Shown: one piece after another, positions 1 to 64,000 of the stretch | How positions within the stretch are numbered: position 1 is the first letter of the stretch | Layout of the letters: every line of letters begins with the position of its first letter | Origin: Salegentibacter salarius | GTDB taxonomy: Bacteria; Bacteroidota; Bacteroidia; Flavobacteriales; Flavobacteriaceae | NCBI RefSeq assembly: GCF_900168265.1 | Contig: NZ_FVZF01000010.1 | Location: 1-64,000 of the forward strand | Length of the DNA: 64,000 bases | Reading direction: 5' to 3' | The notes under the pieces: model-generated | What the model was told of the DNA's origin: nothing | Seen by the model: only the letters and a program-made list of their open reading frames with translations | Databases searched by the model: none | Translations under genes and position numbers: made by a program

Positions 1-249
1 CTCAATTTTACGAGAGGAATACATATTGCGAAGGTACGCATAGATGGTCACCTTGAGCAACATCCGGGGATGGTAACTGGAGGTACCTCCTCCTTTATAA
101 CTTCGCTCCAGGTCAGCGATGTCGATTTGATCAATAATCGTATTGACGATCCTAACGGGATGATGGGCAGGGACCAGATCATCATAACTGGGAGGTAAAA
201 GACTTAACTGCGACTGGTCATAGGTCTTAAATACTGCTTTGGCTTTCAT
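1..249 (-). CDS. IS1182-family transposase, N-terminal part (cut by window edge)
   Basis: The minus strand reads from an ATG at 249 to the window edge without a stop, giving 83 residues that begin MKAKAVFKTYDQSQLSLLPP. The text continues through a PSYDDLVPAHHPVRIVN segment and HPRMLLKVTIYAYLRNMYSSRKIE, which is the DUF772 N-terminal domain of IS1182-type transposases (family knowledge). The catalytic DDE part lies outside the window, so it cannot be told whether the copy is intact. The insertion sequence end should lie between 250 and about 290, but no terminal inverted repeat can be matched because the other end is not visible. Confidence 0.85.
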   Translation of the reverse strand, partial: MKAKAVFKTYDQSQLSLLPPSYDDLVPAHHPVRIVNTIIDQIDIADLERSYKGGGTSSYHPRMLLKVTIYAYLRNMYSSRKIE

Positions 250-290
250 TACATGAAAATACTAAAAACCAGAAAATAATACAACAAAAA

Positions 291-320
291 AGGCTGCCTT
301 TTCAGACAGCCTCTTTTTAT
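291..320. terminator. Bidirectional hairpin terminator
   Basis: AGGCTGCCT and AGACAGCCT form a stem with one mismatch. It has a T-run on the plus side and an A-run on the other side, so it can end transcription from both directions. It separates the transposase from the gene at 447. Confidence 0.6.
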
Positions 321-446
321 TACTCCCAAAATAGAAAAAGAGCAAATAAACTGACATATTTAACTATTTTTCAGTAACTTAGAATACCTATTTATTTTAG
401 CCTCATCTATCATAGCTGCATTACTAACACTTAATTAAAACAGCTT

Positions 447-1226
447 ATGAAATCAATTTTCTACTGGATGATGCTAATCCCTTTTTTAGTATTCTCCCAA
501 GATCAACAAAGTAACAGTGAGGAATACCTCATTGTAGGAAGCGCTATTTATTCAGCTAAAAGCGATAAAACGAAAGAGTTTTCCGAAGGAATGAAAAACC
601 ACAACGAGCAATTTCATGCCGAAGGTGCTATGGGTGTGCGAATTTTCAATATTATGAATGGCCAAAACGCCTACGACTATATGGCGGTTATGGGACCGAT
701 GCCCTGGAGCGCGCTAGACACACCAAGTACAAATCAGGAAGCCCACGACGAAGACTGGGAGAATAACGTAGTTCCTTATTTAGCCAGCGAAGAAGAAGTA
801 ACTTTCTGGAGATTTCACAATAATTTCTCTCACTTCCCAACAGATTTTGAAATGAGTAAACTAAGAGTTACCGTTTGGGATATTGCGAGGGGGAAATATG
901 ATGAGATGATTTCTAAATTAGAAAAAGTAACAAAAGTTCTCAAGGAAAAATCATCTGAAACGCCTTTTGGGATTTATACCAATGAATTCTCCTCTACTCA
1001 ATCAGGTCAGGATTTATCTGTAGTCTATTTCTTTGATGACTTTGCCTGGCTGGGGAAAGATCAAAAACTTAAAGAGAAATTTGACGAAGTTCACGGCTCA
1101 GGTTCCTTTGATACTTTCGCCCAGGAATGGATGGATATTACTAACGGTGCCACACAAGAATTATGGATATACAACCAAAGCCTTAGCGGCATAGGACCAC
1201 AAGTGACTACCTCAACAGAAGATTAA
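447..1226 (+). CDS. Secreted protein of unknown function, 259 aa
   Basis: A signal peptide is visible at residues 1-18 (hydrophobic stretch ending VFSQ), so the product is probably exported to the periplasm. The mature part appears to be an internal duplication. Residues about 26-120 and 135-240 both show a beta-strand, a helix of the form K..EF.E..K, and a later strand-rich part with aromatic residues, resembling dimeric alpha/beta-barrel (ABM or NIPSNAP-like) folds. That fold is an inference from the pattern, not a recognised family. The gene stands alone, bounded by terminators on both sides, with an ATG start. Confidence 0.75.
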   Translation: MKSIFYWMMLIPFLVFSQDQQSNSEEYLIVGSAIYSAKSDKTKEFSEGMKNHNEQFHAEGAMGVRIFNIMNGQNAYDYMAVMGPMPWSALDTPSTNQEAHDEDWENNVVPYLASEEEVTFWRFHNNFSHFPTDFEMSKLRVTVWDIARGKYDEMISKLEKVTKVLKEKSSETPFGIYTNEFSSTQSGQDLSVVYFFDDFAWLGKDQKLKEKFDEVHGSGSFDTFAQEWMDITNGATQELWIYNQSLSGIGPQVTTSTED

Positions 1227-1250
1227 AACATTTTATATAAATTATTTACA

Positions 1251-1286
1251 AAGCCTGCCTTGATAAATTTAGGGCAGGCTTTATTA
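1251..1286 (+). terminator. Rho-independent terminator
   Basis: AAGCCTGCC pairs with GGCAGGCTT across a short AT loop, followed by a short TTATTATAA tract. It follows the secreted protein gene ending at 1226. Confidence 0.75.
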
Positions 1287-1424
1287 TAAAATTCGACTTA
1301 AAGATTTTCAACACTCACCTAATACCACAACCGTAGGTTTTTTCCCAATCTTAAGTTTGAAAAGTAGATTTTAATTCCTGAAAAATTAAGAATTTCTTAT
1401 CTTGTAAAAAATTAACAACCTATC

Positions 1425-1601
1425 ATGTTTGAGTTTGACCAGGAAACCTGGATTTACTTCGCGCTCATAGCGGTTTTTCTCATTTATTTTATCTGGAATT
1501 CCCGCAGGGCCAAAAAGAACCGCAAGGCACGCAAAAACCGAAACTTCAGAAAGCGCTATATGGCTCGCCGAAATGATGAAAAATCAGAAACCAAAACCTG
1601 A
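1425..1601 (+). CDS. Small basic single-pass membrane protein, 58 aa
   Basis: ATG at 1425 to TGA at 1599-1601 gives 58 residues. Residues 1-8 are polar (MFEFDQET). Residues 9-24 form one hydrophobic helix (WIYFALIAVFLIYFIW). Residues 25-50 are extremely basic (RRAKKNRKARKNRNFRKRYMARR), so the tail should sit on the cytoplasmic side and could bind nucleic acid or phospholipid (inference). It lies 84 bases before the adenosyltransferase gene on the same strand and may be co-transcribed with it. I do not recognise a characterised family. Clear residue composition and the clean frame argue for a real gene. Confidence 0.6.
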   Translation: MFEFDQETWIYFALIAVFLIYFIWNSRRAKKNRKARKNRNFRKRYMARRNDEKSETKT

Positions 1602-1685
1602 TTTCCATATTGGTTTAATTCATCGTTTACTACCTTTGGAAGATAAATTCCACCAGGTGAATTACGCAAAAACAAAACATTTTAT

Positions 1686-2258
1686 ATGAAGATTTATACA
1701 AAAACCGGCGATAAAGGAACCACAGCACTATTTGGAGGTACGAGAGTTCCAAAACATCATATTCGCATAGAAAGTTACGGCACGGTAGACGAACTAAACT
1801 CTCACATTGGGCTTATTCGTGACCAGGATACCGGAGAACATACCAAGCAAATATTAAGCAGAATTCAGGATAGGCTTTTCACTATTGGCTCAACCCTGGC
1901 TACAGATCCCGAAAAGCAAAAATTGAAGAGCGGTAAAGACAGATTAACCATTCCGAAGATTTCAGCTGAGGATATTGAATTGCTGGAAAAAGAGATGGAT
2001 AAAATGAATGAAGAACTTCCAGAAATGACTCATTTTGTTCTTCCCGGCGGACACCAAAGCGTGTCATTCTGTCACATAGCTCGTTGCGTATGCCGCCGAG
2101 CAGAGCGGCTTGCCACTGCTTTATACGAAATTGAAGCTTTTGATGAAGCCGTATTACAATACCTTAATAGACTTTCTGACTACCTGTTTGTGCTGGCACG
2201 GATGTTGTCTAAAAGATTACAGGCCGAAGAGGTAAAATGGATTCCAGAAAAATCATAA
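1686..2258 (+). CDS. PduO-type cob(I)alamin adenosyltransferase
   Basis: This 190-residue protein is of usual length for PduO/MMAB adenosyltransferases, which transfer the adenosyl group of ATP to cob(I)alamin to make coenzyme B12 in the cytoplasm. The diagnostic ATP-binding N-terminus KIYTKTGDKGTTALFGG is present at residues 2-18, followed by SYGTVDELNSHIG. The conserved CRRAER helix lies near residues 136-141 and LNRLSDYLFVLAR near 160-172. The family forms trimers (known). The likely consumer is the B12-dependent mutase at 39856-43311, whose G-protein partner type MeaB is encoded at 11.6 kb. ATG start at 1686; no clear promoter. Confidence 0.93.
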   Translation: MKIYTKTGDKGTTALFGGTRVPKHHIRIESYGTVDELNSHIGLIRDQDTGEHTKQILSRIQDRLFTIGSTLATDPEKQKLKSGKDRLTIPKISAEDIELLEKEMDKMNEELPEMTHFVLPGGHQSVSFCHIARCVCRRAERLATALYEIEAFDEAVLQYLNRLSDYLFVLARMLSKRLQAEEVKWIPEKS

Positions 2259-2326
2259 AACCCAAGGTGCGAGCAAAAATTATTTATAAAACTACATCAG
2301 AACAGCTCAGAAGAAATTTATGGGAA

Positions 2327-2386
2327 ATAACATTATATTTTCGTGTCAGATCTCAGAGCGTTTAAATATCGATTATCGAGTAAAAT
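2327..2386 (+). repeat. Degenerate copy (H) of the triple-palindrome intergenic repeat
   Basis: Only the right half is recognisable: CAGATCTCAGAGCGTTTAAA followed by ATCGATTATCGAGTAAA. It matches the end of the better copies at 22.6 and 63.4 kb with several substitutions. The terminal palindrome lost one base pair (TATCGATTATCGAG). Confidence 0.5.
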
Positions 2387-2440
2387 TTATAATTTTAGCG
2401 TAAGTTCTTAACAGTATTGATTAAATAATAGATTTTTTTC

Positions 2441-2470
2441 TTGGCTATTACCACAAAAAATTTATTTTTG
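2441..2470 (+). promoter_or_regulatory. Bacteroidota-type promoter for the DUF2795 gene
   Basis: TTG at 2441-2443 (-33 element) is followed after 19 bases by TATTTTTG at 2463-2470, which fits TAnnTTTG exactly. The start codon lies 26 bases downstream. Confidence 0.65.
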
Positions 2471-2495
2471 CAAAAATAATAAACCTGATCAACCC

Positions 2496-2717
2496 ATGTA
2501 TTGGACTTTAGAATTAGCATCCTATTTAAGTGATGCACCCTGGCCAGCAACTAAAGACGAGTTAATTGACTATGCGATTAGAACCGGTGCTCCGCTAGAA
2601 GTAGTTGAGAACCTGCAGGCAATTGAAGATGAAGGAGACTCGTATGATTCTATTGAGGAAATTTGGCCCGATTATCCAACTGACGATGATTATCTTTGGA
2701 ATGAGGATGAATATTAA
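2496..2717 (+). CDS. DUF2795 domain protein, 73 aa
   Basis: The protein starts MYWTLELASYLSDAPWPATK and continues with DELIDYAIRTGAPLEVVENL, the DUF2795 signature. It ends in a very acidic tail (IWPDYPTDDDYLWNEDEY). The whole protein is strongly acidic and soluble. Function is unknown for the family; it is highly conserved in flavobacteria. It has its own promoter and is followed by a terminator that ends just before the secA promoter, so it should form a monocistronic unit with probably high expression. Confidence 0.88.
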   Translation: MYWTLELASYLSDAPWPATKDELIDYAIRTGAPLEVVENLQAIEDEGDSYDSIEEIWPDYPTDDDYLWNEDEY

Positions 2718-2743
2718 ATAACAACACGCAAAAAATAGAAAAA

Positions 2744-2770
2744 AGTCTCCAAAGTGAGGCTTTTTTTTTG
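2744..2770 (+). terminator. Terminator after the DUF2795 gene
   Basis: AGTCTC pairs with GAGGCT (one G-T wobble) and is followed by nine T. The T-run directly precedes the secA -7 box, so terminator and next promoter are nested. Confidence 0.65.
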
Positions 2771-2772
2771 CG

Positions 2773-2780
2773 TACATTTG
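2773..2780 (+). promoter_or_regulatory. Putative secA -7 promoter element
   Basis: TACATTTG fits TAnnTTTG, 25 bases before the secA ATG. No convincing -33 TTG is present at the right distance because that region is the preceding terminator stem. Confidence 0.45.
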
Positions 2781-2805
2781 AACCCCGTATTAAACAAAAA
2801 CTATT

Positions 2806-5800
2806 ATGAGTTTTTTAAATTCTGTATTAAAAGTATTTGTTGGCGATAAATCAAAAAAAGACGTCAAAGAAATACAACCCATAGTCGATAAGATAAAGGC
2901 GCTGGAAGGTGAGTTTGAAGCCCTTTCTATAGACGAACTTAGAGCAAAAACCACAAGTTTTAAAGCAAAGATCGCTGAAGCTTTAAAAGATATAAATAAA
3001 CAAATTAAAGACCTGGAAGCTGAGGCCGATGCCAGTGATGACATTACCAGAAATGAGGATATTTATGCAGAGATTGACGCCTTAAAAGCAAAGTCTTATG
3101 AAATATCTGAAGGTGTTTTAAATGATATTCTTCCCGAAGCTTTTGCCACTGTAAAAGAAACAGCGAAACGCTTCTTCCATAACGAGCAATTAAAAGTTAC
3201 TGCAACAGAATTTGACCGCGAGATTTCTGCAGAAAAAGATTACGTAAATCTTGAGGGAGATCATGCTATTTGGAATAACTCCTGGGATGCTGCCGGTAAG
3301 CCGGTAACCTGGGATATGATCCATTACGATGTTCAGCTAATTGGTGGTGTAGCAATGCACCAGGGTAAAATTGCAGAGATGCAAACCGGTGAAGGTAAAA
3401 CCCTTGTAGCTACCTTACCAATGTACCTTAACGCCTTAACCGGAAACGGGGTGCACCTTGTAACGGTAAACGATTATCTGGCGAAAAGGGATAGCGCCTG
3501 GATGGCCCCTATTTTTCAATTTCACGGCTTAAGTGTAGATTGTATAGATTACCACAGGCCAAATTCCGCATCAAGAAGAAAAGCTTATAATGCCGATATC
3601 ACCTACGGAACCAATAATGAGTTCGGTTTCGATTATTTGCGTGATAATATGTCTCACGCGCCAGACGATTTGGTGCAGCGTCCACATAATTTTGCTATCG
3701 TAGATGAGGTAGATTCGGTGTTAGTTGATGATGCCCGTACTCCACTTATTATTTCAGGACCTATTCCCAAAGGAGATGTTCACGAATTTAATGAGTTAAA
3801 ACCGGCAATTTCTAATATTGTAGAATTACAGCGTAAACATCTTACCAAGGTTTTTGCTGAAGCTAAAAAGCTTATCAAAGAAGGAAACACCAAAGACGGT
3901 GCTTTTCTATTGTTAAGAGTTTACCGAGGGCTTCCTAAAAATAAGGCCCTAATTAAATTCCTTAGTGAAGAAGGTATAAAGCAACTACTGCAAAAGACCG
4001 AAAATCACTATATGCAGGATAATAACCGCGAAATGCCTAAAGTAGACGCGGATCTATATTTTACAATTGAAGAGAAAAACAATCAAATAGACCTTACCGA
4101 TAAAGGTATTGATTACCTTTCTGCCGATGGAGATGCCGATTTCTTTGTATTGCCAGAAATGGGAATGGAGATCGCCAAAATCGAAAAAGAAGGACTTTCT
4201 AAAGAAGAAGAGGCTCAGAAAAAAGAAGAGCTTTTTAGAGATTACAGCGTAAAAAGTGAGCGTATTCACACCCTACGCCAATTGCTTAAAGCCTACACCT
4301 TATTTGAGAAAGATGACGAATATGTGGTGATAGATAACAAGGTGAAAATCGTAGACGAGCAAACCGGTCGTATTATGGACGGGCGTCGTTATAGCGATGG
4401 CTTGCACCAGGCAATTGAAGCTAAGGAAAATGTAAAGATTGAGGATGCTACCCAAACGTTTGCTACCGTAACCCTTCAGAATTACTTTAGAATGTACAGC
4501 AAGTTATCGGGTATGACCGGTACGGCTGTAACTGAAGCTGGAGAATTCTGGGAGATCTATGAATTGGATGTAGTAGAAATTCCTACCAACCGCCCAATTG
4601 CAAGAAACGATAAAGACGATTTGGTTTATAAAACCAAACGAGAAAAATATAATGCGGTTATAGATCACGTTACAGATCTTTCTAATGCCGGAAGACCGGT
4701 ACTTATTGGTACAACTTCGGTAGAAATTTCAGAATTACTTTCAAGGATGCTGAAATTAAGAAATGTTCCGCATAACGTGCTTAACGCGAAATTACACAAA
4801 AGAGAGGCCGATATTGTTGCTGAAGCCGGTAAATCTGGTATTGTAACTATCGCCACAAACATGGCAGGTCGTGGTACCGATATTAAACTGAGTAAAGAAG
4901 TAAAAGAAGCCGGTGGTTTGGCCATTGTAGGTACAGAGCGTCACGATTCACGTCGTGTAGACCGCCAGTTAAGAGGTCGTGCAGGCCGTCAGGGAGATCC
5001 GGGAAGTTCTCAGTTCTATGTTTCCCTGGAAGATAACCTAATGCGTCTATTCGGCTCTGAAAGGATCGCCAAATTAATGGATAAAATGGGGCTGGAAGAA
5101 GGTGAAGTAATTCAGCATTCTATGATCTCAAAATCTATTGAACGTGCACAGAAAAAAGTTGAGGAAAATAACTTCGGAATAAGAAAGCGTTTGCTGGAAT
5201 ATGATGATGTGATGAATGCGCAACGTGAGGTGATTTACAAACGTAGATACCACGCATTATTTGGCGACAGGCTCAAAGTTGATATCGCTAACATGATCTT
5301 TGATACTTCTGAAGCGATTACCGAGAACAATAAAGTTGCCCAGGATTATAAGAATTTTGAATTTGAACTAATCAGGTATTTCTCTATGAGTGCCCCGGTT
5401 TCAGAAGAAGAGTTCGAGAAAATGGGCGTACAAAAAATCGCCGGAATTGTTTATAAAGAAGCCTATAAGCATTACCAGCAGAAAATGGAACACAGCGCAT
5501 CCAGAGCGTTCCCGGTAATTAAGAATGTTTACGAAGATGAAAGTAACAATTTTGAAAGAATTTCGGTTCCATTTTCAGATGGTCAAAAAACACTTCAGGT
5601 AGTTACTAATCTTGAAAAAGCTTACGAAACCGAAGGCGTTCAGCTAGTTAAAGATTTCGAGAAAAATATAAGTCTTGCAATTATAGATGATTCGTGGAAA
5701 ACTCACCTTCGTAAAATGGATGAGTTAAAACAAAGCGTTCAGTTGGCTGTTCACGAGCAAAAAGATCCTTTATTGATCTATAAATTTGAAGCTTTTGAAT

Positions 5801-6165
5801 TGTTTAAAGCTATGCTGGACCAGGTAAACCGCGATGTGATTTCGTTCCTTTTCAAAGGAGAAATTCCAGAAGGAAATGTTTCTAACATTCACGAAGCAAG
5901 ACAACGTAAAAAAGAGAAGGTAGAAACCCAGAAGGAAGAAATTCCTAATATAGATGAAAGAGCCGCTCAAAGTCGTGCTGCAGGGAACACCCAACAGCAA
6001 CGTAGACCACAGGTGACTGAGACGATTACCAGAGACCAACCTAAAATTGGGCGTAATGATAAAGTGACTATCAAAAATGTGATGAGTGGAGAAAATAAAA
6101 CTTTAAAATATAAACAAGCGATTCCGCTTATTGAAAAAGGAGATTGGGTTGTGGTAAACCAATAA
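2806..6165 (+). CDS. secA: Preprotein translocase ATPase SecA
   Basis: SecA is the motor that pushes unfolded preproteins through SecYEG at the inner membrane. At 1119 residues it is about 200 longer than the E. coli protein, as is usual in Bacteroidota. Visible motifs are MQTGEGKT (Walker A, about 192-199), [15 protein letters not shown] (Walker B/DEAD-like, about 302), GTDIKLS, and the arginine-rich [10 protein letters not shown] of motif VI. The preprotein cross-linking region contains lineage-specific insertions, with long charged helices at about 330-480. The C-terminus ends in a conserved [10 protein letters not shown]...KGDWVVVNQ segment and lacks the zinc-binding CxCxSG tail, so SecB-type targeting through zinc is not expected. 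ATG start agrees with family starts. Confidence 0.98.
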
Positions 6166-6186
6166 TCTAATTTTCAATTCCTTTTA

Positions 6187-6240
6187 AAAGGGCTGTCTAA
6201 AATTCCGAAATATGGAAGCTTTTAGACAGCCCTTTCTTTT
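6187..6240 (+). terminator. Strong terminator after secA
   Basis: AAAGGGCTGTCTAAAA pairs perfectly with TTTTAGACAGCCCTTT and is followed by CTTTTTT. Confidence 0.85.
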
Positions 6241-6290
6241 TTCGCCTATTTTTTTGAGTAAATTAGCTTTTCAACTAACCAATCAAAAAA

Positions 6291-6767
6291 ATGAAAAAAT
6301 ACGAGATAGAAATAAAATGGGGAGTGATCTTTTTTGCGGCTTCTTTACTTTGGATGTATTTTGAAAAACTAATGGGCTGGCACGATGTGCTAATAGCCAA
6401 ACATCCTATCTACTCAAACTTTTTCGGCTTAATTGCAATCGCGATTTACTTATTTGCCATTCACGATAAAAGAAAGAATTTTTTCCGCGGAAAAATGAGC
6501 TGGAAACAGGGTTTTGTTTCCGGAGTTATTTTAAGTATCGTCATTGCGCTCCTCTCGCCTATTGGCACATTAATTACTCATTACCTAATTACCCCAGAAT
6601 TTTTTGACAATGCCATAGAAAGCAGTGTAGCGAGAAATGCTATGAGCCGCGAGGATGCCGAGGCTTACTTTAACCTTAACTCTTACATAGTGCAATCTAT
6701 AGCAGGATCTTTAATGATGGGCGTCGTAACGGCAGCAATTGCGGCCCTTATTTTAAAAAAGAAATAA
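6291..6767 (+). CDS. DUF4199 integral membrane protein, 158 aa
   Basis: Four hydrophobic helices are visible (about residues 10-25, 44-58, 76-98 and 132-153). A charged connector DKRKNFFRGKMSWKQGF and the segment SPIGTLITHYLITPEFFDNAIE are characteristic of the DUF4199 family, common in Bacteroidota and of unknown function. The last segment ends in KKK on the cytoplasmic side. The stop codon (6765-6767) directly abuts the stop of the convergent M23 gene with no spacer. Confidence 0.85.
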   Translation: MKKYEIEIKWGVIFFAASLLWMYFEKLMGWHDVLIAKHPIYSNFFGLIAIAIYLFAIHDKRKNFFRGKMSWKQGFVSGVILSIVIALLSPIGTLITHYLITPEFFDNAIESSVARNAMSREDAEAYFNLNSYIVQSIAGSLMMGVVTAAIAALILKKK

Positions 6768-7469
6768 TCAGGAATTTCTAAGCTTTAGTAGATAATTGGG
6801 ATCTGGACAATTTTGTAAATAAAAGTCCAGGTCTCTCCTTGAAGTTACGCCAGGAAAATCACCTATTTTTTCGTCCAGCTCCTCTATAATCTGAAAATGT
6901 AAATGCGGAGCATAATCCCCGTTTTCTTCGGCCGTTCCCAGCTGACCTATTTTCTCTCCTTTTTTAATGGAAATGCCAGGCTTTAAATTTTTTAAAGAAG
7001 CCCGACTTAAATGGCCATAGAGAGAATAAAATTTCTTCTCTTCAAATTTATGTTCAAGAATAATTGTTGGCCCGTAATCGCCAAAATTGGTATTATCATT
7101 AAAACTGTGGATTCTACCATCCAGAACCGCTAAAACATCGGTGTAGGCATCAGCCCAAAAATCCAGGCCTAAATGAATATTTCTGTTAGCATCTTCATCT
7201 TCTGAAGCTGTAAAAAGTTCACTTCTCTTATATAATTTTCGAACTTCAGAATAACCGCCAAAAGCAACTTTTTTTCCGAAGGCATTTAAATATTCAGCTA
7301 TATAATTAGAAAAAGCCCGGGAAGAAGAAACATCTACTTTCCCGAGCTCTACATTATCTTCAGATAAATCTATTATGATATAATCTTCTTCCCTTAAATT
7401 CACGTCTAAAACCTGGGTAAACCCGGAAGTTAGCTGCGAAAGAAATTCAGAAAAATTGGTGGTTTCCAT
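6768..7469 (-). CDS. M23 (LytM-type) peptidase domain protein
   Basis: The C-terminal half carries the M23 zinc motif HLGLDFWA (HxxxD), SLYGHLS and HLHFQI, so all three metal ligands and the catalytic His are present. Family members cut peptidoglycan cross-links. No signal peptide is visible; the N-terminal 90 residues (FSEFLSQLTSGFTQVLDVNL) are of unknown fold, so the cellular location is open. I chose the ATG at 7469 (MET TNFSEF). A GTG at 7487 would add six residues but lies in the loop of an 11-bp inverted repeat. It lies 55 bases after the sigma/anti-sigma/DUF4097 operon and may be co-transcribed with it. Confidence 0.88.
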   Translation of the reverse strand: METTNFSEFLSQLTSGFTQVLDVNLREEDYIIIDLSEDNVELGKVDVSSSRAFSNYIAEYLNAFGKKVAFGGYSEVRKLYKRSELFTASEDEDANRNIHLGLDFWADAYTDVLAVLDGRIHSFNDNTNFGDYGPTIILEHKFEEKKFYSLYGHLSRASLKNLKPGISIKKGEKIGQLGTAEENGDYAPHLHFQIIEELDEKIGDFPGVTSRRDLDFYLQNCPDPNYLLKLRNS

Positions 7470-7472
7470 ATT

Positions 7473-7506
7473 CGATCTTATAAACACTTTGTTGCTTATA
7501 AGATCG
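7473..7506 (-). promoter_or_regulatory. 11-bp perfect inverted repeat just before the M23 start codon
   Basis: CGATCTTATAA (7473-7483) and TTATAAGATCG (7496-7506) are exact reverse complements with a 12-base loop. The hairpin ends three bases from the ATG of the M23 gene and lies in the gap after the DUF4097-like gene. It could be an operator, an mRNA hairpin limiting translation, or a processing site. There is no T-run of terminator type. Confidence 0.55.
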
Positions 7507-7524
7507 CAAAATACAGTATGAAAT

Positions 7525-8934
7525 CTAATTTAACAAGACTTCGCTAAAATTAGCTTTAATACTAATATTCCCGCCTGCATCTTTTGATTTATGATACCCG
7601 CTAAGTTTTTTATTATCGTAAGATTCACTGCTTGTTAACTTTAAAGCATTGGGATGCTTAATATCACTCTGCGTGCCACTATATATAAAGTTAAACGCCG
7701 AAGAAGGCAAACCTAATTCCAGATCGCTATTCTCTAAATTGATATCCAGAACCTTAAAATTAGGACCCACGCTTGCAATATTCAGTTCACCAAAATTCCC
7801 CGATAAGATTCCGGTATCTTCCAGCTCGTTGATATTCACATTACTTGAGTTTGAAGTAAGTTTAATGCTTTTAACTTTATTAATTTTAAAGTTCTTTACA
7901 TACTTAGCATCCATAATTCCGTAAGACCAGTAGTTGATATTCACTGGCGTGTAGGCTGCTTCCACATTGGTATTTTTCCCATTTATCCTATCGGCATTAA
8001 GTTTACTGTGAGAAAGATCGGCTCGTAAATTATTAGTGGTTCCAGAAAGTTTAATCTCTCCGTGACGAACATCAAGCTTAAGTTTCCCGTTTTTTGGCAT
8101 TTTCACCTTAATGGTCTTTTTAGCCTTAGAATTACTTAAACCTATCACTTTACTTTTTCCATTTTCACCTTCTCCAAAACGAGCTTCCATTTGTGCGCCA
8201 AACGATTCGCCCCAGGCTTCCATATCCTTCCCAAAGCTCTCTGCCCATTTTTCCATAGACTTTTCCAGCTCCTCCTCGTTTATTTCCATTTTCATTTCAA
8301 AATTCTTCTCCCACTTCTCTGCATTTTTCTCAAACTGACTCGCCCATTTTTCCATAGATCTTTCAAAATCATCTCCAAAATTGGCTTCTACCTCCTTTTC
8401 AAACTTCGCAAGATATTCATCGCCGTCTTTTTGATAGGCTTCATAGTCAAATTTTATCTTTCCCATTTTCTCACTAAATTCTGGTGGAAGCGGTGCTCCC
8501 ATACCTTCGCCCATGCTTTCTCCCATACTTTGTAATAAAGGTGTTACCAGGTTATTCATTAGCGGTTCCAGCATCTGCGGAAGGCTGGCCAACGGCTTTT
8601 CCAGTCCACTTAGATCTATATCTCCATTCCACTGCATCCCGCCACCGGAAGAAATATTAACTGTAGAAGTACTTCCTGAAGTATTCAGTTTCCATGCAGC
8701 CAGAAGATCTTCCGTTTGTTCTTTTGCAACCTCCCCGGTTTCTAAAGTGGCTTCTATTTGAACTTCATTTTTATCCCAGTAATCTACCACGATATTAGTG
8801 TGACTGGCATCTATTTTAACTTCTACATTATCTGAAGTTTTATAAGTTTTATTCAACTTATTTGTTTGAGCACCAAGCATTACCGGAAGGCAAAGTGCTA
8901 GTGCGAACATTAAATTATACCTCGTAGTTTTCAT
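7525..8934 (-). CDS. Secreted DUF4097-like beta-repeat protein with charged helical insert
   Basis: A signal peptide (MKTTRYNLMFALALCLPVMLGAQ) is followed by strands typical of putative auto-transporter/DUF4097 proteins: KTSDNVEVKIDASHTNIVVDYWDKNEVQIEA, and later KVKMPKNGKLKLDVRHGEIKLSG, LRADLSHSKLNADRING and VNINELEDTGILSGNFGELNIASVG. Between them, at about residues 170-255, is a helical insert with repeats of the form FEKxxEKW (FERSMEKWASQFEKNAEKW, LEKSMEKWAESFGKDMEAW). It overlaps the upstream gene by 20 bases, so it is translationally coupled to the anti-sigma candidate. The likely role is an envelope protein controlled by, or sensed through, the ECF sigma system (inference). Confidence 0.8.
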   Translation of the reverse strand: MKTTRYNLMFALALCLPVMLGAQTNKLNKTYKTSDNVEVKIDASHTNIVVDYWDKNEVQIEATLETGEVAKEQTEDLLAAWKLNTSGSTSTVNISSGGGMQWNGDIDLSGLEKPLASLPQMLEPLMNNLVTPLLQSMGESMGEGMGAPLPPEFSEKMGKIKFDYEAYQKDGDEYLAKFEKEVEANFGDDFERSMEKWASQFEKNAEKWEKNFEMKMEINEEELEKSMEKWAESFGKDMEAWGESFGAQMEARFGEGENGKSKVIGLSNSKAKKTIKVKMPKNGKLKLDVRHGEIKLSGTTNNLRADLSHSKLNADRINGKNTNVEAAYTPVNINYWSYGIMDAKYVKNFKINKVKSIKLTSNSSNVNINELEDTGILSGNFGELNIASVGPNFKVLDINLENSDLELGLPSSAFNFIYSGTQSDIKHPNALKLTSSESYDNKKLSGYHKSKDAGGNISIKANFSEVLLN

Positions 8935-9532
8935 ATTCTTTGTCTTGTGATGGTTTGACTTCTTTTAATTTATTCTTCAGCTTATACAGCAAATCCAATC
9001 TTAATTGAAGGTTTGCGATCATTGCCTCTAAAGTTTCTTCGTTTGGTCCCGTTTCTTTTATCTCTGTGTTTAAGCGTTGATATTCTTTATCTAGCTCGGC
9101 CATTTGCTTCATAAAAGAGTCTATAAGCGCTTTATTCTCTGGGGTAATATTGATCTTGGAAAGTTCAATATTGAGACTTGCCATATAATAATCTTCAATT
9201 TTCTTGAATTCTGGAGAAACTTCACTTAGTTGAAAGTTATTTTCAGAAGGTTCTAAATTATCTTCTTTTTCTACCGAAGATTTTTCAGTTGGAGTATCGA
9301 CCACTGAAGGTCCATTAAAATTATCTCCGCCTGAATTCAGAAAAAAGAATCCTACTCCCAGCGCTACAACAAGCACGGCTGCGATCTTTAGAAAAAAGAA
9401 AGAATTATTTTCTTTTTTCTTCGGAAACTCCTTCTCAAGACGATCTTCAAATCGTTTTTGGTGCCCTTTGGGTAATGTATTGGGTTTGGGCTCCTTTTCA
9501 TTTTTAAACATTTCCCTAATATCCTGTGCCAT
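8915..9532 (-). CDS. Single-pass membrane protein, probable anti-sigma factor
   Basis: It has 205 residues. The N-terminal 55 residues are cytoplasmic and charged (MAQDIREMFKNEKEPKPNTLPKGHQKRFEDRLEKEFPKKK in segments). One transmembrane helix lies at about 46-66 (FFFLKIAAVLVVALGVGFFFLN). The periplasmic part is helical, with ELDKEYQRLNTEIKETGPNE and LQLRLDLLYKLKNKLKE coiled coil. Position directly after, and 17 bases overlapping, an ECF sigma gene plus this topology suggests an anti-sigma factor. No zinc HxxxCxxC motif is present, so it is not a ZAS-type protein. Confidence 0.7.
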   Translation of the reverse strand: MAQDIREMFKNEKEPKPNTLPKGHQKRFEDRLEKEFPKKKENNSFFFLKIAAVLVVALGVGFFFLNSGGDNFNGPSVVDTPTEKSSVEKEDNLEPSENNFQLSEVSPEFKKIEDYYMASLNIELSKINITPENKALIDSFMKQMAELDKEYQRLNTEIKETGPNEETLEAMIANLQLRLDLLYKLKNKLKEVKPSQDKEYENYEV

Positions 9533-10061
9533 TTTTTATAGTCTTTAATTCTTGCTGCAATTTTTTCTTACCTCTGTGTACTAAAGTCCGCGAGGCTACC
9601 GGACTGATATTTAAAATCTCTGATATTTCTTCGTGATCATAACCTTCCATTAAGAACAACATCAAAGGATATTTATATTTCTCCGGGAGGTTTTCCATAC
9701 TTTGCTTTATTTCTTCCATCCCAATACCATCATCTACCTGCCAATTATCGTCTTCTTCTGCGCTGCTTAGTACCTGCTCGTTTATGGCCACTAACTCCAT
9801 TTTCTTCGCCTTTAACTTGTCAATGCATTTGTTAATTACAATGCGTTTAAGCCAAGCACCAAAAGTGACTTCTCCAGTAAATTGTTGCAGTTTAGCAAAG
9901 GCTTTTATAAAAGCTTCCTGCATCGCGTCTTCCGCTTCATACGGATCTTTCAAAAAACGTAAGGCCACATAATGCATTCCCTGGCAGTATTGATTGTAGA
10001 GCTTAAGCTGCGCCCGGCGATCATTATTTTTACAGGCTTCTATTAATTTATGCTGTATCAT
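9516..10061 (-). CDS. RNA polymerase ECF sigma factor (sigma-70 family)
   Basis: The 181 residues contain region 2 (LKLYNQYCQGMHYVALRFLKDPYEAEDAMQEAFIKAF in parts, about 16-55), with the WLKRIVINKCIDKLK helix. Region 4 (LMEGYDHEEISEILNISPVASRTLVHRGKKKLQ in parts, about 135-170) contains the helix-turn-helix. It would direct RNA polymerase to envelope genes, here probably its own operon with the anti-sigma candidate, the DUF4097-like protein and possibly the M23 peptidase. ATG start at 10061. The short region 2-4 linker contains acidic residues (SSAEEDDNWQVDDG). Confidence 0.93.
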   Translation of the reverse strand: MIQHKLIEACKNNDRRAQLKLYNQYCQGMHYVALRFLKDPYEAEDAMQEAFIKAFAKLQQFTGEVTFGAWLKRIVINKCIDKLKAKKMELVAINEQVLSSAEEDDNWQVDDGIGMEEIKQSMENLPEKYKYPLMLFLMEGYDHEEISEILNISPVASRTLVHRGKKKLQQELKTIKNGTGY

Positions 10062-10178
10062 TTTTGATGGTTGATTTCATCCATTAAATGGAATTTGATA
10101 TTCTGGATACAAGCAACGAAACATTTTGGTTGGTTATCAAAACAGTCGGCTTTTACCAGCTTGGTTTCATTATAAAGA

Positions 10179-10186
10179 CGAAGATA
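10179..10186 (-). promoter_or_regulatory. Possible -7 element upstream of the ECF sigma operon
   Basis: On the minus strand TATCTTCG fits TAnnTTCG, with a TTG 22 bases further upstream. It would leave an untranslated leader of about 110 bases. An ECF-specific promoter may exist instead. Confidence 0.3.
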
Positions 10187-10304
10187 TTTTTCTAATGTTG
10201 CAAACTTCCAATTAATTTTAGCTGAAAATACGTTTTTTCGCTTTCATGCTTAAAAATTAAAGTTTGCACGCTTTTTGAATTAGATATTGTAAATTGAAGT
10301 AATA

Positions 10305-10868
10305 ATGAAAAAACCGGTAAAGACTTTCTTAAAAATGGGTGGCATTATTCTGGTGCTTACCACGGTAATTTTACTGATTCTGCGCTATAATACAAAAGCT
10401 CACAGCCCGGAAGACACGGTATCTTATACTGAGAAAGACTTAAAAATGGAGGTTTTCTATAACCGTCCTTATAAAAAAGACCGGGACATATTTGGCAACC
10501 TGGTGCCCTATAATGAAGTTTGGCGAACGGGAGCTAATGAAGCTACTACCTTTGAAACCAATAAAGATATTATGGTAGACGGCTCTCTTTTAAAGGCCGG
10601 CAAATATACCTTATGGACAATCCCGATGGAAAATTCGTGGAAAGTGATTTTTAATGATAAAATGTACCCGTGGGGAATTAATCTGGAAGAAGAAGCGTAT
10701 CGTGATCCCAAATCTGATGCATTGGTATTAGAAGTTCCTACCCAAAATCTAAGAAAAACTCTGGAGCAATTCACAATTAGGTTTAATAAACAGAATGAAT
10801 TTGTTTTACTGAAACTCGGCTGGGATAATACTTTAGTCAGCGTTCCTATAAAACCCGAAAAGGCGTAA
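10305..10868 (+). CDS. DUF2911 protein, membrane-anchored
   Basis: Residues 11-27 form a single N-terminal membrane anchor (MGGIILVLTTVILLILRY). The rest is the DUF2911 domain, with the typical LVPYNEVWRTGANEAT, the GKYTLWTIP turn and NSWKVIFND. The domain is found in Bacteroidota secreted or periplasmic proteins and has no assigned activity. The protein is shorter than the multidomain members because it lacks the TPR extension. It is transcribed divergently from the ECF sigma gene, with a 243-base intergenic region in which I see no strong consensus promoter for this gene. Confidence 0.88.
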   Translation: MKKPVKTFLKMGGIILVLTTVILLILRYNTKAHSPEDTVSYTEKDLKMEVFYNRPYKKDRDIFGNLVPYNEVWRTGANEATTFETNKDIMVDGSLLKAGKYTLWTIPMENSWKVIFNDKMYPWGINLEEEAYRDPKSDALVLEVPTQNLRKTLEQFTIRFNKQNEFVLLKLGWDNTLVSVPIKPEKA

Positions 10869-10874
10869 AACAAT

Positions 10875-10913
10875 AAAACCTCACAGGTTTTACCATCCTG
10901 TGAGGTTTTTCTT
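10875..10913 (+). terminator. Terminator after the DUF2911 gene
   Basis: AAAACCTCACAGG pairs with CCTGTGAGGTTTTT, followed by CTTTTATTTT. Confidence 0.85.
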
Positions 10914-10928
10914 TTATTTTCAATCCCT

Positions 10929-11057
10929 AGCGTCACCCTGAACTCGTTTCAGAGCTTGCCCCGATTATTATCGGGGGTCTAGATTGAAAGAACTTCTTTT
11001 CAAATTAGACGCTACAATAAAGCGACTTAGATGCTGAAATAAATTCAGCATGACGAT
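10929..11057. repeat. Palindromic intergenic element with inverted ends
   Basis: The element begins GCGTCACCCTGAACTCG and ends in the partly reverse-complementary AATTCAGCATGACG. Each arm contains its own hairpin (CTGAA...TTCAG). The middle carries a perfect 7-bp hairpin, CCCCGAT-TATT-ATCGGGG (10959-10976). The arrangement resembles a small non-autonomous repeat or REP-like element. Such CGTCA...CTGAA sequences are common between genes in Bacteroidota, in my recollection. Only one copy is seen here. Confidence 0.5.
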
Positions 11058-11082
11058 TAAGAAAGTTTCAAATACATTCCCC

Positions 11083-11517
11083 TTAATCTTCGTCTACTAA
11101 AAGATTAAGCGTTACATCAATATTGTCTCTCGTTGCGCGAGAATAAGGACAAATTTCGTGGGCTTCATTTACAATTTTTTCACCGGTTTCAACATCTACA
11201 CCTGGTAAATAGCAGTCTAATATTACAGATAGTTGTAAATTTTCTTCCTCATCAGTCAGACCTAATTTCACTACTGCACTAACACTAATGTCCTCTCCTA
11301 ATTCTATATCGTGATTCTTGGCTGCTACCTGTAAAGCGCCTCCAAAGCAAGCAGAATAACCTGCTCCGAATAATTGTTCTGGATTAGTGAAATTACCACC
11401 GTCTCCACCCATAGACTTAGGCATACTTAATTTTACATCCAGTATCCCATCGTCACTTTTGGCGTGGCCTTTTCTTGCTCCTTTGGTGGTTACTGTTGTT
11501 TTATACAAATTTTTCAT
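11083..11517 (-). CDS. ohr: Ohr-type organic hydroperoxide resistance protein (OsmC family)
   Basis: The 144-residue length is standard for Ohr, a thiol peroxidase that reduces fatty-acid hydroperoxides in the cytoplasm. Both reactive cysteines are visible: YSACFGGAL (about residue 60) and HEICPYSRATRDNI (about 124). The N-terminal GHAKSDDGILDVKLSMPKS and NPEQLFGAGY match Ohr rather than OsmC. No MarR-type OhrR regulator lies next to it. It is divergently oriented to meaB, with only about 95 bases between starts. Confidence 0.93.
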   Translation of the reverse strand: MKNLYKTTVTTKGARKGHAKSDDGILDVKLSMPKSMGGDGGNFTNPEQLFGAGYSACFGGALQVAAKNHDIELGEDISVSAVVKLGLTDEEENLQLSVILDCYLPGVDVETGEKIVNEAHEICPYSRATRDNIDVTLNLLVDED

Positions 11518-11587
11518 CGTTATTTAAGTTATATTAATTAGGCTTGAATATACCAAGCAAAAATAAGGCTCACAAAGATCGAATTCA

Positions 11588-11595
11588 TAAATTTG
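11588..11595 (+). promoter_or_regulatory. -7 promoter element supporting the TTG start of meaB
   Basis: TAAATTTG fits TAnnTTTG. It lies downstream of the longest possible start (TTG 11544) and 17 bases before the TTG at 11613, which makes the shorter start more likely. No clear -33 TTG. Confidence 0.45.
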
Positions 11596-11612
11596 TCATA
11601 AATAACCTAAGT

Positions 11613-12701
11613 TTGAGCAAGCAGAAACATCAATCAGCACTTCATGAATCGGGCAGTAAGCCGGCATCAGTGAATGTAAACCCCAATTCGGCTCAAAAGA
11701 TAAGGGCTTCCCGAAAAAGTAAATTTTCAGAAGAGAATCTTCTTCGGCAATTATTAGATGGAAATAAAACTGCTTTAGGGCGTGCAATTACTTTGGTAGA
11801 AAGCAATCAATTTTCTCACAGAGAAAAAGCGCAGCAGCTTTTGGAAGGTGCCCTGCCCTATTCCCAGAAATCTATCAGGATTGGAATAACCGGTGTACCA
11901 GGCGTGGGAAAAAGTACTTTTATTGAAAGCTTTGGCTCCTATTTAATTAAGCAGGGTAAAAAAGTAGCGGTATTAGCCGTAGATCCCAGCAGTAGTGTTT
12001 CTCACGGAAGCATTTTAGGCGATAAAACAAGGATGGAGAACCTGGTAACAGAAGAAAATGCTTTTATAAGACCATCAGCTTCCGGAACTTCTTTAGGTGG
12101 CGTGGCTAAAAAAACCCGTGAAAGTATTATTTTATGTGAAGCTGCAGGATTTGATGTAATCTTAATTGAAACGGTAGGTGTAGGCCAAAGCGAAACTACG
12201 GTTCACAGTATGACCGATTTCTTTTTATTGCTGAAACTGGCCGGTGCCGGGGACGAATTACAAGGCATAAAACGAGGAATAATAGAAATGGCCGATGCAA
12301 TTGTAATCAACAAAGCAGATGGTGATAATATAAAAGCGGCCCGCGAAGCCAAACTGGAGTTTAATAGAGCGCTTCAACTTTACCCTTCAAAAGAAAGCGG
12401 TTGGAAACCAAAAGTAGCGCTTAGCAGTGCGCTAGAACAAACCGGAATAGACAGTGTTTGGGAGCTCATTAAAGAATTTGAAAAGCTGGGGAAAGAAAAT
12501 GGTTTTTTCCTGAAAAACAGAAAAGAGCAGAATAAATACTGGCTTTTACAAACTATAAATGAACATCTAAAGAATCGTTTTTATCAAAACCCTGTGATGA
12601 AAAACGAACTTGAAATTCAATTAAAAGCAATCGAAAACAATAAAGTCACAGCCTTTGCCGCTGCAGACCTTTTAATTGAAAGGTTTGAAAATCTCGCTTA
12701 A
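11613..12701 (+). CDS. meaB: MeaB-type GTPase chaperone of methylmalonyl-CoA mutase
   Basis: MeaB/ArgK proteins are SIMIBI-class GTPases that protect and reload B12-dependent mutases. Visible motifs: [15 protein letters not shown] (P-loop, about 90-104), [19 protein letters not shown] (switch I, base of loading), ETVGVGQSE (about 188) and INKADGDN (NKxD). I place the start at TTG 11613 ([14 protein letters not shown]), which gives 362 residues; the frame stays open to TTG 11544 (385 residues) but that would lie before the predicted promoter. No ATG is available upstream of the conserved part. The IcmF mutase at 39.9 kb carries its own G domain, so this MeaB more likely serves a separate methylmalonyl-CoA mutase outside the window. 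Confidence 0.93.
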
Positions 12702-13267
12702 GAGTTTTTAAATATTTTAAGCTGCACCCACTCGTGCAGTTTATAGAATATAAAGCCTAAAAGTGCACCAATTAGCATTCCTACAATAATATCTCCCGGA
12801 TAATGTACGCCAAGGTAAACCCGGCTATATGCCACCAGTAGCGCCCAGCCTAACAGCCAAAGTATCATTTTTGGAATAACTTTTCGAAACAATAAACCTA
12901 AAAATACCGCTACTCCCATTGAATTTGCCGCGTGAGCAGAAAAGAAACCGTAAGAGCCACAGCGAACCGCTACAAAGCGAGCATATTCCATCACGCCTTC
13001 CTGCCTGCAAGGTCTTAGGCGCTCAAAACCATCTTTAAATAAATTTCCTAACTGATCTGTAGCCGTAATTAATAAGGTGATAAAAACCACTGTTATCAAG
13101 CTAGGTTTCCAACCGAACTTCTTAAAAATAAGATACAGCAGTAAAGCATATAATGGAATCGCTGTCCATTTATCGGTAATAAGCAACCATATCCAATCCC
13201 AGGATTCGTTGCCCAGGTTGTTAAGCCAAAGAAATAACTGGTGATCTAATTCAATTAATTTATCCAT
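12698..13267 (-). CDS. PAP2-superfamily membrane phosphatase
   Basis: All three motifs of lipid phosphatases are present: [11 protein letters not shown] (KxxxxxxRP, about residue 77-87), FSAHAANS (PSGH variant with SAH, about 115) and [12 protein letters not shown] (SRxxxxxHxxxD, about 152-163). Six hydrophobic segments are seen, so it sits in the inner membrane. It probably dephosphorylates undecaprenyl pyrophosphate or another lipid phosphate. It is the last gene of the MATE/76-residue/PAP2 operon: its ATG overlaps the stop of the upstream gene by one base (TAATG), and its own end overlaps the convergent meaB by four bases. Confidence 0.9.
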
Positions 13268-13497
13268 TAATCTTCTTCGTATCGGGCGATTTCTCTATCG
13301 TAAAATTCTGAAGCTTCTCTGATAAGGTTTTCAGTTTCGTTTTCCAATTCCTTTTCATCGTGCTGGTCAAACTCCTCTAACCATTCTACCTCATCATTTT
13401 CAAGGTTGATAATGAAACGAGGAAATTCAGTATGTATTACGAAAATAGCAGTAGGATATTCGGTATTGTCACCGAGTAAAAATTTAGGAAAATCCAT
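13267..13497 (-). CDS. Conserved small acidic protein of unknown function, 76 aa
   Basis: The frame is open back to 13698, but the upstream part overlaps the MATE gene. The ATG at 13497 (MDFPKFLLGDNTEYPTAIFV) is two bases after the MATE stop and gives a sensible soluble acidic protein. Residues 1-45 look like a small beta-sheet (FVIHTEFPRFIINLENDEVEW), and the rest is an acidic helix (EKELENETENLIREASEFYD). It is translationally linked to both neighbours. I do not recognise a named family. Confidence 0.75.
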   Translation of the reverse strand: MDFPKFLLGDNTEYPTAIFVIHTEFPRFIINLENDEVEWLEEFDQHDEKELENETENLIREASEFYDREIARYEED

Positions 13498-13499
13498 AA

Positions 13500-14870
13500 T
13501 TATATTTTTGATTGTGCAAGATTTGACTCTTGCAAAATAAGTTTTTTTGATAAATAGTGAAATCGAATGTACAACATTAATGCCGAAGCAGAGAGCCCGG
13601 CCAGCAGTCCTAACCAAATTCCCATGCTTCCAAGATTGTCTGCTTTTCCAAAATACCAGGAAACGGGAAAACCAATGATCCAATAAGAGATAAAACAAAT
13701 AATCGTTGGAATCTTTACATCCTGAAGCCCTCTTAAAGCCCCTAAAATAACCACTTGCAATCCATCACTTAGCTGAAATAAAGCCGCTATCACTAATAAT
13801 TGTGCAGCCAGTAAAATAACCTCAACATTATCAAGATAAAAAGTAGGAAGCCAATCTTTTAGTAGAATAAAACCAAGGGCAAAGACCGCTTCAATTAAAA
13901 AGACCAGTAAAAAGGTAGACATGGCAATTCTTCGCAAATCTTTAAAGTTGGCCAGTCCTTTTTGATTTCCCACTCTTATGGTTGCCGTTACACCAAGCCC
14001 CACGGCTATCATAAATGTCATGGAAACCAGGTTTAACGCAATTTGATTTGCCGCCTGAGGATTCGTACCCAGCAAACCTGCAAGGAAGACAGTAGCAGTA
14101 AAAATCCCGACTTCAAAAAGCATTTGTAGTGCCGTGGGAAAACCAAGGTTTAATAACCTTTTAAATACATCAGAATTTAAAGATTCCTTCTTTCCCCATT
14201 TAAAATATTCGGCAAATTTCTTTTTACGTCTCAATATTTCCCAAACAAACCAGAGCATAAAGAAACGAGAAATCAAAGTCCCTATTGCCGCACCTTCCAG
14301 CTCCAATCTTGGAAAGATCCAGATTCCGTAGATAAGAAGATAATTAAATACCACGTTTACCACATTTGCAATTAGGGTAGCATACATGGCATATTTAGTT
14401 TGTGAAAGTCCATCTGCAAATTGCTTGAATGCCTGAAATATCATTAAAGGAATCATTGAAAAGGCAACAATATTAAGATAAGGAATGGCAAGTTCTACTA
14501 CCTCTGGCGGCTGATCTAAATAGTATAATACAGGTTTCGCAATTAACAGCGCAATAAATAGAAAAATGCCATTAATAGTACATAAAATAGCGCCGTGATG
14601 AAAGTAACTGCGGCCTTTTTGAATATCCCCCGCTCCATCTGCTTCGGCAATTAAGGGAGTGATCGCAAAAGAAAAACCAATTCCCAGCGAAAGCGCTATA
14701 AATACCATAGAATTTCCAAGGGAAACTGCCGCAAGCGGAGCAGGCCCCAATTGCCCAATCATTAAATTATCTACCAATCCTACCAATACATGGCCTAACT
14801 GGCCGAGCATTACGGGAAAAGCAATATGCAAATTCTTGCTGAATTCTTTAGTGTAGGCGCTTAATTGCAA
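13500..14870 (-). CDS. MATE-family efflux transporter
   Basis: The 456 residues contain twelve hydrophobic segments in two related halves. The N-terminal HIAFPVMLGQLGHVLVGLVDNLMIG and the mid-protein PTALQMLFEVGIFT (start of the second bundle) are typical of the NorM/MATE family, which exports cationic compounds using Na+ or H+ gradients. The ATG at 14870 is 18 bases downstream of a minus-strand TATCTTTG promoter element, and copy A of the triple-palindrome repeat sits directly upstream of that. It is the first gene of a tight three-gene operon. Confidence 0.93.
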   Translation of the reverse strand: MQLSAYTKEFSKNLHIAFPVMLGQLGHVLVGLVDNLMIGQLGPAPLAAVSLGNSMVFIALSLGIGFSFAITPLIAEADGAGDIQKGRSYFHHGAILCTINGIFLFIALLIAKPVLYYLDQPPEVVELAIPYLNIVAFSMIPLMIFQAFKQFADGLSQTKYAMYATLIANVVNVVFNYLLIYGIWIFPRLELEGAAIGTLISRFFMLWFVWEILRRKKKFAEYFKWGKKESLNSDVFKRLLNLGFPTALQMLFEVGIFTATVFLAGLLGTNPQAANQIALNLVSMTFMIAVGLGVTATIRVGNQKGLANFKDLRRIAMSTFLLVFLIEAVFALGFILLKDWLPTFYLDNVEVILLAAQLLVIAALFQLSDGLQVVILGALRGLQDVKIPTIICFISYWIIGFPVSWYFGKADNLGSMGIWLGLLAGLSASALMLYIRFHYLSKKLILQESNLAQSKI

Positions 14871-14887
14871 AACATAAATTTTGGCGG

Positions 14888-14895
14888 CAAAGATA
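14888..14895 (-). promoter_or_regulatory. -7 promoter element of the MATE operon
   Basis: Minus-strand TATCTTTG fits TAnnTTTG, 18 bases before the ATG. The palindromic end of repeat copy A occupies the spacer/-33 region (14908-14920). Confidence 0.55.
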
Positions 14896-14901
14896 GGATG
14901 A

Positions 14902-14992
14902 TTTTACTCGATAATCGAGATTAAATGCTCAGAGACTTGCCTGGAAATCAAATTATATTTTTCAATAATAATGCTTCGTTAACTTGCTCCCA
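14902..14992 (-). repeat. Triple-palindrome intergenic repeat, copy A
   Basis: Read on the minus strand it runs GGGAGCAAGTTAACGAAGC ... TTTCCAGGCAAGTCTCTGAGC ... TTTAATCTCGATTATCGAG TAAA. The terminal palindrome is intact, while the first two hairpins carry point changes. It lies just upstream of the MATE gene and reads towards it. Confidence 0.85.
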
Positions 14993-15047
14993 GGTTGTGT
15001 ACCGTACTAAAATTTAAAACAGGATAAAGAATAATTAAATTTTAAAC

Positions 15048-16466
15048 CTAAAGTTTCTGGTCCTTTTCAAGATTAATATGTTTCATTCCGTATTTATCTA
15101 CCAAATAGATAAGTGAAGTCATCGTGGCAGCACCCAGCTCTAGCTCACGTTTATTTACGTGTTCAAAAGTATCTGTAGCAGCGTGGTGATGATCAAAATA
15201 TCTTTGGGAATCTGGTCTTAAGCCTGCAAGTACAACGTCTCCTTTTTTCAAAGGACCAATATCTGCACCGCTACCACCCTGTTCAAAATAATGGATTAAA
15301 TAAGGTTTAAAAAGTGGTTTCCAACTTTCAATTTGGGCAAACTGGGCATCATCGGCATCAAACGAAAATCCGCGTGGTGTAAATCCACCGGCATCACTTT
15401 CTAGAGCAAAAATGTGATTTTCATTTTTACTATGTGCAACATCGGCATATTTATTTCCGCCGCGTAGACCGTTTTCTTCATTCATAAAAAGCACAACCCT
15501 TATAGTTCTTTTAGGTTGATAGCCGGTTTCTTTAAATAGACGTAAAACCTCCATAGATTGTACTACGCCGGCACCATCATCATGAGAACCATCTCCCAGA
15601 TCCCAGGAATCAAGGTGACCGCCAACTACCATAATTTCTTCAGGAAATTCGCTTCCTGTAATTTCACCAATCACATTATAAGATTGTACATCTCCGTGAT
15701 TTTCTGAACTCAATTTGTAATAAAATTGAAGATCTTTTTTCAGTTTTAAAATTCCAGAAAGATACTCGGCGTCTTTGGTGCTAATCGCAGCGGCCGGAAT
15801 TCGTTTACTATCTGGCAAATCTCCATAACTCATAGATCCGGTATGTGGGTATTTATCAATTTTATGACTTAAAGAACGAACAATCACTCCGGCGGCACCA
15901 TACTTTGCCGCAGCTTCAGCACCAGAATAACGCTGATCTACGCATCCGCCGTATGCTTCAAAAGTTTGAATGAGTTCAGGCTTCATAGGGCGATTATAAA
16001 AAACTATTTTACCTTTTATTTCATCTTTATAATTCTCAAGATCTTCAATTCCCTGTACTTCTATTACCTGGGCTTTTAATCCGGCAGGATCAGTAGCCAC
16101 AGAACCTCCCAGAGCAGTGATATTAACTTCTGTAGTCATTCCCGGGCCGGTTTGTATATAAGCATGTTCTCGTGCACCACGTGTCCATTTAGGCACCATA
16201 ACCGGTTGCAGCCAAACTTTATCAAGGCCAAGCTCTTCTAACTCAGCTTTGGTATACTCTACCGCTCTCTGCGCATTTAAGGAACCAGATAACCTACCAC
16301 CTATATTGTTAGAAAGGTGATCAAGCCAGTTATAAGCCTGTCCTTTAACCAAAGCGGCATCATAAATTTCACGAATTTTAAGGGAATCTTCCTTTACTTC
16401 TAGAGCCTGTGCAAGTAAGCTTAGACTGAATAATACTGAAAAGCCGGCAAAAATATATTTTTTCAT
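15048..16466 (-). CDS. Secreted M28 metallopeptidase (glutamate carboxypeptidase-like)
   Basis: A signal peptide (MKKYIFAGFSVLFSLSLLAQ) starts a 472-residue exported enzyme. A protease-associated (PA) insert lies at about 130-260. The M28 zinc and catalytic residues follow: GGHLDSWDLGDGSHDDGAG (His and Asp ligands, about 282-300), NEENGLRG (Glu pair, about 328), ESDAGGF and a late FDHHHAATDTFEHV His. The order fits plasma glutamate carboxypeptidase-type dipeptidases. It probably breaks down peptides in the periplasm. It is a single gene with a 224-base upstream region shared divergently with the GNAT-like gene. Confidence 0.93.
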   Translation of the reverse strand: MKKYIFAGFSVLFSLSLLAQALEVKEDSLKIREIYDAALVKGQAYNWLDHLSNNIGGRLSGSLNAQRAVEYTKAELEELGLDKVWLQPVMVPKWTRGAREHAYIQTGPGMTTEVNITALGGSVATDPAGLKAQVIEVQGIEDLENYKDEIKGKIVFYNRPMKPELIQTFEAYGGCVDQRYSGAEAAAKYGAAGVIVRSLSHKIDKYPHTGSMSYGDLPDSKRIPAAAISTKDAEYLSGILKLKKDLQFYYKLSSENHGDVQSYNVIGEITGSEFPEEIMVVGGHLDSWDLGDGSHDDGAGVVQSMEVLRLFKETGYQPKRTIRVVLFMNEENGLRGGNKYADVAHSKNENHIFALESDAGGFTPRGFSFDADDAQFAQIESWKPLFKPYLIHYFEQGGSGADIGPLKKGDVVLAGLRPDSQRYFDHHHAATDTFEHVNKRELELGAATMTSLIYLVDKYGMKHINLEKDQKL

Positions 16467-16664
16467 TTTATGGGTATGATTTACTTAAAACTATTATTTA
16501 CGAAAATAATTATTCCTTTAGAAGCTAGTAGTTATAGTTTGATTTTTTATTAGAAACTTTAAAAAATCAATTTACAGAAGATAAACAAAGAATATGCCCG
16601 AAAAATAAGAAATCAGATTCAATTTATAGCCCACTTTAATAAGCTTCAAAAAAGATAAATTTTA

Positions 16665-16672
16665 TATCTTCG
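16665..16672 (+). promoter_or_regulatory. -7 promoter element for the GNAT-like gene
   Basis: TATCTTCG lies 19 bases before the TTG start codon, the same spacing seen at other genes of the window. This supports the TTG start. Confidence 0.4.
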
Positions 16673-16690
16673 CCGCTAAATTCTAGCAGT

Positions 16691-17284
16691 TTGAATAAAG
16701 TAGAGAAAGAGGAGATCATCACCAAAGTTACCAGCCTTTTAAAGGAAATTCCATCTTCTATGGATATCGTAAAAAAAGGTGGAAATCGTCACAAACGTTT
16801 TGAATATCTTGCTACCCATATGGTGGAAAAAGCCATTGAAAAAGATGCTCTTATCGTTTCTGAAAACCGAATGGGAATTGCTATTTTATTTAAAACCAGC
16901 AAAAAAGACGATAATTTCCTAAAAGATATCCGATCGCAAATTGGCCTGGTTTTAAATGTTACCGGGATAAAAAATGCATATCGCATTGTTAAAAATCAGA
17001 ACTATATTAAAAAACAACGTCCACAACATGGGGAATATCTTTATTGCTGGTTCTGGGGAATTTTAGCCGAATCTCGTGGAGCCGACACCCAGGTGGGCAA
17101 AGAGATGAAAGACGAATTTTACAGGCAGGCAAAAGAATATCAGGTCCCACTTTATGCTGAAACAAGAATGCGTAAAAATGCCCTGGTTTACCAGCGCTTT
17201 GGGTTTGAATTGTTTCACGAATGGCAACACCCAAGTGGAGATACTATGTACTTTTTAAGGTATAATCCCCCTGCAAAAGATTAA
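16691..17284 (+). CDS. GNAT-like acetyltransferase fold protein, 197 aa
   Basis: The product is soluble. The middle and C-terminal parts show a GNAT-like order: a strand GIAILFKT, a helix, a strand GEYLYCWFWGILAESRG, then QVGKEMKDEFYRQAKEYQVPLYAETRM and ALVYQRFGFELFHEW, which looks like the acetyl-CoA-associated end (YxxxGF). The canonical Q/RxxGxG/A loop is represented only by RGADTQVGKEM and is weak. The substrate is unknown. The start is TTG (MNKVEKEEIITKV), supported by a promoter element 19 bases upstream. No neighbour suggests a pathway. Confidence 0.65.
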   Translation: MNKVEKEEIITKVTSLLKEIPSSMDIVKKGGNRHKRFEYLATHMVEKAIEKDALIVSENRMGIAILFKTSKKDDNFLKDIRSQIGLVLNVTGIKNAYRIVKNQNYIKKQRPQHGEYLYCWFWGILAESRGADTQVGKEMKDEFYRQAKEYQVPLYAETRMRKNALVYQRFGFELFHEWQHPSGDTMYFLRYNPPAKD

Positions 17285-17293
17285 ATATACTTT

Positions 17294-18460
17294 TTAAAAC
17301 TTGCTCCCAAAGAGGTTTACATCTTCTTCGGTGATCTTATCGCCTCCAAGTATAATTAGCCTTTCTACTACATTGCGCAATTCTCGTATGTTCCCACGCC
17401 AGTCGTAGCTTTTAAGGGTTTTTAAAGCTTCTTCTGTAAACTCTTTTTTACTCGAACCGTGTTCTGCAGAGATCTTTTCGCTAAAATAATCTATAAGTAA
17501 AGGTATATCTTCGCGACGTTCGTTTAAGGATGGTACTTCAATTAGAATAACCGCCAGCCTGTGATAAAGGTCTTCTCTAAATTTCTTTTCTTCAATTTCC
17601 TTTTTAAGGTCTTTATTAGTTGCTGCTACTACACGCACATCTACCATAATATCTTTACCGCTACCTACTCGTGAAATCTTGTTCTCCTGAAGCGCACGCA
17701 AAACTTTAGCCTGTGCCGAAAGACTCATATCTCCAATTTCATCAAGAAAGATTGTCCCGCCGTTGGCAACTTCAAATTTACCTGCTCGGTCTTTATTTGC
17801 CGAAGTAAAAGCACCTTTTACGTGTCCAAAAAGTTCGCTCTCTATTAATTCTGAAGGGATCGCGGCGCAGTTCACCTCTACCATCGGGCCTTTAGACCTG
17901 TCGCTTTTTTGATGTAACCAATGTGCTACCAGCTCTTTCCCGGTACCGTTTTGCCCGGTAATTAGTACACGAGCATCTGTGGGAGCAACTTTCTCTATAA
18001 CATCTTTGATACGCTGAATTTCTTCAGACTCGCCGATCATTTGAAAATTCTTCCCCACTTTTTTCTTTAAACGCGTATTCTCTACAACCAATTCTTTACG
18101 GTCTAGAGCATTTCTAACCGTATTTAATAAACGATTAAGGTCTGGTGGTTTAGAAATATAATCAAAGGCGCCAAGTTTCATAGTATTCACTGCAGTTTCA
18201 AGATCGCCGTGACCAGAGATCATTACCACAGGAATTTCAGATTTAATTTTCATTATTGCCTCCAGTACTTCTACCCCATCCATTTTGGGCATTTTGATAT
18301 CACAAAGTACCAGATCAAAATCATGATCCTTTATTTTCTCAATTCCTTCAAGTCCATCTGCAGCTTCTTCAACTTCATAGTGTTCACTCTCTTCGGTAAG
18401 GATTTTTACTAAAACCCTTCTAATTGCTGCTTCGTCCTCAATTAATAAAATACGTGCCAT
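17294..18460 (-). CDS. Sigma-54 response regulator (REC-AAA+) without C-terminal HTH
   Basis: Residues 1-120 form a receiver domain with acceptor Asp54 (DLVLCDIKMPK). Residues about 140-375 form the sigma-54 interaction AAA+ domain, with Walker A GQNGTGKE (about 166), GAFTSA loop (variant of GAFTGA), Walker B GGTIFLDEIGD and sensor RVVAATNKDL. The protein stops after the helical lid (NVVERLIILGG...EEDVNLFGSKF) at residue 388, so the Fis-type helix-turn-helix is absent. This means it must act from solution or through another DNA-binding partner. It is the last gene of a five-gene minus-strand operon; no sensor kinase is adjacent. Confidence 0.9.
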   Translation of the reverse strand: MARILLIEDEAAIRRVLVKILTEESEHYEVEEAADGLEGIEKIKDHDFDLVLCDIKMPKMDGVEVLEAIMKIKSEIPVVMISGHGDLETAVNTMKLGAFDYISKPPDLNRLLNTVRNALDRKELVVENTRLKKKVGKNFQMIGESEEIQRIKDVIEKVAPTDARVLITGQNGTGKELVAHWLHQKSDRSKGPMVEVNCAAIPSELIESELFGHVKGAFTSANKDRAGKFEVANGGTIFLDEIGDMSLSAQAKVLRALQENKISRVGSGKDIMVDVRVVAATNKDLKKEIEEKKFREDLYHRLAVILIEVPSLNERREDIPLLIDYFSEKISAEHGSSKKEFTEEALKTLKSYDWRGNIRELRNVVERLIILGGDKITEEDVNLFGSKF

Positions 18461-18461
18461 A

Positions 18462-19370
18462 TTATAAAATACTAAATTTTAAGCCGCTACGGGCATAGAA
18501 TGTATTGGTATCGTCTATTGTATAAATATCTTCCCGATCCTTGTCTCTTAACCTAATGTCATTCAAAACAGTATAACCGGCGTATGCATAAAATGAAATA
18601 TTATCGGTGAAATTGTATTGATATCCCAAACCGCTTAATACAATGGTCATTGACATACTTTCGGCTAGCCGGTTTGCATCGGGCCTTGTTTGGGGGTATG
18701 GATTAAAATTTTGCTGAACATTCGCAAAAAACCCATCTAAAGTTACAAAACCCTGCACCTGGTGTTTATCATTAAAATAATATTTTAAATTGGTTTTTGG
18801 TATTCCTAAACCATAAGACCATTTTTCATCAAAACGCTTATAATAATTTATAACCGGTAACGGAAAAGGAAATCCTGTGGTGGTAGAATAACTTAAACCT
18901 AGAATTAAACGCCAGGGTTCTAAATAGCGATCATCTTCTTTAATTTTAATAAAATATACCGAACCGGTGTAAATAAAATCGTCTCTCACTAACTCATTGG
19001 TGGTAAAGTTAGAGGCAACTTTCACTCCTGTTTCAGCACCAAAACGCCATAATTCATTCATTTTAAAAGTATAGCCTATTTTCCCGGTAAAAGACTGGAA
19101 ACGATCCAGGTTATTAGTAGAAAAAGCCTCATCATTTTTATACTTAAAATGCACGTTTCGATATTCTATCCCCGGAATTAAATAAGCACCATTGTCATTA
19201 AGTTTTATAGGGAAATTTACAAAGGTCCTAAACCTTCTAAAGGAATTATCTGAATCTGATTGCGGAAAATAAGTGTATTCTATTCGGGCTAAATCTGTAG
19301 ACTGAGCCATAGCCGGAAAAGTTACAACTCCCAGCAAAACGAAAGCTATAAATTTTAAGGTCTTATTCAT
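18462..19370 (-). CDS. Outer-membrane beta-barrel protein (DUF6268-like)
   Basis: A signal peptide (MNKTLKFIAFVLLGVVTFPAMAQ) is followed by alternating amphipathic strands rich in Tyr/Phe, with polar turns (FRRFRTFVNFPIKLNDNG, LIPGIEYRNVHFKY, WSYGLGIPKTNLKYYF, FYAYAGYTVLNDIRL), ending in a terminal strand FYARSGLKFSIL. The pattern is a roughly 12- to 14-strand outer-membrane barrel; the DUF6268 label is from memory. I moved the start to the ATG at 19370 because the longer reading only adds a run inside the MscS gene. It overlaps MscS by eight bases and ends one base before the regulator gene. Confidence 0.75.
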   Translation of the reverse strand: MNKTLKFIAFVLLGVVTFPAMAQSTDLARIEYTYFPQSDSDNSFRRFRTFVNFPIKLNDNGAYLIPGIEYRNVHFKYKNDEAFSTNNLDRFQSFTGKIGYTFKMNELWRFGAETGVKVASNFTTNELVRDDFIYTGSVYFIKIKEDDRYLEPWRLILGLSYSTTTGFPFPLPVINYYKRFDEKWSYGLGIPKTNLKYYFNDKHQVQGFVTLDGFFANVQQNFNPYPQTRPDANRLAESMSMTIVLSGLGYQYNFTDNISFYAYAGYTVLNDIRLRDKDREDIYTIDDTNTFYARSGLKFSIL

Positions 19371-20295
19371 TTTTAGGTAAATTTTGGGTATAATTTTTTG
19401 TAGGATAAAAATGCACATCTCGCTGTGGAAAAGGAATCGTAATATTATTCCTTCTAAATTCTTCGTCTATTTTAAACCTAAGTTGACTCTTAATTTTTGG
19501 ATCAACAAAACTATCGGTTACATAAAAATGCAGCGAGAAATTCAGCGATGAATCTCCAAAAGCCTCAAAAAGCACAAAAGGCTTTGGGCTTTCCATCACA
19601 TCTTTATTTTCTTTAGCACAATTCAATAATATCTCTTCAACTTTTTTTGTATCACTTCCGTAAGCGACGCCCACACTAACAAATTCTCTTGTAGTTTCGT
19701 GGTTTTGAGTGTAGTTAAAAATCACATCACTCATAAACTTATGATTAGGAATTATCATTACCTTATCATCACGTGTTAGGGCGCGCGTGGTTCTAAGCTT
19801 TATTTGAAAAACACGTCCCACTCTTCCTTCCATCTCTATCACGTCTCCCACTAAAAGAGATTTATCTAAAATGATAAAAACTCCTCCAATAATATCCTGG
19901 AAAAACTCCTGTAAAGCTAAACCTATACCTACAAAAAGTGCAGCTGATGCTGTTAAAAGTATGGTAATATTTATTCCGGCAGAACTTAAAGTAATGAGTA
20001 TCACTACTAAGTAGACAAAGTATTTGATAAATTTAAAAATACTTATAAACTTAAGTTTGTCTCCTTCTTGCAGTTTATTGGTAATAAAAGATCTTATTAA
20101 CCTTAGTACAATACTGGTAAGAACAAAAGCGAAAATAACAAGCAGAATATTACCTATCGTAATATGCACGGTATTCCCTTCTGTTTCTATAGGAAACAAA
20201 ACAAAATTCCAAAAATCTACAATACTTCCCCAAATACCATCTTCTACTACCTCTTTTAAAACTTCTGTAGTTTCTGAACTTTCCTCTTTCTGCAT
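19363..20295 (-). CDS. MscS-family mechanosensitive channel
   Basis: The 310 residues contain two to three membrane helices (about 33-60, 78-98, 103-125). The pore-lining and beta-domain segment is typical: ALFVGIGLALQEFFQDIIGGVFI, LLVGDVIEMEGRVGRVFQI, LRTTRALTRDDKVMIIPNHK, and a mixed C-terminal domain ending PFPQRDVHF. Such channels release small osmolytes on hypo-osmotic shock in the inner membrane. It lies three bases after the ABC permease and overlaps the outer-membrane barrel gene, which puts an osmotic-stress channel into an ABC/regulator operon. Confidence 0.93.
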   Translation of the reverse strand: MQKEESSETTEVLKEVVEDGIWGSIVDFWNFVLFPIETEGNTVHITIGNILLVIFAFVLTSIVLRLIRSFITNKLQEGDKLKFISIFKFIKYFVYLVVILITLSSAGINITILLTASAALFVGIGLALQEFFQDIIGGVFIILDKSLLVGDVIEMEGRVGRVFQIKLRTTRALTRDDKVMIIPNHKFMSDVIFNYTQNHETTREFVSVGVAYGSDTKKVEEILLNCAKENKDVMESPKPFVLFEAFGDSSLNFSLHFYVTDSFVDPKIKSQLRFKIDEEFRRNNITIPFPQRDVHFYPTKNYTQNLPKNE

Positions 20296-20298
20296 CCC

Positions 20299-21591
20299 TT
20301 AATATTTAAGCCATTTAAATAACTCTTTATAACTCGCTTTCTTCCCGTACATAAGAATTCCTACCCTGTAAATTTTGGCTGCCAGCCATATTACCCCAAA
20401 GTTGGTGATAATTAAAAGCCCAACCGAAATAGCTAATTCCCACCACGGCACACCAAAAGGAATACGCATTAACATCACTATGGGCGAAGTAAGCGGAATC
20501 ATAGAAAAAATGGTAGAAATGCTCCCGTGTGGATTTTCAATTACCGAAAAAAAGCCCATATAAATCCCTAACATTAACGGTAAAATAACCGGAAACATAA
20601 ACTGCTGGGTATCGGTTTCGCTGTCTACTGCGGCACCAATTGCGGCGTAAATGGCACTGTATAAAAAGTACCCTCCAATAAAATAAATAAGGAAAAATAT
20701 AACCAGACTCAAAATTGGTAAATTAATAACATCCATAACCAACTGAGCTATCTCTGGTTGTGCAATTTGCTCAACCGTCTCTAATTGGGATTTCTGTACC
20801 GTAAAAATATCTATCCCTAAAACGTAAAATGAAGTTATTGCCAGAACACCGGCCAGGAGAACCCAAATGGTAAATTGGGTAATTCCCGCCAAAGAAGTTC
20901 CCAGTACTTTCCCCATCATAAGCTGAATAGGTTTTACTGAAGAAACTATAATCTCAATAATCCTATTGGTTTTTTCTTCAATCACACTGCGCATTACCAT
21001 ATTACCATAAATGATAATAAACATCATTAATAAATACCCTGCCGCACCGCCAAAGAACATTTTTATATAGTTGGACATTTTCGAGGTACGTTCTCCAGAG
21101 AAATTCTGAATTTCAATTCTAACCTCCGTTTTGGCTTCATTTAACTGGTTTACATCAATACCGCGCTCAATAAGTTCTTGCCTAGTAAGTCTATCGGCAA
21201 TAGTTTTTTCTATAGCCTGTATAGTTCCCAAACCGGGTGATTCTTTTCCAAAAAACTGAACACCTTCAACATCCCAATTAATATTTTCAGGAATATAAAT
21301 GAGTCCGTAATATTCCTGCTCATTTACCATTTTTTTCGCCTCTTCAAAGGTTTTCCCGGAAAGATCTAAATATTGAACCTGTTCTTGGTCTTTAAATTCT
21401 GAAGCAAACATTTTGGTTTCATCATACAATCCAATAATGCGCTGCTCGCTGCTATTCAGCATACTTAAATAAGCGATTAGAGCAAACATTCCTACCAAAA
21501 TCAGCGGACTTAAAAAAGTCATGATAATAAAGGTTTTATTCCTTACCCTCGCCAAATATTCCCGCTGAATTATAAGTTTTAGATTACGCAT
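20299..21591 (-). CDS. ABC-2 type transporter permease (NatB-like)
   Basis: One N-terminal helix (IMTFLSPLILVGMFALIAYL, about 24-44) is followed by a large extracytoplasmic domain of about 130 residues. Five or six C-terminal membrane helices come after it, the topology of ABC-2 exporters such as NatB. The segment GNMVMRSVIEEKTNRIIEIIVSSV is the conserved coupling region (ExK-N-I-E). It overlaps the ATPase gene by eight bases. Substrate unknown; the family members export Na+ or peptides. Confidence 0.9.
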   Translation of the reverse strand: MRNLKLIIQREYLARVRNKTFIIMTFLSPLILVGMFALIAYLSMLNSSEQRIIGLYDETKMFASEFKDQEQVQYLDLSGKTFEEAKKMVNEQEYYGLIYIPENINWDVEGVQFFGKESPGLGTIQAIEKTIADRLTRQELIERGIDVNQLNEAKTEVRIEIQNFSGERTSKMSNYIKMFFGGAAGYLLMMFIIIYGNMVMRSVIEEKTNRIIEIIVSSVKPIQLMMGKVLGTSLAGITQFTIWVLLAGVLAITSFYVLGIDIFTVQKSQLETVEQIAQPEIAQLVMDVINLPILSLVIFFLIYFIGGYFLYSAIYAAIGAAVDSETDTQQFMFPVILPLMLGIYMGFFSVIENPHGSISTIFSMIPLTSPIVMLMRIPFGVPWWELAISVGLLIITNFGVIWLAAKIYRVGILMYGKKASYKELFKWLKY

Positions 21592-22513
21592 TTTGAGTGA
21601 CAGTTTTAATGAAAATATCGTTTACTGAAGGAATAACTTCCACAAAATGGTTTATCCTGGCTTTCCCAATTAGATAATCTAAGAGTTGGTTGGGTGTTTC
21701 CCCGTTATTTAATTGAATGGTCAATTTAAGATCGTCGTTTATACTTTTAAAATTAGTATTGCCTATCACGAATTTCTCTTTTAATTCATTTAAAAGAACA
21801 GTATTATTTTCTGATTCCAGGCCAACCTCATAGGTATTAGATTTATAGGCTCTTTTAATTTCTGAAACCTTACCGTCCAGCAGTTTATTAGACTGATGAA
21901 TTAAGGCCATATAATCACATAATTCCTCTACGCTTTCCATTCGGTGAGTAGAAAAAAGTATTGTGGCTCCTTCTTCTTTAAGCTGAAGGATCTCGTTCTT
22001 AATTAATCCAGCATTTACAGGATCAAATCCGCTGAATGGTTCATCAAAAATCAGCAATTTAGGACGATGAAGCACCGTAATGATAAATTGTATTTTTTGC
22101 GCCATTCCTTTAGAAAGCTCCTGTATCTTTTTGTCCCACCAACCTTCAATTTGTAATCTTTCGAACCAGTATTCCAGGCGTTCTTTGGCTTCAGCCTTAG
22201 AAAGTCCTTTTAATCGGGCAAGATAAAGTGCCTGCTCCCCAACTCGCATAGATTTATAAAGTCCGCGTTCTTCCGGCAGGTAACCTATATGCGCAATATC
22301 TTTAGGATGTAAAGGTTTTCCATCTAAATAAACCTGCCCTTTATCTGGCATGGTTATTTGGTTAATTATTCTAAGAAGTGTGGTTTTTCCCGCCCCGTTT
22401 GGTCCTAAAAGACCAAATATACTACCTCGTGGAATAGCTATTGAGACATTATTTAGTGCAGTAAAATTGCCAAATTGCTTATAAATATTTTCTGCTACTA
22501 AGAGGTTTTCCAT
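21584..22513 (-). CDS. ABC transporter ATP-binding protein (NatA-like, DUF4162)
   Basis: The NBD motifs are intact: Walker A GPNGAGKTT (about 36-44), signature LSKGMAQKIQ, Walker B LLIFDEPFSGFDP and H-loop STHRM. A C-terminal DUF4162 extension of about 75 residues follows (YEVGLESENNTVLLNELKEKF). It powers the permease encoded directly downstream. It is the first gene of the five-gene operon, whose upstream region of about 395 bases holds repeat copy B and the dnaJ terminator. Confidence 0.95.
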   Translation of the reverse strand: MENLLVAENIYKQFGNFTALNNVSIAIPRGSIFGLLGPNGAGKTTLLRIINQITMPDKGQVYLDGKPLHPKDIAHIGYLPEERGLYKSMRVGEQALYLARLKGLSKAEAKERLEYWFERLQIEGWWDKKIQELSKGMAQKIQFIITVLHRPKLLIFDEPFSGFDPVNAGLIKNEILQLKEEGATILFSTHRMESVEELCDYMALIHQSNKLLDGKVSEIKRAYKSNTYEVGLESENNTVLLNELKEKFVIGNTNFKSINDDLKLTIQLNNGETPNQLLDYLIGKARINHFVEVIPSVNDIFIKTVTQNA

Positions 22514-22630
22514 ATAAAAAGTTGGTATAAATAAACTCCCTGTAGCTAAGTGTACAAGGTATTAATATTGAAAAAATTGAGTCTCACCCCAAGATTGTAG
22601 CATATTAAATGCTTACCTGGTGAGTAAACT

Positions 22631-22723
22631 ACTTCGGAGCAAGCTCACGAAGCATTATTATTGAAAAATATAATTTGATTTCCAGGCAAGCCTCGGAGCA
22701 TTTAATCTCGATTATCGAGTAAA
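22631..22723 (+). repeat. Triple-palindrome intergenic repeat, copy B (best copy)
   Basis: Order along the plus strand: CTTCGGAGCAAGCTCACGAAG (nested stem CTTCG/CGAAG and GAGC/GCTC), an AT-rich spacer with AAAATATAATTTGATTTCC, then CCAGGCAAGCCTCGG (AGGC/GCCT stem), GAGCATTTAAT, and finally CTCGATTATCGAG plus TAAA. It lies between the ABC ATPase start and the dnaJ 3' end and reads away from the ATPase gene. Confidence 0.9.
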
Positions 22724-22785
22724 TATATTGAAATAGCATGAGAGATGTTTTGCATTGAGAAAAAAATTTGATTTCAAAAATGCTC

Positions 22786-22823
22786 TAAAAAACAAAACCC
22801 ACCCTTAATAAATTAAGGATGGG
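22786..22823 (-). terminator. Terminator of the grpE-dnaJ operon
   Basis: Minus strand CCCATCCTTAA-TTTA-TTAAGGGTGGG is followed by TTTTGTTTTTT. Confidence 0.8.
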
Positions 22824-22908
22824 AAAAAAATTGCTATGAAAAAGAAAAATTGTCACTAAAAGACTTAGTGATAATCAAATATATAAATTTTTTCTTAAAA
22901 GCAGGGTT

Positions 22909-24039
22909 CTAAGAAAACATATCTTTAACTTTTTCAAAAAATGATTTATCACTTTTCTCTGGATTAGGCTGGAAGTTCTCGTCTTCAGCCATTCTTTCGA
23001 AGAAATCGCGTTGTTCTTTATTTAGGTTTTTCGGTGTCCAAACATTTACATGAACCAGTAAATCTCCTTTTCCGTAACCATTAAGATTACCAATTCCTTT
23101 TCCTTTAAGTCTTAGGATTTTTCCAGATTGTACCCCTTCTTCCACTTTTATTCTCACTTTTCCGGTAACAGTATCGATCTCTCTGGAAGAGCCAAGAACA
23201 GCTTCAGATAAACTGATATACAAATCGTAATGCAGATTATCACCTTCCCTTTGCAGGCTTGGATGTTCTTTCTCCTCTATTGCTACCAATAAATCTCCAG
23301 GAACTCCATTTCCAGGAGCATCATTACCTTTTCCAGAAACTTTTAACTGCATTCCATCTTCAACTCCCGAAGGAATTTTAATAGAAACGGTTTCTTCTTT
23401 CTGCACCAGGCCGTGAGCATCTGCTTCAGGTGGTCTTTTATCTATTATCTGGCCAGAACCACTACACGCTGTACAGGGAGAAGCGGTTTGCATTCTACCC
23501 AAAATAGTATTGGTTACCCTGGTTACCTGGCCTGTACCTTTACAGGTAGTACAGGTTTTATAGGTAGTTCCGGGCGCCTGAACTTTTCGTTTTACTTTAA
23601 TCTTTTTCTCGGCACCATTGGCTATTTCCTCTAAAGTAAGACTCACCCTAATTCTAAGGTTGCTTCCTTTAGCACGTCTTTGACCACCGCCAAAGCCGCC
23701 ACCAAAACCAGAGAAGCCTCCGCCACCGCTGAAGCCACCACCAAAGATGTCTCCAAACTGGCTGAATATATCATCCATATCCATCCCGCCGAAGCCTCCG
23801 CCACCGCCGGCGCCACCTTCAAATGCCTGGTGACCAAACCTGTCGTAACGGGCTCGTTTATCTTCGTTGCTCAGTACTTCGTATGCTTCAGCCGATTTTT
23901 TAAATTTTTCTTCAGCCTCGGTATCGCCCGGATTTTTATCTGGGTGATATTTAATGGCCATTTTTCGGTATGCCTTTTTAATCTCGGCAGTTGAAGCTCC
24001 TTTACTTATGCCTAATATGTCGTAATAATCTTCTTTCAT
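22909..24039 (-). CDS. dnaJ: Chaperone DnaJ with a two-motif zinc region
   Basis: DnaJ stimulates DnaK and holds unfolded proteins. The J domain (residues 3-70) carries HPD at about 32-34. A G/F-rich linker with GGGGFGG and GGGFGGGQ runs to about 125. The cysteine-rich region has only two CxxCxGxG motifs (CTTCKGTG and CTACSGSG) instead of four, so one zinc site rather than two. The C-terminal substrate-binding domains follow ([20 protein letters not shown]). The reduced zinc region appears to be usual for flavobacterial DnaJ (recollection). It lies 30 bases after grpE in the same operon. Confidence 0.97.
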
Positions 24040-24069
24040 GGTCTCGTTTTGCGGATTCTAAAAAGCTTT

Positions 24070-24663
24070 TTATTTGCCGGTTACTACCTTAGGAAATCTA
24101 ATAATACGTTCCCCAAGCTTATAACCACGCTCTACTACATCAACTATCTTGCCTTTAAGCTTATCTTTAGGCGCAGGAATTTGGGTTATGGCCTCATGAA
24201 TTTCAGAGTCAAAAGCATCTCCTTCTTCTACATTCATTGGCTCAAGACCTTTGCTGGTAAGCGTTTCCTTGAATTTATTATGAATAAGCTCCACCCCGTG
24301 AATTAAATTTTCATCACCTGCTTTGCGTAATTCATTCAAAGCCCTGTCAAAATCGTCTAATACTGGCAACATGGCGGTCATTACTTCCTGGTTGGCAGTT
24401 TTAAACAATTCTAATCGTTCTTTCGAAGTTCTTCTTTTGTAATTTTCAAATTCAGCGAAAAGACGAAGAAACTTATCCTTTTCTTTCTGAAGATCTTCCT
24501 TTAGCTTTTCTTCTTCAGTAAGTTCGGGCGTCTCTGCTTCATTGTCTTTCCCGTTTTCATCATTTTCAACTTCATCGATAGCTTCATCTATCACATCTTC
24601 AATCTGATCCTTAACAGGCTGATCCTGTTGCTCTTCTTTTATATCTTTTTTATTCTTGCTCAT
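24070..24663 (-). CDS. grpE: Nucleotide exchange factor GrpE
   Basis: The 197 residues begin with an acidic low-complexity head (EVENDENGKDNEAETPELTEEE in parts). A long coiled coil follows (KEDLQKEKDKFLRLFAEFENYKRRTSKERLE, split around 60-95). The compact beta-domain carries the GrpE signature GVELIHNKFKETLTSKGLEPM and ends in GYKLGERIIRFPKVVTG. It releases ADP from DnaK. It leads the grpE-dnaJ operon; no exact TAnnTTTG box was seen upstream. Confidence 0.97.
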   Translation of the reverse strand: MSKNKKDIKEEQQDQPVKDQIEDVIDEAIDEVENDENGKDNEAETPELTEEEKLKEDLQKEKDKFLRLFAEFENYKRRTSKERLELFKTANQEVMTAMLPVLDDFDRALNELRKAGDENLIHGVELIHNKFKETLTSKGLEPMNVEEGDAFDSEIHEAITQIPAPKDKLKGKIVDVVERGYKLGERIIRFPKVVTGK

Positions 24664-24782
24664 CTTTATTGCATTTTAATATACGCTCAACGGGTCAAAA
24701 TCATTGCCAATAATGATTCGGTGTCAAAATGTCACTACAATTATTTAGTAAACATTTAGCATTAACGTATTTTAAGTTTCAG

Positions 24783-24790
24783 TAATTTTG
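24783..24790 (+). promoter_or_regulatory. -7 promoter element of the YceI gene
   Basis: TAATTTTG fits TAnnTTTG and lies 30 bases before the ATG at 24821. It shows that the earlier in-frame start (24788) inside this box cannot be real. Confidence 0.5.
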
Positions 24791-24820
24791 CAAACTAAAA
24801 TAAAACTAAATTTTAACAAA

Positions 24821-25489
24821 ATGAGAAAATCAATTTTAAGCACTTTTGTGATTGCAGCTTTCTTAACTGTAGTTGTAGGATGTAAAAACGATAAAAATAA
24901 GGCAGAAACTTCTGAAGCTAAAGATGCAGCAACTGCACAAGCCGAAGCTATGGAGTTCAAAGTAGATACGGCAGCTTCTATTATTGAATGGGAAGGAAAA
25001 AAACCTACAAATACCCATACCGGTACTATAAAATTTGCTGAAGGAACTTTAAGCGCTAACGATAGCATTATTGAAAGTGGAAATTTCGTAATTGATATGC
25101 AATCTATTAACGTTACCGATCTTGAAGGGAAAGACAAGAAAGACCTTGAGGCTCACTTAATGGGAACTGTAGAAGGTAAAGAAGGTGACTTCTTTAACGC
25201 TACAAAATATCCTGAGGCTACTTTTGAGGTAACCGAAATTACTGAAAAAGACGGTCAAAAAATGTTGTCTGGTAACCTTACTATAAAAGAGGAAACTAAA
25301 AACATTACTTTCCCGGTTAGCATTAACCAATCTGACGACAGTATGGAAATTACCAGTGAAGAGTTCAGCATAGACAGAACAAACTGGAACGTAAACTTTG
25401 GTTCTAAATCTGTTTTTGACGGATTAGGAGATAACTTTGTAAGTGATAATATCACTTTAAAGATCAACCTCAAAGCTACTAAAGCTTAA
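24821..25489 (+). CDS. YceI-family lipoprotein
   Basis: The ATG at 24821 begins a lipoprotein signal peptide (MRKSILSTFVIAAFLTVVVGC, lipobox VVGC, Cys at about 21). A short Ala/Glu/Lys linker leads to a YceI domain: FKVDTAASIIEWEGKKPT, HTGTIKFAEGTLSAND, GNFVIDMQSINVTDL, SGNLTIKEETKNITFPV and FSIDRTNWNVNFGS. The family has a lipocalin-like barrel that binds isoprenoid or other lipids. It is a single gene with its own promoter and terminator. Confidence 0.93.
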   Translation: MRKSILSTFVIAAFLTVVVGCKNDKNKAETSEAKDAATAQAEAMEFKVDTAASIIEWEGKKPTNTHTGTIKFAEGTLSANDSIIESGNFVIDMQSINVTDLEGKDKKDLEAHLMGTVEGKEGDFFNATKYPEATFEVTEITEKDGQKMLSGNLTIKEETKNITFPVSINQSDDSMEITSEEFSIDRTNWNVNFGSKSVFDGLGDNFVSDNITLKINLKATKA

Positions 25490-25510
25490 TAAGATTCATA
25501 ATTTGAATAC

Positions 25511-25549
25511 TAAAAAGGCTGTCAAAAATATTTGACAGCCTTTTTTTAT
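25511..25549 (+). terminator. Terminator of the YceI gene
   Basis: AAAAAGGCTGTCAAA pairs with TTTGACAGCCTTTTTTT. Confidence 0.9.
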
Positions 25550-25565
25550 GCTTATACATTTCTTA

Positions 25566-25649
25566 TTTACTCGATAATCGAGATTAGATGCTCCGAGGCT
25601 TACTTTGAAATTATATTTTCTGATAATAATGCTTAGTGAGCTTGCTCCC
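25566..25649 (-). repeat. Triple-palindrome intergenic repeat, copy C
   Basis: On the minus strand: GGGAGCAAGCTCACTAAGC, an AT-rich spacer, AAGTAAGCCTCGGAGCATCTAA, then TCTCGATTATCGAGTAAA. The first and last palindromes are intact; the middle one is damaged. It lies between convergent genes. Confidence 0.85.
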
Positions 25650-25660
25650 AAGTTATTTAC

Positions 25661-26563
25661 TTAGATAAGATCTTCCAGAGCTTTGGCAAGATTTACATAT
25701 TTAAAGGTGTAACCCTCCTGCTCTATTTTGTCACTACTCACTAACTGACTTGACAATACAATATGAGACATTTCGCCCAGTACCAGTTTGAGAGCTACTT
25801 TAGGAACATTGGGCAACCAAACCGGTTTTCCCATTTGAGAAGCCACCTCGTTCACCAATTCTTTATTAGTAACAGGGTTTGGAGCTACCGCATTGTAAAT
25901 ACCTGTTAGTTGATTTTCTAAGGCAAATAGGAAAATGCCGCTTATATCATCTATATGTATCCAGGATTGCCATTGTTTTCCGCTACCCAGCGGTGAGCCC
26001 ACATTAAAATTCACCGGTTCTTTTAATTTTTGAAGTACTCCTCCATTTTCGGCTAGAACAAGTCCAATTCTAATCTTAGCGACCTCAATTCCCAGGTCTT
26101 TAAAATTATCTACAGCTTCTTCCCATTTAACTACAACTTCGCCTACAAAAGAATCATCTACGCCTTTATCTTCTTCGGTATATAGTTTTTCTAGGGAACT
26201 GGGGTAAACTCCAATTGCACTGGCAGAAACAAGGTTCTTTACCTGGTGCTCATTTTCCTTCAGACATTTGTAGAGTAAGTTAGCCGTTTCAGTACGGCTT
26301 CTAAGAATGATCTTTTTCTGTTCTGGAGTCCATCTTTCGGCAATACTGGCTCCTACCAGGTTTATAATAGCACCAACACCTTTTATGGCTTCACTATCAA
26401 TTTCATTGTTGTTGGGATTCCAGTAAAAACCTTTATAGTCTGCCTTGTTTTCTAACTTATCTTTACTGGTAGAGAGATAATGAACTTCCATTCCTTTATC
26501 TCTACATAACTGGCTAATTTTTGATCCAATTAAGCCGGTAGCTCCTGTGATTAATACTCGCAT
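25661..26563 (-). CDS. TIGR01777 family SDR epimerase-like protein
   Basis: The 300 residues start with a nucleotide-binding GATGLIGSKISQLC (residues 6-19). Family-specific IINLVGASIAERWTPEQKK, SRTETANLLYKCL, SASAIGVYP and GSGKQWQSWIHIDDISG follow, with a C-terminal DUF1731 region (PKVALKLVLGEM). The fold is NAD(P)-binding; E. coli YfcH and plant GIANT CHLOROPLAST/SulA-like proteins belong here, but the reaction is not established. It stands alone on the minus strand, with repeat copy C at its 3' side. Confidence 0.9.
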   Translation of the reverse strand: MRVLITGATGLIGSKISQLCRDKGMEVHYLSTSKDKLENKADYKGFYWNPNNNEIDSEAIKGVGAIINLVGASIAERWTPEQKKIILRSRTETANLLYKCLKENEHQVKNLVSASAIGVYPSSLEKLYTEEDKGVDDSFVGEVVVKWEEAVDNFKDLGIEVAKIRIGLVLAENGGVLQKLKEPVNFNVGSPLGSGKQWQSWIHIDDISGIFLFALENQLTGIYNAVAPNPVTNKELVNEVASQMGKPVWLPNVPKVALKLVLGEMSHIVLSSQLVSSDKIEQEGYTFKYVNLAKALEDLI

Positions 26564-26633
26564 TTTTCTTTACAAGATAGCAACAAGTATAAATCTCAAC
26601 TAAAAATTATTACTCATTTAACAGCAAAACCTG

Positions 26634-27308
26634 CTACTTTTTTAATGCTCTTAACATTTCGCGTTTTCCCGGCGGTCCCGGTAGCCGTTCAACGATAAAA
26701 CCTGCAGTTTGCATAGCACGTCTCACACTTCCTTTTGCTGAATACGTCACTAAAACCCCATTGTTTTTCATTGCCATATACATTTTAGCGAAAATTTCTT
26801 CCGTCCACAGTTCTGGTTGAACCCTGGCACCAAAAGCATCAAAAAACACTAAATCGTATTTGTTGACATCTTCAATTTCTTCAAAACGTTTTTGTTGTTT
26901 TTCCAGTTGAAAATTTTCAGCAATAACTGCTTGGGTATTCCACGGAATTTGATGCATTTTTTGAAAAGAATTCATCTCATTTTCTGCGGAAAGCATTTCT
27001 GCATAATTCAGTTCACTTATCTCATTCTCCGCAACAGGATAGGCTTCTACGCCCGTGTAATTTATATTTAGCTGAAGCTTTTTAGCCTCAAGAAAAGTGA
27101 TAAACGCATTTAGACCGGTACCAAAACCTATTTCCAGAATAGAAAGTTGCTTCTCCTTATTTAGACCAACCCAGTATTCTAAACCCATTTTTATAAACAC
27201 ATGTTGCGCTTCCTGTATCGCCCCATGTTTGGAATGGTATTGCTCGTCCCACTCACTTAAATGTATAGTTACCGAACCATCGCCGGTTTTTATGATTTTC
27301 CTTTCCAA
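26634..27308 (-). CDS. mnmD: MnmD-type tRNA wobble-uridine methyltransferase
   Basis: This is the DUF752 methyltransferase domain of MnmC, which turns nm5(s2)U34 in tRNA to mnm5(s2)U34 using SAM. Visible are GDGSVTIHLSEWDEQYHSKHGA, SAM motif LEIGFGTGLNAF, VFFDAFGARVQPELWT and the C-terminal GFIVERLPGPPGKREMLRA. The FAD oxidase half of MnmC is missing, as in single-domain MnmD enzymes of Gram-positive bacteria and Bacteroidota. The start codon is TTG (27308), one base after the upstream stop, so translation is coupled. Confidence 0.92.
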   Translation of the reverse strand: MERKIIKTGDGSVTIHLSEWDEQYHSKHGAIQEAQHVFIKMGLEYWVGLNKEKQLSILEIGFGTGLNAFITFLEAKKLQLNINYTGVEAYPVAENEISELNYAEMLSAENEMNSFQKMHQIPWNTQAVIAENFQLEKQQKRFEEIEDVNKYDLVFFDAFGARVQPELWTEEIFAKMYMAMKNNGVLVTYSAKGSVRRAMQTAGFIVERLPGPPGKREMLRALKK

Positions 27309-27309
27309 G

Positions 27310-27816
27310 TTATTCTTTTAAAAGTACACCATTTGCAATAAAAGCCCTGGTAATTTCAGGTGAAGTAATCGCAGCTATTTCAGCTTCAGATTTCCCTTCA
27401 TCTTCAGCATAGTGTTTTTGATCTTCAACAGACATTTCATTTAAAAAAGCCTTTCCTTCTACAATTACGTCTGTGTTTTCACTGTCTTTAGGCACAAAAA
27501 ATCCATAATCCTTAAAGGTAATTCTCACCTCTTCCTCTTTCGGAAGTTCCAGGATCATCCAGCAGCCTTTCATTTTACAAACGCTATTAATTTTCGAAGC
27601 AAATTTGAGATCTAAGGTATCGCCGGGTTTTAAAGAATTAAATTTCTCCAAAGCCTCGGCTTTGGTCAAAGTATTTTCAGCTGAAATTTCAGCTCCAAAA
27701 AAAATATAAGTTTCAGGCTTTGCTTCAGCTAAAACTTCATCTTCATTATTAGATTTTTCGTTTTTACAAGCCGTAAAAATTAGGGATAAGCCAAGTATGA
27801 ATACAATTTTTCTCAT
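27310..27816 (-). CDS. DUF4920 lipoprotein
   Basis: The ATG at 27816 begins a lipoprotein signal (MRKIVFILGLSLIFTAC). The mature part contains the DUF4920 domain: YIFFGAEISAENTLTKAEAL, GDTLDLKFASKINSVCKMKGCWM (two Cys, possibly a metal or disulfide pair) and ITFKDYGFFVPKDS. An extension follows with the pattern SPEITRAFIANGVLL. The longer reading frame up to 27861 would run into the promoter. It is the first gene of a two-gene unit with mnmD. Confidence 0.85.
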   Translation of the reverse strand: MRKIVFILGLSLIFTACKNEKSNNEDEVLAEAKPETYIFFGAEISAENTLTKAEALEKFNSLKPGDTLDLKFASKINSVCKMKGCWMILELPKEEEVRITFKDYGFFVPKDSENTDVIVEGKAFLNEMSVEDQKHYAEDEGKSEAEIAAITSPEITRAFIANGVLLKE

Positions 27817-27849
27817 TTTCTTATTTTTAGTTGAAACCTTGCAGGTAAA

Positions 27850-27901
27850 CAAATTTACCAAAACTTTAGATTTTGATTCTGTTTTAATTTAGGTAAATTT
27901 G
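27850..27901. promoter_or_regulatory. Divergent, inverted promoter pair (DUF4920-mnmD / ilvE)
   Basis: Plus-strand TTG (27873-27875), 18 bases, then TAAATTTG (27894-27901) forms the ilvE promoter. On the minus strand TAAATTTG (27857-27850) serves the DUF4920 gene. The two boxes sit in a near-perfect 15-base inverted repeat, GTAAACAAATTTACC (27844-27858) / GGTAAATTTGTTAAC (27892-27906), so one regulator could act on both. Confidence 0.6.
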
Positions 27902-27913
27902 TTAACTAAACTA

Positions 27914-28987
27914 ATGATAATGAAATACGATACTAACCAGCTTGAAATTAATAAAGTCCAAAAATCTAAAATTGAAGAAGTAAACTTTGATAACCTGGTT
28001 TTTGGCGAGATTTTCACAGATCATATGTTTGAATGTGATTATGCCAATGGGGAATGGCAAAATCCAAAAATTAAGCCTTACGGCCCAATACAACTGGATC
28101 CTTCAGCAAAAGTATTTCATTACGGTCAGGCTGTTTTTGAAGGAATGAAGGCCTATAAAGATGAAGATGACCAAATTTGGCTCTTTAGACCAGACGAAAA
28201 TTTTAAACGAATCAATAAATCTAGCGCGAGGTTAGCAATTCCTGAATTTCCGGAAGAATTTTTCTTTAACGGATTGGAAGAATTATTAAAACTTGAAAAA
28301 GACTGGATCAAAAAAGGTTTTGGAAATTCGCTATACATTCGCCCTTTTGTAATTGCTACCGAAGAATGCGTTTCAGCAAATCCTGCAACCAAGTATAAAT
28401 TTATGATTATTTGTTCTCCGGCCCAGGCCTATTATAGCGGTGAAGTTAGGGTTCAATTTTCAGAAAAATATAGCCGCGCTGCCGATGGTGGTGTTGGGGC
28501 TGCAAAAGCTGCCGGAAACTATGCGGCACAATTTTATCCTACCAATCTTGCAAAAGAAGCCGGTTTTCAACAAATTATTTGGACCGATGCTAATACTCAC
28601 GAATTCCTGGAGGAAGCCGGAACAATGAATATCTTTTTTAGAGTTGGCGACAAATTAATTACTGCACCAACCAGTGATAGAATTTTGGATGGTGTGACCC
28701 GAAAAAGTGTAATAGATCTCGCGAAAGATCTTAATATTGAAGTAGAAGTAAGAAGAGTAAAAGTTTCTGAAATTGTTGAAGCTGCTAGAAAAGGCGAGCT
28801 AAAAGAAATCTTTGGCTCTGGTACCGCAACGGTAATTAATCCTATTTCTGGCTTTGGCTATAAAGGTGAGAAATTTGAGCTTCCAAAATTAGAGGATTCC
28901 TACGGAAAATCTTTTAAAGACCGACTAATGAAAATTCAATACAACCAGGCAGAAGATAAGCATGGTTGGAGATATTTGGTAAAATAA
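27914..28987 (+). CDS. ilvE: Branched-chain amino-acid aminotransferase
   Basis: A fold-type IV PLP enzyme that transaminates leucine, isoleucine and valine. Motifs: FHYGQAVFEGMKAYKD, RPDENFKRINKSSARL, SLYIRPFVIATE, GGVGAAKAAGNYA (Schiff-base Lys), FLEEAGTMNIFF, LDGVTRKSVIDLA and IFGSGTATVINPI. The length (357 residues) and these motifs fit the class II BCAT type. The start is at ATG 27914 or 27920; the TTG at 27899 lies inside the -7 promoter box and is excluded. It is followed by a strong bidirectional terminator. Confidence 0.95.
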   Translation: MIMKYDTNQLEINKVQKSKIEEVNFDNLVFGEIFTDHMFECDYANGEWQNPKIKPYGPIQLDPSAKVFHYGQAVFEGMKAYKDEDDQIWLFRPDENFKRINKSSARLAIPEFPEEFFFNGLEELLKLEKDWIKKGFGNSLYIRPFVIATEECVSANPATKYKFMIICSPAQAYYSGEVRVQFSEKYSRAADGGVGAAKAAGNYAAQFYPTNLAKEAGFQQIIWTDANTHEFLEEAGTMNIFFRVGDKLITAPTSDRILDGVTRKSVIDLAKDLNIEVEVRRVKVSEIVEAARKGELKEIFGSGTATVINPISGFGYKGEKFELPKLEDSYGKSFKDRLMKIQYNQAEDKHGWRYLVK

Positions 28988-29007
28988 TATTACTGATATT
29001 TTCATTA

Positions 29008-29049
29008 AAAAAACCTCACAGATTCTCTATATCTGTGAGGTTTTTTTAT
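29008..29049. terminator. Bidirectional terminator between ilvE and the Gmad2 lipoprotein
   Basis: AAAAAAACCTCACAGAT pairs with ATCTGTGAGGTTTTTTT, with runs on both sides, between convergent genes. Confidence 0.9.
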
Positions 29050-29094
29050 GAAGTTTTCTGCGTGAAATTTGAAACAAGTTCAGGTTGACGTAAA

Positions 29095-30126
29095 CTATTT
29101 TGGCGGGAACAATACCGGTAACGTATATTTTCTATCCAGTTCAGGCTTCCCGGAAGCATTAGATTTTTCAAAGATTAAATAACCTCTTTCATCATCTGGG
29201 GCGTTTTCAAAGTTAATTTTGCCAGAAAATGGCACAAAATCGTGTGTCATCCATTTCCCTTTGGCATTTATAGAAGTTTCAGCCAAAATTTTATAATCTT
29301 TATCTGCCAGTTTCACTGGAGCTTCAGCTTCAAAAAACCAGCTTCCACTAGCTTTTCCTTTAATTTCCAAAGGAGATGTAATTTCGATATTAGGCAAAGG
29401 CTTTTCCACTTTAATAAGATCTGAGAAATCTTTACGTTCCTCAGTATCATCTTGAGTAAAATAAAGGGACTCCAACACCCCATCCAACTTGTTCTTGCTT
29501 TCCTCTTCTACTTTTCCCGAAAAACTCACCTTATCTTCTCCCATAGGATCGCATTGCTCCATAGGTTTGCTTTCACCCATTGCAGAAACACAGGAAGCCT
29601 TAAAGTTGGTGACCGCATAATGCACAAAAACACCTCCGTATTTATTCCATTTTTCCGGCGGTTGATGAAATCTTAAGAAATAGGCCCACGGCTCGCCGTT
29701 TTTCAGAAGATAGACCTGGGATTCAGTTTCATCTACATTAAAAGATAAATTTAGGTTAGCATTCCAATCTTTTATAGACTTTTTACTTCCCGAAGGAGCA
29801 TCTACACCAAAACCTTTTGGAAAAAAAGCGATGTAGGGAATTTCTGGTTTTTCATGAATTGCCAGCGGTTTCGAAATATTCATGCTTTCTGGATAGACAT
29901 TTATTACCACGCTATTGCCGGGTAACTGCCCTTCAGAAACTATTAATTCTTCTAGGTATTCAAAAGCGAAATTCCAGGTATCGTTCTTATACTTTTGAAT
30001 TTCTGTTCGTTTTTCTACTAGGGTATCTTGTTCTACTTCACCACTGGAAGCTTTTTCAGTGTTCTTAGGGTTTTTACAGCCTAAAGCCACAAGAATTATT
30101 ATAAAAGAAATAACCGAAAGTTTCAT
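29095..30126 (-). CDS. Gmad2 (Ig-like) domain lipoprotein
   Basis: The lipoprotein signal MKLSVISFIIILVALGC ends at Cys17. Residues about 40-230 form an uncharacterised domain (WNFAFEYLEELIVSEG, IPYIAFFPKGFG, EPWAYFLRFHQPPEKWNKYG). The C-terminal 95 residues fit Gmad2, the Ig-like domain first described beside sporulation germination modules: IEITSPLEIKGKASGSWFFEAEAPV and AETSINAKGKWMTHDFVPFSG. It is probably tethered to the periplasmic face of a membrane. The function is unknown. It is the only gene of its unit. Confidence 0.8.
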   Translation of the reverse strand: MKLSVISFIIILVALGCKNPKNTEKASSGEVEQDTLVEKRTEIQKYKNDTWNFAFEYLEELIVSEGQLPGNSVVINVYPESMNISKPLAIHEKPEIPYIAFFPKGFGVDAPSGSKKSIKDWNANLNLSFNVDETESQVYLLKNGEPWAYFLRFHQPPEKWNKYGGVFVHYAVTNFKASCVSAMGESKPMEQCDPMGEDKVSFSGKVEEESKNKLDGVLESLYFTQDDTEERKDFSDLIKVEKPLPNIEITSPLEIKGKASGSWFFEAEAPVKLADKDYKILAETSINAKGKWMTHDFVPFSGKINFENAPDDERGYLIFEKSNASGKPELDRKYTLPVLFPPK

Positions 30127-30183
30127 TTTTTTAAGTTATGCTTTAAAATAATTAACTGCTTTCGTTTTAAAAAATCAATAAGA

Positions 30184-30570
30184 TCAGTCTTTAAGCACTT
30201 TTGCAATATTCGGCTTAACATAGTCCGGTCCTTTGATCACTTTGCCCATTTCATTATATATTGGATTTCCGTTTTCATCTAGCTTGCTCATATTACTCTG
30301 CTGGATTTCATCAAAAATTGCTTCAATTTTATGTTCCAGGCCGTGTTCAATAATGGTTCCGCATAAAACATATAACATATCTCCCAGGGCATCAGCTACT
30401 TCGGTGAGATCTCCATTATTTGCCGCATCCAGGTATTCCTCGTTCTCCTCTTTCATTAATTCGTAACGCAACCGGTTCTTTTGGGCTCCCAGGGAAGCTG
30501 TTGGATCTTCAGAAATTCCTAATTTAAAGCTTGTGTGGAATTGCTTTACTGCAGCGAGTCTTTTCTTCAT
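30184..30570 (-). CDS. MazG-like nucleoside triphosphate pyrophosphohydrolase
   Basis: The 128-residue all-alpha protein carries the metal-binding pattern of the MazG/HisE/dUTPase superfamily: LMKEENEEYLDA (ExxE-E, about 38-50) and EVADALGDMLYVLCGTIIEHG (ExxD, about 57-76). The second half contains KGPDYVKPNIAKVL, typical of phage-type and bacterial NTP-PPases of this subfamily. It would cleave non-canonical NTPs to NMP and PPi. It may share transcription with the lipoprotein gene downstream (57-base gap). Confidence 0.88.
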   Translation of the reverse strand: MKKRLAAVKQFHTSFKLGISEDPTASLGAQKNRLRYELMKEENEEYLDAANNGDLTEVADALGDMLYVLCGTIIEHGLEHKIEAIFDEIQQSNMSKLDENGNPIYNEMGKVIKGPDYVKPNIAKVLKD

Positions 30571-30612
30571 TTTTATATAATTTAAATCAATTACAGGTTA
30601 AGCCTAAAACCT

Positions 30613-30620
30613 TAACTTTG
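30613..30620 (+). promoter_or_regulatory. -7 promoter element for the 62-residue membrane protein
   Basis: TAACTTTG fits TAnnTTTG and lies 16 bases before the ATG. Confidence 0.45.
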
Positions 30621-30636
30621 CATAAAAGTAAATAAA

Positions 30637-30825
30637 ATGTTTAGCACAGGCCAACTCGTTTTCGCAGGCTTATTTGTAGTCGTTTTTGTAATAATTATTG
30701 TTATTAGTTATAAAAAAGATACTTTATTACATAAAAAACAATATAAAGGAAGTATTTGGGTACTCCTGGCTTTTCTGGCCTTTATAGGTTTACTCTTTAT
30801 ACTCAAAACCTTTTTAAATCCATAA
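30637..30825 (+). CDS. Small two-helix membrane protein, 62 aa
   Basis: Two hydrophobic helices (about 6-24 VFAGLFVVVFVIIIVISY and 40-58 GSIWVLLAFLAFIGLLFIL) are separated by a positively charged loop (KKDTLLHKKQYKG), which implies that both ends face the periplasm. No family is recognised. It has its own -7 element and precedes the SRPBCC/CrcB unit by 57 bases. Confidence 0.7.
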   Translation: MFSTGQLVFAGLFVVVFVIIIVISYKKDTLLHKKQYKGSIWVLLAFLAFIGLLFILKTFLNP

Positions 30826-30857
30826 ATATCTTATTTACCAAATATTGTTAAAATAAG

Positions 30858-30865
30858 TATCTTCG
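30858..30865 (+). promoter_or_regulatory. -7 promoter element for the SRPBCC-crcB unit
   Basis: TATCTTCG lies 17 bases before the ATG at 30883, as in the GNAT-like gene. Confidence 0.4.
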
Positions 30866-30882
30866 TTTCTAAACCAACCTAT

Positions 30883-31914
30883 ATGAAAATTTTAAAATAC
30901 CTTTTCTTTTTACTTTTAATAGTGATAATTGCAGGTTCTATCTATATCGCCACAAAAGATGGAGATTACCAGGTAGAAGAAAACAAAGTAATTACCGCAC
31001 CGGTAGAAATGGTTTTCCAGGAAGTTAACGAACTTAAAAACTGGGAAAACTGGGAACCATGGTCCGCTGAAGCCGATGATATGATCATAGAATATGGAGC
31101 AAAAACCAGCGGAGATAGTGCTACTTATTCCTGGAAAAGCGAGAGTGCCGGTGATGGCGAAATAAAGACTATTGCAGCTAAACCTTATTCTGAAATTGAA
31201 CAGGAAATCACTTTTAAAACTTCTTTCGGAGAATCTACGAGCGATGTTTACTGGGAGTTCAAGGAGATTGAAAACGGAACCGAAGTTACCTGGGGAATAA
31301 AAGGCCATCAGAGCTTTATGGAAAAGTTGGCTTTTACCTTCCAGGACCAAAGTATTTCAGAAATGATGCGTCCAAAGTTTCAAAAAGGTCTTAATAATAT
31401 GGAAAGCGTCATTTTAAATAAAATGGATAAGTACACTATTAATGTAGATGGTGTTATTCAGCATGGTGGCGGCTATTATATGTACACTACTACTGCCAGT
31501 AAAATTAGCCAGGTAGATGAAAAGATGGCGCCGATGTTTACCGAAGTCTCTACCTATATGGATGAAAACGGGATTGAGAAAAACGGAAATCCTTTTGTAC
31601 TTTATAATGAATGGAACGAATCATCTGGAACAGCTATTTTTTCAGCAGGAATATTTACCTCCAGCGAAGTAATTACGCCCGCTGAAAGTGAGATCTTAAA
31701 CGGATTTATACCCAACCAAAAGGTCTTAAAAACCACTTTAAAAGGCGATTATAAAAACCTTAAAGAAGCCTGGGACACCGCCTATAATTATATTGCAGAG
31801 AACGATCTTGAAGTTATAGAGGATGCTCAAAATTTTGAAGTTCATTTAACTTCTCCAGAACAAGTGGCTAATCCTGCTAAATGGATCACACACCTTTACA
31901 TCCCTGTTAAATAA
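30883..31914 (+). CDS. SRPBCC - GyrI-like effector-binding fusion protein
   Basis: A membrane anchor or signal (KYLFFLLLIVIIAGSIYIA) is followed by a START/SRPBCC domain (about 28-165). Its markers are VITAPVEMVFQEVNELKNWENWEPWS, KTIAAKPYSEIEQEITF, YWEFKEIENGTEVTW and a C-terminal helix KFQKGLNNMESVI. Residues about 185-340 match the GyrI-like/AraC effector-binding domain (MYTTTASKISQVDEKMAPMF, GNPFVLYNEWN, KVLKTTLKGDYKNLKEAWDTA). Both domains bind hydrophobic ligands, so it is probably a sensor or carrier in the envelope. Six bases separate it from crcB. Confidence 0.82.
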   Translation: MKILKYLFFLLLIVIIAGSIYIATKDGDYQVEENKVITAPVEMVFQEVNELKNWENWEPWSAEADDMIIEYGAKTSGDSATYSWKSESAGDGEIKTIAAKPYSEIEQEITFKTSFGESTSDVYWEFKEIENGTEVTWGIKGHQSFMEKLAFTFQDQSISEMMRPKFQKGLNNMESVILNKMDKYTINVDGVIQHGGGYYMYTTTASKISQVDEKMAPMFTEVSTYMDENGIEKNGNPFVLYNEWNESSGTAIFSAGIFTSSEVITPAESEILNGFIPNQKVLKTTLKGDYKNLKEAWDTAYNYIAENDLEVIEDAQNFEVHLTSPEQVANPAKWITHLYIPVK

Positions 31915-31920
31915 ACACTT

Positions 31921-32295
31921 ATGTTTAAACAGCTATTATTGATTTTTCTGGGTGGCGGCCTTGGCAGTGTGTTGCGCTACCTAATCAGTAAAAGTTTAAA
32001 TTCTGAAACCTTTTTTCTACCCTACGGAACTTTTACCGTAAATATCCTTGGGAGTCTATTGCTTGGCCTAATTTTAGGCTTCGCTGCCCGGCACGAATTC
32101 TTTAGTTCTAATCTCGTATTATTCCTTGCTGTAGGTTTATGCGGCGGCTTCACTACTTTTTCAAGTTTCGCTCTTGAAAATCAAGCACTTTTACGTTCGG
32201 GCGACTACCTAAATTTCTTCTTTTATGCTTTTGGAAGCATAATTCTTGGAATTTTAGCTGTCTTTTTAGGTCTTTTTCTCTCCAAACTAACCTAG
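31921..32295 (+). CDS. crcB: Fluoride channel/exporter CrcB (Fluc)
   Basis: The 124-residue, four-helix protein fits Fluc channels, which lower cytoplasmic fluoride as antiparallel dimers. Signature segments: GGGLGSVLRYLIS (residues 10-22), YGTFTVNILGSLLLGLI (about 38-54) and GLCGGFTTFSSF (about 77-88, with the Phe-box and Na+ site). It shares an operon with the SRPBCC fusion. No crcB fluoride riboswitch was recognised in front of the unit. Confidence 0.94.
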   Translation: MFKQLLLIFLGGGLGSVLRYLISKSLNSETFFLPYGTFTVNILGSLLLGLILGFAARHEFFSSNLVLFLAVGLCGGFTTFSSFALENQALLRSGDYLNFFFYAFGSIILGILAVFLGLFLSKLT

Positions 32296-32341
32296 CCGGC
32301 ATCCTAAAATTTACAAACAAAGTAAAACTTAGCCTTTTATA

Positions 32342-32376
32342 AAAACAACCCCTAATTTTTTAGGGGTTGTTTTTGT
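32342..32376 (+). terminator. Terminator of the SRPBCC-crcB unit
   Basis: AAAACAACCCCTAA pairs with TTAGGGGTTGTTTTT, followed by GTTTTA. Confidence 0.9.
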
Positions 32377-32466
32377 TTTATTCGTATTAATTAAGCATAA
32401 AGCCCTATTTTTTTATGGGTGTTATGATAATTTTATACATTTACAACCATTGAAAATCAAGTTTTT

Positions 32467-32805
32467 ATGAAAAAAATAGAAGTAATCATTAGAAAGTCCA
32501 GGTTTGACGAAGTTAAGAAAGCACTTCACGAAACCGAAGTCAATTTTTTTAGCTATTGGGATGTTACCGGAGTAGGTAATGAGAAACAAGGCCACGTTTA
32601 TCGCGGAGTATCTTATAGTACCAGCGATATTCAACGGCGCAAGATCTCCTTAACGGTATCAGATCACAATGTAGAGAGCACGTTAGAAACAATCTTAAAA
32701 GCCGCTCATACGGGTTCGGTGGGAGATGGAAAAATTTTCGTAACACCGGTAGATGAAGCCTACCGCATAAGAACTAAAGAAAAAGGAACAGACTCTCTTT
32801 CTTAA
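32467..32805 (+). CDS. glnK: PII nitrogen-regulatory protein (GlnK-type)
   Basis: The 112-residue trimeric signal protein senses 2-oxoglutarate, ATP and ADP. The fold signature is present: MKKIEVIIRKSRFDEVKKAL, KAAHTGSVGDGKIFVTPVDEAYRIRT (C-signature). The T-loop GVGNEKQGHVYRGVSYSTSD has the Tyr that is uridylylated in other PII proteins, but the flanking residues (SYSTSDIQRR) differ from the usual EYxVDFLPK. It lies 30 bases before amt, so the classic GlnK-AmtB blocking pair is expected. Confidence 0.93.
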   Translation: MKKIEVIIRKSRFDEVKKALHETEVNFFSYWDVTGVGNEKQGHVYRGVSYSTSDIQRRKISLTVSDHNVESTLETILKAAHTGSVGDGKIFVTPVDEAYRIRTKEKGTDSLS

Positions 32806-32835
32806 AATATCAACTCATTATAAAAAATCACTTTT

Positions 32836-34077
32836 ATGGAATTACTTACTACTAATAATGTTTGGATGATGGTGTGTACCGCCCTGGTCTTTTTTATGCA
32901 CCTGGGCTTCTCACTTCTTGAGGTTGGACTTACAAGACAAAAAAATGCCATTAATATCCTGTTTAAAAACGTATTTATAATTTGTGCCGGCTTACTTACC
33001 TATGCTATTCTTGGGTTTAATTTAATGTATCCGGGCTCATTTTTAGCCGGAGTAATTCCGGATTACTTCTTTGACCTTTTTGGGTTAAGTGCGCCTGTAG
33101 CAGATGGTGCTTTAGATTTAGCCTATAACGAAGGTTACACTTACTGGACAGATTTCCTATTCCAGGGCATGTTTGCGGCAACCGCGGCAACTATAGTTTC
33201 CGGGGCGGTAGCAGAACGAATTAAACTGGGAAGTTTTATGCTTTTCTCGGTGATCTACATCACCATTGTTTATCCTATTGTAGGTTCCTGGAAATGGGGT
33301 GGCGGATTCTTAGACGGTCTTGGTTTTTATGATTTTGCCGGTTCTACACTGGTACATTCCGTAGGTGGATGGGGAGCTTTAATAGCTATCTATTTACTGG
33401 GAGCTCGTTTAGGTAAATTTGGAAAGGATGGACAGTCTCATGCAATTCCGGGTCACAATATTCCTTTGGCAACAGCGGGAGTTTTTATCCTTTGGCTAGG
33501 GTGGTTCGGGTTTAACGGGGGCTCAGTTCTTTCTGCCGATCCTTCCTTGACTTCTATTACACTGGTAACAACCTGTCTTGCAACCGCGGCCGGTGGTATT
33601 TCAGCATTTTTAGTTTCAACCATTGCTTATAAAAATTATGATCTAACCATGTTCCTGAACGGAATTTTAGGTGGACTGGTTGGGATTACTGCAGGCGCAG
33701 ACCTAATGTCTCCTTTTGATGCGGTTCTTATTGGTTTAGTAGCAGGAGGAGTTATTGTTTTTGGGGTGTCGCTAGTCGATAAACTTAAACTGGATGATCC
33801 CGTTGGTGCAGTAGCTGTTCACCTTGCTTGCGGAATTTGGGGTACTCTTGCCGTAGGAACCTTTGGAAGTATGGCCGGTTTTGATCAATTTCTTACCCAG
33901 CTGGCGGGCGTGGGAATAATTGGTGCTTTCTGCTGTATTTCTGCATTCGTAATTCTCTCTATTATTAAAGCAACTATGGGCTTAAGAATGGAAGAAAAGG
34001 AAGAAACCGAAGGCCTGGACGCTCATGAACACGGTATGGATGCCTATGCCGAATTTGGAACGGTCCACGATAGATAA
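32836..34077 (+). CDS. amt: Ammonium transporter (Amt)
   Basis: A 413-residue protein with eleven hydrophobic helices. The Amt signatures are clear: GLLTYAILGFNLMYPG, FFAATAATIVSGAVAER (written FQGMFAATAATIVSGAVAER), DFAGSTLVHSVGGWGAL (His of the pore pair), WLGWFGFNGGS and AVHLACGIWGTLAVG (second His region). The cytoplasmic tail is short and His/Glu-rich (DAHEHGMDAYAEFG). It imports ammonium under limitation and is plugged by PII. No cleaved signal is evident. It is the second gene of the PII-Amt-porin cluster. Confidence 0.96.
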   Translation: MELLTTNNVWMMVCTALVFFMHLGFSLLEVGLTRQKNAINILFKNVFIICAGLLTYAILGFNLMYPGSFLAGVIPDYFFDLFGLSAPVADGALDLAYNEGYTYWTDFLFQGMFAATAATIVSGAVAERIKLGSFMLFSVIYITIVYPIVGSWKWGGGFLDGLGFYDFAGSTLVHSVGGWGALIAIYLLGARLGKFGKDGQSHAIPGHNIPLATAGVFILWLGWFGFNGGSVLSADPSLTSITLVTTCLATAAGGISAFLVSTIAYKNYDLTMFLNGILGGLVGITAGADLMSPFDAVLIGLVAGGVIVFGVSLVDKLKLDDPVGAVAVHLACGIWGTLAVGTFGSMAGFDQFLTQLAGVGIIGAFCCISAFVILSIIKATMGLRMEEKEETEGLDAHEHGMDAYAEFGTVHDR

Positions 34078-34104
34078 ATAAAAATTAAATTTCTAAAAAG
34101 AAAA

Positions 34105-34128
34105 AGGAGCGCTTGGCGGAGCGCTCCT
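34105..34128 (+). promoter_or_regulatory. Intercistronic hairpin between amt and the porin gene
   Basis: AGGAGCGCT-TGGCGG-AGCGCTCCT is a perfect 9-bp stem without a T-run. It may partially stop transcription or stabilise the upstream mRNA part. Confidence 0.55.
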
Positions 34129-34192
34129 ATAAAGTAAATCTCTCATACAGCTTTGCTCAACACATTTCAACTTATTAAACAAGACTTTTATT

Positions 34193-35308
34193 ATGAAAAA
34201 ATTTACCATTACAAATATCCGAAAAATATTCCTTTTAGGAATCTGTTTTGCTGCCGGAAATAACTTGCAGGCGCAGGAAACCGAAGAAACTAAAGTTGAA
34301 AGCTTTATGTCTAATTTTAGTATTAGCGGTTCTGTAGATACTTACTTCAGAACAAATTTTAATGGACTAAATAAGTATGAGTACAATGAAGCCGGTGATA
34401 TTATTGCATGCCCACAAGCTCCCGCTTCTTCTTTTGCAAACGATCCCGGTTTCGCTATTGGAATGGCGAATGTAATTTTAGGTTACGAAGGAGAGAAAGT
34501 AGGTTTTGTGGCCGACCTGGTTTTTGGACCTCGTGGAGAAGATGCCGTTTTTGCATCAGGCGCTCCCAGCAATATTGTAAACCAGTTGTATGCTTACTGG
34601 AATGTTTCAGATGCAGTTACTCTAACACTGGGGAATTTTAATACCTTCCTGGGATATGAAGTAATTTCCCCGGCTGCCAATTTCAATTATTCCACTTCCT
34701 ATATGTTTTTCTACGGACCTTTTTCCCACACCGGAATTAAAGCAGATTTCACGATAAATGATAACTGGAGCGCAATGTTGGCCATTATGAATCCTACAGA
34801 CTGGACTAAATTTAATCCCTATGGAAAGTATTCTTTTGGCGGACAGTTAGGATATTCTAACACAAATGGAAGCGCATACCTAAACCTACTATACGGTGAG
34901 CAAATGCCAATTTCAGACGAAGCAACGTTTCAGATAGATTTGACAACGGGTTGGGATTTTACCGATTCTTTCTATTTAGGCCTTAACACCACGTATAACA
35001 CTACAGATGGTGCAGGATTTTACGGAGCAGCACTGTATCCGCAGTTTCAAACTTCCGATAGTTTTGCTATTGGTTTAAGAGCAGAATATTTTAAAGAACT
35101 GGAAGATGGCGGCCCTGTTTACGGCGCTGATGCTGAAGCAATAGATTTTACCCTAACCGGAAATTATACCGTTGGAAGCCTAACTATTAAACCGGAATTA
35201 CGCCTGGATAAAGTTTCGAATACTCCATCGCCGGTCTTTGTTAATTCAGATTTAGATGGTACCGATAACCTTTCATCTTTTGTACTGGCTGCGGTTTATG
35301 CGTTCTAA
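34193..35308 (+). CDS. Outer-membrane porin (beta-barrel), linked to Amt
   Basis: A signal peptide ends LQAQ (about residue 27). The 371 residues then alternate amphipathic strands: FSISGSVDTYFRTNFNG, VGFVADLVFGPRGEDAVF, AVTLTLGNFNTFLGYEV, HTGIKADFTINDNWSAMLA, and an end strand SSFVLAAVYAF with C-terminal Phe. This is the DUF1597/BBP2-type porin class. Its place after PII and Amt suggests passage of ammonium, amino acids or other nitrogen compounds across the outer membrane (inference from position). A 116-base gap with a hairpin separates it from amt. Confidence 0.87.
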   Translation: MKKFTITNIRKIFLLGICFAAGNNLQAQETEETKVESFMSNFSISGSVDTYFRTNFNGLNKYEYNEAGDIIACPQAPASSFANDPGFAIGMANVILGYEGEKVGFVADLVFGPRGEDAVFASGAPSNIVNQLYAYWNVSDAVTLTLGNFNTFLGYEVISPAANFNYSTSYMFFYGPFSHTGIKADFTINDNWSAMLAIMNPTDWTKFNPYGKYSFGGQLGYSNTNGSAYLNLLYGEQMPISDEATFQIDLTTGWDFTDSFYLGLNTTYNTTDGAGFYGAALYPQFQTSDSFAIGLRAEYFKELEDGGPVYGADAEAIDFTLTGNYTVGSLTIKPELRLDKVSNTPSPVFVNSDLDGTDNLSSFVLAAVYAF

Positions 35309-35309
35309 A

Positions 35310-35951
35310 TCAATTAAAGTTCTTAACGCCTGCTTTAACTGCAATTTGCAAATTATTTTCAGCAGGAACTATAGGGCATGAAAAGTCAGCATTATAAGCA
35401 CAATAAGGATTATATGCTTTATTAAAATTTAAAAAAATGGAATCACCCTCCGGTATCCTTAAGTCCAAATACCGTCCGCCGGAGTAGGTGGTTTCGCCAT
35501 TGGTAAGATCTGTAAAGGGTAAAAAAAGGTAATTATAATATTCGGGATCTGAGATTAGCTCCTGATTTTGAAAAACATTCAGTTTAAAATCTTTTCCTTT
35601 AATACTGAAATATAATTCTCCATATTTCACATAAACAGGTTTTCTATTTGTTGTAGTTTGCATTTTAAATGGAGCTTCAGCCGGAGTTCTTAAAAAATAA
35701 GCCTTCACTTGAAAAGCCGAATCAATCTCGAAAAAATGTAGGTTCTTAAATTTAGCCAAATCATCTTTAGAAAGCGGAGTACGCTCGGGATCACTAAATT
35801 TTTCATTCATATCCCTCTGAAATTCCTCTACACTCTTTTCCTGAGCAATAACTGAAACAGATAGCATTAAGGAAACCAGAAAAAATAATTTCGAACTAAC
35901 TATCAGCCTTATAATATTTGGCTTTCCCAAGATATTCCCTGATTTTCTCAT
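35310..35951 (-). CDS. DUF1684 protein, secreted
   Basis: The C-terminal YNPYCAYNADFSCPIVPAENNL is the DUF1684 signature. The core also has LRTPAEAPFKMQTTTNRKPVYVKYGELYFSIKG and TYSGGRYLDLRIPE. A hydrophobic stretch LFFLVSLMLSVSVIAQ forms a signal peptide. The ATG at 35951 gives an unusual 20-residue extension before it and overlaps the upstream gene by 56 bases; a TTG at 35930 would be a more usual start. Function unknown; it is co-transcribed with the hydrolase gene. Confidence 0.85.
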   Translation of the reverse strand: MRKSGNILGKPNIIRLIVSSKLFFLVSLMLSVSVIAQEKSVEEFQRDMNEKFSDPERTPLSKDDLAKFKNLHFFEIDSAFQVKAYFLRTPAEAPFKMQTTTNRKPVYVKYGELYFSIKGKDFKLNVFQNQELISDPEYYNYLFLPFTDLTNGETTYSGGRYLDLRIPEGDSIFLNFNKAYNPYCAYNADFSCPIVPAENNLQIAVKAGVKNFN

Positions 35952-37320
35952 TATATTCCTTACTCAATTTTAGATCTAAAATTCCTTCAATATCATATAA
36001 TACCTCCATATCCTCAAATCCGGTTTTAAGCAAATCTTCCAAATAAAGGAGAGCTGTTTCATGATCGCCATCATGACCGGCAATTTTAATAATATTGAGA
36101 TATGCTTCAGGATCATTCTTATCGAATATGGTACGAAGAATACTAACAAATACTTTTGATCTGGCATTAGCCTGGGAATTCACATAACTATCGTAGTAAC
36201 TCTTGCTAAGTGCATCCAGAAAACCAAGAAGCCTGCTTGCCTTATTTTGTTTTGGCCCACTAAATTTTTCTTTATTTTCCTTTAATTCCTGCACCTGGGC
36301 GGCCCACCAACCAATATTTTCAAAATTAGAAGTTACTACATCGGCATCCATATAATAAATATATTCCTCCCGTTTGGCATTTTCTTCAGCGATAGCATTG
36401 CGATAATCCCGTCTTTGCTGCCTGAAGGCTTTATTTCGCCTAATATTCTTTATCTGGTCTCTCAAATCTATTTCCAGTCCAAAATCCTCATATTTATCTT
36501 CAATCTGTTTCAGCTTTTCAAATGCCTGGTAATAATTACGAGTGCGTCTTAGAACCTGGGCATATTCCACTTCAGCATTATAAAGTTGTTTTATAAAATC
36601 TAGATCTTTAAGCCTTTTTCCTTCCTTTATCGCATTTAAGGTAAAACCTGCCACAGCGTTCTGAATTACATCGGCAACAGGCCATTCCACTTCCTCCTCA
36701 CAAGTATAAAAATTCATTTCTGTAGGATAATTTTCTTTATCAAAATAGCTTTCTATTTCCTTTAGAATACCCATTGAATTCCTGCTTTCGCAAGCTATTA
36801 CGCTAAACATAAACTTATTGCTAGAGTTCAAATAATCAGTATTTAACCAGGCATTTTCCACAGCTAATACTCCAGAGATATTATTGTAAATAAATGGCAA
36901 TGCAGTAGCCAATTGCCCACCTTCAGAAAGACCTACTAGATAAACCTGCTCCCTGTCAATAGACAGCATACCATCTACCTGGTTAATAAAAGGTCCTATT
37001 TTAGTAATGTTATTTTTTAAAGAATCTTTCTTTAGGTTTAAATTGGAGGCGGCGATAATATAAGATTGCTCTTCTGCCACCGTCCTGAAAAGCTGGGTAG
37101 CTGCCCTTCCCCTACCTTGAGGATCAAATACAAAAATTACCGGCCATTCTTTCTTTTCGTCAAAATCTTGCGGAAGATATAAAGCAAAACTATCTGCAAT
37201 AGAATCGTTGGTAGGAACTGAATCTACAATTCTACCTAAAGGAATTTCAATTTCCTGTGTATTTCCTAATTGAGGAATAAGACTTAAGAGTAAAATTAAA
37301 AAAGGTATCTTTTTCATCAT
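35896..37320 (-). CDS. Secreted alpha/beta-hydrolase-like protein with helical C-terminal half
   Basis: A signal peptide (KKIPFLILLLSLIPQLGNTQ) is followed by an alpha/beta-hydrolase-like domain (about 25-230). Its markers are FALYLPQDFDEKKEWPVIFVFDPQGRG and the nucleophile elbow GLSEGGQ (Ser at about 132). The usual acid and His are hard to place in this half, so activity is uncertain. Residues 235-470 are helical and TPR-like (YNAEVEYAQVLRRTRNYYQAFEKL, ALLYLEDLLKTGFEDMEVL). Family membership beyond this is not recognised. It precedes DUF1684 in a two-gene unit. Confidence 0.75.
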   Translation of the reverse strand: MMKKIPFLILLLSLIPQLGNTQEIEIPLGRIVDSVPTNDSIADSFALYLPQDFDEKKEWPVIFVFDPQGRGRAATQLFRTVAEEQSYIIAASNLNLKKDSLKNNITKIGPFINQVDGMLSIDREQVYLVGLSEGGQLATALPFIYNNISGVLAVENAWLNTDYLNSSNKFMFSVIACESRNSMGILKEIESYFDKENYPTEMNFYTCEEEVEWPVADVIQNAVAGFTLNAIKEGKRLKDLDFIKQLYNAEVEYAQVLRRTRNYYQAFEKLKQIEDKYEDFGLEIDLRDQIKNIRRNKAFRQQRRDYRNAIAEENAKREEYIYYMDADVVTSNFENIGWWAAQVQELKENKEKFSGPKQNKASRLLGFLDALSKSYYDSYVNSQANARSKVFVSILRTIFDKNDPEAYLNIIKIAGHDGDHETALLYLEDLLKTGFEDMEVLYDIEGILDLKLSKEYNEKIREYLGKAKYYKADS

Positions 37321-37371
37321 AATATCACATAATTACTATAAATATAAGCATAGATATCAAAGATCGTGCAT

Positions 37372-37403
37372 AAAAAAAGCCTTCATCGAAAGAGGAAGGC
37401 TTC
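37372..37403 (-). terminator. Terminator of the DUF1328 gene
   Basis: Minus strand GAAGCCTTCC-TCTTTCGAT-GAAGGCTTTTTTTAT: stem AAGCCTTC/GAAGGCTT with a T-run. Confidence 0.75.
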
Positions 37404-37424
37404 ATAAATATATAGGCGGTAGAT

Positions 37425-37619
37425 TTATTTTTTAACGCGTTGTAATCTTAAATTGTCATCTCTAAAGAAAAGACGGGCAACTAAAGATACTACGAGTAGA
37501 TCTGCAAAAATTAAAAACAACACCCTCACTACTTCAATACCGGCAAAATTTAATCCGGAAAATCCTATCGCACCGGTTAAAGCCGCAACGATTAGGAATA
37601 ATGTACTATACTTTCTCAT
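37425..37619 (-). CDS. DUF1328-like small membrane protein, 64 aa
   Basis: Two hydrophobic helices (about 6-24 and 30-52) carry the pattern LFLIVAALTGAIGFSGL ... VVRVLFLIFADLLVVSLVARLFF. This matches the DUF1328/YtjA family, which has the form ..AGxLGFGGIAG..A.ILF.IFL..F..SL. The tail is basic (RLQRVKK). The family is often linked to stress responses, but no function is assigned. It is monocistronic with its own terminator. Confidence 0.75.
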   Translation of the reverse strand: MRKYSTLFLIVAALTGAIGFSGLNFAGIEVVRVLFLIFADLLVVSLVARLFFRDDNLRLQRVKK

Positions 37620-37828
37620 AATGCAATTTCTTTTTTGTAAAAATAGGTACAGTATAGTCGTTATGCTATTAATAAAATTACAATTTGCTATTATTTAACT
37701 AAACCGATTATAGCTTTGAGTAATTAGTTAAAATAGACTCAAAAAAGAAGGTATTTTAACTGAATTCTAAAAAAACAGTACAAAAATTATCTGTTTAGAA
37801 ATCACCAGAAATAGTTATACACAAGAAT

Positions 37829-38284
37829 TTAAGATAATTTTGTGGCATTTTTATTTATTGGCGCAAATTCTACCACCTGGGACAGCACAATATGGGTTTT
37901 GGTTTCGCCGTAAGTGATGAGTTTGTCTATAAATTCTTCTAAATGAGCCTGGTCTCGTAAAACCACTTCCATTATAATATTTTCATTCCCGGTGATACGA
38001 TAGCAATTATTTACCTCTTTAAATTCCTTTACCTTTTCAAGAAAGGGTTTTAATCTCCCCATAAAAGCCCTAAGGGTTATTATAGCTTTTAATTGATGCC
38101 CGGTTTGATGATAAGAGATTTGAGTTTTATAGCCTTTTATAATGCCGGCATCTTCCATTTTCTTTACCCTTTCTGCCACAGCCGGAGAGCTTAATCCTAT
38201 CTCCCTCCCAATTTCGGCAAAAGAGTACCTGGCATTTTGCTGCAAGCGCGTTAAAATAGCCCAGTTAAGTTCATCAATTTGCAT
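37829..38284 (-). CDS. Lrp/AsnC family transcriptional regulator
   Basis: The N-terminal winged HTH (residues 4-55: DELNWAILTRLQQNARYSFAEIGREIGLSSPAVAERVKKMEDAGII in parts) is followed by a hinge and the RAM ligand-binding domain (IITLRAFMGRLKPFLEKV, VNNCYRITGNENIIMEVVLRD). It should form octamers that sense amino acids. The target is not evident from the neighbours; it is divergent to the four-helix-bundle gene with a 116-base gap. Confidence 0.93.
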   Translation of the reverse strand: MQIDELNWAILTRLQQNARYSFAEIGREIGLSSPAVAERVKKMEDAGIIKGYKTQISYHQTGHQLKAIITLRAFMGRLKPFLEKVKEFKEVNNCYRITGNENIIMEVVLRDQAHLEEFIDKLITYGETKTHIVLSQVVEFAPINKNATKLS

Positions 38285-38400
38285 ATTAAAGTTTTATTTG
38301 AATAATACTTTTTAATCAAAGGTAAAATATAATTTCAAGCTTAAAACCCGAAGTCAAGCTATTTATTTTCTCTTTAATTTTATGCTGAAATTTATTACTA

Positions 38401-38805
38401 ATGTCACAGGCTTTTTCTTATAAATCTTATCACACACCGGTTTACCGGAAAGCTTTAGAAATTTTCAAACTTTCCAGGGCTATGGCTGTGCATTTTACGC
38501 AAGATAAGCACGTGCTGGAAATGGGATTTTCAGCCTGTCCAAAAGACAGGTATGCCGGAGATCTTGTAAACGAATCTCTTCTACTTGCCCCGGGCGTAGC
38601 TTCTGTGGCAACTGCAAAAAACTACGGCTCGCGTTTAGAACGTATTCGAAAAATTAGAAAGGCAAGTAAAAGTTTAAAAACGCTTTGTAGAAACCTGGAG
38701 TTCTCTGGGGTAAGAGAAAGTGAGTTTTTAGGACTACTAAAGAAAGAGATTCATCTTTTTGATACAATGATCGCTGATTGGATTCAGCAACTTAGAAAAG
38801 CTTAA
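38401..38805 (+). CDS. Helical protein resembling the four-helix-bundle (23S intervening-sequence) family
   Basis: The 134-residue protein is almost entirely helical: YRKALEIFKLSRAMAVHF, GDLVNESLLLAPGVASVATA, RLERIRKIRKASKSLKTLCRNL and FLGLLKKEIHLFDTMIADWIQQL. The helix order and basic third helix recall the four helix bundle proteins first seen in 23S rRNA intervening sequences. The hallmark residues of that family are not all present, so this is a likeness rather than a firm assignment. It ends 15 bases from the convergent MarC gene. Confidence 0.55.
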   Translation: MSQAFSYKSYHTPVYRKALEIFKLSRAMAVHFTQDKHVLEMGFSACPKDRYAGDLVNESLLLAPGVASVATAKNYGSRLERIRKIRKASKSLKTLCRNLEFSGVRESEFLGLLKKEIHLFDTMIADWIQQLRKA

Positions 38806-38820
38806 TTTAAGCTTAGCTGT

Positions 38821-39435
38821 TTATTCAAAGAAAGCGAGCTTCACACCTTCAATAAGCATATTAGTTCCAATAATTGCTATAATAAGCCCCATTATCTTCT
38901 CAATCACAATAATCTTATTCTGACCAATAAATCGCACTAAATATTCACTGGAAATAAAAGCGAGGTGATTTAAAAACATAATTAAGCCAAACATCGCGAC
39001 AATAATTCCCATATCCATATAGCTAGCCGTGGTCGTATAGTTTACTGCAGTTACAATGGTTCCCGGACCGGCAAGAATTGGAATTGCTAGCGGAGAAATG
39101 GAAATCCCTTCATTAAAATCTACTTCTGTCTGGTTGTCAATACTGGATTGTTGTGCCCTTATCATTTCAAAGCCCACGAAAAACACCAAAATTCCACCTG
39201 TAATTTTAAAGGCAGGAATAGTTAATCCAAAAAGCTGGAAGATATATTTACCCAATAACACAAATCCTGTTACGATAACAAAAGCCGTGAAAGTCGCTTT
39301 TTTAGAAATAAAACGCTTTCTTTTTCCATCTGCCTGTTTGGTTAAGCTAAGGAAGATTGGAATATTCCCCACCGGATTATTAATCGCGAAAAATGCGGTA
39401 AACGCACCTATGGCATATAACCAGATATTTTCCAT
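38821..39435 (-). CDS. MarC-family integral membrane protein
   Basis: Six hydrophobic helices in 204 residues. Typical segments: AFFAINNPVGNIPIFLSLT (residues 14-32), ALIITGFVLLGKYIFQLFG-like helix 2, FKITGGILVFFVGFEMI, SPLAIPILAGPGTIVTAV (conserved P-P-G motif), and FIGQNKIIVIEKIMGLIIAIIG. The family (UPF0056) includes amino-acid or drug transporters with unclear substrates. It stands alone. Confidence 0.92.
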   Translation of the reverse strand: MENIWLYAIGAFTAFFAINNPVGNIPIFLSLTKQADGKRKRFISKKATFTAFVIVTGFVLLGKYIFQLFGLTIPAFKITGGILVFFVGFEMIRAQQSSIDNQTEVDFNEGISISPLAIPILAGPGTIVTAVNYTTTASYMDMGIIVAMFGLIMFLNHLAFISSEYLVRFIGQNKIIVIEKIMGLIIAIIGTNMLIEGVKLAFFE

Positions 39436-39658
39436 AGATTTATAATTTTGGTACTTACGTACTTACAGGTTGAAATTAGTAATCTGCAAAATTAATCTGA
39501 AATTTTAGCCCCACCCAATAAAAAGGATAAAAGTTTTAGACACCTTAGAACTTAATAATTAACGTATCGCTTTTTTAGAAAATTGAGGACATTTTCAGTT
39601 ATGGTTTATCTTATTATAGCATTGAATTCTTAAATTAAAAATTGTTTTGAAATGAAAA

Positions 39659-39687
39659 ATCCCAATGAGGCTTTCGCCCATTGGGAT
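39659..39687. repeat. Perfect long hairpin in marC-icmF intergenic region
   Basis: ATCCCAATG pairs with CATTGGGAT (9 bp), with a further GGC/GCC inner stem. It may act as an mRNA end or processing signal downstream of icmF. Confidence 0.55.
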
Positions 39688-39711
39688 GATTTATTAATAA
39701 CTTTAAAAGCC

Positions 39712-39844
39712 GTGATTCGCTAAGCTAATCACTTCTTTTTCGCAAAAATATTTTCAAAACATTTTTAGTTCTATAGATCCTGATTCGCTGCGCTCATCGG
39801 GATAAGCGATTCGCACACTTTCCCAGACTTTTCGCCTGGGAAGG
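39712..39844. repeat. Cluster of three palindromes containing GATTCGC units
   Basis: GTGATTCGCTAAGCTAATCAC, CCTGATTCGCTGCGCTCATCGGG and TTCCCAG-ACTTTTCGC-CTGGGAA follow one another, and the GATTCGC core recurs (also in AAGCGATTCGCAC). It looks like a REP-type palindromic cluster at the 3' side of icmF. Confidence 0.45.
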
Positions 39845-39855
39845 TGGCTCTCTGC

Positions 39856-42800
39856 TTACATATTTCTTCTATACTGCCCGCCAACCTCAAACATAGCCTG
39901 AGTTATTTGTCCAAGAGAACAAACTTTGGTGGCTTCCATTAATTCTTTAAAAATATTCTCATTTTTAATGGAAGCCTCTTTAATTTTCTCTAAAGCTGCT
40001 TCAGCTGAATCTTCTTTGGCTTTGTGAAGTGTACTCAAAGTTTTAAGTTGATGCTGCTTCTCCTCTTCTGTAGCTCTAATTACTTCTCCCGGAGTCACAG
40101 TTGGCGATCCGGTAGAACTTAAGAACGTATTTACACCAATTATTGGATAATCGCCATTATGCTTTAAAGTTTCATAATGCAGACTTTCCTCCTGGATTTT
40201 TCCACGTTGATACATCGTTTCCATCGCGCCAAGCACTCCGCCTCGTTCGGTAATTCTATCGAATTCGGTTAAAACAGCTTCTTCGACGAGATCAGTTAAT
40301 TCTTCTATAATGAAAGAACCCTGGATTGGATTCTCGTTTTTAGCAAGTCCTAGCTCTTTATTGATAATTAACTGAATAGCCATCGCTCTTCTTACAGAAG
40401 CTTCTGTTGGCGTGGTGATCGCTTCATCATACGCATTGGTATGCAGTGAATTACAGTTATCATAAATCGCATAAAGTGCCTGAAGCGTAGTTCTAATATC
40501 GTTAAAGTCTATTTCCTGGGCGTGAAGCGATCTACCGGAAGTTTGAATATGATATTTCAACATTTGTGCCCTTGGGTTTGCACCGTATTTATGTTTCAGT
40601 GCTTTAGCCCAAATTTTACGTGCAACTCTTCCTATTACCGCATATTCAGGATCTATTCCGTTAGAAAAGAAAAAGGAAAGGTTTGGACCAAATTTATTGA
40701 TATCCATTCCCCTGCTTAAGTAATATTCTACGTAAGTGAACCCATTGGCTAAAGTAAATGCCAATTGGGTAATTGGATTTGCACCCGCTTCAGCAATATG
40801 ATATCCTGAAATCGAAACCGAATAGAAGTTTCTTACTTTTTCTTTAATAAAATGCTCCTGAACATCTCCCATTAAGCGCAAAGCGAATTCCGTAGAAAAG
40901 ATACAGGTGTTTTGCGCCTGGTCTTCTTTTAAAATATCAGCCTGAACGGTTCCACGAACCACGCTAATAGTTTTTTCCTTTATTTCTTCGTAAACTTCTG
41001 CCGGAAGAACCTGGTCTCCGGTAAGTCCTAAAAGCATTAAACCAAGTCCGTTGTTTCCTTCGGGCAATTCCCCACGATAAACGGGACGGTCTAAATCACG
41101 ATCATCATAGAGTTCTTTATATTTCGACTCAACTTTATCCTCAAGTCCGTTTTCTTTGATGTATTTCTCACATTGCTGATCTATAGCCGCATTCATAAAG
41201 AAACCAAGCAACATAGGCGCCGGGCCATTTATCGTCATACTTACAGACGTCATTGCATCTGCCAGATCAAAGCCTGAATAGAGCTTTTTAGCATCATCCA
41301 AACAGCAAATAGAAACCCCGGAATTTCCGATTTTTCCATAGATATCGGGACGTTCATCCGGATCATTTCCGTAAAGTGTTACCGAATCGAAAGCGGTAGA
41401 AAGCCTCTTTGCGGGTAAGCCCATACTTACATAATGAAATCGGCGGTTGGTACGCTCTGGCCCACCTTCCCCGGCAAACATTCTTGTAGGATCTTCGCCC
41501 TGCCTTTTAAACGGATAAAGCCCTGCCGTATATGGAAATTCTCCCGGAACATTTTCCTGAAGACACCATTTTAATATATCGCCCCAGGCTTTATACTTTG
41601 GAAGCGAAACTTTTGGAATTTGAGTATGCGAAAGAGACTCTGTATGCGTATCTATTTTTATCTCTTTATCACGAACTTTAAAGGAATAAACAGGTTCTAC
41701 ATATTTATTCACCTTCTCCTGCCAGCTCTGTATTACTTCCCAGTTATAAGGATCGAGGTCCATTTTTACCCGGTCAAATTCTGCGAAAAGCAATTTTAGA
41801 AAATCCTTTTGGGAATCTTCGGCAAACTCATTTATTTCCTCCTGGTTAATCCCGTGTTTTTCTAAATATTTAGATTGATTGTTTGTCATTTCCAATCCAG
41901 AAACCGACTCGATAGTTTTAAAAACTCCGTAAAGTTTTTGAGCTACTTCAGCCTGGTTTGCGGCTTTCTCGTCGTAGCTTCTATTATTTTCAGCAATTTC
42001 TGAAAGGTAACGTGTTCGTTTTGGTGGAATTACGAAGATCTTCTCGCTCATTTCTGCTGAAATCTCAAAGGTAGAATTTAGATCGGCTTTGGTTTTTTCA
42101 GCAATCTTATCCATAATTTGACGATACAGGGTATTCATCCCCGGATCGTTAAACTGAGAGGCGATGGTTCCAAAAACCGGTAGTTTTTCAGCGTCTTCGT
42201 GCCATAATTGGTGATTTCGCTGATACTGCTTTTTTACATCTCGCAAAGCATCCTGTGCACCACGTTTATCGAATTTATTGATCGCTACTAAATCGGCGAA
42301 ATCAAGCATATCGATTTTCTCTAACTGGGTGGCCGCACCAAATTCCGGCGTCATCACGTATAGAGCAACGTCAGAATGATCCATAATTTCGGTATCACTC
42401 TGTCCAATTCCAGAAGTTTCCAGGATAATTAAGTCGAATTCAGCAGCTTTTAAAACCTCAACGGCTTCAGCCACGTGTTTAGAAAGTGCCAGGTTAGATT
42501 GGCGGGTAGCCAGGGAACGCATATAAACGTGTTTATTGTTTATGGCATTCATCCTAATTCTATCTCCCAGTAAAGCGCCGCCGGTCTTTCTTTTAGAGGG
42601 ATCTACTGAAATAATCCCGATATTTTTTTCGGGAAAATCACCTAAAAATCGGCGTACCAATTCATCTACCAAACTGGATTTTCCTGAACCACCGGTTCCC
42701 GTAATTCCAAGAACAGGAATTTCACTCTTACCGGTTTCTTCTCTTAAAGGTTCAAAATGCTCCAGAAAAGAATCGTGCTTATTTTCAGCAAGGGAAATTA

Positions 42801-43311
42801 GCCTTGAAATAGTATTTACATTCTTATTTTTTAAATCTTCGGCAACAGATTTTTCTTCAACCAAATCGCGAGTTTCAGTATCTACCCGCTTCACCATATC
42901 ATTTATCATTCCCTGGAGCCCCATTTCACGCCCATCATCTGGCGAGTAAATTCGGGTTATCCCGTAATCCATTAATTCCTTTATTTCCTCCGGAAGAATT
43001 ACTCCCCCACCACCGCCAAAAATAGCGATATGACCGGCGTTCTTCTCCTGAAGCAGATCGTGCATATATTTAAAATACTCTGTGTGACCACCCTGGTAGG
43101 AAGTCATCGCGATGGCCTGTGCATCTTCCTGGATGGCGCAATTTACGACCTCGTCTACACTACGGTCGTGACCAAGGTGAATTACCTCAACTCCGGTAGA
43201 TTGGATGATGCGGCGCATTATATTAATAGCTGCGTCGTGCCCATCAAAAAGCGAAGCTGCGGTTACAATTCTTATTTTATTTTTAGGGGTATATGGCTTT
43301 TGTTGTTCCAT
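39856..43311 (-). CDS. icmF: Fused isobutyryl-CoA mutase IcmF
   Basis: One 1151-residue chain carries all parts of a B12-dependent acyl-CoA mutase. A cobalamin-binding domain lies at about 10-150 ([15 protein letters not shown] with the base-off DxH motif, and [14 protein letters not shown]). A MeaB-like G domain with [14 protein letters not shown] (about 203-216), [19 protein letters not shown] and INKFDKRG follows. The mutase barrel runs from about 560 onward ([69 protein letters not shown]). IcmF interconverts isobutyryl-CoA and n-butyryl-CoA, some also pivalyl-CoA. It fits with the adenosyltransferase at 1.7 kb. ATG start. Confidence 0.95.
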
Positions 43312-43461
43312 TGCTAATTATCTCTGAATTTTGGACCTGCAATTTAAGAAAATCGCAACCAAATATTGAAATTTTAAGTTTTTTATGAGGATTTTATAAG
43401 CAAAAATAGCTTGATGAAAGAAAGTCAAAAAGTGATTTTCAGACTGCCATTTTTAAATTTA

Positions 43462-43469
43462 TATCTTTG
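43462..43469 (+). promoter_or_regulatory. -7 promoter element upstream of repeat copy D and DUF4197
   Basis: TATCTTTG fits TAnnTTTG and is followed directly by repeat copy D, so that the repeat would lie in the 5' leader of the DUF4197 mRNA. No clear -33 element. Confidence 0.45.
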
Positions 43470-43477
43470 AAAAATCG

Positions 43478-43565
43478 AACCCAGGGCGAGCTTGTGACAT
43501 AAGAGATAGATTTTTTGATATCCAGGCGAGCCTTCAAATATTTAAATCTCGATTATCGAGTAAAA
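43478..43565 (+). repeat. Triple-palindrome intergenic repeat, copy D
   Basis: AACCCAGGGCGAGCTTGTGAC, then an AT spacer, TCCAGGCGAGCCTTC (AGGC/GCCT stem kept, loop changed from AA to GA), then TTTAAATCTCGATTATCGAG TAAAA. It ends nine bases before the DUF4197 start codon. Confidence 0.8.
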
Positions 43566-43574
43566 AGCATTTCT

Positions 43575-44282
43575 ATGAAAAAGATCATTCTCGTTTTTAG
43601 TGTACTTATATTTTCTTCCTGTGCCGAATTACAAACCATAGCCGAAAATTATCCGCAAGCAGGCGTTAGCAATACTGAAATAGCTTCAGGTTTACGCCAG
43701 GCTTTAGATATGGGAATCGAGAAACAAGTTACAAAGCTTACTGAAGAAAACGGATTTTACAGCAATGAATTAGTAAGAATTACTTTACCTCCAGAATTGC
43801 AGAAAGTAGATAAAACCTTACGCGATGTAGGCTTAGATGCCTTAGCCGATGAAGGCTTAAAAGTATTAAACAGGGCTGCCGAAGAAGCGGTTAAAGAAGC
43901 TACTCCAATTTTTGTAAATGCCGTGCAAGAGATCACTTTTAATGATGCCAGAAATATTCTACTAGGCCAGGATAATGCTGCTACCTTATATCTTACCGGT
44001 AAAACCGAAGAACCACTTTACAGCAAATTTAATCCTGTAGTAACCAATTCACTCGAAAAAGTTGGTGCCACTCAAGTTTGGAGCAATATTATTAACCGGT
44101 ATAATAGCCTGCCCCTTACCAGCAATGTAAATCCAGACCTTGCAGATTATGTTACCAACCAGGCACTTGAAGGAGTTTACACTATGATCGCGGTTGAGGA
44201 GAAAGAGATCAGGGAAAAAGTTTCAGCAAGAACTACTAATCTTTTACAACGAGTATTTGCACTACAAGACGGTCAATATTAG
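43575..44282 (+). CDS. DUF4197 lipoprotein
   Basis: The ATG at 43575 begins a lipoprotein signal (MKKIILVFSVLIFSSC). The mature protein is helical with GLRQALDMGIEKQVTKL, LPPELQKVDKTLRDVGLDALAD, FNDARNILLGQDNAATLYL and YTMIAVEEKEIREKVSARTTNLLQRVF, the DUF4197 pattern. It is envelope-located and of unknown function. An earlier in-frame start (43515) lies within the repeat and is rejected. Its leader contains repeat copy D and its end a strong terminator. Confidence 0.88.
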   Translation: MKKIILVFSVLIFSSCAELQTIAENYPQAGVSNTEIASGLRQALDMGIEKQVTKLTEENGFYSNELVRITLPPELQKVDKTLRDVGLDALADEGLKVLNRAAEEAVKEATPIFVNAVQEITFNDARNILLGQDNAATLYLTGKTEEPLYSKFNPVVTNSLEKVGATQVWSNIINRYNSLPLTSNVNPDLADYVTNQALEGVYTMIAVEEKEIREKVSARTTNLLQRVFALQDGQY

Positions 44283-44299
44283 TTTAACATTCTTCACTA

Positions 44300-44345
44300 A
44301 AAATTAGACAAACCTTCCAAAGAAAACGTTTGTCTAATTTTTTTA
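44300..44345 (+). terminator. Terminator of the DUF4197 gene
   Basis: AAATTAGACAAAC pairs with GTTTGTCTAATTT, followed by TTTT. Confidence 0.9.
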
Positions 44346-44421
44346 ACATATTATCGAATGAGGAAAGATATTTTACACTAAGATTAACGCAGACTTGGCA
44401 ATCCTTTGCGGGTGTGCATCT

Positions 44422-44429
44422 TATATTTG
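44422..44429 (+). promoter_or_regulatory. -7 promoter element of the Lacal_2735 gene
   Basis: TATATTTG fits TAnnTTTG and lies 22 bases before the ATG at 44452. TTG candidates upstream have spacers of 13 or 24 bases, outside the usual range. Confidence 0.45.
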
Positions 44430-44451
44430 CATCAGAGACGAAAACAGTGTT

Positions 44452-44634
44452 ATGTTCAAAATCTTTGAGACAAAATCTACAGAAGAATGCCTTTGTGATA
44501 AGTATACCCATCTTATGCACAAATCCTATAAACTGGCTCTTACCGATAAAGAGGAAAGTGACCGATTGAATGAGAAAGCAAAAAAAATTCTAGAGGAGCT
44601 TAGAAGAATGCAGTACGATAAAATAGATTATTAA
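44452..44634 (+). CDS. Lacal_2735-family small helical protein, 60 aa
   Basis: The ATG at 44452 gives MFKIFETKSTEECLCDKYTHLMHKSYKLA followed by TDKEESDRLNEKAKKILEELRRMQ. The order MF..F..KS..E.L..KY..LM.ESY.L....R..SD...A..I...L matches the Lacal_2735 family of about 60 residues common in flavobacteria (recollection). It is one coiled-coil-type helical hairpin, function unknown. The first longer frame starts (44395, 44330) precede the promoter and are not used. It overlaps the end of the convergent metal-receptor gene by four bases. Confidence 0.75.
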   Translation: MFKIFETKSTEECLCDKYTHLMHKSYKLALTDKEESDRLNEKAKKILEELRRMQYDKIDY

Positions 44635-45404
44635 TCGCGAAGCTTTTTAAAATAGTCTATTGCTTCTATTAATCGCGATCCATACCAACTAAAATACTCA
44701 CCATCTACCAGTTCAATTTCAACATTTAAGGTTGAAAAATATTCTTTATGCTTTTCCCCGAAAGGAAATGGCTCAGATGAAAGCAATAATAAATCAGGAT
44801 CTTTAGCCTTTAATTCTTCAAGAGTGGTTTCTGGATATCTTGATTCCTTAAACACATTTTCAAACTTATTCAGTTTTAAAAGTTCATCTATAAAAGTGTC
44901 TTTCCCAGCAACCATTAAAGGTTTTTTCCAGATAAAATACGCTACTTTTCTAATCGGTTTATTCTGAATTTGTTCCTGAAGAACAGTAATCTTATCTCTA
45001 ACAGAATTCACCATTGTTCCCACTAAAGCCTCTTGCTGAAAAATATCCCCATATTGATGCATCAATTCAAAAGCATCTTCAATTTTTACAATATCTGAAA
45101 CGTGTACGGGAGCAATTTCTTCCAGCTCGGCCACCATTTCTTGAGTATTCTCCTCTTTATTGCAAAGAATAATATCAGGATTTAGCGCTTTTATTTTTTC
45201 AAGCTTAACTTGCTTTGTGCCGCCCACAATGGTTTTGGTTTTCCGAAGGTATTTGGGATGAACGCAGAACTTAGTGACGCCTACCAGGTTTTCCTCCAAA
45301 CCTAAATCTACAAGAAGCTCGGTTTGACTGGGCACTAAAGAGATAATTCGCTTAGGAATGTTTGGAAGGAAAATCTTTCTTTGTAATTGATCTATCACTT
45401 CCAT
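44631..45404 (-). CDS. Helical-backbone metal receptor (BtuF-like, no signal peptide)
   Basis: The 257 residues follow the periplasmic-binding-protein fold of cluster A-II (BtuF/FhuD): PKRIISLVPSQTELLVDLGL, VGVTKFCVHP, KLEKIKALNPDIILCNKEENT, a long backbone helix, RKVAYFIWKKPLMVAGKDTFIDELL, and EELKAKDPDLLLLSSEPFPF. BtuF relatives bind vitamin B12 or haem for ABC import, but no signal peptide is present, so it may act in the cytoplasm or be anchored otherwise. No BtuCD genes are in this window. It starts nine bases after pyrF. Confidence 0.85.
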   Translation of the reverse strand: MEVIDQLQRKIFLPNIPKRIISLVPSQTELLVDLGLEENLVGVTKFCVHPKYLRKTKTIVGGTKQVKLEKIKALNPDIILCNKEENTQEMVAELEEIAPVHVSDIVKIEDAFELMHQYGDIFQQEALVGTMVNSVRDKITVLQEQIQNKPIRKVAYFIWKKPLMVAGKDTFIDELLKLNKFENVFKESRYPETTLEELKAKDPDLLLLSSEPFPFGEKHKEYFSTLNVEIELVDGEYFSWYGSRLIEAIDYFKKLRD

Positions 45405-45413
45405 GTTGGGATT

Positions 45414-46232
45414 TTAAAGTTTACTCAACTCTTCTGCCATTTGTTGCTGAAGTACTTCCGCTTTGGCTCCGGCTATTTCAGCGAAATTTGAAGATTCTGA
45501 AGCGTAAATAATCTTTCGGGAAGAATTTACCAATAACCCTACATTCTTCGTCATTCCGTATTTACATACATCTTCCAGTTTTCCGCCCTGCGCTCCTACA
45601 CCGGGAACCAAAATAAAGTTTTCAGGAATTATTTCCCGTATTTCTTTTAAGTATTCAGCTTTAGTAGCACCAACCACATACATTAACCTCTCGGAATTCT
45701 CCCAGGTTTTAGAAGTTTTAAGCACTTTTTTGTAAAGCTCTTCCCCATCAATTTCTTGTGTTTGAAAATCGAAAGCACCCTCATTAGATGTTAAGGCCAA
45801 TAATATTGCCTGTCTATTTTCAAACTCCAAAAATGGCTCTACTGAATCTTTTCCCATATAAGGCGCTACAGTCACCGAATCAAACCCAAGATCCTTGAGA
45901 AAAGTTTTGGCGTACATCCTGGAGGTATTACCTATATCACCGCGTTTAGCATCAGCGATAGTATAGATTTCAGGATACTCGTGGTGAAGGTAATTGATTG
46001 TTTTTTCTAAAGCCTGCCAGCCTTCAACACCGTTGGCTTCATAAAAAGCGATATTCGGTTTATAAGCCACACAAAACTTATGAGTGGCGTCTATAATCGC
46101 TTTATTGAATTCAAAAATAGGATCGTCTTCAGATAACAAATAGGTTGGGATCCTGTCTATATCCACATCAAGTCCCACACATAAAAACGATTTCTTTTTA
46201 AAGATCTGTTCAGTTAATTCTTGCGGGGACAT
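45414..46232 (-). CDS. pyrF: Orotidine 5'-phosphate decarboxylase
   Basis: This is the last enzyme of UMP synthesis. The 272-residue length and [13 protein letters not shown]-terminus fit the type 2 (PyrF of Actinobacteria/Bacteroidota) subfamily. The catalytic [20 protein letters not shown] (Lys/Asp array) lies at about residue 93-112, and the phosphate-binding [17 protein letters not shown] lies near 214-230. The ATG at 46232 is standard. It lies 133 bases after prfA in the same direction, separated by two small GC-rich hairpins. Confidence 0.96.
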
Positions 46233-46277
46233 AGGTTAGATTTTTGTAATTAATATGGTTTAAAATATAAAAAGAAA

Positions 46278-46359
46278 ATTCCGCTTTCGCGGAAAGTAAT
46301 TCTTAAAATACGGGATTTGTCATACTTAGAATTTGAGACCTCCGCCTGCGCGGAGGTGA
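46278..46359. repeat. Two GC-rich palindromes between pyrF and prfA
   Basis: TTCCGC-TTTC-GCGGAA (46278-46293) and ACCTCCGC-CTGC-GCGGAGGT (about 46338-46357) are perfect stems in AT-rich surroundings. They resemble common flavobacterial intergenic palindromes and may cap the prfA mRNA. Confidence 0.5.
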
Positions 46360-46365
46360 CAATCT

Positions 46366-47442
46366 TTAAAAGATATCTGAATTTTCTTTAAGCTTCTCTG
46401 TATTTTCTACAAATCGCAATTCGTCCAGTATTTTCTGGATATCCCCATTTATGATGTTTGAAAGATCATAAAGGGTAAGGTTTATACGGTGATCTGTAAC
46501 CCTTCCCTGGGAATAGTTATAGGTTCTAATTTTCGCACTACGGTCGCCACTGGAAACCATAGAGTTTCTTTTGGCAGCATCGGCTTCCTGCTTTTTAGCA
46601 AGTTCCATTTCATATAAACGGGAACGTAATACTCTAAAAGCTTTCTCCTTGTTCTTATGCTGTGATTTTTGATCCTGGCACTGTGCCACCAAACCTGTTG
46701 GCTCGTGAGTTAAACGCACTGCAGAATAAGTAGTGTTTACCGATTGTCCACCGGGACCGGAAGAACAGAAATAATCTATTCTTACTTCTTTTGGATCTAT
46801 TTCAACATCAAATTCTTCAGCTTCAGGCAGCACCATTACGGTAGCGGCAGAGGTATGCACACGACCCTGGGTTTCAGTTTGCGGAACACGCTGCACACGG
46901 TGTACACCGGCTTCAAACTTCATTGTGCCATAAACATCTTCACCAGAAACTTCAAAGATCATCTCTTTAAATCCGCCACTGGTACCTTCACTATAATCTA
47001 CAATATTATGCTTCCAACCTTTGCTTTCTACATATTTGGTATACATTCTATAAAGATCTCCGGCAAAAATACTCGCCTCATCTCCACCAGTACCGGCTCT
47101 AATTTCTATTACTACGTTCTTGGCATCGTCTGGATCTTTAGGAACCAGCATCATCCGTATCTTTTCTTCCAGCTTTGGCACTTCCTTTTCGGCTTCTTCC
47201 AACTGCATTTTGGCCATTTCGGTCATTTCAGGATCGCTGCCGTCGGCAATAATTTCCTTAGCTTCTTCAATATTATTGGTGAGCTCCAAATATTTTTCGC
47301 GCTCATCCATTAAAGCCCTAAGGTCTTTATATTCTTTATTTAGTTCTATATATCGCTTTTGATCTGCTATCACATCGGGTTGAATAATTAAATCATTCAC
47401 CTCATCAAAACGCTGCTTTACTATATTAAGCTTCTCGATCAT
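46366..47442 (-). CDS. prfA: Peptide chain release factor 1
   Basis: RF1 ends translation at UAA and UAG. Its stop-codon reading motif is [15 protein letters not shown] (P-Q-T in place of P-A-T, about 185-200), and the peptidyl-hydrolysis motif is [10 protein letters not shown] (GGQ near 233). The domain order and 358-residue length are standard: N-terminal helical domain, PCRF, RF-1. The Gln at the central PxT position is a tolerated variant in this lineage as far as I recall. Confidence 0.97.
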
Positions 47443-47540
47443 ATAATCACTCTGATTTTTAGGAACACAAATTTACGATAAATTGATTGATTTATAAGAT
47501 TGAAAAAAGAATTGTAAATTGAAATCTCCAAGAGGATTAA

Positions 47541-47828
47541 ATGATAAGCAAAACAAGGGCGATCTTACATTTTTACCGACAATTTATTTTGGGGTCTATT
47601 TTATTGAATTTCTTTTTCCTGTTTTTCGGGAACCCTTTAGTATTTATCGTGTTATTCAAACTATTTCTTGGGGCCCTGATATTCTATTTATATAAAACTT
47701 CCTACAAACACCAGCTTTACTTTTACCAAAACCTTTCCCTGGGCAGCGTAAGGCTTTTTATCTTCGTCTTTCTCATAGATCTTATTTTCATCATACTTTC
47801 CGGCGGAATTTATTCTCTGATAATATGA
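47541..47828 (+). CDS. Small three-helix membrane protein, 95 aa
   Basis: Three to four hydrophobic segments (about 16-30, 32-50, 70-92) make an almost fully membrane-embedded protein. A short basic loop TSYKHQLYFYQNLSLGSVRL joins the last two. It overlaps the following ABC ATPase by the four-base ATGA, so the two are made in fixed ratio. It is probably the membrane partner of that ATPase, but it is far shorter than a usual ABC permease. No family recognised. Confidence 0.7.
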   Translation: MISKTRAILHFYRQFILGSILLNFFFLFFGNPLVFIVLFKLFLGALIFYLYKTSYKHQLYFYQNLSLGSVRLFIFVFLIDLIFIILSGGIYSLII

Positions 47829-48487
47829 TCTTCGAAATTGATAATGTTGAACTTTATTTTGCCGAAAAGCAAATCCTAAATGGGGTTTACCTAAAAGCAG
47901 AAACAGGAAAGATAACCGGAATACTTGGGGCAAATGGTTCTGGAAAAAGTAGTTTGCTCAATATTTTCTTCGGAAGCTTACAACCAAGGCACAAACTGAT
48001 TAGGATTGATAAAAAACCTTATCTGAAGCCACTTTTCAAATACGGAATGGTAACATATTTACCACAGCAAAATTTTATTCCGCCAAAAATGAAGCTTGAA
48101 ACCTGCTTTCAACTTTTTAAGGTAGATGTAAATGGATTTCTACAGGACTTCCCTGAGTTTAGAAGCTATAGAAAAGCTAGAATGCGTGAATTTTCAGGTG
48201 GGCAACGGCGCATTATAGAAATTTATATTTGTCTAAATAGCAGAGCTGAACTTATTCTTTTAGACGAGCCTTTTTCACATCTTTCCCCGCTTTATATTGA
48301 AAAAATTAAAAGCTTAATTCAGGAATTAAAGAAAGAAAAAGCGATAATTCTTACCGATCATATGTATCGGCATATTTTAGATACCAGTGACGAACTTTAC
48401 CTGCTAAAAAATGGCAGTACTAAATTGATTGACAAAACCAGCGAGTTGGAAGATTACAATTACCTTAAAGCGGGAACACTGTATTGA
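47825..48487 (+). CDS. ABC ATP-binding protein, single NBD
   Basis: All ATPase motifs are intact: Walker A GANGSGKSSLL (about 36-46), signature FSGGQRRIIEIYI, Walker B LILLDEPFSHLSP, and H-loop LTDHMYRH. The protein is short (220 residues) and resembles LivF/LptB-like or gliding/lipid-export ATPases. It has the D-loop variant HLSP rather than ALD. The overlapping 95-residue membrane protein is the only visible partner. Substrate unknown. Confidence 0.88.
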   Translation: MIFEIDNVELYFAEKQILNGVYLKAETGKITGILGANGSGKSSLLNIFFGSLQPRHKLIRIDKKPYLKPLFKYGMVTYLPQQNFIPPKMKLETCFQLFKVDVNGFLQDFPEFRSYRKARMREFSGGQRRIIEIYICLNSRAELILLDEPFSHLSPLYIEKIKSLIQELKKEKAIILTDHMYRHILDTSDELYLLKNGSTKLIDKTSELEDYNYLKAGTLY

Positions 48488-48528
48488 ATTCAATTCATTT
48501 AAGATAACTACTCAGGCTAAACTTGAGC

Positions 48529-49251
48529 TTAAACCTCTCTTTGCTCCAAATTATTGTTGTTAGAATCTTCTATAGGTTTTATCCAAAAGAGAAGTAGCAA
48601 TCCTAAAGCGAGAATATGGAAAAACCTATCGGGGTAATAAAACACAGGTACATCCAGATAGATTGCGATAAAGAAATTAAAATCAGAGAAGGCGAGAAAA
48701 AGCGCTGCCAGTAAAAAATAAAAACTTCTTTTATTACTAAATATGTTATTATACGTGAATGCTACCCCAACCAACAATATGGTTAATAGTGTGAGCGCTA
48801 AATATACCGGATAGAAATAATCGTATATAAAAGCTTCAGGCACCATAGCTAACAATTCAAACAATAAATAAATATTGATAGCAACCACGGCAATTCCCAG
48901 TATCAATTCAAAAAGCCTGAATTTTACAGATCGAATCTTTGGAAAAACAATAAAAATTAATAATGAGAAAATAAGCGACCTGGCGAGAAATGTTATAAAA
49001 TTAAAAACCTGAAGTTCGTAATATACTAACGAGATATCGCAAATTAAGTAGGACACTAAAACATAGTCCATTTTGGACTTGAAAATTCCGAAGGAGAAAC
49101 TCCATATCACAAAATAAAGCGAACTTGCTACTCTAAACCACCTGCTAATTTCTTCATCTAAAAAATAGACACTGAGTAGATTAATAATAACCCAGAATAC
49201 TGTAGATATAATTATAAATTTGGAGCTGTAGAGATTCCGTATTTTCGCCAA
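48529..49251 (-). CDS. Multi-pass membrane protein of unknown family, 240 aa
   Basis: Eight hydrophobic segments are visible. The pattern FYFLLAALFLAFSDFNFFIAIYLDVPVFYYPDRFFHILALGLLLLF recalls the YhhN/TMEM86 (lysoplasmalogenase) family, in which an SD pair and a late tyrosine-rich segment are conserved. That is only a weak likeness. The start codon is TTG (MAKIRN). It is convergent to the ABC/membrane pair and stands alone. Confidence 0.6.
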   Translation of the reverse strand: MAKIRNLYSSKFIIISTVFWVIINLLSVYFLDEEISRWFRVASSLYFVIWSFSFGIFKSKMDYVLVSYLICDISLVYYELQVFNFITFLARSLIFSLLIFIVFPKIRSVKFRLFELILGIAVVAINIYLLFELLAMVPEAFIYDYFYPVYLALTLLTILLVGVAFTYNNIFSNKRSFYFLLAALFLAFSDFNFFIAIYLDVPVFYYPDRFFHILALGLLLLFWIKPIEDSNNNNLEQREV

Positions 49252-49453
49252 AAGGATAGATTTTAAAGTTTAAAGAAGTACAAATATTCTTCTGAAATAT
49301 TTGAAAATCATTTAAATAATCCGGTTTTAAGCCCCAACACCAGAAATAAGTTTAATTCAAAGTAAAGACGGATTATAAGTTCCGTGTCTCAAAAAGTAAG
49401 CCATAAGTCTGTTTAAATTTACAGCTCGAATAGCCAGGAATTACAAACAGAAG

Positions 49454-50632
49454 TTAATACTGAAACTCCCCGAACTCACTTTTTATAGTAAGTTTCTTTT
49501 CTTCTGAAGCTTCTACCCTACCCACAATTTGCGCATCTACATTAAAAGATTTGGAAATAGCTATAACCTCATCGGCAATCTCAGGGTTTACATAAAGTTC
49601 CATTCGATGGCCCATATTAAAAACCTGGTACATTTCTTTCCAGTCGGTTTTACTTTCCTGCTGAATAAGTTTGAAAAGCGGCGGCACTTCAAACATATTG
49701 TCTTTTACAATGTGCAAGTTATCTATAAAATGAAGAATTTTGGTTTGTGCACCTCCACTGCAATGCACCATCCCGTTAATTTCTTTATTGCTGAATTTAG
49801 AAAGTATTTTCTTAATAATTGGTGCATAAGTTCGGGTTGGCGAAAGCACTAATTTCCCCGCATCTATAGGTGAATTTTCAACCTTATCGGTTAAAGCTTT
49901 ATTACCGGAATAGATCAAGTCTTCAGGAATATCGTTATCAAAACTTTCAGAATATTTTTCGGCTAAGATCTTAGAGAAAACATCGTGGCGCGCAGAGGTA
50001 AGTCCGTTACTACCCATTCCGCCGTTATATTCCTTTTCATAAGAAGCCTGCCCGGAAGAAGATAAACCAACAATTACATTCCCGGGTTTAATATTAGCAT
50101 TATCGATCACTTCAGACTTTTTCATCCTGGCGGTTACGGTAGAATCTACAATAATAGTTCTTACCAAATCGCCAACATCGGCAGTTTCGCCACCGGTAGA
50201 ATGAATTTCGACACCAAATTCTTTTAATTCAGCAATCAACTCTTCGGTCCCATTGATTATAGCTGAAATCACATCTCCAGGAATTTTATTTTTGTTCCGC
50301 CCAATGGTTGAAGAAAGCATAATATTATCTATAGCGCCCACACAAAGCAGGTCGTCTATATTCATTATCAAAGCATCTTGCGCAATTCCTTTCCAAACCG
50401 AAAGATCTCCGGTTTCTTTCCAATACATATAAGCAAGCGAAGATTTTGTTCCTGCGCCATCGGCGTGCATAATTAGGCAATGCTCATTGCTTCCGGTAAG
50501 ATAATCGGGTACGATTTTACAAAATGCTTTAGGAAATAAACCTTTATCTACATTTTTAATGGCATTGTGCACATCTTCCTTTCCTGCTGAAACTCCGCGC
50601 TGGGCGTATCTTTTGCTTACTTCCTGACTCAT
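49454..50632 (-). CDS. purM: Phosphoribosylformylglycinamidine cyclo-ligase (AIR synthetase)
   Basis: PurM converts FGAM to AIR in purine synthesis. The 392-residue Bacteroidota version starts MSQEVSKRYAQRGVSAGKEDVH. It carries HADGAGTKSSLAYM (ATP/metal loop), GDVISAIINGTEELIAELKEFGVEIHSTGGETADVGDLVRT, and VHCSGGAQTKILHF. It lies 130 bases after glutamine synthetase III but behind a terminator, so it is not obviously in that unit. Confidence 0.93.
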   Translation of the reverse strand: MSQEVSKRYAQRGVSAGKEDVHNAIKNVDKGLFPKAFCKIVPDYLTGSNEHCLIMHADGAGTKSSLAYMYWKETGDLSVWKGIAQDALIMNIDDLLCVGAIDNIMLSSTIGRNKNKIPGDVISAIINGTEELIAELKEFGVEIHSTGGETADVGDLVRTIIVDSTVTARMKKSEVIDNANIKPGNVIVGLSSSGQASYEKEYNGGMGSNGLTSARHDVFSKILAEKYSESFDNDIPEDLIYSGNKALTDKVENSPIDAGKLVLSPTRTYAPIIKKILSKFSNKEINGMVHCSGGAQTKILHFIDNLHIVKDNMFEVPPLFKLIQQESKTDWKEMYQVFNMGHRMELYVNPEIADEVIAISKSFNVDAQIVGRVEASEEKKLTIKSEFGEFQY

Positions 50633-50705
50633 AATTCCTGTATTAAAGCCCCAAAGATAAACAGATTAGATTTTTTGAAGCTAAGTACTTAATACTAATT
50701 TTCAA

Positions 50706-50742
50706 CAAAAAAACCACGTGCATTATACACGTGGTTTTTTAT
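50706..50742. terminator. Bidirectional terminator after glutamine synthetase
   Basis: AAAAAAACCACGTG pairs with CACGTGGTTTTTT. On the minus strand it follows the glutamine synthetase stop. Confidence 0.9.
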
Positions 50743-50761
50743 ACTTATTTAATTCAAAAAA

Positions 50762-52948
50762 TTACCTGGTAAAAAGTAATTCTCTGTATTTAGTTAATGG
50801 CCAAAGCTCATCATCTACCACAAGTTCTAACTTATCACAGTGATATCTTATTTCGTCAAAGTATGGTTTCACATCATCACAATATGCAAAGGCACGCTTT
50901 TCAGCATCCTCAATCTTATTAGCGACTTTTCTAGCCTCGATCATTGCTTTAACGCCACTATTGATTTTTGCAATATGCGCAGATATCTCTTCGATGATCT
51001 CTAATTGTTCGTTAGAATGCTTTTTGAAGTCTTCATTATAAATATGTTTCAAGCCTTCTACGTTCTCAATAAGAATGTTTTGATATCGAACCGCCGTTGG
51101 GATCACGTGATTTCTAGCAATATCCCCAAGGATTCTACCTTCAATCTGGATACGCATTGCATAATCTTCAAGCTGAATTTCATGACGGGCTTCCAATTCG
51201 ATCTGATTCATCACTTTTAAGTCTTTAAAAAGTGACATTGTCTTTTCAGAAACAAGTGCTTTAAGTGCTTGAGGCGTTGTTCTATTATTACTTAAACCAC
51301 GCTTTTTAGCTTCTTTTTCCCAGGCTTCACCATAACCATCTCCTTCAAAGCGGATATTCTTGGATTGCTTGATATATTCTCTAAGCACGTTAAAGATGGC
51401 ATCATCTTTCTTCATCTTTTCGCCCTTAATCAACCCGTCAACTTCGGTTTTAAAGTCATTAAGCTGCTTGGCTAAAATGGTATTTAGAATTGTCATAGGG
51501 TTACCACAGTTAGCGGTAGAACCTACTGCTCTAAATTCAAATTTATTACCGGTAAAAGCGAAAGAAGAGGTACGGTTACGATCGGTATTATCCAGTAAAA
51601 TTTCCGGTATTTTACCAACTACGTTAAGTTTTAATTCTGTTTTTTCCTTAGGAGATAATTTTCCATCGGTTACTTTTTCTAATTCATCCAGCACTTCGGT
51701 TAACTGAGAACCAATAAATGCAGAAATAATTGCTGGTGGTGCTTCGTTAGCTCCCAACCTATGATCGTTAGATGCACTTGCAATACCCGCTCTTAGAAGT
51801 TCTTCGTTATCGTGAACTGCTTTAAGAATATTGATAAAAAAGGTAAGAAACTGAAGATTCTTCATTGGTGTGGTACCCGGAGCTAATAAATTTGTTCCAG
51901 TGTCTGTAGCCAAAGACCAGTTATTATGTTTACCACTACCGTTAATTCCGGCAAATGGTTTTTCATGTAGAATTACCTTAAAATGATGTTTTTCAGCAAT
52001 TTTGCTCATAATATCCATAATCAATGAATTATGGTCTACGGCAAGGTTTCCTTCTTCAAAAATCGGAGCCAGCTCAAACTGATTTGGTGCTACCTCGTTA
52101 TGACGTGTTTTTACCGGAATACCAAGTTTCATACACTCAATTTCCAGGTCACGCATATAAGCCAATACCCTTGATGGGATTGAACCAAAATAATGATCGT
52201 CTAATTGTTGTCCTTTTGCAGGAGAATGTCCCAACAAGGTACGTCCTGCCAAAGTAAGGTCGGGACGGGTTGCCGCTAAAGCCGAGTCAATAAGAAAATA
52301 TTCCTGCTCCCAACCTAAAGTAGCTGTTACTTTAGAAACATTTTTATCAAAATATTTAGCCACAGAAGTTGCAGCCTGATCTACAGATTGAAGCGCTCTT
52401 AAAAGTGGAGTTTTAAAATCCAGAGCTTCACCGGTATAGGAAACAAAAATAGTAGGAATACAAAGTGTTGTTCCCCAAAGAAAGGCAGGAGAAGTAGGAT
52501 CCCAGGCAGTATATCCTCTGGCTTCAAAAGTATTTCTTATTCCTCCACTAGGAAAACTTGAAGCATCGGGCTCTTGTTGCACTAAAGCACCTCCGCCAAA
52601 TTTTTCTATTGCGCTTCCGTCGCCCTGAGTTTCAAAAAAGGCATCGTGCTTTTCCGCAGTTGCTCCTGTCAATGGTTGAAACCAGTGCGTATAGTGCGTT
52701 GCACCTTTAGCAATAGCCCATTCTTTCATTCCGGTAGAAATATGGTCTGACACTCTACGGTCAATTTTCTTACCAGTTTTAATAGCTTCCATCACATTCT
52801 CATAAGCTTCCTTGGTAAGGTATTGCTTCATGGAGGCTTCGTTGAACACATTTGTTCCAAAAAGCTCAGACCTTCTGGCCGGCTCTTTAATTTCAACCGG
52901 CTTACGGTTAAAAATTTCTTTTAAAGCTTCAAATCGTAAAGTTGACAT
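50762..52948 (-). CDS. glnN: Type III glutamine synthetase
   Basis: GSIII enzymes are about 700-730 residues; this one has 728. They ligate ammonia to glutamate and form double-ring hexamers. Typical pieces: ELFGTNVFNEASMKQYL, ATHYTHWFQPLTGATAEKHDAFF, GWEQEYFLIDSAL (metal-binding ExExF), KHNNWSLATDTGTNLL (substrate His), and FTGNKFEFRAVGSTANCGNP (ATP/metal Glu and Arg). The C-terminal helices are those of the III class. Type III has no adenylylation site; control may come through the promoter described at 52984-53017. Confidence 0.97.
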   Translation of the reverse strand: MSTLRFEALKEIFNRKPVEIKEPARRSELFGTNVFNEASMKQYLTKEAYENVMEAIKTGKKIDRRVSDHISTGMKEWAIAKGATHYTHWFQPLTGATAEKHDAFFETQGDGSAIEKFGGGALVQQEPDASSFPSGGIRNTFEARGYTAWDPTSPAFLWGTTLCIPTIFVSYTGEALDFKTPLLRALQSVDQAATSVAKYFDKNVSKVTATLGWEQEYFLIDSALAATRPDLTLAGRTLLGHSPAKGQQLDDHYFGSIPSRVLAYMRDLEIECMKLGIPVKTRHNEVAPNQFELAPIFEEGNLAVDHNSLIMDIMSKIAEKHHFKVILHEKPFAGINGSGKHNNWSLATDTGTNLLAPGTTPMKNLQFLTFFINILKAVHDNEELLRAGIASASNDHRLGANEAPPAIISAFIGSQLTEVLDELEKVTDGKLSPKEKTELKLNVVGKIPEILLDNTDRNRTSSFAFTGNKFEFRAVGSTANCGNPMTILNTILAKQLNDFKTEVDGLIKGEKMKKDDAIFNVLREYIKQSKNIRFEGDGYGEAWEKEAKKRGLSNNRTTPQALKALVSEKTMSLFKDLKVMNQIELEARHEIQLEDYAMRIQIEGRILGDIARNHVIPTAVRYQNILIENVEGLKHIYNEDFKKHSNEQLEIIEEISAHIAKINSGVKAMIEARKVANKIEDAEKRAFAYCDDVKPYFDEIRYHCDKLELVVDDELWPLTKYRELLFTR

Positions 52949-52983
52949 ATTGGTTTTGTTTGAGAATTTTGAATTTCAGCTAA

Positions 52984-53017
52984 CAAATGTATGTATTTTT
53001 CAATACACCCCACCAAA
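52984..53017 (-). promoter_or_regulatory. Glutamine synthetase promoter with internal palindrome
   Basis: Minus-strand TTTG (about 53014-53017), 22 bases, then TACATTTG (52991-52984), which fits TAnnTTTG. Between them lies TGTATT-TTTC-AATACA (about 52992-53007), a 6-bp inverted repeat suited to bind a dimeric regulator. Confidence 0.5.
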
Positions 53018-53070
53018 CAACTAGGCTCTGATTCTAATTTTTATGTTTTCCTTAATAGACCCCCTTAAAA

Positions 53071-54018
53071 TTAACCCAAAAATGCAAGACCCGTAAAAAT
53101 TACATAGCTCACAAATAAAATCGCACCTTTATACCTGTTGAAAAGGAACTTTTTTGGCAGAAAAGCAAGTGGCGCAATGGCAAAAGCAACTCCTATCATC
53201 CAAAAAATGTCATTTGTAAGTATTTGATCTGATTGAATATAGATAGGTTGAATCATTGCGGTGATTCCTAAAACCGAAGCAATATTAAAAATATTTGAGC
53301 CTATAAGATTTCCTAATGAAAGTGCTTTTTCCTTCTTTATTGCAGCAATAACTGAAGCAGCAAGCTCAGGAACACTGGTTCCTATAGCAATCATAGTAAC
53401 CGAAATCACTCTCTCGCTCACGCCAAGCATGGTAGCAAGATCTACCGCACCATCTACCAGCAGTTCTGAACCTCCCCAAAGCGAAACACCACCAATAAGT
53501 AGCCAAATAATCATTTTAAAGTTAGAGGTGTCTTTTAAAGAATCATCTATACCTTCTATTGCTATCTCGGTTTTTCTGCGAGATCTTCTTATTAATAAAA
53601 ACAAAAAGACTATTAGTCCAACAAATAATATAATACCTTCTAAACGAGAAATATTTCCACCGGTGCTTAAAAAATAATAGAGTGCAATAGAAAATATCAT
53701 CATTGCCGGCCAGTTAAATCGGTAGAATTCCCTGTCTACCGCTATAGACGAAATTATTGCGGTAATACCCAGCACCAGTCCTAAATTGGCGATGTTGGAG
53801 CCTATTACATTTCCAAGGGAAATATCAGAAAAACCACTCAGCGCAGCCTGTAGACTCACTAAAAGCTCAGGAGCCGAAGTAGCAAAAGAAACTACGGTTA
53901 ACCCAATTACCATTCGGGAAACGTTTAATTTGAAAGATAAAGCCACTGAAGCTCTAACCAAAAATTCTCCTCCTACTACCAATAAAACAAGCCCAATAAG
54001 AATAAAAGCAATACTCAT
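53071..54018 (-). CDS. Calcium/sodium antiporter (CaCA family, YrbG-like)
   Basis: Two inverted halves of five helices each. The alpha-repeats are ATSAPELLVSLQAALSG with GNVIGSNIANLGLVLG in the first half, and GTSVPELAASVIAAIKKEKALSLGNLIGSNIFNIASVLG in the second (given in pieces). These hold the Ca2+/Na+ sites in the family. A central charged loop RRSRRKTEIAIEGIDD lies in the cytoplasm. The 315 residues are the usual length. It stands alone. Confidence 0.94.
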   Translation of the reverse strand: MSIAFILIGLVLLVVGGEFLVRASVALSFKLNVSRMVIGLTVVSFATSAPELLVSLQAALSGFSDISLGNVIGSNIANLGLVLGITAIISSIAVDREFYRFNWPAMMIFSIALYYFLSTGGNISRLEGIILFVGLIVFLFLLIRRSRRKTEIAIEGIDDSLKDTSNFKMIIWLLIGGVSLWGGSELLVDGAVDLATMLGVSERVISVTMIAIGTSVPELAASVIAAIKKEKALSLGNLIGSNIFNIASVLGITAMIQPIYIQSDQILTNDIFWMIGVAFAIAPLAFLPKKFLFNRYKGAILFVSYVIFTGLAFLG

Positions 54019-54151
54019 CTAAAAATTTTTTGCGAAGATAAAATAATCTTGCCAGCTAAACTTAAAAGCATCCTAAATCAATTAAAAACCAATAATAAGG
54101 TCTTGTAACTATATTTTTAGTATAATTACGTTATTAACCGTTTAATTCATC

Positions 54152-55150
54152 ATGCGAAAAGTCTTAATTAGCATACTTCTATTCTTAATTAGTTTCCACA
54201 TCCAGGCACAAAAAGTCATCGAAGGTTTTGTATACAATGCAAAAGATACTACCGCTATAGTTTCGGCTTCAGTTTATTTTGGCGGCACCAGTATAGGAGT
54301 GGCTACCAACTCTAAAGGTTTTTTTTCAATTGAAGCGCCGGGGCAAATCAATCCGCCGCTTATAATTAGCTCTCTGGGGTATAAAGTTAAAGTGATTACC
54401 AACCTTTCAGAAGTCAGTAAGGAAAACCTAATTTTTTTAAATGAAAACCCAGAAACTTTAGAAACCGTTTTATTGGAAGCCGATCCCTGGACCAGAAGAA
54501 AAAAATTAGCGGAGTTTAAAAGAGAGTTTTTTGGCTATACCAAGGCCGCTTCTTCAATGATAATAGAAAATGAAGATATTCTTGAACTCAGTTATAGCCC
54601 ATCTAAAAACACCTTAACCGCTAGCACATCCCAGCCCCTAATGGTTATTAACCGGTATCTCGGATATCTAATAACCTACGATCTAATTTCATTTAAACTT
54701 ACCTATAAAACGAATAGCTCTGGCCTCACCTCGCCCTATATGAGCTATTATGAAGGATTTGCTTTCTTTGAAGAGTCTAAGAAAAAAATTAAAAATAGGT
54801 TTAAACGCCGTAGACAAAGATCTTATGAGGGTTCAATACTTCATTTTATGAGGGCTCTTAGAAATCGAAGTTTAGCAGCAGAAGGCTATAAAATTTTTAA
54901 AAATAAGACAGAAGTTAAACCTTATGAATATTTTAATCTTACCAGGAATGATGACTTGGTACGGGTAGATGTTTTATCCGATAAATTAAATATCCTCTAT
55001 AAGGGTAGCGAGCAATCTGTATTGGAGGTAAATGGAAAATTTTCTATAGACAAATTAGGAAATTACGCCCCACAGCAAAATATCGTACTAAGCGGAAGTA
55101 TGGGTGGCAAAAGACTGGCAGATTTATTACCTCCGGATTTTAATAAATAA
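54152..55150 (+). CDS. Secreted CarboxypepD_reg-like (DUF4480-type) protein
   Basis: Signal peptide MRKVLISILLFLISFHIQAQ. Residues about 22-100 form a carboxypeptidase regulatory-like beta domain, as at the N-termini of TonB-dependent receptors: VIEGFVYNAKDTTAIVSASV, IGVATNSKGFFSIEAPG and LIISSLGYKVKV. The rest (about 110-330) is a domain of unknown function with FKREFFGYTKAA, KNTLTASTSQPLMVINRYLGYLITYDL and YEGFAFFEES. It lies 60 bases before the BlaI/M56 pair and may be part of the same regulon. Confidence 0.85.
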   Translation: MRKVLISILLFLISFHIQAQKVIEGFVYNAKDTTAIVSASVYFGGTSIGVATNSKGFFSIEAPGQINPPLIISSLGYKVKVITNLSEVSKENLIFLNENPETLETVLLEADPWTRRKKLAEFKREFFGYTKAASSMIIENEDILELSYSPSKNTLTASTSQPLMVINRYLGYLITYDLISFKLTYKTNSSGLTSPYMSYYEGFAFFEESKKKIKNRFKRRRQRSYEGSILHFMRALRNRSLAAEGYKIFKNKTEVKPYEYFNLTRNDDLVRVDVLSDKLNILYKGSEQSVLEVNGKFSIDKLGNYAPQQNIVLSGSMGGKRLADLLPPDFNK

Positions 55151-55176
55151 TAACTACTTTATTCGTTTCAAAACTA

Positions 55177-55201
55177 TTTATTTCGTTATATTTGAAATAA
55201 A
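55177..55201 (+). promoter_or_regulatory. Promoter/operator of the BlaI-M56 operon
   Basis: TATATTTG (55187-55194) fits TAnnTTTG, 17 bases before the blaI-like ATG. It is spanned by an 8-bp perfect inverted repeat, TTTATTTC (55177-55184) / GAAATAAA (55194-55201), the expected layout for self-repression by a dimeric BlaI/MecI protein. Confidence 0.6.
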
Positions 55202-55210
55202 CATAGAAAG

Positions 55211-55576
55211 ATGAAACGATTAACCAATAAAGAAGAAGAGGTAATGCGAATTCTCTGGCAATTAGAGAAAGCCTTTGTAAAAGAGATCCTGCCCAAGATA
55301 AAAGACCAGAAATTGCATTACAACACCGTCTCTACCATAGTACGACATTTAGAAGATAAAGGTTTTGTATCTCACAAGGCTTACGGCAATACTCACCAGT
55401 ATTATCCCGTGATCTCTAAAGAAGAATATAGAAAACATATTATGAGTTTAACCTCTAAACGGTTTTTTGATAATTCTTATAAAAGTATGGTTTCATTTTT
55501 TGCAAAAGAAGAAAAAATTAGTGCCGACGAACTCCGGGAAATCCTTGATATTATAGAAAAGGAAAAGAAAGCGTAG
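55211..55576 (+). CDS. BlaI/MecI/CopY-family transcriptional repressor
   Basis: The 121 residues show the winged HTH of BlaI: LTNKEEEVMRILWQLEKAFV, LHYNTVSTIVRHLEDKGFVSHKAYGNTHQYYPV, then a helical dimer tail that ends EELREILDIIEKEKKA-like. In BlaI/MecI proteins the repressor is cut when the M56 sensor is activated; a cleavage site within the tail is plausible (FFDNSYKSMVSFFAKEE) but unproven. Three bases separate it from the M56 gene. Confidence 0.94.
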   Translation: MKRLTNKEEEVMRILWQLEKAFVKEILPKIKDQKLHYNTVSTIVRHLEDKGFVSHKAYGNTHQYYPVISKEEYRKHIMSLTSKRFFDNSYKSMVSFFAKEEKISADELREILDIIEKEKKA

Positions 55577-55579
55577 GAT

Positions 55580-57706
55580 ATGGAAGCATTACTAATCTAT
55601 ATTCTTAAAAGCGCCGGGCTGCTAAGTATTTTTTACCTGGCTTACCTTATTTTACTTAAAAGAGATACCAGTTTTCAGGCAAATAGGAAGTTTTTACTGG
55701 GCGGTATTTTGGCTTCTGCAGTTTTACCGGCCATTTATTTTACCCGAACAGTAGTTTTGGAAGCCAATAATTTTTCAGTAAATCAATTTCCAGTAGCTAC
55801 TCAGCAATTTTCAGAAGAGATAACTTCAACTTTCAATATGTGGGAAGTACTCGGAATAATTTATATTTTGATCGCTACTTTTCTTTTAGGCCGAATTGCG
55901 GTCCAGCTATACAGCGTTTTCAAACTTGTTTCCACCAGCAAAATTTATAAAAGCGAGAAGTATAAGTTTATAAAAACCGATAAGACCTTAAGTCCGTTTT
56001 CATTTTTCAAATATATCGTTTACAATCCGTCAGAACATTCAGCAGAAGATCTTGAGATGATCTTACAGCACGAAAAAATCCACGCATCTCAACATCACTC
56101 CTTAGATATAATAATTGTCAACCTTACTACTGCCCTACTCTGGTTTAATCCATTGAGCTGGTTATATAAGAAAAGCATAGAACAAAATTTAGAATATATA
56201 GCCGACAGGGAGACCGTGGCAATTTCAGGCGCAAAAAAATCGTATCAGCAGGCACTGGTAAAAGTTTCTATTGCAAATATACAACCGGCGCTCACCAATC
56301 ATTTTTATCAATCATTCATCAAAAAACGAATTCTAATGCTGAATAAAAAATCTACTCAAAATCCGGGGCTTTGGAAGATAAGCCTGGTTTTTCCCGCAAT
56401 TTTGGCCTTTATGCTAACTTTTAATGTAAAGACCGAAGCACAAACCAAAAACGAGTTTGCCGTAAGTAGTGTTGAATATCACGATGATTTAAAAATTTCA
56501 GCGGTTATTACAAAATTTTCAGAAAAGGAAAGTTTTAAAAGGTTTTCTAAACTTTTTAAGAAGTATAATGTACAACTGGAGTTTTCAGAAATTGAATATT
56601 CCAAAGACCTCCTTACCGGTATAAAAGTTTCTTATTTAAATACTGAAACTAACGAAACCGGTGTTTTTTCTGCATCAAATTCTGAAGGAATAGAATCTTT
56701 TGAGTTTTATAAGAACGAAGGTAAAACCGGGTTTAGAAAGGCAAATGCTCTTATGAGAAAGGGTGCTATCTCTTCCAACGGAAGCCTTTTAAATGAACTT
56801 GGGAAAAATCCTTTATATATAATAGACGGTAAAAAATACGCTAGTAAAGAGTTAAATGGAAGGTACCTAGATATTACCAAAAAAGGGATTAGTATCTCCC
56901 TGCCGGAAGAAGCCCTTGAAAGATTTGGAAATAAAGCTCAGGACGGTGCGATTATCGCAAATAATGCCAGAATCATAGACGGTTTTAAAGAGGAGTTAGA
57001 AAGAATTGATGAAGAAAACATCGAAATTAAAAGGGAATTCCTACAAATAGAGCAGGGTAAAACCCCAACTTTAATATCCCTTAAAACTAATGCTGAAAAA
57101 ACCACCCAGAAACGAAAAAATGCAAAAGCTAAAAGTGCTTCGCAAGACACTAAAGAAATTCCAGGCGACCCAATTTATATTTTAAACGGCGAAAAAAGCA
57201 AAAAGGAAATTATAGAACTTATAGATAACAAATTAATACAAGGCGTAACCGTGCTAAAAGGCGAGAGTGCTGTTTCCCTGTATGGCGAAGAAGCGAAGGA
57301 CGGTGCGGTGATCATTACTACTAAAGTTTTGGATAAATCCAAAAAAGAAGAATCTAAAAAAGAAAAAGGGCATTCATTCGGAATTCAAAGATTTGAGAGG
57401 AAAACCGATTATGAAATAATTAAGCGAGAGGGCATTAGTTTTCGCACAGGAGAAGATATCAATGCTTTTCAGTGGAATAAAGAACCTGCCGAAAAAATTA
57501 ATTTTTACATTAATGATGAAGAAAAAACTGGCCCAATAATAATTATTGATGGTAAAAAGAAAAACGGAGCCGCTTTAAAAGAACTTGAGCCTAAGAATAT
57601 TGAAAAAATAAATGTGCTTAAAGGCGATGTTGCAATAGAGAAATATGGCAAAAAAGCCGATTACGGAGCTATAGAAGTTACTACTAAGAAAGAAGTCAAA
57701 GAATAA
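55580..57706 (+). CDS. BlaR1-like M56 metallopeptidase with three C-terminal plug-like repeats
   Basis: The N-terminal 300 residues are the M56 module: four membrane helices (about 6-24, 36-54, 88-110, 270-287) and the zinc protease motif HEKIH at 164-168 with a following EYIADRETV. The region after 290 is periplasmic. It lacks a penicillin-binding domain. It has instead three copies of a segment like the TonB-receptor plug: NPLYIIDGKKY...RFGNKAQDGAII (about 410-462), DPIYILNGEKS...LYGEEAKDGAVIITT (about 530-582) and GPIIIIDGKKK...KYGKKADYGAIEVTT (about 651-703). It should sense an unknown signal and inactivate the BlaI-type repressor. Confidence 0.88.
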   Translation: MEALLIYILKSAGLLSIFYLAYLILLKRDTSFQANRKFLLGGILASAVLPAIYFTRTVVLEANNFSVNQFPVATQQFSEEITSTFNMWEVLGIIYILIATFLLGRIAVQLYSVFKLVSTSKIYKSEKYKFIKTDKTLSPFSFFKYIVYNPSEHSAEDLEMILQHEKIHASQHHSLDIIIVNLTTALLWFNPLSWLYKKSIEQNLEYIADRETVAISGAKKSYQQALVKVSIANIQPALTNHFYQSFIKKRILMLNKKSTQNPGLWKISLVFPAILAFMLTFNVKTEAQTKNEFAVSSVEYHDDLKISAVITKFSEKESFKRFSKLFKKYNVQLEFSEIEYSKDLLTGIKVSYLNTETNETGVFSASNSEGIESFEFYKNEGKTGFRKANALMRKGAISSNGSLLNELGKNPLYIIDGKKYASKELNGRYLDITKKGISISLPEEALERFGNKAQDGAIIANNARIIDGFKEELERIDEENIEIKREFLQIEQGKTPTLISLKTNAEKTTQKRKNAKAKSASQDTKEIPGDPIYILNGEKSKKEIIELIDNKLIQGVTVLKGESAVSLYGEEAKDGAVIITTKVLDKSKKEESKKEKGHSFGIQRFERKTDYEIIKREGISFRTGEDINAFQWNKEPAEKINFYINDEEKTGPIIIIDGKKKNGAALKELEPKNIEKINVLKGDVAIEKYGKKADYGAIEVTTKKEVKE

Positions 57707-57731
57707 TTTCGTTTTTTATTTTAATTTGAAT

Positions 57732-57766
57732 TTAAAGGCAGGCTCATCACCTGCCTTTTTCTTTTA
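57732..57766 (+). terminator. Terminator of the BlaI-M56 operon
   Basis: AAAGGCAGG-CTCATCA-CCTGCCTTTTT, followed by CTTTT. Confidence 0.9.
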
Positions 57767-57778
57767 ACTGATTTTCAA

Positions 57779-57786
57779 TATCTTTG
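57779..57786 (+). promoter_or_regulatory. -7 promoter element upstream of repeat copy E
   Basis: TATCTTTG lies directly before repeat copy E, the same layout as at DUF4197 (43462). A transcript from here would have a leader of about 105 bases containing the repeat. Confidence 0.45.
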
Positions 57787-57794
57787 AAGTAAAT

Positions 57795-57885
57795 GACTTC
57801 GAAGGAGGCTTTCACGTGTAAGATAGGAAATAATCTAATTTACGAATCAGGCCTCCAGGCAGTTAAATCTCGATTATCGAGTAAA
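57795..57885 (+). repeat. Triple-palindrome intergenic repeat, copy E (divergent)
   Basis: GACTTCGAAGGAGGCTTTCAC, AT-rich spacer, ATCAGGCCTCCAGGC, then AGTTAAATCTCGATTATCGAG TAAA. Only the terminal palindrome is fully kept. It ends about 11 bases before the ATG of the 50-residue gene. Confidence 0.65.
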
Positions 57886-57895
57886 CCAACCAACT

Positions 57896-58048
57896 ATGAA
57901 AAAGAAATTTTTTAAAGCGCTATCTAAGCTCAATAAAACAATCCTCCCCAATTATACCGAAAAAGAACTGGACCTAAGAAAAGCCAGTAAAATTCAAATG
58001 GCAATTATTGGTTGGAAATCCTGGGTAACCCGAAATTCTCTAGATTGA
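57896..58048 (+). CDS. Small basic protein, 50 aa, flanked by two repeat copies
   Basis: ATG at 57896 to TGA at 58046-58048 gives MKKKFFKALSKLNKTILPNY, then TEKELDLRKASKIQMAIIGW and KSWVTRNSLD. The order is a basic amphipathic helix, a Pro turn, a second helix and a short hydrophobic patch (IQMAIIGW). I recall very similar 50-residue proteins in other flavobacteria, with no function given. It has a TATCTTTG promoter element 110 bases upstream, and repeat copies E and F directly before and after it in the same orientation. Confidence 0.65.
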   Translation: MKKKFFKALSKLNKTILPNYTEKELDLRKASKIQMAIIGWKSWVTRNSLD

Positions 58049-58066
58049 TTCAATAGAATTTTAGTA

Positions 58067-58144
58067 AACTTCGGACAAAGTTCCCGAAATATAATTTGAT
58101 ATCCCAGTAAAACTCGGAGCATTTAATCTCGATTATCGACTAAA
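58067..58144 (+). repeat. Triple-palindrome intergenic repeat, copy F (shortened)
   Basis: ACTTCGGACAAAGTTCCCGAA, a shortened spacer, TATAATTTGATATCCCAGTAAAACTCGGAGCATTTAA in parts, then TCTCGATTATCGA with CTAAA. The first spacer of about 14 bases present in copy B is missing, and the last palindrome lost its final G. Confidence 0.75.
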
Positions 58145-58155
58145 ACAATTCGCTT

Positions 58156-58806
58156 CTACTTACTCATTTCTTTAGCTTTCTCACCAAGCTTTTTTACATT
58201 GGTTGGATATGGATTATCTTTTAAGGTTCTAGCCAAATGCACCAGGTTGTTCGCCATTAATAACAGCATATTATTGGTGAATTCGTGCTTATTGCCTTCA
58301 GCTTCAATATAACTTGGGCCGGGACCCGCTTCACCAACGTAATAAGAGAATCCGTTAACCGGAACACTAAACCCGTATTCAGAAAGGTCAAAAACCATAC
58401 TCGAAATCGCCTTTTTAGCACCGTCTTCATTCCCGTTTACCATTACCCCTGCTACTTTGTTATAAGTTGGGAATTGCCCGTTTTCTTCATTTCCTTCTTC
58501 CATAATACCATCAAAACGCTCGGCTACCATTTTGGCTACTGCACCTCGATCGCCTCTCCAAATTGGTGTGGCAAGAATTACAATATCGGCTGCTTTAACC
58601 TTTTTTAAAATCTTAGGCCATTCATCTCCATTCCCTTCATCAGAGGTTACTCCAAATTTCACATCGTGGTCCACTACCCGAACAACTTCAGTAGAAACAT
58701 CCAGATCCTGAAAAACTTTTTCGGCCTCCTCAATAAAGGCTTCGGTATTAGAAGTTTTAGGAGATTTTTTAAGCGTACAATTCAAAAATAAAGCTTTCAG
58801 TTTCAT
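58156..58806 (-). CDS. Flavodoxin-fold NAD(P)H-dependent FMN reductase family protein
   Basis: The 216-residue cytoplasmic protein has the flavodoxin-like fold of NADPH-dependent FMN reductases: KALFLNCTLKKSPKTSNTEAFI (FMN phosphate loop), VRVVDHDVKFG, ADIVILATPIWRGDRGAVAKM (isoalloxazine-binding ATPIWRG) and VAGVMVNGNEDGAKKAI. It probably reduces FMN, quinones or azo compounds. It stands alone on the minus strand with repeat copy F at its 3' end. Confidence 0.9.
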   Translation of the reverse strand: MKLKALFLNCTLKKSPKTSNTEAFIEEAEKVFQDLDVSTEVVRVVDHDVKFGVTSDEGNGDEWPKILKKVKAADIVILATPIWRGDRGAVAKMVAERFDGIMEEGNEENGQFPTYNKVAGVMVNGNEDGAKKAISSMVFDLSEYGFSVPVNGFSYYVGEAGPGPSYIEAEGNKHEFTNNMLLLMANNLVHLARTLKDNPYPTNVKKLGEKAKEMSK

Positions 58807-58927
58807 AATTTAGAATTTTTGGTTAGTCTGCTAACTTATTAAAAAGCCTAGCTTAAAGCAGTTAAGTCTTGGTTAAACATACCTTAGTGTTTTGTTAGAA
58901 GCCTTATATTTATAGCAAAGTATAATT

Positions 58928-60205
58928 ATGATAAAAAAATACCTACTGCTTAGCCTTTTCTGTTTTTCTGCCATAAATCTTAATTCACAATCCTGGAAAA
59001 AACTTCCCGCCAATGGCGCATCCCAGGAAAGACACGAAAATGCTTTTGTACAGGCCGGGAAACGCTTTATTTTAATTGGGGGGCGCGGCAATAAACCTAT
59101 AGATATTTATAATACCGAAAATCAAACCTGGAAAAAGGGCGCACAACCTCCATTGGAAATGCATCATACCCAGGCTGTAAGCATTGACGGACTAGTGTAT
59201 GTTCTGGGAGCATTTACCGGTGGCTGGCCCGAAGAAGATCCTATTCCTAATATTTATATTTACGATCCTTTAGAAGATCTTTGGATAAAAGGCCCCGAAA
59301 TTCCTGAAGATCGAAGACGAGGAGCAGCTGGTGTGGCCGTAAAAGATAAAAAGATCTATTTGGTAAACGGAATTACTAATGGGCATACTTCTGGTTGGGT
59401 AAACTGGTTCGATGAATATGATCTCTATAAAAACAAGTGGAACATCCTGCCAGACTCCCCAAATAAGAGAGATCATTTTCAGGCCGCAATTATTGGAAAT
59501 ATTCTTTTTGTTGCCGGCGGAAGAAAATCGGGAAGTGTGGAAGGCAACGGCTTTGCTGGAACCGTAAAACCAACCGATATTTATAATTTTGATACTGAAA
59601 AATGGACTTCTACCGCTAACATACCTACCCCAAGAGCTGGAACCGCAATTGGAATTATAGATGAGAAGCCGGTTATTATAGGAGGAGAAAGTGATGCACA
59701 GGAAGCAGCACATAATGAAGCTGAAGTTTTTAACTTTGCTGAAGAGAAATGGGATAGTTTACCGCCTCTAAATCAGGGAAGGCACGGTACACAGGCTATA
59801 AGTCTTAACAAACAAATTATTATTGGAGCCGGCAGCGGAAATCGTGGGGGCGGCCCTGAATTGAATACTTTTGAAATTTTTGCTCAAGACAATACACTAA
59901 ATTTTAGTACCGAAGCAATTCTGGCTGGAGCTTTAAAAGCTTCCGAAACTAATCTGGATTTTTCTAAAAAGACCACCAGAAGCGTACGCATATCGCACAA
60001 AGGAGGAAACCAGGCTATTGTAATTACAGATATTAATGTGAGCGATAATTTTAAAATTCTGAATAAAAAAAGTTTACCATTTGTTTTAGCTCCACGCTCA
60101 GAATTTGAATTAAAAATAGAAGGAGACCAAAATCCAGGCAAACTTTCAATAAAAAGAACAGGCAAAAAAGAAGCTATTATTGTGAATTTAAATAATAAAG
60201 ATTAG
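58928..60205 (+). CDS. Secreted Kelch-repeat protein with C-terminal Ig-like domain
   Basis: Signal peptide MIKKYLLLSLFCFSAINLNSQ. Residues about 28-300 contain five to six Kelch blades, each with a GG and a later W: FILIGGRGNKPIDIYNTENQTW, VYVLGAFTGGWPEED, LFVAGGRKSGSVEGN, PVIIGGESDAQEAAHNEAEVFNFAEEKW. The last 100 residues form a beta-sandwich like the HYDIN/ASPM or DUF1573 type (ETNLDFSKKTTRSVRISHKGG, ITDINVSDNFKI, FVLAPRSEFELKIEG). It is probably a surface or periplasmic binding protein. Single gene. Confidence 0.88.
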   Translation: MIKKYLLLSLFCFSAINLNSQSWKKLPANGASQERHENAFVQAGKRFILIGGRGNKPIDIYNTENQTWKKGAQPPLEMHHTQAVSIDGLVYVLGAFTGGWPEEDPIPNIYIYDPLEDLWIKGPEIPEDRRRGAAGVAVKDKKIYLVNGITNGHTSGWVNWFDEYDLYKNKWNILPDSPNKRDHFQAAIIGNILFVAGGRKSGSVEGNGFAGTVKPTDIYNFDTEKWTSTANIPTPRAGTAIGIIDEKPVIIGGESDAQEAAHNEAEVFNFAEEKWDSLPPLNQGRHGTQAISLNKQIIIGAGSGNRGGGPELNTFEIFAQDNTLNFSTEAILAGALKASETNLDFSKKTTRSVRISHKGGNQAIVITDINVSDNFKILNKKSLPFVLAPRSEFELKIEGDQNPGKLSIKRTGKKEAIIVNLNNKD

Positions 60206-60337
60206 AGAATAAAAGAATACTGCATAGCTTTTGTGTAGCAAATAATTCCAGGTCTAGCTTGACTCATTCAATCTCTTTTTTTAAATTTTCTTCTTATATT
60301 TCAAGGCTTGGAACAATCGTTAAAATTTAACTAAATC

Positions 60338-60369
60338 TTGAACAAACATATTTTTGTAAATTATTTTTG
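60338..60369 (+). promoter_or_regulatory. Tandem promoter of the ABC-HlyD-TolC operon
   Basis: TTG (60338-60340), 21 bases, then TATTTTTG (60362-60369). A second TATTTTTG lies at 60349-60356. Both fit TAnnTTTG; the ATG follows at 60410. Confidence 0.6.
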
Positions 60370-60409
60370 CCCCGCATATTAAATTATTAAACGTCCTTAG
60401 TATAACTTG

Positions 60410-62074
60410 ATGAAGAAACCCGAACCAGGCAAGACCGTAAAACGACTTTGGAACTTACTGGAATTAGATAATCGTGATGTAAAACATATACTTTTTTATG
60501 CACTTTTTGCCGGTTTAATTAACCTGGCCGTGCCTTTAGGCATACAGGCTATTGTTAACCTTATTCAGGGAGGTAGAGTAAGCACAAGCTGGATTATTCT
60601 TGTTATTCTAGTAACCCTTGCCGTAGGGATGGTTGGCGTTTTTGAACTGCTACAACTTAGACTGGCCGAGAATATTCAGCAAAAGATCTTTACACGCTCT
60701 AGCTTTGAATTCGCTTATCGGTTTCCAAAAATTAAGAGTGAAGCTCTGCAAAATATCTATCCGCCAGAATTAGCAAACCGTTTTTTTGACACCATTACCG
60801 TTCAAAAAGGTGTAAGTAAAATTCTACTTGATTTACCCTCTGCCGCAGTTCAAATTATTCTTGGGGTAATCCTGCTATCGCTTTACCATCCGTTTTTTAT
60901 CCTGTATGGCTTATTACTTGTTTTACTACTCTACCTCGTTTTTAAATTTACGGCAGCAAAAGGTTTAAAAACTAGCTTAGATGAATCTAAAAATAAATAT
61001 CAGGTAGCTTATTGGATACAGGAGATTGCACGGAATTTAAATAGTTTTAAAATTTCCGGTCGTAGTAAATTAGCAATTCGAAAGAATGATCGTTTAACTG
61101 CAGCCTATTTAAAGGAAAGAGAAGATCACTTTGGCGTACTTAAAATTCAATATATTAAATTAATTGTTTTTAAGGTGCTTGTAGCCGGGGGGCTATTAGC
61201 TATCGGGGGAATATTAGTTTTAAATCAACAAATGAATATTGGTCAGTTTGTTGCTGCCGAAATCATTATTTTATTGATAATTTCTTCCGTAGAAAAATTA
61301 ATTCGTGGCCTGGAAGATGTCTACGATACTTTAACTTCACTGGAAAAACTTGGGCAGGTAGTTGACAAGCCTTTAGAAGCTTTTGAAAATCAGAATTCTG
61401 TTGATGCCTCAAACGGAATTAAGTTAGAATTAAAAGAAGTAGCCTTTGAGCCCGAAGGCCATACGGTTCTAAAAGGAATTAATTTTACATTAGCACCGGG
61501 AAAAAGCTTACTGATTTCGGGACCTGCCGGAAATGGCAGAACCAGTCTTCTAAAGCTTATTTCGGGTATTTTCACTCCTACCAAAGGAAAAATTTATATT
61601 AACGATACCGCAAGGCACACCTTAGTTTTAAATGAATACAGGCAGCATCTGGGCACTATGTTACCAGAAGAAATCCCATTTGAGGGCAGCCTTTGGGAAA
61701 ATATCACTTTTGGAGATGAATCTATTTCAGATCAGAATATAGATTGGGCCCTGGAGCATTCTGGCTTAAAAGAATTCGTAAAAGATCAACCCGACGGGAT
61801 ATTTTCACAAATTCATCCAGAAGGCAGGTACCTGTCTACCTTAATAGCAAAAAGGATCATCTTAGCACGAGCTATTGTAAGAAAACCTTCAGTATTAATC
61901 TTAAAAGAACCGCTTGAAAAATTTGAACTTCAGGAAAAGAAAAGAATATTAAAATTTTTAACCGATCCTAAAAACAATTGGAGCTTAGTAGTGGCCAGCA
62001 ATGATGAATTATGGAAAAATGCTAGTGATCAACGCCTGGAATTGCAGGATGGTAGAATCGTTAAATCCCTGTAG
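60410..62074 (+). CDS. ABC exporter-like protein with a degenerate ATPase domain
   Basis: The 554 residues have the layout of a type IV ABC exporter: membrane domain with five to six helices (about 20-290) and an NBD (about 330-550). The NBD motifs are altered. Walker A reads GPAGNGRTS (371-379), with Arg377 for Lys. The Q-loop reads LPEE, with Glu420 for Gln. The signature reads LSTLI (475-479) for LSGGQ. Walker B reads LILKEP, with Lys499 for Asp (Glu500 kept), and the H-loop reads ASND, with Asn531 for His. ATP hydrolysis is therefore doubtful. It is followed after two bases by HlyD and then TolC. A TTG at 60407 directly precedes the chosen ATG. Confidence 0.88.
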   Translation: MKKPEPGKTVKRLWNLLELDNRDVKHILFYALFAGLINLAVPLGIQAIVNLIQGGRVSTSWIILVILVTLAVGMVGVFELLQLRLAENIQQKIFTRSSFEFAYRFPKIKSEALQNIYPPELANRFFDTITVQKGVSKILLDLPSAAVQIILGVILLSLYHPFFILYGLLLVLLLYLVFKFTAAKGLKTSLDESKNKYQVAYWIQEIARNLNSFKISGRSKLAIRKNDRLTAAYLKEREDHFGVLKIQYIKLIVFKVLVAGGLLAIGGILVLNQQMNIGQFVAAEIIILLIISSVEKLIRGLEDVYDTLTSLEKLGQVVDKPLEAFENQNSVDASNGIKLELKEVAFEPEGHTVLKGINFTLAPGKSLLISGPAGNGRTSLLKLISGIFTPTKGKIYINDTARHTLVLNEYRQHLGTMLPEEIPFEGSLWENITFGDESISDQNIDWALEHSGLKEFVKDQPDGIFSQIHPEGRYLSTLIAKRIILARAIVRKPSVLILKEPLEKFELQEKKRILKFLTDPKNNWSLVVASNDELWKNASDQRLELQDGRIVKSL

Positions 62075-62076
62075 TT

Positions 62077-63441
62077 ATGCTGAATATTTCTGAAGAAAAA
62101 TTAAACGAGCGCATAGATATAACGGATTCCGTATCGGGTAAATTCGTGTTTTTTAGAACACATTACGCCATCTTTAATAAAGTACTTATTGGGCTTTTTG
62201 TTTTATTCTTAATCATTCTCTTTTTACCCTGGACACAAAATATTAGGGCTACCGGGAATGTAACCACCCTAAGCCCGGAACATAGACCACAAACCATTCA
62301 ATCTCCAATTCCCGGCCGTATTGAACAATGGTATATCAACGAAGGGGATTTTGTAAATAAAGGAGATACAATTTTAAGGATTTCTGAAGTAAGCAGTGAT
62401 TATTTTGATCCGCAGCTAATTAGCAGAACTTCAAGCCAGATCGATGCCAAAAACCAATCGGCGCTCACTTACGATGAAAAAATTAATGCTCTAAGACAGC
62501 AGTTGGAGGCCCAGGAAAACGAAAGAGAATTAAAGCTAAGCCAGGCAATCAATAAAATAGAACAGGCACGTCTAAAAGTAAGAAGCGACAGCATAAAGCT
62601 TGAAGCCGCGGAAACCCAGGTAGAGATTGCGAAGACACAATTTGAAAGACTGCAAACGTTGCAGGAAGAAGGTTTATATTCCCAAACCGATTTGGAGGCC
62701 AGGCGCTTAAAATTACAGGAAGCACAAGCAAAATTAATTGCCCAGCAAAATGATCTATTATCAAGCAGAAACGAGGTAATTAATGCTGAGATCGAGATCA
62801 ATAGAATTGGCGCTGAATATGCTGATAAAATTTCGAAAACAAGACAGGAAATTTTTACTTCGCAAGGCAGTCAATTTAGCACACAGGCTGAAGTAGATAA
62901 ACTGGAAATTGAACTTTCTAATTACGAACAACGCAGTCAATTATACTATATTCTTGCGCCACAGGATGGCTATGTAAATAAGGCATTACGTGCCGGTTTA
63001 GGCGAAACGTTTTCACAGGGAGAACAATTGGTAGGTATAATGCCTTCTAATTACCAAATGGCAGTAGAAACCTATGTTAGACCATTAGATCTACCTTTAA
63101 TTCACGTGGGTGAAGAAGTACAGATACAATTTGACGGTTGGCCTGCTATAATATTTAGCGGTTGGCCTAATCTTTCCTACGGTACTTATGGCGCCAAGGT
63201 GGTAGCGGTAGAAAATTATATTTCTCCCAATGGTAAATACCGGGTATTATTAGCGCCCGATCCAGATGATAATCCCTGGCCAAAACAAATTGGTATTGGA
63301 AGTGGAGCTCAAACTATTGCGTTGCTGGAAAATGTTCCGATTTGGTATGAACTATGGCGAAATCTAAACGGTTTCCCACCTAATTATTATGCGCCAGAGA
63401 ATGGCACACAAGAAAAACCGGCAAAAAGTAAAAGTAAATAA
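62077..63441 (+). CDS. HlyD-family membrane fusion protein
   Basis: One membrane helix (about 30-50, KVLIGLFVLFLIILFLPW) anchors a 454-residue periplasmic adaptor. A biotinyl/lipoyl-like half (TIQSPIPGRIEQWYINEGDFVNKGDTILRISE) leads into an alpha-hairpin coiled coil at about 130-285 (QALEAQENERELKLSQAINKIEQARLK in parts, TDLEARRLKLQEAQAKLIAQQ). The second lipoyl half (ILAPQDGYVNKALRAGLGETFSQGEQLV) and a beta-barrel (VGEEVQIQFDGWPAI) follow. It bridges an inner-membrane exporter and TolC. It is long compared with standard MFPs because of its C-terminal extension. Confidence 0.94.
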   Translation: MLNISEEKLNERIDITDSVSGKFVFFRTHYAIFNKVLIGLFVLFLIILFLPWTQNIRATGNVTTLSPEHRPQTIQSPIPGRIEQWYINEGDFVNKGDTILRISEVSSDYFDPQLISRTSSQIDAKNQSALTYDEKINALRQQLEAQENERELKLSQAINKIEQARLKVRSDSIKLEAAETQVEIAKTQFERLQTLQEEGLYSQTDLEARRLKLQEAQAKLIAQQNDLLSSRNEVINAEIEINRIGAEYADKISKTRQEIFTSQGSQFSTQAEVDKLEIELSNYEQRSQLYYILAPQDGYVNKALRAGLGETFSQGEQLVGIMPSNYQMAVETYVRPLDLPLIHVGEEVQIQFDGWPAIIFSGWPNLSYGTYGAKVVAVENYISPNGKYRVLLAPDPDDNPWPKQIGIGSGAQTIALLENVPIWYELWRNLNGFPPNYYAPENGTQEKPAKSKSK

Positions 63442-63532
63442 CTTCGGAGCAAGCTCACGAAGCATTATTATTGGAAAATATGATTTGATTTCGGGGCAAG
63501 CCTCGGAGCATTAAATCTCGATATCGAGTAAA
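63441..63532 (+). repeat. Triple-palindrome intergenic repeat, copy G
   Basis: Almost identical to copy B: ACTTCGGAGCAAGCTCACGAAG, spacer, TTTCGGGGCAAGCCTCGGAGC, TTAAATCTCGATATCGAG (one base shorter, now a perfect 12-bp palindrome), TAAAA. It starts at the HlyD stop codon and lies in the leader of the TolC gene within the operon. Confidence 0.9.
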
Positions 63533-63546
63533 AAGTAAACCGAAAA

Positions 63547-64000
63547 ATGCGCTTAGCACACTATTTCTTAATGCTATTTTTTGTTTGTTCTTCTGCATTG
63601 GCACAAACAGACAGTTTAAGTTATACCGAATTTCTTGATAAGGTAATAAGTGAACATCCCGTGGTACGGCAGGCAGCACTGGTAAGAAATATAGGTGATG
63701 CCGAAGTTCAGTCGGCCAGAGGTGCTTTTGATCCGCGCTTTGTGGTAGATTATAAAGAAAAGGAATATAAAGGCACAGAATACTACGATCTTCTGGATGC
63801 TCAATTGCAAGTACCTTTGTGGTATGGCTTAAAATTGAAAGGCGGATTTCAACAAAGCCAGGGTGCTTATGTGAATCCTCAAAACCAGGTGCCTGAAGCA
63901 GGTCTTTATCAGGCCGGGATAATTTTATCCCTTGGCGAAGGCTTATGGATAAATAAACGAATGGCCGGCTTGCGAAAGGCCCAGGCTTATAGAGAACAAA
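63547..64000 (+). CDS. TolC-family outer-membrane efflux protein, N-terminal part (cut by window edge)
   Basis: The frame from ATG 63547 runs to the window end without a stop (151 codons). Signal peptide MRLAHYFLMLFFVCSSALAQ. It continues TDSLSYTEFLDKVISEHPVV, RNIGDAEVQSARGAFDPRFVVDY, a barrel-strand region (LQVPLWYGLKLKGGFQQSQGAY), and LSLGEGLWINKRMAGLRKAQAY, the start of the helical barrel. This is the TolC/OEP order. It forms the outer-membrane duct for the ABC/HlyD genes upstream. Copy G of the repeat lies between HlyD and this gene. Confidence 0.9.
   Translation, partial: MRLAHYFLMLFFVCSSALAQTDSLSYTEFLDKVISEHPVVRQAALVRNIGDAEVQSARGAFDPRFVVDYKEKEYKGTEYYDLLDAQLQVPLWYGLKLKGGFQQSQGAYVNPQNQVPEAGLYQAGIILSLGEGLWINKRMAGLRKAQAYREQ

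Follow-up and report, generated by a model that had tools for sequence, protein, structure and literature searches.

An ABC-exporter-like protein with lost ATPase residues, encoded with HlyD and TolC in Salegentibacter salarius, and its class-wide family

Results

The locus and its genes

The window analysed in the current work, a stretch of 64,000 nucleotides from Salegentibacter salarius (RefSeq assembly GCF_900168265.1, contig NZ_FVZF01000010.1, positions 1 to 64,000), ends with genes for an ABC-exporter-like protein, a HlyD-type adaptor and a TolC-family protein (Table 1), this being the gene order by which type I secretion loci are recognised. The frame, when read directly, places the ATG of the ABC gene at 60410 and its stop codon at 62072-62074 (554 aa), and the HlyD start follows after a gap of two bases; the open frame and short gap described in a first-pass annotation of this DNA were thus borne out when the coordinates were re-read. 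The tandem promoter of that annotation was likewise recovered as two TATTTTTG copies 5’ of the ABC gene (as compared to 0.18 matches expected from shuffled letters), which we take to resemble Bacteroidota promoters. The TolC-like gene is complete in the genome beyond the window (458 aa); its name derives from blast matches to relatives that are annotated or were clustered, and the cut piece within the window generated no Pfam match. No conserved substrate gene was seen beside the operon.

Table 1 Features of the ABC-HlyD-TolC locus (window coordinates).
Feature	Position	Strand	Basis
Two promoter-like TATTTTTG elements, starts 60349 and 60362	60349..60369	+	0.18 expected by chance
ABC-exporter-like protein, ATPase residues lost, 554 aa	60410..62074	+	Open frame, Pfam, residue alignment
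Membrane domain, residues 1-325, six long helices	60410..61384	+	AlphaFold2 model, Foldseek
E87, helix 2	60668..60670	+	E in 175/185 members, D in 8, 2 gaps
E284, hydrophobic start of helix 6	61259..61261	+	E in 183/185 members, 1 D, 1 Q
Degenerate nucleotide-binding domain (NBD), residues 338-554	61421..62071	+	Pfam, alignment, model
Walker A GPAGNGRTS, Lys to Arg377	61520..61546	+	Sequence, alignment
Q-loop region LPEE, without Gln	61661..61672	+	Sequence, alignment
Signature position LSTLI in place of LSGGQ, residues 475-479	61832..61846	+	Sequence, alignment
Walker B LILKEP, Asp to Lys499, Glu500 retained	61895..61912	+	Sequence, alignment
H-loop position Asn531 (ASND), His lost	62000..62002	+	Sequence, alignment
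HlyD-type periplasmic adaptor, 454 aa, RxxxLxxxxxxS tip motif	62077..63441	+	ORF, Pfam
TolC-family outer membrane protein, gene interrupted by window end	63547..64000	+	Blast kinship

Among the 111 loci of the family that were inspected, HlyD is the next gene in 106 and TolC is present in 105. The adaptor of the window carries the tip motif (RLS/RLT), the role of which in HlyD-type adaptors is treated in the excerpted text of PMC3391258; the strict motif occurs in 82 of 139 HlyD proteins, and its R in 128.

Fold and ATPase residues of the window protein

The ABC protein matches ABC_tran (PF00005, 64 bits) and ABC_membrane (PF00664, about 38-40 bits), both over cut-off, and its AlphaFold2 model (mean pLDDT 77, pTM 0.71) retrieved ABC exporters in Foldseek, including HlyB and PrtD, the arrangement of six helices followed by an ABC-type NBD being that of the ABC exporter fold (type IV ABC transporter). 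The membrane domain, previously described as well kept, is so within the family but not when compared to the general Pfam model, since its PF00664 score of ~40 bits is far lower than the 85-202 bits of the four other exporters in the genome.

The five catalytic changes (R377, the Q-loop, LSTLI, K499 and N531) are real, as confirmed by re-reading. For the Q-loop the loss of Gln stands; the alignment places the Gln column at P419 where E420 had been indicated, neither being Gln. Glu500 is indeed retained in the window protein, yet is not fixed even among the window-type Salegentibacter representatives, of which L002 has Gln. According to the alignment, two of the seven scored residues are retained (the signature Ser and the catalytic Glu), and the protein lacks the residue set of a functional ABC ATPase (Walker A Lys, Gln, LSGGQ, Asp, Glu and His).

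Residue loss across the class

All seven scored residues were present in none of 157 non-redundant NBD-bearing relatives in the class, as opposed to 22 of 24 ordinary exporters, these controls being class proteins whose genomes do not always contain the family and which were selected by a Walker A pattern with Lys (present in 24/24), so that their Lys count is not independent. The controls consist of the four other exporters of the S. salarius genome and the 20 top class matches to TIGR03375. One or two of the seven residues remain in 128 of the 157 relatives. The Walker A Lys is retained in 130 of them, and ATP binding may therefore still matter, while Arg occupies this position in all 11 window-type Salegentibacter representatives and, as judged from its distribution, is a local step; the column contains 20 R, including some from proteins without a P-loop (L175, L212), which is missing from several lineages of the family. 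In an alignment of 36 members, invariant NBD positions also occur outside the catalytic set.

At most three of the seven residues were found in 26 later hold-outs from the bacterial family, 24 of which are new (L300 and L310 being identical to members already counted), and which represent nearest matches chosen by the pattern around E284, present in all 26. In order to check for query bias, the search was repeated with the membrane domain alone, which retrieved relatives with four to six of the seven residues and none with seven. Beyond the class, 13 of 17 fetched relatives retain four to six residues and four retain one, counts which suggest stepwise loss, phyla beyond Bacteroidota being covered solely by a peptide-pattern scan. 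The ATPase losses are those of a family spread across the class and not of a single odd protein. The first-pass annotation had proposed that a decaying copy would be indicated if homologues mostly keep these residues; they do not, which argues against it.

Selection in Salegentibacter

Translation of the Salegentibacter copies yielded full frames of 551-554 aa in 9/9 cases, and selection on the ABC gene is purifying, with omega at 0.02-0.11 in the pairs printed, dS being saturated in some. The dN/dS check suggested for the NBD was run and also indicates purifying selection, though substitutions accumulate more rapidly in the NBD than in the membrane domain, thereby inverting the usual pattern: the mean dN ratio NBD/TMD is 2.20, versus 0.61 for an ordinary exporter in the same 36 species pairs. 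For the four pairs with dS <1.5, omega is 0.026 (TMD) and 0.065 (NBD), the values for the ordinary exporter being 0.028 and 0.014, respectively. Considering that the residue losses are real, shared by the clade and accompanied by purifying selection, loss of ATP hydrolysis, as originally proposed, is the best reading, although non-consensus ABC sites can hydrolyse slowly.

Members without an NBD and charges of the membrane domain

Six members are devoid of any NBD, five of which were found first and the sixth by the membrane-domain query, and in each case HlyD and then TolC come next. They form one clade (support 99) in a quick tree with many forks open and long outgroup branches, and the Leu of their HlyD tip motif has given way to Met in one row and to Gly or Ala in the other five. 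Multiple deletions were first suspected, NBD-bearing and NBD-less members occurring in the same bacterial families; several independent events were rejected, as the tree counts one change. Since the tree is quick and its class group (support 88) includes four relatives from outside the class, the direction of decay, from intact to lost, is suggested rather than proven.

The family-specific charges E87, K196, R237 and E284 are nearly invariant, and each is present in all six NBD-less members. E284, which is located close to the outer end of helix 6, was considered as an adaptation replacing ATP; this was rejected, because relatives with a seemingly near-intact NBD carry it as well, together with the other charges, so that none of these arose for that purpose. 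These charges may have a role in folding or in HlyD docking.

Discussion

The ABC protein is probably the inner-membrane subunit of a tripartite exporter with HlyD and TolC, the NBD of which no longer hydrolyses ATP. Its membrane domain would dimerise and, together with HlyD and TolC, constitute a conduit spanning both membranes, while the NBD would be retained as a nucleotide-binding or merely structural or gating module. As energy source we favour, tentatively and by analogy, an ion gradient that would drive the membrane domain, a gated, unenergised conduit being our next choice. According to excerpts of PMC4979069, MsbA without its NBD transports using the proton gradient, although less efficiently than wild type, and its Walker A deletion mutant is trapped by ATP; excerpts of PMC6155054 report that the membrane domain of LmrA alone carries ions and ethidium, and that E314 in helix 6 is needed for proton-coupled transport, but also that LmrA without its NBD gave no current in an assay started by ATP. 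The same excerpts of both sources describe full-length MsbA and LmrA without the Walker A lysine as not exporting ethidium in ATP-containing cells, and by analogy the NBD-bearing dead protein is nearer to these mutants, unless it escapes trapping through the loss of its signature. Given that an ATP-binding, non-hydrolysing NBD traps MsbA and LmrA, successive loss of the signature, the P-loop and the whole NBD may free the membrane domain from such trapping. It is conceivable, if somewhat doubtful, that this is a natural, ABC-descended family of tripartite exporters that has exchanged ATP for an ion gradient and still displays the stages of this switch, these being a nearly intact NBD in other classes of the phylum, an NBD that no longer hydrolyses in its own class, loss of the P-loop in several lineages and NBD deletion in one clade.

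Other explanations differ in how much of the above they accommodate. The five altered catalytic positions, the faster evolution of the NBD and the failure to find a TetR of the usual operon kind in the genome at E 1e-10 would fit an ordinary exporter lately broken in the Salegentibacter lineage, yet such a pseudogene is hardly credible and is ruled out by the intact frames, the low dN/dS and the class-wide loss. A purely structural or regulatory part, which would anchor HlyD and TolC or act as a sensor with no transport via the membrane domain, is improbable: conservation is highest in the membrane domain, for which the model shows an exporter fold, and a transport role is favoured by HlyD and TolC, which make up an exit duct in known systems. 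This explanation would nonetheless account for the loss of ATPase residues from a retained operon, and FtsEX, in the excerpted text of PMC7468199, is an ABC complex that regulates. Rather unlikely, but less so, is a nucleotide-gated or passive conduit, which would open on ATP binding alone, or in the absence of any nucleotide, for a substrate following its own gradient. The widely retained P-loop Lys and the invariant non-catalytic NBD positions are consistent with such a conduit, as is the ion current of LmrA, begun by ATP binding, ended by hydrolysis and likened to CFTR (excerpts of PMC6155054), whereas the Arg of Salegentibacter, the lineages without a P-loop, the clade without an NBD and the many invariant membrane-domain charges, which in our judgement seem to exceed the needs of a pore, speak against it.

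A heterodimer with an active, ATP-hydrolysing ABC half encoded elsewhere, as also proposed in the first-pass annotation, is very unlikely. Degenerate halves are common in heterodimeric exporters (excerpts of PMC7756269), the genome holds four other ABC exporters, and in five of six loci of family f18 (L122, L202-L205) the gene is immediately preceded by a co-oriented gene for an ordinary LSGGQ exporter, an opposite-strand gene intervening in the sixth (L206). However, none of the four adjoins the operon in this draft assembly, and when the 111 loci were scanned for motifs, L122 of f18 alone had such an exporter as its immediate, co-oriented upstream neighbour, five others encoding a protein with LSGGQ or LSGGE elsewhere in the locus; an adjacent active half in f122 was rejected, as the genes before two of its members are RecG-like helicases by eye. 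Moreover, with signature, Walker B and H-loop lost together in one chain, both composite sites would be non-consensus (as we infer from excerpts of PMC7756269), and NBD-less members have no signature to donate.

A literature search, in which most subscription papers and all bioRxiv preprints were out of scope, did not find a description of this family. For the claim, made from engineered MsbA and LmrA truncations, that ABC membrane domains transport without an ATPase, the family would offer natural cases, among them NBD-less proteins whose genes adjoin those of an adaptor and an outer-membrane protein; these could be compared to relatives in which NBD loss has advanced to different degrees. 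Considering that annotation lists family members as ‘ABC transporter ATP-binding protein’ (in five of seven plasmid records found), many Bacteroidota may be credited with ATP-driven exporters that are none.

With HlyB-HlyD-TolC, PrtD and LssB the window protein shares the ABC exporter fold and the downstream HlyD and TolC genes, but it has lost the ATPase residues of type I secretion ABC proteins, and although the NCBIfam LssB, HlyB and PrtD models match it, it falls below the cut-off of each of the best 25 of 153 models (best score 167 of 853 bits for NHLM_micro_ABC1; LssB 161 of 693). Degenerate Walker B, signature and H-loop residues are shared with TM287/288, TmrAB, TAP and MRP1; in TM287/288-type heterodimers the losses are split between chains, leaving one consensus site (for the composite-site layout, see the excerpted PMC7756269), whereas here they all reside in one chain with, f18 excepted, no adjacent partner gene. 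The membrane domains MsbA-MD and LmrA-MD, like the NBD-less members, are ABC membrane domains without an NBD that carry carboxylates in membrane helices, but they are engineered and reported to be ion coupled, while the family members are natural, are accompanied by HlyD and TolC, and may be ion coupled; a positional match of E284 with LmrA E314, likewise in helix 6, would be conjectural. EmrAB-TolC, finally, is an MFS tripartite pump in which an HlyD-type adaptor and TolC serve an ion-driven inner membrane protein, and thus has the adaptor and TolC in common with the window locus, its inner membrane protein being MFS and that of the window ABC-derived.

Loss of catalytic residues throughout the class

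Judging by its nearest named relatives, the window belongs to Salegentibacter, and such relatives also place it in the class Bacteroidia and the family Flavobacteriaceae. Relatives of the window's ABC protein were collected from whole genomes and named contigs, a sample in which Flavobacteriaceae are over-represented, and the 188 sequences obtained, reduced to 165 at 97% identity, were aligned alongside 24 ordinary ABC exporters drawn from Bacteroidia. Eight of the 165 are devoid of a nucleotide-binding domain (NBD) or are cut at it, being three sequences interrupted by contig ends (L082, L116, L122) and five complete membrane-only ORFs. Seven residues were scored at the Walker A Lys, Q-loop Gln, signature, Walker B Asp, catalytic Glu and H-loop His positions. 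The residue loss, for which the first-pass annotation had proposed an alignment across the clade, is common to that clade: none of the 157 NBD-bearing relatives keeps all seven residues, as opposed to 22 of the 24 ordinary exporters (six being kept in the other 2). No residue is kept in 4 of these relatives, one in 62, two in 66, three in 22 and four in 3. Of 26 members added afterwards, 24 being new, 19 keep one residue, 5 two and 2 three. Among the 157, the Walker A lysine survives in 130 and gives way to Arg in 20, including 11/11 window-type Salegentibacter representatives; in other lineages (e.g. L160, L168, L170, L171, L175) the P-loop is gone with the NBD region still present.

In the window protein itself, translation and alignment recovered all the catalytic substitutions read earlier, the only amendment being that the alignment sets the Q-loop column one residue away from its original placement, neither residue being Gln.

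Features of the window operon and the preceding gene
Feature	Position	Strand	Remark
ABC-exporter-like protein ORF, 554 aa	60410 (ATG) to stop 62072-62074	+	open frame
HlyD	62077-63441	+	two bases past the ABC stop
TolC-family gene	start 63547	+	complete beyond the window end
Kelch-repeat protein gene	58928-60205		precedes the operon

Operon conservation and members without an NBD

Gene neighbourhoods were counted in 111 loci (112 member loci of >6 kb, minus L117). HlyD comes next in 106 and TolC is present in 105, occupying the second place in 104. The five loci without HlyD comprise the three contig ends, L141, in which an opposite-strand ORF is called in its place, and L155, both downstream ORFs of which fall outside the protein clusters. 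A TetR-family gene occurs in 72/111 loci, in 65 of which it lies directly upstream on the same strand, its frame ending ≤162 bases from where the ABC open frame begins. This operon-type TetR was not found at E 1e-10 in the window's own genome or in G002, G004, G005, G007 and G009, all carrying the window-type operon; it is present in genomes G001 and G003, whose ABC copy differs (44-45%). The kelch-repeat gene lies upstream of the operon in 7/8 named Salegentibacter loci, a TetR gene being found there in other genera. In family f18 (L122, L202-L206) an ordinary LSGGQ exporter is located upstream of the dead ABC protein, in 5/6 loci as its immediate same-strand neighbour.

The membrane-only ORFs (L117-L121, 334-360 aa), together with a sixth (L282, 336 aa), all lie clear of contig ends, with HlyD and then TolC coming next. 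In the tree they form one clade with L166, which bears a dead NBD, as sister, and their NBD loss counts as a single change.

Membrane domain and selection

Among 185 members, K196 and S193 of the membrane domain (TMD) are invariant, K133, R237 and E284 are each present in 183, and position 87 carries E in 175 members and D in 8. In the 24 ordinary exporters these positions are mostly occupied by different residues. According to the helix limits of a predicted monomer model, E87 would sit within helix 2 and E284 where helix 6 begins, in a hydrophobic stretch. Members of 680-765 aa (L139, L146, L155, L171 and others) carry an extra N-terminal region of ~160-200 aa ahead of the TMD, which is possibly a C39-like domain; Pfam returned no match to it in the four members scanned.

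For the Salegentibacter pairs listed, pairwise omega is 0.02-0.04 in the TMD and 0.04-0.11 in the NBD (the domain for which the first-pass annotation had proposed a dN/dS analysis), dS being saturated in several pairs. In the four pairs with dS <1.5 throughout, omega is 0.026 (TMD) and 0.065 (NBD), versus 0.028 and 0.014 for the ordinary exporter. The mean NBD/TMD dN ratio is 2.20 (36 pairs, nine species), and 0.61 for an ordinary MsbA-like exporter of the same species. These values indicate that the TMD is under constraint equal to that of the ordinary exporter's TMD, and that the NBD is less constrained than its ordinary counterpart, yet still selected. Decay of the ABC gene is rejected on the low omegas in Salegentibacter together with the class-wide residue loss.

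Distribution and relatives in other classes

The family occurs in 148/249 genomes of Flavobacteriaceae and 136/295 genomes of the class (E 1e-60). A search with the TMD alone (E 1e-30) gave matches in 97 of 395 genomes of the phylum Bacteroidota; 20 matches were fetched, of which 18 with an NBD were scored, L282 having none and the shortened L285 being left unscored. The Q-loop Gln is absent in all 18. One of them, L283, is from within the class and keeps two residues. Thirteen of the 17 from outside the class keep 4-6 of the seven: all have the Lys of Walker A and the Asp-Glu pair of Walker B, 10 have the H-loop His, and their signatures are of such kinds as LSTGQ; the other four (L268, L272, L280, L284) keep one. 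In a quick tree rooted on ordinary exporters, the main group of the class (support 88) excludes the 13 and takes in the four, which suggests a stepwise loss of residues with some transfer between classes, the order of loss not being proven by such a tree.

A family member with 37% identity is carried on four plasmid records (102-105 kb) of Riemerella anatipestifer; in the one examined (L292, 4950-9304) HlyD and TolC come next, and housekeeping genes such as murB are nearby. The window's own genome also harbours L180 (C31:995-1783), by eye a C39-peptidase-like ABC exporter whose frame stops just past Walker B, near the contig start and adjoining a recombinase-like ORF.

Energy source of the exporter

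The family is real, conserved and unusual, a novel tripartite ABC exporter variant that, judging from its sequences, is probably not driven by ATP hydrolysis. One composite ATP site is described as pairing the signature of one chain with Walker A, Walker B, Q-loop and H-loop from its partner (PMC7756269). A homodimer of the window protein would accordingly be expected to have no consensus ATP site, and the same would hold for a heterodimer with an ordinary half, because the window chain has lost both contributions (the Walker/Q/H side and the signature). Slow ATP hydrolysis by non-consensus sites may nevertheless occur.

The favoured alternative is ion coupling, in which an ion gradient would serve as the energy source by acting through the TMD. 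Two precedents favour it: an engineered NBD-less MsbA is described as using the proton gradient (PMC4979069), and likewise the LmrA TMD alone (PMC6155054). The same two sources describe full-length protein lacking the Walker A lysine as ATP-trapped and inactive in cells. This finding points in two directions: it speaks against the idea that a dead NBD does no harm, and it gives a possible reason for the class-wide signature loss and the NBD loss in one clade. For the present family, ion coupling is therefore the favoured proposal, by analogy with the engineered MsbA and LmrA TMDs.
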